Shown one piece after another: positions 1 to 22,235 of a stretch of 22,235 bases of DNA. Location of the stretch: positions 1 to 22,235 of IMG/VR virus record IMGVR_UViG_3300032093_000931; one strand, written 5' to 3'. Under the pieces are notes generated by a model. The model had not been told where the DNA came from. It searched no databases and saw only the letters and a list, made by a program, of their open reading frames with translations. The stretch is from a virus. The number at the start of each line of letters is the position of its first letter. The first letter of the stretch is position 1. Made by a program: the position numbers and the translations under genes.

Positions 1-1216
1 CTGGCATTTCTGCTGCTGTGATAGCAGATGTCAATGTTGGCATAACACCAGATGAGTTCAAGGTAAACTTGTAAATGTTTGACTGAATACCAGAATATCC
101 TGCAACATAAATTGCTGCACCTGATGCTGTGATACTTGTGAAAATATGGTTAGCATCACTATGTGTATACACTGCTGTAGGTAACGCTGATGCACCTGAA
201 GAGAACTCGTACACTTTATCGTTAGCGGCCATAACAATACGTTCTTTAACATATTCAATAACAGCGTTAGTAACAGTGATACCTGGAGAGGTAAACATTA
301 CTGTTGCAGATGTTGCAGCAGTACCAGTTAAAGCCTTCTTGTTGACTTCAAGTTTACCTGAAGCAGTATCGTTAGTAACCCAGAAAGCAGTAGTGCCATC
401 ATCACAAATAGAAAACACAGGGTCATCTGTGCCAGTATTGTAATCAATGAAATGAATAACATTTGTTACACCTGTACCAACAGGTGACACAGCAGTAGAA
501 GTAACATCTGATGCTGTTTTAGCGTAAGTAAAAGTTGTTGTAGTTGGAACACCAGTAATAGTGTAGGTACCATTGAATGTGGCATCAACACCTGTGATAG
601 TTATTTCCATACCAACACATAAACCGTGTGCTGCTGTTGTTGTTAACGTGGCAACGTTAGAAGTAAGAGCCTTATTGTTTATTGAAACAGTTATGGTTGG
701 GAAAACTTTGTCAACATCAAACTCATCGTGGTTCAAAACACCTTCATAGGTGTTACTGTTCTGTGCCCATTTGATAGAGCGCAAGAACTGCCAAGGTCTA
801 CCATTAGCACGAATAGTGCCAGTAACCTGATGTGTTGAAGAAACATTCTTTAAAAGATTAACCTGACCTGGTGTCCAAACATTAACACCTTCAGAATCAA
901 AAAATCTGTACTGAACATTCTCAGAAACATAAGGGTCCAAATAGTTAATACCGGAACCATTATGAAAAGATGATTGGCTTCTTAGCCACCAACCTTCAAA
1001 GGATTGTTCACCAACTTCTTTAGTATTATCAAACTGTTGCTTACGATATGTAGCAGTTTGACGTTGGTAAGGAAATCTATCTGATGAAGCAAGAAGAAAA
1101 GGTTGACCACCAATAGCAATGTCATAAATGTTACTGGTGTTAGTGAAAAGATTTTGAGTTGTTGAAGCAATACCAATTGGGTCAACAATTGGGTCGGTAA
1201 TGCTGTATGTGGTCAT
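1..1216 (-). CDS. Putative tail/adhesin protein, N-terminal 405 codons (runs off the window)
   Basis: My translation of the minus strand from the ATG at 1216 stays open for 405 codons to the window edge, so the C-terminus is missing. The ATG overlaps the TGA of the preceding membrane-protein gene (ATGA). The N-terminal ~150 residues are rich in aromatic residues and Gly/Asn (for example EGWWLRSQSSFHNGSG). Around residues 180-235 is a beta-sandwich-like module, NNKALTSNVATLTTTAAHGL followed by GTYTITGV, a pattern common in phage tail and virion proteins. After it come Gly/Thr/Val-rich strands (IVMAANDKVYEFSSG, AAIYVAGYSGIQSNIYKF) that look like repeated blades of a beta-propeller. I infer a tail spike, fibre or adsorption protein. 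The propeller idea is a guess from strand spacing. No catalytic motif is visible. Confidence 0.75.
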   Translation of the reverse strand, partial: MTTYSITDPIVDPIGIASTTQNLFTNTSNIYDIAIGGQPFLLASSDRFPYQRQTATYRKQQFDNTKEVGEQSFEGWWLRSQSSFHNGSGINYLDPYVSENVQYRFFDSEGVNVWTPGQVNLLKNVSSTHQVTGTIRANGRPWQFLRSIKWAQNSNTYEGVLNHDEFDVDKVFPTITVSINNKALTSNVATLTTTAAHGLCVGMEITITGVDATFNGTYTITGVPTTTTFTYAKTASDVTSTAVSPVGTGVTNVIHFIDYNTGTDDPVFSICDDGTTAFWVTNDTASGKLEVNKKALTGTAATSATVMFTSPGITVTNAVIEYVKERIVMAANDKVYEFSSGASALPTAVYTHSDANHIFTSITASGAAIYVAGYSGIQSNIYKFTLNSSGVMPTLTSAITAAEMP

Positions 1217-1431
1217 TCGTGTCCCTTCAAATGGTCAATCATTTCTTTAGTCAAATAATCAATACGTGATTCAATGCGTTTAACAGAATCTGCTAATGAA
1301 CTACCACCATTAGGTTTAAGTTCCTGCAAATAGTTCTTTAACCAGTTTTTAAACACCCAAGCCAAAGCGGAAACAACAATAACAATTCCGGCAAGGGCTG
1401 TGGCAGCCATAGCAGCATTTTCCAAAACCAT
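1213..1431 (-). CDS. Small membrane protein with PNGGSSL motif, holin-like
   Basis: 72 residues. One hydrophobic segment at about residues 8-27 (AATALAGIVIVVSALAWVF) is followed by an amphipathic helical tail: KNWLKNYLQELKPNGGSSL, then a predicted coiled coil through SVKRIESRIDYLTKEMIDHL. A single membrane anchor followed by a PNGGSSL turn and a short coiled coil is an arrangement I recall from small membrane proteins near lysis genes in actinobacteriophages, but I cannot check this by search. The ATG sits inside the stop of the upstream 65-residue gene (TAATG), so the two are translationally coupled. Its stop overlaps the next gene's start. It may be a holin, an antiholin or another membrane partner of the lysis system. 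Confidence 0.7.
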   Translation of the reverse strand: MVLENAAMAATALAGIVIVVSALAWVFKNWLKNYLQELKPNGGSSLADSVKRIESRIDYLTKEMIDHLKGHE

Positions 1432-1628
1432 TACTTTTTGTCCTCATCCTCAAACGTGACCTCAGACAAGGTCCAGAAAAGGAAAGCAAAAATGATAGCA
1501 ACACCAACAACACCACGGGTATCACCAGGTGGAAGAACAATCCAAGCGATAAGCAGACCTACAAGTGTGAAGGACTCTGCGAACCAAGCACGGAAGTGTC
1601 GCCCAAGAAAGGACAAGACACGTTTCAT
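1431..1628 (-). CDS. Small two-helix membrane protein, possible holin or antiholin
   Basis: 65 residues. A basic N-terminus (MKRVLSFLGRHFRAWF) precedes two hydrophobic segments at about residues 20-33 (SFTLVGLLIAWIVL) and 39-55 (GVVGVAIIFAFLFWTLS), joined by a short PPGDTRG turn. The tail is acidic (EVTFEDEDKK). Two helices with a tight turn and charged ends fit a class II-type holin or an accessory lysis membrane protein. The start is well supported: a perfect AGGAGG lies 5 nt upstream of the ATG, inside the last codons of the secreted-protein gene, and the ATGA overlap couples the two. The holin role is inferred from size, topology and position downstream of the M23 peptidase. Confidence 0.7.
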   Translation of the reverse strand: MKRVLSFLGRHFRAWFAESFTLVGLLIAWIVLPPGDTRGVVGVAIIFAFLFWTLSEVTFEDEDKK

Positions 1629-2581
1629 TTAACCCTCCTAGGGTTTGCTAGTTGTGATACGATAATTGCACCAAGAACCACCTGTTGTGCCTCACGGCGT
1701 TCCTCAGGTGTAAACTCGGAACCAAGATTATTAACAAATTGGGCGGCAGCAAGAACTTGCTCGCCACCAGGAATGGACTCTAATGCAGCACCTATGGATT
1801 CAAATATTTGTTGGACTGACTCTGGCAAACTTAGCGAATCATCTTGTACAACATATTCTAACTCTTGCGGAACTTCGTCAACTAAGGAAAGGTCGTCGTT
1901 AAATGTTAAGTCCTCAACAGGTTGCTCTGAAACGTTTGGCTCAACTGGAGCCACAACTTCTGGACTTACTTCAACTGGCACGTCTAGCGAAAACGTTGGA
2001 GACGGTTGAACCTCTGGAGAACTATCTGGACCGGGAAGATTCTCTGGTTGTGACTGAGTCTCTGAAGGAGTCGGAGAAGGCTCAGGAGATGGTTGCTCAG
2101 TTAAAGTCTCAGATGGGCTTGGAGTAGGTGTCAGAGTTTCAGTTGGGGTTGGCAATATTGGTGTTGGGGTTGGTACAGGTGTTGATACTATTATTAAATT
2201 CGTAGACAACAAATAAGACCCAACAGGATATGCGTTACAACACATATAAGCATACGATGTTGCGCGAATAAAATACTCACCAGCAGTTAAAGGCATAGTA
2301 ATAATAGATGCCAAAATGTTTGTGGCACTATGTGCACCATCATCATTATAAGCAAGCCTGACAGCACCCTGCCAAATCTCAATCCAAGAATCAATAAAAT
2401 CATTATCAGGTGTACCAGTAACAGTTGACACAGTTGCATCCACCGGTTCAGTGATAGTTACCGGCACATCCACAAAAGGTGTTGTGCTATCAAGGTTAAT
2501 TGTTACATCATCAGAATAAGACGGATTAGCAACCATAGTTGTTAACACAAATATAACGAAAACAATAGAGAAGTGTTTCAA
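1625..2581 (-). CDS. Secreted Pro/Thr/Ser-rich protein with signal peptide
   Basis: 318 residues from a TTG start. An in-frame TAA lies two codons upstream, and only the TTG gives a full signal peptide: a short basic n-region (KH), hydrophobic IVFVIFVLTTMVA, then a likely cut after NPSYS near residue 23. AGGGA lies 6 nt upstream of the TTG. Residues 24-130 look like a beta-domain resembling the bacterial pre-peptidase C-terminal (PPC) type: DSWIEIWQG, YNDDGAHS, LTAGEYFIRATSYAYMCCNA. Residues ~134-200 are a Pro/Thr/Ser/Glu linker, then an acidic stretch, then a helical C-terminus with a short hydrophobic run (VVLGAIIVSQLA) and a basic end (NPRRVK). The gene sits between the M23 peptidase and two membrane proteins. 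A role in lysis, wall contact or superinfection exclusion is possible; none is proven. It may have come from a host secreted protein. Confidence 0.75.
   Translation of the reverse strand: MKHFSIVFVIFVLTTMVANPSYSDDVTINLDSTTPFVDVPVTITEPVDATVSTVTGTPDNDFIDSWIEIWQGAVRLAYNDDGAHSATNILASIITMPLTAGEYFIRATSYAYMCCNAYPVGSYLLSTNLIIVSTPVPTPTPILPTPTETLTPTPSPSETLTEQPSPEPSPTPSETQSQPENLPGPDSSPEVQPSPTFSLDVPVEVSPEVVAPVEPNVSEQPVEDLTFNDDLSLVDEVPQELEYVVQDDSLSLPESVQQIFESIGAALESIPGGEQVLAAAQFVNNLGSEFTPEERREAQQVVLGAIIVSQLANPRRVK
1634..1639 (-). promoter_or_regulatory. Consensus Shine-Dalgarno for the 65-residue membrane protein
   Basis: AGGAGG, 5 nt before the ATG at 1628, encoded within the final Arg-Arg codons of the upstream secreted-protein gene. 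It is the strongest ribosome site I noticed in this part of the window and fixes the start of the membrane protein. Confidence 0.8.
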
Positions 2582-2586
2582 ATGTT

Positions 2587-2592
2587 ATCCCT
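2587..2592 (-). promoter_or_regulatory. Ribosome binding site supporting the TTG start of the secreted protein
   Basis: AGGGAT on the minus strand, with AGGGA 6 nt upstream of TTG 2581-2579. It directly follows the T-run of the terminator-like hairpin at 2592-2628, so folding of that hairpin could affect access to this site. Confidence 0.5.
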
Positions 2593-2628
2593 AAAAATTA
2601 AGGCTGACGATGACCCTAGAGGTCAGCC
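2592..2628 (-). terminator. Terminator-like stem-loop after the M23 peptidase gene
   Basis: On the minus strand GGCTGAC (2628-2622) pairs perfectly with GTCAGCC (2608-2602) across a 13-nt loop. The stem is followed by TTAATTTTTA. A 7-bp G+C-rich stem plus a T-rich run fits a modest intrinsic terminator. The interrupted T-run and the overlapping alternative stem TGACC/GGTCA inside the loop suggest partial or conditional termination. Confidence 0.5.
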
Positions 2629-2700
2629 AACTCCGTGCAAGTACAACTGCAGTTTCCTTGCATACCACGTGCAAGCAGAGGTGATGGTCCCAGTCTTAAA

Positions 2701-3102
2701 CTATACCGCTAAAATATCTTTAGGGTCAACATCTTTAGAAGCAGACCAACGTGCACCGTCTCTTACTTCAAAATGAAGATGAGGACCACTTGAGTTACCA
2801 GTATTCCCAGATTCAGCAATATGTTGACCCTTTTTAACTTTGGCTCCAGCCTTAACAAAAGTTTCTGAACAGTGAGCATATATCATCCAAAGGTCTTTAC
2901 CATTGATATTGGCCTTAACAATAACTTGTTTACCGTAGGCCGCACCCCAGTTGTTGCCTTGAACTACACCATCACAAGCGGCAACAATGTCAGTACCTTG
3001 TGGTACAGCAAAGTCCACACCAGTGTGTTTTCCAGATTTCCACATCTTACCGGCTTTGCCGTAAGGTGTGGTTATTTTTCCGTTAGCAATAGGTAGCGCC
3101 AA
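2701..3102 (-). CDS. M23-family peptidoglycan endopeptidase (endolysin candidate)
   Basis: 133 residues, a lone M23 (lysostaphin/LytM-type) zinc metallopeptidase domain. Visible zinc and catalytic residues are H26 and D30 (HTGVDFA, the HxxxD motif), H77 (YAHC), and H108/H110 (GPHLHFEV, the HxH motif). The core glycines (GNTGNSSGPHLH) are intact, so it should be active. Such enzymes cut peptide cross-bridges in cell wall. There is no signal peptide or wall-binding domain, so export would need a holin, or the protein could be virion-borne. The start must be TTG at 3102: an in-frame TAA (the stop of the upstream gene) is adjacent, and the next ATG (residue 20) would remove the N-terminal strand (GKITTPYGK) just before H26. 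It directly follows a holin candidate. Confidence 0.9.
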   Translation of the reverse strand: MALPIANGKITTPYGKAGKMWKSGKHTGVDFAVPQGTDIVAACDGVVQGNNWGAAYGKQVIVKANINGKDLWMIYAHCSETFVKAGAKVKKGQHIAESGNTGNSSGPHLHFEVRDGARWSASKDVDPKDILAV

Positions 3103-3354
3103 TTACTTGCCGCCTTTACCTTTAGATGCTTTCTTAAATACTTCATCTACTTCTGCTTGGCTAAGTTCACCATCTTTTAAGAATGCTTTAGCAAGGTCTG
3201 TAACAACACCTGCTACTGCTAGGCCTCCGGCGATTGCTGCTGCTTTAACTGGTTCAACACCAGCAAATGCTCCAACACCAACGGATGGTAAAGCAAAGGA
3301 TATAAATAATGCTAGGCTTCTTAGGATTACGTCTTTGATTACTTGTAATGTCAT
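3103..3354 (-). CDS. Holin candidate, small membrane protein
   Basis: 83 residues. Two hydrophobic stretches are visible at about residues 12-30 (SLALFISFALPSVGVGAFAG) and 35-53 (VKAAAIAGGLAVAGVVTDLA). A hydrophilic tail follows, containing DGELSQAEVDEVFKK and ending in basic KASKGKGGK. Small size, two membrane segments, a charged C-terminus and immediate adjacency to the M23 peptidase (TAA directly followed by its TTG) fit a holin. The ATG overlaps the stop of the preceding 74-residue gene (TAATG). Two more small membrane proteins lie further downstream, so which of the three is the actual holin is open. Confidence 0.65.
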   Translation of the reverse strand: MTLQVIKDVILRSLALFISFALPSVGVGAFAGVEPVKAAAIAGGLAVAGVVTDLAKAFLKDGELSQAEVDEVFKKASKGKGGK

Positions 3355-3578
3355 TATTTTACCAACGCTTCTATTTCAGCATCGGTTAATCCGAGTGCTG
3401 CAAGTTTTGCTTTACCTGCTTCTTTTGCTGCATTTTGTTCAGCCTTGGCTGCGTCTTCTGCTGCTTTTTGTTCAGCGTAGGCTGCAGCGTCTTGGTCGCG
3501 TTGTGCGAGTTCTTGTGCTGTTAATTCTATTTCTTCTATTGCACCTGTTGCACAGTTGACTACAAGTTTAGTTGCCAT
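3354..3578 (-). CDS. Short Ala/Glu-rich helical phage protein
   Basis: 74 residues. The N-terminus TKLVVNCATGAIEEIELTAQ is a beta-hairpin-like start, then a long Ala/Glu/Lys helix (residues ~22-58, probable coiled coil), then KLAALGLTDAEIEALVK. The same layout, a TKLVVNC..TG start and an AALGLTEEEI-type end, is common in short proteins at the end of phage tail-fibre gene clusters, from memory rather than search. It may be a fibre chaperone or attachment protein. Its start lies inside the 3' end of the 114-residue gene (11-nt overlap), and its stop is coupled to the holin candidate. Confidence 0.65.
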   Translation of the reverse strand: MATKLVVNCATGAIEEIELTAQELAQRDQDAAAYAEQKAAEDAAKAEQNAAKEAGKAKLAALGLTDAEIEALVK

Positions 3579-3912
3579 TTTCTATCTCTTTCCAGTTTAG
3601 TTGTTCTTCATCCCACACATAATGTTTGCCATCTGTTGGGTATGGGGTTGGGGGATTCCATTGACAGGTGTCTTCATCAAGAAGCCAAGAGTCAAATGGT
3701 TTTGGGGCAATAAACGCATCACGTACAGAATCATAGGTGAAACCTATGCCTGCAAAGTTTTTGCGAATGTTACCGTTGTATGAGGTTTGTACCCAAGTTC
3801 CGCCAAGACCAAGGTCATTGGCTAGGAACTCTTGTCCTCTGTGTTCTTGTGTATTGTCTACTACAAGTACTTGTGTAACAATGTTGTTTTCTATTTGGGC
3901 AAAGTGTGCCAT
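3568..3912 (-). CDS. Conserved phage protein of the MAHFAQIENNIV type
   Basis: 114 residues. The sequence MAHFAQIENNIVTQVLVVDN, then LGLGGTWVQTSYNGNIRKNF, AGIGFTYDSVRDAFIAPKPF and a Trp-rich end (WNPPTPYPTDGKHYVWDEE) closely resembles a protein I recall as widespread in marine and freshwater phages, including cyanophages, where it lies near tail-fibre genes. No enzymatic motif is visible, and its function is unknown to me. It starts inside the stop codon of the polyglycine fibre gene (TAATG), so it is probably co-translated with it. A role in fibre assembly or as a small virion component is inference. Confidence 0.75.
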   Translation of the reverse strand: MAHFAQIENNIVTQVLVVDNTQEHRGQEFLANDLGLGGTWVQTSYNGNIRKNFAGIGFTYDSVRDAFIAPKPFDSWLLDEDTCQWNPPTPYPTDGKHYVWDEEQLNWKEIENGN

Positions 3913-5255
3913 TATCGTGCGTACCTCACTATTACTATTCCTGAACCACCAGTACCACCAGTTCTTGCAGAGCCAGGTGCACTAGCACCACCGCCTCCAC
4001 CGCCAGTGTTAGCAGTTGCACTATTACCATTACCAGAATAAGCACTTCCAGCACCGCCACCGCCAGTACCGCCAGTGCCTCCAGCACCACTTGCGCCAGC
4101 ACCGCCACCACCACCGCCAGCATAAACTGTTGATGTGCCAGATATTGATGTTGTTACACCGTTACCACCAGCACCACCTGATGCGCCAGCAGTTCCTGCT
4201 ACACCAGCACCACCACCACCGCCACCAGTTCTTGCACCACTTCCTAAACCAGCAGCACCAGCAAAGCCTTGATTAGCAGTTCCTGCACCTCCACCACCAG
4301 AAGTTCCACCACCACCACCAGAACCACCTGTGTTACCTGCTGCACCAAATCTTGCACCACCGCCACCACCTGTAGAGGTGATTGTTGAAAATACAGAATT
4401 AGAACCATCTGTTCCATAGGATGTATTAGTTCCACCAGCGCCACCTGCACCAACAGTTACTGTGTACGCTGTGGCAGTTAAACTTAAAGCAGATTCAAGT
4501 GTTCCACCGCCACCTGTGGCTCCGACTGTGCAGCGTAATCCTCCTGCACCACCACCGCCTGAACCTACGTCTGTTGCTTGTGCACCGCCTGCGCCACCGC
4601 CTCCTGCTACTACAAGGTAATCAGCAGTCAAAGAAGTTAATGGTGTGAAAGTACCAGACCAAGGGAAAGAATGATACACATAAGTATCATCATAAGTAAT
4701 AATTCCACCTGTTGCTTTGGCGTTTCCTGCTGCTGGCACGTTTGATACACCGTACAAAGTAGCAGTAGAATATTGAACAAAAGTTCCAGCACCACTATAA
4801 GGTTTTAAAGTAACACTTGTTATTGCAGCACTATTAGACCATAAACCAGCATTTAACGCTTGCCAAGCAGTAGTGGCATTGTTTTCAGAAACAGTATCAG
4901 ACATTACTGATTTATTATTTGATGAAGTATAGTTAGGTATATAAATTTCTGCGTTACCAAAAACACTAGCAGTTGTACCTGAACCACCTAATGCTTGATA
5001 GCCTAAAGCAAGAGGTGATGATGTATCAGAACCACTTGATGCTGAAGCACCGTTACCAGTTACCCATCTTGCAGAGTACCCTGATGTGGATGAATTAAAC
5101 TGAACGCCTAATGTATCGGTTCCTGCATCAGACCACCTAATAGACAAAACTATTTTTAAATCAGTATAAGTTTGTGGGATACTGGTAAAATCAATTGTTG
5201 CTGCACCACCTGCACCAACAGTAACAGTTTGAATCTTCTTAAAAGTGTTTGCCAT
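3912..5255 (-). CDS. Tail fibre/adhesin with C-terminal polyglycine-rich domain
   Basis: 447 residues. Residues 1-171 are a beta-rich module homologous to the two preceding genes: FTSIPQTYTDL, VQFNSSTSGYS, TGNGASASS, AAITSVTLKPYSG and ATLYGV. A linker (YVYHSFPWSGTFTPL, ADYLVVAGGG) leads into residues ~217-443, made of Gly runs (often GGGGG) broken by Ala, Ser, Thr and Asn, ending GGSGIVIVRYAR. This is the phage glycine-rich domain type; in the S16-type gp38 adhesin such runs form a polyglycine-II sandwich at the fibre tip (established for that phage, inferred here). The likely role is host receptor binding. It starts inside the stop codon of the upstream paralog (TAATG). The Gly-rich DNA is prone to copy-number change. 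Confidence 0.8.
   Translation of the reverse strand: MANTFKKIQTVTVGAGGAATIDFTSIPQTYTDLKIVLSIRWSDAGTDTLGVQFNSSTSGYSARWVTGNGASASSGSDTSSPLALGYQALGGSGTTASVFGNAEIYIPNYTSSNNKSVMSDTVSENNATTAWQALNAGLWSNSAAITSVTLKPYSGAGTFVQYSTATLYGVSNVPAAGNAKATGGIITYDDTYVYHSFPWSGTFTPLTSLTADYLVVAGGGGAGGAQATDVGSGGGGAGGLRCTVGATGGGGTLESALSLTATAYTVTVGAGGAGGTNTSYGTDGSNSVFSTITSTGGGGGARFGAAGNTGGSGGGGGTSGGGGAGTANQGFAGAAGLGSGARTGGGGGGAGVAGTAGASGGAGGNGVTTSISGTSTVYAGGGGGGAGASGAGGTGGTGGGGAGSAYSGNGNSATANTGGGGGGASAPGSARTGGTGGSGIVIVRYAR
3927..4607 (-). repeat. Low-complexity glycine-codon tract in the fibre gene
   Basis: Dense GGN codons, read on the plus strand as runs of (a/g)cc such as ccaccaccacc, encode the polyglycine domain. 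It is an imperfect, degenerate repeat rather than a clean tandem array. Confidence 0.75.
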
Positions 5256-5755
5256 TATGCGTTCGCTCCTAAAATACCGTAGAGAGTAAAAGTTGAACCA
5301 ACTGCCATATTTCCTGATGCTGGATAAACTTTTATAGAATCAATAGACGAAGTGCTACGCCATATTGAAGCAAATAAATCAAGACCAAAAGAACCATTGT
5401 TACTTCTTGAAATAACTGTTTTATATGTTGTTGAATTTGAATAATTTTGTAAATTAACAATTGATACCATTGAACTTGTAGTTCTTGGTGACCCTTGGTC
5501 AGAAAATCTTGCACCAGTAACATTTGTTCCATAACTTGATGAAGCCGAAGTTCCTTGACCACGCAAAACTGTATGACTGTAATTTCCAGCAGTATCAGAA
5601 TCAAATTGCATATACATATCATCATTTATGCTATTTGATATAACTTGCACAATAAGAACTAAGTCTGTGTAGGTTTGTGGAATAGAATTAAAAGTAACAG
5701 AAGAAGCATCAGCCCCTAGTGTTGCTGATGCTATCGGTGTGTACGTTGCAGCCAT
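5255..5755 (-). CDS. Tail fibre module protein, paralog 2 of 3
   Basis: 166 residues, entirely one beta-rich module: TLGADASSVTFNSIPQTYTD, YMQFDSDTAGNYS, LRGQGTSASS, TSSIDSIKVYPASGN and TFTLYGI. It aligns along its length with the genes on both sides (182 residues upstream and the first 171 residues of the 447-residue fibre). I take it to be a tail-fibre or virion-decoration subunit. There is no catalytic motif. Its ATG follows the upstream stop by 5 nt, with AAGGGG about 9 nt upstream as ribosome site, and its stop overlaps the next ATG. The three-copy arrangement suggests gene duplication, perhaps forming a hetero-oligomer or serving different receptors. Confidence 0.75.
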   Translation of the reverse strand: MAATYTPIASATLGADASSVTFNSIPQTYTDLVLIVQVISNSINDDMYMQFDSDTAGNYSHTVLRGQGTSASSSYGTNVTGARFSDQGSPRTTSSMVSIVNLQNYSNSTTYKTVISRSNNGSFGLDLFASIWRSTSSIDSIKVYPASGNMAVGSTFTLYGILGANA

Positions 5756-5760
5756 ATTTA

Positions 5761-6309
5761 TTACCCCTTAATTCCGTATAAAGCAAAAGAAGAATACTGA
5801 CTTAAATTACCACTATCAGCATATAATTTAATACTTGTAATAGCGTTAGTATTGCGCCAATTACCAGACCACATACGAACACTTCCAGAACCATTAGCAT
5901 CATAACCAAGAATAGAACGAGTAGTTTTAAATTTATTAGTATTTGTGTAATCAAGAATGTCACAAATAAAAGCACCAAAAGTACTTGTTGCTGTGCTATC
6001 AATACCAACAATTAGAAAACTTTGAGTTGCACCAGCATCAGAACTTGCAGCAGAACCATTACCAATTAAACCGTGATAAGAATAATTTGTGCTTGTGTCA
6101 GCATTGAATTGCATATAAACGTTATTTGGTGCAGTACCTCTAGAATCTTTAGTAATAGCACGAATCTGCAAATGAGTATAATCAGCAGGAATAGAAGTAA
6201 AAGTAATATTACTTACTGCTGTTGCACCAACCGTAGTTGTGGCAATCTGATAAAAATCAGTCAACTTAGTCGTCATATTAGACGAAGCAGTTATACCAAA
6301 AATAGGCAT
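5761..6309 (-). CDS. Tail fibre module protein, paralog 1 of 3
   Basis: 182 residues from the ATG at 6309. I chose this start over one ten codons upstream because it overlaps the previous stop (TGATG), the pattern used across the window; the upstream alternative would add MGSCWGCECL, a read-through of the neighbour's other frame. The module matches paralogs 2 and 3: ITFTSIPADYTHLQIR, VYMQFNADTSTNYSYHGLIG, ITSIKLYADSGN and FALYGIKG. It has an extra N-terminal ~20 residues (PIFGITASSNMTTKLTDFYQ) not seen in paralog 2. Probably a structural tail or fibre subunit. Confidence 0.75.
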   Translation of the reverse strand: MPIFGITASSNMTTKLTDFYQIATTTVGATAVSNITFTSIPADYTHLQIRAITKDSRGTAPNNVYMQFNADTSTNYSYHGLIGNGSAASSDAGATQSFLIVGIDSTATSTFGAFICDILDYTNTNKFKTTRSILGYDANGSGSVRMWSGNWRNTNAITSIKLYADSGNLSQYSSFALYGIKG

Positions 6310-6662
6310 CAGACACTCACATCCCCAACAAGAACCCAAGTATTGGTATCACGTTTAATCAAAGAAGCACCAGACCATTGTGCACGAAACTTCAAACCAG
6401 GGGTCCCATTAACAGTCACACCACCAGCACCAGCCACAGTAACCTGACCTGTGTTAGTTTGCAACAAATTAATCTGAGAACCAACAGGAAACGCAACAGA
6501 AGAATTAAGAGGAACAGTAACAGTAATAGCAGAAGTGTTACTTAACTCAACCATAGTATTATTAGCATCAGTCAAAGCCAACGTGTAAGTTGTGCCAGTC
6601 TGTGCATTAGTTGTTAAAAGGGAAGAAGCAGACGCTGCCCCACCAATAATCGTTACAGCCAT
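6309..6662 (-). CDS. Short tail protein duplicating the C-terminal module of the 253-residue fibre
   Basis: 117 residues. From about residue 15 onward it aligns with residues 154-253 of the gene two positions upstream: QTGTTYTLALTDANN versus QTGTAYTTVLADANK, FPVGSQINLLQTNTGQVTV versus YPTGSQIHLYQSGTGQVTI, and TNTWVLVGD versus VNSWVLIGD. The module is a beta-structured fibre domain of a kind common in phage tail proteins, here a stand-alone gene. The ATG directly follows the upstream TAA (TAAATG). It probably contributes to tail or fibre structure; no enzymatic motif is seen. Confidence 0.7.
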   Translation of the reverse strand: MAVTIIGGAASASSLLTTNAQTGTTYTLALTDANNTMVELSNTSAITVTVPLNSSVAFPVGSQINLLQTNTGQVTVAGAGGVTVNGTPGLKFRAQWSGASLIKRDTNTWVLVGDVSV

Positions 6663-6992
6663 TTAACTTATCTCGCTTCCGAACGCACTAAAGGAAGAAG
6701 TTCCAGTAGTTGAATAAACAGTAACAACATCAGTAGTATCCAATGTTGCACCAATAGTAAGAGTTAACACAGCACCAGAAGCCAACGGAACACCGAAAGC
6801 AATATAATGTTGGTTAGCCAAAGTTGCACCAGCAGGACGAATCGCAATACGAATCGTGTCCTGATTAGCACCAGTGTTAGCAACGTTAATTGTTGAAACA
6901 ATAGTGTCAGTTGCTGATGGTACAGTATAAAGTGTTGTTGCGGTTGTAGCGCTTGGAGCAGATTGTCCAAGGACCTTATATATGGTAGGCAT
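6663..6992 (-). CDS. Conserved small phage tail protein, beta-sandwich type
   Basis: 109 residues from the ATG at 6992 (MPTIYKVLGQ). A longer reading adds ten residues, but the 6992 start overlaps the previous stop (TAATG) as elsewhere. The pattern TTLYTVPSATDTIVSTINVA, then TIRIAIRPAG, YIAFGVPLASGAVLT, GATLDTTDVVTVYS and SFSAFGSEI is a beta-sandwich arrangement I recall from short proteins in phage tail-fibre clusters. No catalytic residues are visible. It lies between two genes that share a C-terminal module, so it may have been inserted between duplicates or may work with both. Confidence 0.65.
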   Translation of the reverse strand: MPTIYKVLGQSAPSATTATTLYTVPSATDTIVSTINVANTGANQDTIRIAIRPAGATLANQHYIAFGVPLASGAVLTLTIGATLDTTDVVTVYSTTGTSSFSAFGSEIS

Positions 6993-7753
6993 TATATTTG
7001 TGTATCTCCAATCAGAACCCAAGAATTTACGCCAACTTTAATAACAGTTGTAACAGAATACTGGGCACGTGTTTTCAAACCATTAGAAGAATTAACAGTC
7101 ACACCTGTATCACCAACAATGGTCACTTGACCTGTACCTGATTGGTACAAATGAATCTGTGAACCCGTTGGGTAAGCCACACCTGAAGCAGCAGGAATAG
7201 TCACAGTGATACCTGTGCTATCTAAGGTTAACAGTTTGTTAGCATCCGCTAAAACAGTTGTGTACGCTGTACCTGTTTGTGTGTTCAAAGAAACACTCAA
7301 AGGTCCACCACCTGCAGAATCAGCGTGAGTATGTGCAGCATTAGCAAACGATGCAATAGTTGGTGTAGTTAAAGTTTTGTTAGTAAGAGTTTGTGTATCA
7401 GTTGTGCCAACCACAGAACCAGTAACACCGTGAACACCACTTGATGCAGCAATGTGTTCTTGTGGTTCACGTAAATCGCGACCAGAGATAACGTGCTTAA
7501 CAGCAGCACCAGCATCGTGAGAAACACCAGTAGTGCCATCTTGTGCACGCACAATAGTAAGAGTTGTACCTGATGCTGCAGTGACGTTAACAAGTTCTTC
7601 AGAAGCATTGTCATAGTCAAGAGCAAGAGTGTAAGGGTATGATGTTGGGAACCCTGAAACTGAAGCAACAGTGATACTTGTGGCAGAAGCATTAATGCTA
7701 CCTGTCAAAGTAGTGTCTACCGCTGTAGACGAATAATAACGATTAACTGGCAT
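6992..7753 (-). CDS. Tail fibre-like protein with modular architecture
   Basis: 253 residues. Residues ~14-90 are a compact beta module (TTLTGSINASATSITVASVS, ALDYDNASEELVNV, LTIVRAQDGTTGVSH) resembling residues 26-97 of the next gene upstream. Residues 120-133 (TQTLTNKTLTTPTI) are a classic phage tail-fibre hinge. A His-containing linker (AAHTHADSAGGG) then leads to the C-terminal module shared with the 117-residue protein. Its ATG lies 3 nt after the upstream TAG, with GGAAGG as ribosome site. I infer a structural fibre or distal tail component that may tether later fibre subunits. Confidence 0.75.
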   Translation of the reverse strand: MPVNRYYSSTAVDTTLTGSINASATSITVASVSGFPTSYPYTLALDYDNASEELVNVTAASGTTLTIVRAQDGTTGVSHDAGAAVKHVISGRDLREPQEHIAASSGVHGVTGSVVGTTDTQTLTNKTLTTPTIASFANAAHTHADSAGGGPLSVSLNTQTGTAYTTVLADANKLLTLDSTGITVTIPAASGVAYPTGSQIHLYQSGTGQVTIVGDTGVTVNSSNGLKTRAQYSVTTVIKVGVNSWVLIGDTQI

Positions 7754-7756
7754 TGA

Positions 7757-8650
7757 CTACCTTCCATACCTTATACGAATTGGGAAATCTTCTTGTTGTC
7801 TTTTAGAAGCAACAGAAAGTCTTTGCTGATATAACTGGAACAATGCTCTTGTAACAGTTCCACCGGAACCAACCGGAGATTGTTGGTCAATTTGGTCCAC
7901 TTCTGCTGCTTGTGAAGGTAAACGACCAACATCCATAAATGAAGCCATACGATACGCGGCCCCTAAAACAACAGGTTCTTTAGCATAACTTGGTAACAAA
8001 GTTACATCTTCAAAATCATCAGATGCAAGAAGCATCTCTTGTGGTTGACGCGAATAAACCACGTGAACAGTGCGACCTGGAACAATACCATCATATACTG
8101 AAATAGTTTTACCAGTATTAAAAGTACCAACATAGGCGTTTTTGTTTATAGAATATTGTCTGACAGGCAACCATTCTTGTGTTGGACCTGTTGTTTGCCA
8201 CATCACTTGCAAAATTTCATCAGCCTCACTTGGTAGTTCATAAGTGTTCTGGCTTGAGATAAAACTAAAAGTTGTGTAATACACACCAAAAATGTCAGGG
8301 AACACACCAGACACAGAGTTGTTCAATTGTTTACGAATAATATCTTTAGGAAAAGATGGTGAGATAGTTACTCTGTCACCAATGTTATGTGGTGCTTTTT
8401 GTGTGGAACGAAACCCACGACCATAAGGTGCAAGAGTGGCAGTAGATGTTGCACGGTCAAAAGAATCAACCCACATTAGTTCATCCCCAACTTCAATCAA
8501 ACCACGTGAAAGTGTTGAAGCATCAGCAACAACAAGTGTTGTTTGTGAATCTGTCATAGCAGCAGTTAAATAGGTTGCTTGGTCTTGACGTTGTGTATAC
8601 CCAGATAGGGCAATAAGTGTATCGTCAACCAAATCAGAAAATGATGGCAT
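7757..8650 (-). CDS. Putative head-tail connector / tail tubular-like protein
   Basis: 297 residues. The N-terminus (PSFSDLVDDTLIALSGYTQR) is helical. Residues 26-97 form a beta module (TTLVVADASTLSRGLIEVGD, MWVDSF, YGRGFRSTQKAPHNIGDRVT) like that of the next gene. A longer region follows with NTYELPSEADEILQVMW and RTVHVVYSRQPQEML, and a helical C-terminus (RALFQLYQQRLSVASKRQQE). Position after the capsid genes and before the fibres, length, and a mixed helical/beta pattern fit a head completion or tail tube protein of a short-tailed phage. I do not recognise a named family. The start overlaps the upstream stop (TAATG). Confidence 0.6.
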   Translation of the reverse strand: MPSFSDLVDDTLIALSGYTQRQDQATYLTAAMTDSQTTLVVADASTLSRGLIEVGDELMWVDSFDRATSTATLAPYGRGFRSTQKAPHNIGDRVTISPSFPKDIIRKQLNNSVSGVFPDIFGVYYTTFSFISSQNTYELPSEADEILQVMWQTTGPTQEWLPVRQYSINKNAYVGTFNTGKTISVYDGIVPGRTVHVVYSRQPQEMLLASDDFEDVTLLPSYAKEPVVLGAAYRMASFMDVGRLPSQAAEVDQIDQQSPVGSGGTVTRALFQLYQQRLSVASKRQQEDFPIRIRYGR

Positions 8651-8928
8651 TAGGAAGCAACCTCTCTTAGAGCAGGAATGGCCTCAAGGCCAGTAGTTCC
8701 CGCAAGTTCATTACAAACAGCATTCAAACCTTTATAATCAGCAGCACTACGACCCGCTTGTGCTTTCTTATTTAAAGCACCAAGTAAATCTAACCCGGTT
8801 GTGCCAGCCCACTTATTAGCAGCACCTGCTGCTTCTTGGTACACATCACGATTAGGATAAGATGCACCACCATTAGCAAGACGATTCAATTCATCAACTA
8901 GCGTTGAGCCAGCAAAACCATAAGTCAT
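8650..8928 (-). CDS. Small conserved phage protein with LAGTTG-type repeats
   Basis: 92 residues. The motif ANKWAGTTGLDLLGALNKKA recurs as CNELAGTTGLEAIPALREVA about 30 residues later, so the protein contains an internal duplication of a helix-turn unit. The N-terminus is GFAGSTLVDELNRLANGGAS. It contains one Cys and no catalytic motif. I recall similar short proteins next to head-tail connector genes in aquatic phages, where they are hypothetical. Overlapping start and stop codons on both sides (TAATG) tie it to the connector gene. Confidence 0.65.
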   Translation of the reverse strand: MTYGFAGSTLVDELNRLANGGASYPNRDVYQEAAGAANKWAGTTGLDLLGALNKKAQAGRSAADYKGLNAVCNELAGTTGLEAIPALREVAS

Positions 8929-9086
8929 TATTTCTTCTTTCTCGCAACAGCAGCATTATCAACTAAATTTGGATATTTTCTTCCTGCAGCCTTAGCACGA
9001 GCCTTAGCACTTTTAATTTGTTCAGGTGTTAACTTCTTAGAAGTTTTATTAGGATTCTTCTTATCCCAAAATTCTTTCTTTTTCAT
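8928..9086 (-). CDS. Small Lys-rich basic phage protein (52 aa)
   Basis: 52 residues that I translated directly: MKKKEFWDKKNPNKTSKKLT, then PEQIKSAKARAKAAGRKYPN and LVDNAAVARKKK. It is strongly basic. The FWDKKNP start and the GRKYPNLVDN segment resemble tiny proteins I recall from other phage virion-gene clusters. It starts with an ATGA overlap on the previous gene and ends with a TAATG overlap on the next, so it is almost certainly translated. Possible roles are nucleic-acid binding, assembly or a minor virion component; none is shown. Confidence 0.75.
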   Translation of the reverse strand: MKKKEFWDKKNPNKTSKKLTPEQIKSAKARAKAAGRKYPNLVDNAAVARKKK

Positions 9087-9361
9087 TTGCAACTACAATC
9101 CCACGCCCTCAACGATTTGTTGATACGTGAATTAGGGTCCCTTGCAGTTTTAGCGGAAGTCAACTTAGACTTCATACCACACATACGACCACAGAAAGAC
9201 TTACGTCTACCAGCAGCCTTTGGTGATTTCTTAGCCTCTGCTGCCTTGACAGGAGGTTTAAGATTCATACCTTGTGCTTTAGCACTAGCACGACCTTTAG
9301 CATTCAACCCACCTTTAGGGTTCTTGCCTTCTTTACGTTGCCAAGCAGCAGATTTAGCCAT
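9083..9361 (-). CDS. Conserved small basic phage protein (AWQRKEGKNPKGGLNAKGRAS type)
   Basis: 92 residues, rich in Lys, Arg, Gly and Ala. The N-terminal signature AWQRKEGKNPKGGLNAKGR, followed by LKPPVKAAEAKKSPKAAGRR, SFCGRMCGMKSKL and the end SRINKSLRAWDCSC, matches a family I recall as widespread in aquatic phages (possibly the one called DUF6321; I cannot verify the number). Four Cys in two pairs (CGRMC and CSC) could bind a metal. No function is known to me. Its stop overlaps the next start (ATGA), and its ATG follows the upstream stop by one base. Confidence 0.8.
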   Translation of the reverse strand: MAKSAAWQRKEGKNPKGGLNAKGRASAKAQGMNLKPPVKAAEAKKSPKAAGRRKSFCGRMCGMKSKLTSAKTARDPNSRINKSLRAWDCSCK

Positions 9362-9362
9362 A

Positions 9363-9497
9363 TTACTTAACTTTACCCATCTTCTTCATACTGGACATTT
9401 TCTTAGCCTTCTTCAAATCAGCACCAGTAATCTTCTTACGTGGTTCAGCAATAGCAGCCAAACCTTTTTGTTTCTTAGAATATTTACTGTACGGCAT
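9363..9497 (-). CDS. Very small basic phage protein (44 aa)
   Basis: 44 residues: MPYSKYSKKQKGLAAIAEPR, KKITGADLKKAKKMSSMKKM, GKVK. It is highly basic, with an ADLKKAKK helix. It is supported by tight packing: its ATG overlaps the upstream stop (TAATG) and its own stop is one base before the next ATG. Similar short PYSKYSKKQKKLAAVA-like peptides occur in phage late regions, from memory. Function is unknown; it may bind DNA or act in assembly. Confidence 0.7.
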   Translation of the reverse strand: MPYSKYSKKQKGLAAIAEPRKKITGADLKKAKKMSSMKKMGKVK

Positions 9498-9658
9498 TAT
9501 TTACCTTTCGGTTCGTTCTTGTATTCCCCAACTTCAACAAACTTAGGTTGAGGTCTGCGGGCAGGAGTTTTATCAGTTGCCTTAGCAGGTTTGTTCACAG
9601 CGGAACCACCAACACCGTAAGGGTTAACAGCACCATAGCATCCACATTCGTAACACAT
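9497..9658 (-). CDS. Tiny Cys-rich phage protein (53 aa)
   Basis: 53 residues: MCYECGCYGAVNPYGVGGSA, then VNKPAKATDKTPARRPQPKF and VEVGEYKNEPKGK. The first eight residues carry three Cys in CxxCxC spacing, which could bind zinc or form disulphides. The rest is Pro/Lys-rich and probably disordered. It starts one base after the stop of the 106-residue gene, which also has a CxxC, and its stop overlaps the next ATG. Function is unknown. Confidence 0.7.
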   Translation of the reverse strand: MCYECGCYGAVNPYGVGGSAVNKPAKATDKTPARRPQPKFVEVGEYKNEPKGK

Positions 9659-9948
9659 ATTATATTCCCATCTTGTTCATAGCCTTCGCTACCTTTTTAT
9701 TAGCAAGCCTGTGCGCCGGGGCCATCTTCTCCCCATTGTAAGGTTTACCAAGATTTTCACTAGCAGTAACAGCATCCTTCACTGCCTTCATACTTGTTCC
9801 AGCAGGTTGAATACCTTGTCTTCTTGCATCAGCATAAGCGTTCAACTCAGCATCCCATTTACGTTTAGGGACCTCACGCATATGTGCAGCATCACCAGGA
9901 TGCAACTCTAACGTTGCGGCCTTGCAACCAAAACATCCTTCAACAAAC

Positions 9949-12274
<2,326 letters not shown>

Positions 12275-12535
12275 TTATTCCTCTGTAATATAGGCGCCGT
12301 AACCGGCAGCAATTAAACTTGTGCGTTCAGAATCAGAAATCAAAGTGGCGTGACCGCCCGGATAATAGTACAAAGCGGATTGTGTTTCATCAACGCTTGG
12401 TGTACGAATACTATAATAAGAACCATCAGTTCTTTGTAAAATACTATTAGCCCTATTCAACTTATAACGGTAAAACAATGCACCCATACCAGCAGGGCCT
12501 TCAGCAACAGTAGGTGGTGTGAAATAATATGCCAT
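12275..12535 (-). CDS. Small conserved phage protein after the capsid gene (86 aa)
   Basis: 86 residues: MAYYFTPPTVAEGPAGMGAL, FYRYKLNRANSILQRTDGSY, a middle with TPSVDETQSALYYYPGGHAT, and an end LIAAGYGAYITEE. The Tyr-rich N-terminus and the YYPGGHxxxISDxERxxLIAAGYG segment are typical of a short protein I recall downstream of capsid genes in aquatic phages. It may be a head-tail joining or decoration subunit. AAGGAG sits just upstream of its ATG and right after the strong hairpin at 12551-12578, so its translation initiates independently of the capsid gene. Confidence 0.7.
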   Translation of the reverse strand: MAYYFTPPTVAEGPAGMGALFYRYKLNRANSILQRTDGSYYSIRTPSVDETQSALYYYPGGHATLISDSERTSLIAAGYGAYITEE

Positions 12536-12550
12536 TGTTCTCCTTAAGGT

Positions 12551-12598
12551 GTAACCCCCACCCGAAGATGGGGGTCACAATTTTGCCTAAAACTAGGC
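12551..12598 (-). promoter_or_regulatory. Two stem-loops after the major capsid gene, one UUCG-capped
   Basis: At 12578-12551 the minus strand reads GTGACCCCCATC, then the loop TTCG, then GGTGGGGGTTAC: 12 base pairs (two are G-T) closed by a C-UUCG-G tetraloop, among the most stable RNA hairpins. It has no T-run after it, so it is not a classic intrinsic terminator. Just upstream, GCCTA/TAGGC (12598-12594 with 12589-12585, loop GTTT) holds the capsid stop codon inside its stem. A role in protecting the 3' end of capsid mRNA, or as a processing or pausing site, is inferred. Confidence 0.75.
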
Positions 12599-13543
12599 GT
12601 TGTTGATGCTTGAGGTTGACTCAATGCGATACAAGGCTGCTTCGCGGTAGCGAGCAAATCCAAGAACGCCGTACCATCCGATTGGACGGAAACGCATTAA
12701 CTTATCGGTCACAGGACCAATCACTACGTGTGGTTCTTCAGCAACTGCTTCAGCCAATGCTTGCTTTCCAGCAAGGATTGTGCGGAATACACGTGCACTT
12801 GAGCCACCGTCTGTAGCGTTGTACATACGTGGGGATTCTACGAACATTGCACCTTCGTAAACACCGATAGACCCTGGCCATAGATTGCCAGCACCTGATT
12901 CGTTGTAAACGTGTGCTTCGCGCCATCCACCTGCGCCTGTTTCAGCACGTAAGTCGTGTGAAACTTCTGGATGTATACCAACCCAGTATAGTTCACCAAC
13001 ACGTGGAACGGCTTTGTTTGCACGTAATTTAGCAATAGCCTTACGGATATTTGCTGAGGTGATTTGTGAAGCAGCACCACCGGTAACACCAGTAGTTGTT
13101 GAGCCACCACCTGAGTAAATTACGTTTGAACCTTGACGTAGCACTGTTTGTGCGAAACCGTCAATAGAATCTGCCATATTGAATGCGATGATGTCAGCGA
13201 TTGCTGGGTCAACATCAGACAATGAGAACAGTTCTAATTTACGTGTTGCAATTGCAGCGTTACCGTATTCGTTAAGAGTTACGGTTACGTTGCTTGTGTT
13301 ACCTAATGCAACTGAATCTGGGTCAGTTGTTTCGGTTAGAGTTCCGGTTACGGCAGACAAATCTGTGTATAATTGGAATACGACAGATGAACCTGGCATA
13401 GCCTGTTGTGCTGGACGCTTATCTGCAACATCGCGGATAAGTGGCATAGCACGTAATGCAAATTCAACATAACGGTCATAAGCGGTCTGTACTAAGGAAG
13501 TTCCTAAGGACGAGGTGCTTGTATCTGTATATTGATTAGGCAA
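12593..13543 (-). CDS. Major capsid protein, N4 gp56-like
   Basis: 316 residues. N-terminus PNQYTDTSTSSLGTSLVQTA, YDRYVEFALRAMPLIRDVAD, then a beta-rich insert (SVALGNTSNVTVTLNEYGNA), and the diagnostic block LRANKAVPRVGELYWVGIHP, EVSHDLRAE, GGWREAHVY, PGSIGVYEGAMFVESPRMYN. This matches the pattern I know for N4-gp56 type capsid proteins (HK97 fold), which form the icosahedral shell. The position after a scaffold-like gene fits. The start is TTG: an in-frame TGA lies three codons upstream, GAAGG lies 9 nt before the TTG, and the next ATG (residue 33) would remove conserved sequence. The TAG stop lies inside a small hairpin. Confidence 0.85.
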   Translation of the reverse strand: MPNQYTDTSTSSLGTSLVQTAYDRYVEFALRAMPLIRDVADKRPAQQAMPGSSVVFQLYTDLSAVTGTLTETTDPDSVALGNTSNVTVTLNEYGNAAIATRKLELFSLSDVDPAIADIIAFNMADSIDGFAQTVLRQGSNVIYSGGGSTTTGVTGGAASQITSANIRKAIAKLRANKAVPRVGELYWVGIHPEVSHDLRAETGAGGWREAHVYNESGAGNLWPGSIGVYEGAMFVESPRMYNATDGGSSARVFRTILAGKQALAEAVAEEPHVVIGPVTDKLMRFRPIGWYGVLGFARYREAALYRIESTSSINNA

Positions 13544-13550
13544 TTTAGTT

Positions 13551-13560
13551 CACCTTCTTT
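13551..13560 (-). promoter_or_regulatory. Shine-Dalgarno supporting the TTG start of the capsid gene
   Basis: Minus-strand AAAGAAGGTG. The GAAGG core ends 9 nt before TTG 13543-13541. With the in-frame stop just upstream it fixes a TTG start for what should be the most abundant protein of the phage. Confidence 0.65.
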
Positions 13561-13582
13561 CAAGGTTGATAGTAGTTGCGGT

Positions 13583-14041
13583 TTAACGCCCGAGAGATTG
13601 ACCGAAAAGAAGTTGGTCAAGTTCATCTTTGGTCTTCGCAGACATAACCTTTTGGTGTTGCGTTTGCTCACCTGAAGGGTTCTGTGCTGTTGAAGTCACA
13701 TTGTTGATACGTTGATTATCTCTTACGGTTTCTTCATCTACAGACGGTTGAACAGGTTCTTCTTGTTTAATACCGAATACATCACTGTATTCGTTTAACC
13801 AAGCATCAATCTGTTCAGGTGTGTCCACATCACTAGGAATAAGTTTCGCTAGTTTATCTGATACACCTTTTGAGGCCAATACATCTTTGACGGAACGAGA
13901 ACGCATATCGGAACGCAGTTTGTTCAGTTCAGCCTCAATGGCTTCACGTTCTTTTTGTGCTTTCCTTAAAGCCTTACGCAGTTCTGCGGGGCCATTATCT
14001 TGTTCTTCTATTTCGTCTTCGTATTCGTATTGGTTGGCCAT
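13583..14041 (-). CDS. Putative capsid scaffolding protein
   Basis: 152 residues from the ATG at 14041. A GTG three codons upstream is possible, but AAAGGGAG ends 8 nt before the ATG and abuts the GTG, so the ATG is favoured. The N-terminus is acidic (QYEYEDEIEEQDNGPAEL), followed by a coiled coil (about residues 18-46, RKALRKAQKEREAIEAELNK), a conserved-looking LIPSDVDTPEQIDAWLNEYS, and a charged, probably disordered Gln/Ser/Thr-rich tail ending LLFGQSLGR. Acidic, coiled-coil, highly charged and directly upstream of the capsid gene is the usual profile of a scaffold; the sequence gives no enzymatic motif. Confidence 0.75.
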   Translation of the reverse strand: MANQYEYEDEIEEQDNGPAELRKALRKAQKEREAIEAELNKLRSDMRSRSVKDVLASKGVSDKLAKLIPSDVDTPEQIDAWLNEYSDVFGIKQEEPVQPSVDEETVRDNQRINNVTSTAQNPSGEQTQHQKVMSAKTKDELDQLLFGQSLGR

Positions 14042-14160
14042 TGCAGCCACTCCCTTTCATTAAGTTGTCGTACACCACATACACAAACAGGGGAATCTGT
14101 GTTGGCTTGTACTACCGGGCTTCGGTTACGCTTCTAAGTGCCGGTGCGCTTAGCAGGTTT
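14042..14160 (-). promoter_or_regulatory. 119-bp gene-free leader before the scaffold-capsid genes
   Basis: No ORF or tRNA is apparent. Several weak stem-loops can be drawn on the minus strand: CTAAG/CTTAG near 14152-14133, ACCG/CGGT near 14126-14114, and ACAG/CTGT near 14100-14087. The region is more G+C-rich than its neighbours near 14110-14150. A promoter or RNA leader boosting capsid expression is plausible, but I see no good -35/-10 pair. Function is inference. Confidence 0.35.
14050..14057 (-). promoter_or_regulatory. Shine-Dalgarno choosing the ATG of the scaffold gene
   Basis: AAAGGGAG on the minus strand. Spacing is 8 nt to ATG 14041, but zero to the upstream GTG at 14050, which therefore is unlikely to be the start. 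Confidence 0.6.
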
Positions 14161-15273
14161 TTAAATCTGGCCTGACATATTGCGTGATAGAGAACCTCTA
14201 CCTACGCCTGCTTGGCCAGCAAATCTTGCTTGTTCTTGTTCAGAAAGTTTTTGTAATCTTTGTTTGTATTCAGCAGAACCAGCGCCACCAAACACTGCAC
14301 TTGTTACCTCTGACATACCAACAGGTTGTCCACCAGGAGTGATTTGTGAAAGTTTCTCAGCAGTAGGTAACACTTGTGCTACTTGTTCAAAACCTTGACG
14401 GGCTTGTTCTTGAGATACACCAAGTTGACCTGTGTAAGTTTCAGCCATAGGTGTTGTAACTTGTAATCCTTGACGTGCTGCTTCAGCACCAAACTGTGCA
14501 GCCTTTTGTTGACGTGTAATGAACGGTAGTGCACGTTCAGGGTCAAGGGCATAAGCCAACATATCACCTGATTGTAAACCGTAAAGTCTACGTAAAGAGT
14601 CAGTGTAGAACGGGTCAGCGTTCTGAATGGATTGGTTTGCTATATCAACACGTGATTGTAGTTCTGATGGTGAAACATCATTACCAAGGAATTTAGCAAA
14701 ATCTTCAGGTTGGTCATAGAAACCTGCAGGGAGTTGTGCATCGCGCATAACTTTTTTGTATGATGCTTCAGCGGAAATATATTCAGCAGGTGTTAAAGGT
14801 TGTAGCCCAGCCTTTTTACGGTTCTCATTACCAATGAAACGTTGTTTATATTCTGGGGTTTCTTTAAGTTTAATGGAAACAAGACGGTCAGTTAAACCTT
14901 GTTGTTTTAAATCAACAATAGTGTTAGCCAAAGAAGCCAAACCGTATTGTGCAAACAAATCTTGTAAATATGCAATGGAATCAATACGCTCTTCGGTATC
15001 ATCAATAACTATTCTGTTACGAAGTCTTTCAGCCTCAGCCTCGGCTTCACGGCGAAGTCTTTCGGCCTCAGCAATAGCAGCAGCAGATGTTGTATCAGTC
15101 TTAGTAGTCTTATCAGTCTTAGTAATCTTAGTAGTTTTAGAAACAGATTTAGCAGCGTTGGCTTGAGCCTCAGCAAGACCTGCTTTACCACGAGCAAGAT
15201 TTCTTATATCTTCAGCAGTTTGCGGTTGAGCAATAGTGCCTGAAGGTCTAGTAGAACCTTTTTTAACAGCCAT
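14161..15273 (-). CDS. Putative internal virion/minor structural protein with coiled coil
   Basis: 370 residues. The N-terminus is disordered (Ser/Thr/Pro), followed by a Lys/Thr-rich stretch at residues 46-62 and an Ala/Glu/Arg coiled coil at 64-86. The body contains YLQDLFAQYGLASLANTIVD, IKLKETPEYKQRFIGN, LTPAEYISAEASYKKVM and LPAGFYDQPEDFAKFLGNDV, and the end is GVGRGSLSRNMSGQI. The TPEYKQRF / LTPAEYI / LPAGFYD signature is one I recall from hypothetical virion proteins of aquatic phages, placed before the scaffold. No enzyme motif is visible. It starts within the stop of the 359-residue gene (TAATG). I infer a portal-proximal or ejected internal protein. Confidence 0.7.
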   Translation of the reverse strand: MAVKKGSTRPSGTIAQPQTAEDIRNLARGKAGLAEAQANAAKSVSKTTKITKTDKTTKTDTTSAAAIAEAERLRREAEAEAERLRNRIVIDDTEERIDSIAYLQDLFAQYGLASLANTIVDLKQQGLTDRLVSIKLKETPEYKQRFIGNENRKKAGLQPLTPAEYISAEASYKKVMRDAQLPAGFYDQPEDFAKFLGNDVSPSELQSRVDIANQSIQNADPFYTDSLRRLYGLQSGDMLAYALDPERALPFITRQQKAAQFGAEAARQGLQVTTPMAETYTGQLGVSQEQARQGFEQVAQVLPTAEKLSQITPGGQPVGMSEVTSAVFGGAGSAEYKQRLQKLSEQEQARFAGQAGVGRGSLSRNMSGQI

Positions 15274-16352
15274 TACGCCTCAAATCCTAAATCTCTCAAA
15301 ACTTGCATACCAGTACCAAGAAGTTCATCTTGAGCATTCTTTGTATAACGCCAACGAGAATCCTTTTTCAACTCACGTTCAAACTGCCACAAAGGCATAA
15401 CAGTAGGAGTACCTTGCTCATTAACACCAGTCAAAGCCTTAGCAATAGTAGGGTCATCAAGGTTAACAGCATTAGGGTCAAGTTCAAGAATAGAAGCCAT
15501 AGATTGAATGTAAGGAGAAGCGGCCTGTTTAGTTGTCAAACCAGCATCAATCTGTGTAGCAAACCCACCATAACGAGACTTAGCAATATCACGAATAGTG
15601 TTTTGGAAAGTCTCTAAACTTTCACGACCTTCAAGAACAGCCTTAGTAGCGTTAGCATACCAGTCATCATTATACTTAATACCATAAGCGTTAGCGTATT
15701 CACGTAAATCATCAATGGCTTTAGCAGCCTCACCAGTTGTACCAGCAACACGGCCTTTACGTGCAACTTCTTCATTAAGAGTTGCAGCATCCCAACCTTG
15801 TTGAATAGATTGTGCAGCAAGATTTTTAGCCTGAGCATCAGATAAAGAAATACCATACCTGGTTGCTGTACGTTGAACACTGCGAACAATGTTTGCTAAT
15901 GATTGTGCACTAGCAGCAACATCAGGATTATTTAAAGCATCAGTAGAAAGAATAACATCAACGTCAACACCTGCACGTTGTGCTTTAGCAATAGTAGATT
16001 CCCAATCATCTTGGGTTTTACCTGTAGCACCTGCTGCTTTAAGTAAACCAACAAGACGGTTATATTCAGCAGTTTTACCAGAGTATCTTAATTGGATTAA
16101 ATAGTTGGCTGCTTCTGTACCAGATGCAAACTTTTTACCACCAATAGTAACTTCTGCCATTGGGTCAAGTCTTGTACCATAAACACCAGAATCACCAGCA
16201 CCAAAATCTGAAGGTAGTTTATTTTTAGAACCTGTGCTACCAGTAGCAGAACCTTTAGGGTTAATAGGTCCTTGAACAGGACCAGTTGGTCCAGTAGAAC
16301 CAGTTACTCTAGGCGCAGGTAAACCTGGTTTAGGGTCTTTTCTAATAGCCAT
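15273..16352 (-). CDS. Putative structural protein with short collagen-like N-terminus
   Basis: 359 residues. Residues ~17-26 (TGSTGPTGP) form a mini Gly-X-Y run in a disordered start (PKPGLPAPRVTGSTG). The body is helical and Ala-rich: GGKKFASGTEAANYLIQLRY, a middle RYGISLSDAQAKNLAAQSIQ, and an end TTKQAASPYIQSMASILELD with KALTG, MPLWQFERELKKDSRWRYTK and VLRDLGFEA. The ASPYIQSMA...LELDPN pattern is familiar to me from hypothetical virion proteins of aquatic phages. It lies between the giant protein and the 370-residue protein with TAATG overlaps on both sides, so the three are likely produced and used together. Confidence 0.7.
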   Translation of the reverse strand: MAIRKDPKPGLPAPRVTGSTGPTGPVQGPINPKGSATGSTGSKNKLPSDFGAGDSGVYGTRLDPMAEVTIGGKKFASGTEAANYLIQLRYSGKTAEYNRLVGLLKAAGATGKTQDDWESTIAKAQRAGVDVDVILSTDALNNPDVAASAQSLANIVRSVQRTATRYGISLSDAQAKNLAAQSIQQGWDAATLNEEVARKGRVAGTTGEAAKAIDDLREYANAYGIKYNDDWYANATKAVLEGRESLETFQNTIRDIAKSRYGGFATQIDAGLTTKQAASPYIQSMASILELDPNAVNLDDPTIAKALTGVNEQGTPTVMPLWQFERELKKDSRWRYTKNAQDELLGTGMQVLRDLGFEA

Positions 16353-19300
16353 TATTCTCCAAGTATTTCTTTAATGTCAGCCATAGGGTCCCCAACAAGG
16401 TACCTATTAGCAAAATCAGCAAAATAAGTATTACTTTGCGCTAAATCAAAAATGAAAGCCTCATACTGTAAACGAATCTGTTTACGTCTAGGACTATTAG
16501 CAGGTAACAAATTCCATTCTGTAAAAATAGAATCCCTACCATCACGCCAAACTCTTACAGTATCCCACAAAGATTGCTCAGGGGCACTCTTACTAATATC
16601 ATTAATAAACTTCTCATTATCTAAAGCAACATTAATAAGATTCAAACCTTCAGTGAAAGTATCTGAAGTGTTACCAAAAGTTTCAACCCATTGAGGATTA
16701 CGAACAGCCAAACCATCAGCCTCATTGTAAAGTTGGTCACGATACCAAGCACGAATATCAGAATTAGAATTAGCAGTTAAAGATTTACTTGGACGACCAG
16801 CAAGATACGCATCACGTTCTTTAGTGATACGGTCATACTCACGCCAACCATCTTCAATTCTGGCATCTGCTTCACGTTCAGCAAAAGTTTTAGTACCCTC
16901 AAATATTGGCACACCACCAACAGTACTAATTTTAAGATTAGCACTAGCAGCAGGTGAATAATCACCAGGAACAACAGGGTTCAAAACCATACCAACAACA
17001 GGTACACGTGAATCAGGGTTTTTACCAGTCCACTCTTGTAACCAATCGTAAGACTTTAATCTACCTGCAGCAATTTGTTCAGGTGCAACACTTGTTTTAT
17101 ATTTAGTACCAGTGATAAGATTACGAACTGCTTCTTCACCGTACATCATAATAAAATCCTGAGTTGCTGCTTGATAAGGTGCAACACCTGGTCTATCTGC
17201 TAACAACTGTGGGTTATTAACATAGTTTAATTCAAGTCTGTCAAATTCATCACGGTACATAATTGATGTTGGTTGGTCAGTTACACCAAAAGGACTAAAT
17301 AACTTGCGAACAAGTCTCCAACCCATAAGGTTCAAAGTTAAATCAATAGATTTATTAATATCTGGTTCTGGACTATCAGGGTTGTTAAGTTCCCAATCCA
17401 TACGTCTAGCAGTATGTATTGACCAAAGAGTTGATGCTACAGCATCTTTACGGAACTGAATATTTTCTTTATCAAAGATAACATCTTGACCAAGACCAGC
17501 AAGTTCAATAGCAGACTTCAAAGACCCAGCAATGAACACTTGCTCAGCAACATTAGAAACAACTGATGATAATACTTGAACACCACTTGTACCCTCAGTG
17601 TCTTTAGCGGCAGGAACAATACCACGTGGCACACCACCAAATATTAACTGGTTGTAAAGTTTTTCACCAACAGTATTCTTAATCTTTGTTTCAAGATTTG
17701 GAAAGTTTTGAACTGCTGTGTTTAAAGCAACTTGACCTAACCAGTTAGGTGAAGGTCCGTTAGTTAAAAAGTTTAATTGGTTAGCGTTCATTTTATAAAC
17801 AAACGGTTGCGCTTTAGCAGGCTTATTAAAGAATGGTAAAACTAGATAAGCACTTTTGTTTTGTGCATCCGCTTCTTCATAAGAAATCTTGTTACCATCT
17901 TCATCAACAACCATACCTGCAGCCCAAGGTGAGGTACGTATTTGTTCAAGTAGAGCAAAGTTGTAAGGGTTAGCAAACCCTGCTTTAACCCAAAACTTAA
18001 CAGAGTTAAACATTGCGTTAGGGAAACCAAGAAGGAAACGTGAATAGTATTGAACATTGTTCATACGTCTGATTGCGTAGAATGTGTCTTCAACTTGTTT
18101 CAAAGCATATTCTTGTGCAGCAGGTCTTATTTGGTTTTGCCACATATCTGAAGTAATTTCAATACCATTACGTTGAGCATTCTCAACTATAAGTTTAACG
18201 GCTTGATTACCATAATATGTTCCATAAGGACTACGGAATAATGATGACTCAGGCTTAGCAATTGCTCTGAAACCTGCGTTAATACCTTTTTGATAACCTA
18301 AAGCAATATCTGATAAAGATAACATTCCAGGTAAAGAATCAAGACTTATATCAAGTGTTGGAACTTCTTGACCTTTAAGAAGAGATTCTGCTTTCTTTGC
18401 TGTGAAGATTTCTCTATCGTCAATGATTTTCTTTTGGATAACTTTATCTGGAACAAGATTATCAACAACTGCTTTAGAGTCATTTAATATTTCAATTGCA
18501 CCATTAGTTGAAAGGTCTGGTGTTCTGTCTTTTCTTGCTATTGCTCTTTCTGCAGCAAGACGGTAGAAGTCACTGAAGTTTCCACGTTGTTGTAAGTCAC
18601 GCATCATATATTTAATAATGTCATTGTCTGACATTCCTGACATAATGCGTCCAACAATAGGGTCATTTTTCATAACCTGTATTTGTTGTGAGTATTCGCC
18701 CCAATACTTTTTAATAAGTTTAGGGTTAATGGTTGTTAAGTTTGGGTTTACTGGTGTTGTTGTGAAAGATTTACGTGATGTTCTTTCAAACACACCTGGT
18801 TGTGTTACGTTTGCTAGGGTTAATGATGGGTCTATTTCTTGGCGTAGTGCGCCACCACCGATTACATCTTCACCCATAACATCAAGTTGTTTGTAAGAAT
18901 AAACTGGGTTTTTAACTTCTTGTCCTTTAAGAACAACATTTTCAGGAAGTAATTGTTCTGGGTCTACCCCACCAAGAAGATAACCACTTCTATCTCTTTG
19001 TATTGGAGATGTACCTACAACAGTTTTTACTCTTTTTACATCATCTGTGCGAACAAGTTGAACAGGAATATATTCAATACCTGCTTCTTTGGCAGCAGCA
19101 AGACGATGATTACCTTCACCTAATAATAATCTTAGATTGCCAGCATCATCAACAGTATATTCTAAAAATACTGGGTCAGTAAAACCTTTGCCTTCTTTAA
19201 GGTCTTTAACAATACTATCAATTCTTTCTTTACTTCCAGATTGTCCATATTGTGGTAAAGTTCTATCGTATTCTTTAAATTTATCAAGGAAGTCAGTTCT

Positions 19301-21355
19301 AACAAGGGCTATATTGTTAGGTTTTGTTTTATTAAAATACCCTTTTCTAAAGTTAGGGTTTTGTTCTAATACTAAATCAAAAGGACTTTTACTTGTAACA
19401 CCAGAAGCATCAGAATCAATTACTCTTGCATTAAACTTTTCTTTACCATAAATCTGTGGCAAAGTAGCATCGTGCATACGACCAAGGATACGAACAAAAG
19501 GTTCAAACATAGAGTTCTTAGGAATATAACCAGGACGGATAAGAACCGCTGCAGAAAACGCACGTTCAAAAGCATCAGCACTAATAGAAAGTTTACTTAA
19601 ATTAGCCTTAATACCTCTTAAAGATAAATTTCTACTGTTTCTAATATGAGCATTTAAAACATCTTCCATAACACGCATATCAAGCATAGGAATATTAGAA
19701 GCAAGTTTAACTTTAATGTTCTCATCAACAGCAGTTACCTCGGCACCATCGGTTTCTTTAGTGACAATACCGTTTTGTGTGTTTTGAATCTTTTCTCTAA
19801 TGCCATCACGTTTATTAACAACGTTTTGCATAGGAGCATCAATATCAATATCGTCTACTTTTAAACCAATAGACTCAGCAATGTCATTAGCAATAGTTTT
19901 AACAGCATCACGTTCAATTTGTTTCAAAACAACTGCTCTACTTGCTTCATCTGCTGGGGCAGCCAACCAAGTTCTAATAGCATTAGCACGAAAATCAGCA
20001 TACTTTGCTTGACGCAAAATAGGAGACATTTGTAATGTTGCAGATATTTCATCAATGCTGTCCATAGGACGTAAACCTGTAAGTTCAACATAACCACGTG
20101 GACGAAGACGTGTAGTTGTTAAAGTTAAAACACGGAAAGGTCTAAACTCTCCACCACCAATAAGAGTTTCACTTATTTGCTTAGAACCCTTACCAAGAAG
20201 ACGTTCAGTTTTAAGACTTGTTTTAGCCTTATTTAATTGTTCAACAAAACTAAACTTTGAAGGTGCCCAAGAAACGTTACCTGCACCAATAGAAACTTTA
20301 CTGTACCAGTCTTGCCATTCGTTAGTAAGATTACCATTACGTGCAATGATGTCATCAAGAACGTTTCTTAATTGGTCGCCTTCTGCAGCATCAACAATGT
20401 TATCTGGAACTAAAGGTTCTTCAGGTGTTAATTCTTTTTGTAAGTTAACACGTTGTTTAGAAAGATTAAGTGCATCTTCAAAAGAAGGAGCAGTTGCTCT
20501 AAGTCTATTAGCAGCAGCAACAGAACCAAGGTCAGCAAGGATAACATCTCTTGCTTCCTCAATACTTTTAGTTGCGGCACCAAGTTGTGAAAGAAGACGA
20601 GGATTACTTGAACGTGCAACAACAGGGTTAGATAATAATTCTAATGGGTCATTCTTTTTGTACATATCAAGAATATGAACACTGATACCGTTAGATGGAA
20701 CAATTTCATCAATGTTTGCACCATTGTTTAATTGTGTTGCTATATCGTCAACACCTTTAAAAGCATCAGTTTCTAAAGTTGCAATAGTTTCAGCGGTAAG
20801 AGGAGCACGTGTTAAACCTGCTGCTTTACGTAAACCTTTAAAAACAAGACCTGTGCCAGCACTTGTTAAAAACTCTAAACCAACATCTGTTAAACCAGTA
20901 GCAAGTTGATAATAAGGACTATCTTGTGCTGCTTGGCGTTGCTTTTCATCCATAACATCATAGTCTGGATTAAGTAAAGGCATTAATTCGTAAGCCTTAT
21001 CAAGGGCTTGTTGACCACCAACAGTTTCAATTGCTTTATTAGTTAAAGAGTTAAAACCTTTAAAAGTTTGTGCAAGGTTATATGCTGTTGCTTCACCATA
21101 AGAAATACGGTCAGTAGCCTTGTAGGCTTGTTTAACTTTCTCTGGTTCTTTACGTTGGGTATATGCTGCGGCAAGGTTAACTGTGCCAACAGGGTCACGA
21201 ACAACAGTTTCAAATGCTTTATCTGCACCTTTAATGATAGAGCCAAGAGGTGAGTTAAAAACATCAGCAACTACTGGAACAACTTTTTTAGTTAAAGTGT
21301 TGCCAATTGCTGCACCGATACGATTAGAAGTTAAAAAGTCAGTTAGAGCACCCAC
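16352..21355 (-). CDS. Giant virion/ejection protein with ParB-like domain (1667 aa)
   Basis: 1667 residues from a GTG at 21355; an in-frame TAA (the upstream gene's stop) lies three codons before it, and AAGGAG precedes it by about 11 nt. Residues ~685-775 look like a ParB/sulfiredoxin-fold domain: ERIDSIVKDLKEGKGFTDPV, then LRLLLGEGNHRLAAAKEAGI with G746-E747-G748-N749-H750-R751, and YIPVQLVRT. ParB-type folds bind nucleotide and may be nucleases. Flanking regions are long and mixed: an amphipathic N-terminus (FLTSNRIGAAIGNT), and around residues 1100-1180 a conserved-looking YYSRFLLGFPNAMFNSVKFW, NPYNFALLEQIR. Size and place (ahead of the scaffold) suggest a protein packed in the head and ejected with DNA, like internal virion or polyvalent proteins of other phages. 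Activity is unproven. Confidence 0.75.
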   Translation of the reverse strand: MGALTDFLTSNRIGAAIGNTLTKKVVPVVADVFNSPLGSIIKGADKAFETVVRDPVGTVNLAAAYTQRKEPEKVKQAYKATDRISYGEATAYNLAQTFKGFNSLTNKAIETVGGQQALDKAYELMPLLNPDYDVMDEKQRQAAQDSPYYQLATGLTDVGLEFLTSAGTGLVFKGLRKAAGLTRAPLTAETIATLETDAFKGVDDIATQLNNGANIDEIVPSNGISVHILDMYKKNDPLELLSNPVVARSSNPRLLSQLGAATKSIEEARDVILADLGSVAAANRLRATAPSFEDALNLSKQRVNLQKELTPEEPLVPDNIVDAAEGDQLRNVLDDIIARNGNLTNEWQDWYSKVSIGAGNVSWAPSKFSFVEQLNKAKTSLKTERLLGKGSKQISETLIGGGEFRPFRVLTLTTTRLRPRGYVELTGLRPMDSIDEISATLQMSPILRQAKYADFRANAIRTWLAAPADEASRAVVLKQIERDAVKTIANDIAESIGLKVDDIDIDAPMQNVVNKRDGIREKIQNTQNGIVTKETDGAEVTAVDENIKVKLASNIPMLDMRVMEDVLNAHIRNSRNLSLRGIKANLSKLSISADAFERAFSAAVLIRPGYIPKNSMFEPFVRILGRMHDATLPQIYGKEKFNARVIDSDASGVTSKSPFDLVLEQNPNFRKGYFNKTKPNNIALVRTDFLDKFKEYDRTLPQYGQSGSKERIDSIVKDLKEGKGFTDPVFLEYTVDDAGNLRLLLGEGNHRLAAAKEAGIEYIPVQLVRTDDVKRVKTVVGTSPIQRDRSGYLLGGVDPEQLLPENVVLKGQEVKNPVYSYKQLDVMGEDVIGGGALRQEIDPSLTLANVTQPGVFERTSRKSFTTTPVNPNLTTINPKLIKKYWGEYSQQIQVMKNDPIVGRIMSGMSDNDIIKYMMRDLQQRGNFSDFYRLAAERAIARKDRTPDLSTNGAIEILNDSKAVVDNLVPDKVIQKKIIDDREIFTAKKAESLLKGQEVPTLDISLDSLPGMLSLSDIALGYQKGINAGFRAIAKPESSLFRSPYGTYYGNQAVKLIVENAQRNGIEITSDMWQNQIRPAAQEYALKQVEDTFYAIRRMNNVQYYSRFLLGFPNAMFNSVKFWVKAGFANPYNFALLEQIRTSPWAAGMVVDEDGNKISYEEADAQNKSAYLVLPFFNKPAKAQPFVYKMNANQLNFLTNGPSPNWLGQVALNTAVQNFPNLETKIKNTVGEKLYNQLIFGGVPRGIVPAAKDTEGTSGVQVLSSVVSNVAEQVFIAGSLKSAIELAGLGQDVIFDKENIQFRKDAVASTLWSIHTARRMDWELNNPDSPEPDINKSIDLTLNLMGWRLVRKLFSPFGVTDQPTSIMYRDEFDRLELNYVNNPQLLADRPGVAPYQAATQDFIMMYGEEAVRNLITGTKYKTSVAPEQIAAGRLKSYDWLQEWTGKNPDSRVPVVGMVLNPVVPGDYSPAASANLKISTVGGVPIFEGTKTFAEREADARIEDGWREYDRITKERDAYLAGRPSKSLTANSNSDIRAWYRDQLYNEADGLAVRNPQWVETFGNTSDTFTEGLNLINVALDNEKFINDISKSAPEQSLWDTVRVWRDGRDSIFTEWNLLPANSPRRKQIRLQYEAFIFDLAQSNTYFADFANRYLVGDPMADIKEILGE

Positions 21356-21361
21356 GAAAAG

Positions 21362-21514
21362 TTATGCTCCTTCTGGTTTAGTTAAAGTTTCTAATAAGTC
21401 ATTAAATTGGTCATCGGTCATATTAGGTGTTCTGGCTAAATCAAAAGCAACAGAACCTAACGGAAAACCTAAAACCTGAATTGCTGTATCAAAGCGTTCA
21501 GAAAACTGGCTCAT
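21362..21514 (-). CDS. Tiny protein in the same frame as the giant protein (50 aa)
   Basis: 50 residues that I translated directly: MSQFSERFDTAIQVLGFPLG, SVAFDLARTPNMTDDQFNDL, LETLTKPEGA. It is acidic and probably helical (TDDQFNDLLETL). The ATG directly follows the TAA of the 158-residue gene. Its own TAA lies in the same frame as, and only 6 nt before, the GTG of the giant protein. It could be a genuine tiny protein, a leader peptide that couples translation, or an N-terminal piece separated from the giant protein by a stop codon. Function unknown. Confidence 0.6.
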   Translation of the reverse strand: MSQFSERFDTAIQVLGFPLGSVAFDLARTPNMTDDQFNDLLETLTKPEGA

Positions 21515-21991
21515 TTATGCGATACTCTTCAAATACTGAATAAAATTACGGAAAGTGTTAGAGGCAGATGGGTCATTAGCCATTTGCTCAAGGGAAGGTA
21601 AGTATTGTACGAGACGTTGATTGTCTGCTTGTAATTGTTTATTGAAAGTTTGGTCAGGACTTGGACCAAGTGCTTCCATTCCTGGACCTGCACCCATCCC
21701 TGCACCAGCAGTAACTGGTTCATCGGGGCGTGCAGAAGGTTCATTTAAACCAATAACTGGTTGTGAGGCTGCGGCTGATGCGAGGCCCGAAGGCATACTT
21801 GATTGTTCAATACTCGGAGCCGCAGCCAAAGGGGCTGCTTCTTGTGTTGCCATAAGTGCTTGCCCCTCTCCATAAGGGAGACCTGAAACGTATTTGGCTG
21901 CTTGGGTACCACTTTGACCATTACCACCACGACCGTTAACATTCATAGGATTGTTTTGCGGTGCAGTTGGTCTCATTCCACCTCTAGCCAT
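21515..21991 (-). CDS. Ala/Pro/Gly-rich disordered protein (158 aa)
   Basis: 158 residues. The first ~115 residues are low-complexity, rich in Gly, Ala, Pro, Ser, Asn and Gln (RGGMRPTAPQNNPMNVNGRG; QEAAPLAAAPSIEQSSMPSG; PVTAGAGMGAGPGMEALGPS). The last 40 residues are helical: FNKQLQADNQRLVQYLPSLE, QMANDPSASNTFRNFIQYLK. A disordered N-terminus with a short helical C-terminus is common in small assembly proteins ahead of phage internal proteins; I recall no named family. AAGGA lies upstream of the ATG. Possible assembly helper or minor virion protein; unknown. Confidence 0.65.
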   Translation of the reverse strand: MARGGMRPTAPQNNPMNVNGRGGNGQSGTQAAKYVSGLPYGEGQALMATQEAAPLAAAPSIEQSSMPSGLASAAASQPVIGLNEPSARPDEPVTAGAGMGAGPGMEALGPSPDQTFNKQLQADNQRLVQYLPSLEQMANDPSASNTFRNFIQYLKSIA

Positions 21992-22016
21992 TATTATACG
22001 TCCTTAAATTAATTAT

Positions 22017-22199
22017 TTACTTACCAGCGCGTTTTGGTGCTTTACCACCACGTGTACCAGATGGTTGTGCAGAGAACATAATCTTTGACATACCTGGTTT
22101 TGATGCAGTTGGAACACCAGATTTTTTAACTGGTTGTTCGTATGCTTTTCCAGCAGAACCTTGGTTTGCTGGCTTCTTGCCGCCTTTGAATGATTTCAT
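22017..22199 (-). CDS. Small basic Gly/Lys-rich protein (60 aa)
   Basis: 60 residues: MKSFKGGKKPANQGSAGKAY, EQPVKKSGVPTASKPGMSKI, MFSAQPSGTRGGKAPKRAGK. It is strongly basic and disordered and lacks hydrophobic segments, so it may bind nucleic acid. AAGGA precedes the ATG by about 6 nt, and the ATG overlaps a TGA of the preceding frame (ATGA), matching the gene packing of the window. A 25-nt gap follows. Function unknown. Confidence 0.6.
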   Translation of the reverse strand: MKSFKGGKKPANQGSAGKAYEQPVKKSGVPTASKPGMSKIMFSAQPSGTRGGKAPKRAGK

Positions 22200-22235
22200 T
22201 CTTTTTCCTTTTTAGCCCGCAGGGACCATTCTTGT
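22196..22235 (-). CDS. C-terminal end of an upstream gene (partial)
   Basis: Only the last 12 codons are present: QEWSLRAKKEKE then TGA, overlapping the next ATG (ATGA). I prefer this frame because that overlap is used throughout the window. A second frame ends TRMVPAG at a TAA (22214-22212) and cannot be excluded. In this gene order the preceding gene might be a portal protein, but these few residues cannot show it. Confidence 0.45.
   Translation of the reverse strand, partial: QEWSLRAKKEKE

Follow-up and report, generated by a model that had tools for sequence, protein, structure and literature searches.

What occupies the 119-nt gap behind the endolysin gene in the late region of IMG/VR record IMGVR_UViG_3300032093_000931? 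The record belongs to a 22 kb phage sequence of 41% G+C, and the whole stretch analysed here (positions 1 to 22,235; 'the window') carries its late genes on the minus strand, including a capsid gene (Phage_capsid_3) and tail and fibre-like genes. A preliminary description of the DNA, made from the sequence alone, had read the gap as a leader with mutually exclusive hairpins, an attenuator or switch for the secreted and membrane proteins encoded downstream. The comparison with related phages described below points instead to a free-standing small RNA (sRNA) gene.

The late region and the gap behind the endolysin gene

In the direction of the late genes, the order is a weakly holin-like membrane protein, the M23 endolysin, the gap, a secreted protein and two small membrane proteins. 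The immediate surroundings are as follows:

3103–3354, minus strand: 83-aa membrane protein (weak match to phrog_443, holin, E 1.7e-4; best PHROG match phrog_26427, 1.1e-14, annotated 'nuclease')
2701–3102, minus strand: M23 peptidase (endolysin), upstream neighbour of the element (Pfam PF01551, 2e-29; PHROG endolysin families)
2593–2691, minus strand: small RNA element, from GGGACC to the T-rich tail, about 99 nt (conserved block of ~96 nt)
2587–2592, minus strand: AGGGAT, putative ribosome site of the secreted gene
1625–2581, minus strand: secreted Pro/Ser/Thr-rich protein, TTG start at 2581, downstream neighbour

The gap had been called unusual in an operon whose other gaps are mostly 0–25 nt. 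This is roughly correct, but the operon also has gaps of 57 and 39 nt, and two longer ones at 9362–9496 (135 nt) and 14051–14160 (110 nt). Elsewhere among the late genes are a collagen-like Gly-X-Y protein with GPTGPTG repeats (11052–11927, minus strand) and a 359-aa protein that, by eye, is glycosyltransferase-like and has a repeat-rich C-terminal half (9949–11028, minus strand).

All the motifs previously named in the gap were located on the minus strand where they had been placed. The sequence CTTGCACG occurs twice (2675–2668 and 2641–2634) with TGCAAG between the copies (2662–2657), the palindrome AACTGCAGTT lies at 2654–2645, and the stem GGCTGAC (2628–2622)/GTCAGCC (2608–2602) is followed by TTAATTTTT (2601–2593), past the end of which the ribosome site begins.

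The window capsid protein is 66% identical to that of the Planktophila phages LanE43AprE7/F5, which infect Ca. Nanopelagicales (PMC10202952), and a host within this order is suggested for the window phage as well. Neither the M23 gene nor the element was found in either of the two isolates.

Distribution and conservation of the element

A search with the M23 protein gave 55 phage loci, and up to 180 nt behind the M23 gene was read in each. Besides the window, five IMG/VR contigs carry the element behind the same M23 endolysin gene (L001, L011 and L019, L020 and L021, the last three being identical over the element stretch), always directly after it, and the carriers represent three phage lineages. 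Loci L002–L009 encode M23 proteins that are 93–98% identical, yet they lack the element, and there the secreted gene begins at the M23 stop codon or a few bases from it (a 0-nt gap). The element is therefore inserted between genes that adjoin one another in relatives. Other loci have different cargo at this junction: a convergent gene (L010, L018), a convergent proteasome-like gene (L012) or an MptE-like gene in the M23 direction (L013). In the L019 phage (L069, 3300008453_000559) the element is followed by a convergent 238-aa gene (phrog_7084, 2113–1397, minus strand), and the secreted gene starts ~700 nt beyond the element. This phage group has a hotspot of variable insertion behind the endolysin, and the element is one of its cargoes.

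The window and L019 share 78 of 88 element bases, compared with 115 of 196 four-fold-degenerate sites in four neighbouring genes; for the window and L011 the corresponding figures are 77/88 and 164/238. The element is thus better conserved than the four-fold-degenerate sites of the flanking genes. It shows no sign of coding: neither strand has a reading frame shared by all three lineages. In the sense strand of L011 the ATG is followed at once by a stop codon and there are two 1-nt insertions, and the antisense frame shifts. A small peptide on either strand was considered and ruled out by these broken frames (indels, stops).

DNA-pattern scans of 2.9 million viral contigs, using different and gapped parts of the conserved block, returned the same five contigs, each with one copy, and no further carriers; among the viral contigs scanned, no carrier fell outside one phage group. 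Additional pattern-scan matches were rejected as their covariance-model scores were at chance. Weak covariance-model matches in related contigs looked like coding sequence or chance (two were read, and lack the element), and those of a first model (R1), which had included the end of the M23 gene, were coding sequence. Genome contigs gave no exact match to a 20-nt core of the element, nor was it found in 395 genomes from the class of a Streptomyces relative, a search run with stricter filters and without a positive control. BLASTn of the element against phage and plasmid collections gave no match at the sensitivity used, and a search of all 4227 Rfam families, riboswitches included, returned nothing at the gathering score and nothing meaningful at E 10.

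Fold and ends of the element

Taken alone, the element folds no more stably than its dinucleotide-shuffled versions do (z 0.61 and −0.01, within chance), so that the significance of any structure comes only from the comparison of homologues. The parts recognised by alignment, and the promoter-like signals upstream, are:

2724–2729, minus strand: −35-like hexamer TTGACC, within the 3' end of the M23 gene (consensus match)
2700–2705, minus strand: −10-like hexamer TATAGT, overlapping the M23 stop codon (consensus match; TATAAT in L019, TGATATAAT in L011)
2681–2685, minus strand: P0 5' strand ATCAC, pairing with 2668–2664 (one double-changed pair, one L011 mismatch; register picked after the fact, with ACCAT, 2688–2684, as an alternative)
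2676–2680, minus strand: P1 5' strand CTCTG, pairing with CGGAG (2635–2631) and forming a pseudoknot together with P0 (kept in all; one U-G to U-A change)
2669–2675, minus strand: joining segment CTTGCAC, invariant; first strand of the alternative hairpin with 2662–2657
2664–2668, minus strand: P0 3' strand GTGGT (GTAGT in L019)
2657–2662, minus strand: P2 5' strand TGCAAG (three double-changed pairs)
2642–2656, minus strand: P2 loop GAAACTGCAGTTGTA, in which GGAAACTGCAG and GTAC are invariant
2636–2641, minus strand: P2 3' strand CTTGCA (three double-changed pairs)
2631–2635, minus strand: P1 3' strand CGGAG (CAGAG in L011)
2602–2628, minus strand: P3, GGCTGAC...GTCAGCC, a terminator-like hairpin whose loop CTCTAGGGTC is invariant (local fold −12 to −13.6 kcal/mol)
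2593–2601, minus strand: T-rich tail TTAATTTTT

The clearest covariation is in P2, which reads TGCAAG...CTTGCA in the window, TGTAG...CTACA in L011 and TGTGGG...CTCACA in L019; three pairs are changed on both sides with pairing kept. Only 15 of 88 columns vary, and six of these make up the three P2 pairs. In a shuffle test that permuted the 88 ungapped columns and accepted any helix of at least 5 pairs fully paired in all three lineages, the three double changes were matched by one of 3000 shuffles. P0 also changes, pairing ACTAC with GTAGT in L019, and one of its pairs is broken in L011. The whole pseudoknot model including P0 is 98.9% paired with four double-changed pairs, a figure for three lineages and a P0 register chosen post hoc. 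P3 never varies among the homologues. On three lineages only, RNA secondary structure is thus conserved in the sense that would be transcribed, as expected of a phage small RNA gene.

Both of the competing hairpins proposed earlier can form in every homologue, and refolding between them is possible, as predicted from the pairing. Their covariation differs: the second hairpin (TGCAAG with the 3' CTTGCA) carries the compensatory changes, while the first is preserved by one-sided G-U changes only. Neither P2 nor the hairpin with the first CTTGCA takes up the terminator arms.

A promoter-like sequence at the end of the M23 gene (TTGACC-18-TATAGT, 2729–2700) was overlooked in the preliminary description. 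The site matches the sigma-70-type consensus at 11/12 positions in L019, 10/12 in the window and 9/12 in L001, and at no more than 7/12 in the same stretch of 21 non-carriers. The L019 site, TTGACC-18-TATAAT, ends only a few bases ahead of the conserved GGGACCA, and the two strands of its 39-kb contig together hold just one other 11/12 site. In L011 the −10 is of the extended type (TGATATAAT) and differently placed, and a good −35 is missing. The promoter signal rests chiefly on the −10, because the −35 lies in protein-conserved M23 codons and is present in non-carriers too. From the spacing to the −10, transcription is predicted to start near 2691–2693. At the other end, all carriers have the P3 hairpin and T-rich tail, which look like an intrinsic terminator, the T-tract being interrupted by AA. 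The predicted promoter and terminator are thus sequence matches present in all carriers.

A candidate small RNA gene carried as a moron

By comparison of its carriers and their relatives, the element is a structured, conserved unit that is present or absent as a whole and has promoter-like and terminator-like ends. We consider it probable, though well short of certain, that it is an independently transcribed, non-coding phage sRNA gene of about 95–100 nt with a pseudoknot-like fold, inserted behind the endolysin gene as an 'RNA-only moron'. The final codons of the M23 gene, together with its stop codon, would make up a sigma-70-type promoter, with the RNA starting at ~2691. The RNA would fold into a compact, possibly pseudoknotted body of P0, P1 and P2 with the invariant CUUGCAC and GGAAACUGCAG...GUAC segments, and the transcript would end at the P3 hairpin and T-rich tail. 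That the element is transcribed by itself and ends at P3 is what we infer from these signals; the lineages that support a free-standing RNA are three independent ones only. The terminator would probably damp the downstream co-oriented genes (the secreted gene in the window, L001 and L011) as a side effect.

The main alternative, which we regard as rather unlikely, is that the element belongs to the 3' UTR of the endolysin mRNA as a structured terminator or stabiliser, possibly processed to a 3'-UTR sRNA, and has no promoter of its own. Its constant position directly 3' of the M23 gene and its terminator-like final hairpin agree with this, as do the plain terminator-like hairpins seen by eye at the same place in other M23 phages (L028–L036). 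Against it, a promoter-like −10 is present in every carrier and in 0/21 non-carriers, the closest relatives manage without any 3' UTR, and the conserved sequence, loops included, far exceeds the needs of a terminator.

The attenuator or riboswitch-like leader of the preliminary description is mostly rejected, and we now hold it to be very improbable. The comparison bore out an RNA of conserved structure whose 3' end is terminator-like, the geometry in the window, where the ribosome site begins past the T-run, is suggestive, and the competing hairpins are possible in all homologues. The proposed switch for the secreted gene was not supported: in L069 the next gene is convergent, which rules out a leader in that phage and leaves only a free-standing RNA or a 3' UTR there, and the element is accordingly not upstream of, and co-oriented with, such a gene in all members. 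The alternative hairpin shows no compensatory change, and no anti-terminator strand complementary to the terminator arms was seen upstream by eye. No Rfam riboswitch matched, and a leader inside an operon would not need the promoter-like sequence at the 5' end of the element. Least probable of all is a DNA site (packaging, recombination or a transposition end) acting as folded or duplex DNA, which would fit a variable junction where the element is either whole or missing, but not the promoter- and terminator-like ends in one orientation, the single copy per contig in the pattern scans, or the close relatives, which lack the element and so do not need it.

For the sRNA gene favoured here, the putative function most likely in our view is regulation in trans by base-pairing or protein binding, late in infection. 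The window RNA contains ACCUCU twice (2682–2677 and 2623–2618, minus strand), and L011 has CACCTCCT (CACCUCCU), which matches the anti-Shine-Dalgarno core. Several sRNAs of Gram-positive bacteria and actinobacteria with C-rich seeds (6C RNA, RsaE/RoxS) expose CCUC-type motifs able to pair with Shine-Dalgarno sequences. The ACCUCU segments resemble these motifs, which offers a lead, but the element had no meaningful Rfam covariance-model match at E 10; the conserved segments, which resemble an anti-Shine-Dalgarno sequence, might act as seeds for pairing with Shine-Dalgarno sequences, but this is no more than an idea. For the L011 phage, the 5' half of the element is predicted to pair strongly with the start of a nuclease-like gene (L138, G011:10740–11114, minus strand) at −46 kcal/mol (shuffled mean −23.9). 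Such pairing was not seen in the L001 phage, and no predicted mRNA pairing was conserved between carriers.

Morons are genes with their own promoter and terminator, inserted between genes that are adjacent in relatives. Like them, the element sits cleanly between a stop and a start codon, has its own promoter-like and terminator-like ends, and is present or absent among close relatives. It differs in encoding no protein, in a promoter that overlaps the upstream gene, and in carriers not known as temperate. We know of no sRNA from phages of Ca. Nanopelagicales, although our literature search was not exhaustive. An endolysin-linked phage RNA, PAK_P4as15, has been described (reviewed in PMC12197685); both are phage sRNAs at an endolysin gene, found in one phage and missing from a relative, but PAK_P4as15 is antisense to the endolysin gene whereas the element is sense and downstream. 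Non-coding RNAs of actinophages include the right-end RNA of cluster A mycobacteriophages (L5, D29, StarStuff), the L5/D29 region being toxic to the host (PMC5712189), and those of Rhodococcus phage WC1 (PMC10986025). The L5/D29 RNA derives from a region of ~500 nt behind the early promoter and has no evident stem-loop terminator. A pseudoknotted RNA of ~100 nt behind an endolysin gene is not described among the cluster A or WC1 RNAs, and BLASTn of the element against the phage collection returned no hit. We file the element among the phage-encoded sRNAs, as a candidate new RNA family on three lineages only.

More tentatively, and with the balance of our judgement against it, the element may stand for a new mobile family of pseudoknotted promoter-RNA-terminator units without protein, which would occupy a lysis-region hotspot in Nanopelagicales phages and control lysis or host translation in trans. 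In fresh water, Ca. Nanopelagicales rank among the most abundant bacteria. With two lytic phages of the order now in culture (PMC10202952), a carrier could plausibly be isolated and its RNA tested. The element also suggests that the concept of a moron can cover genes whose only product is RNA.
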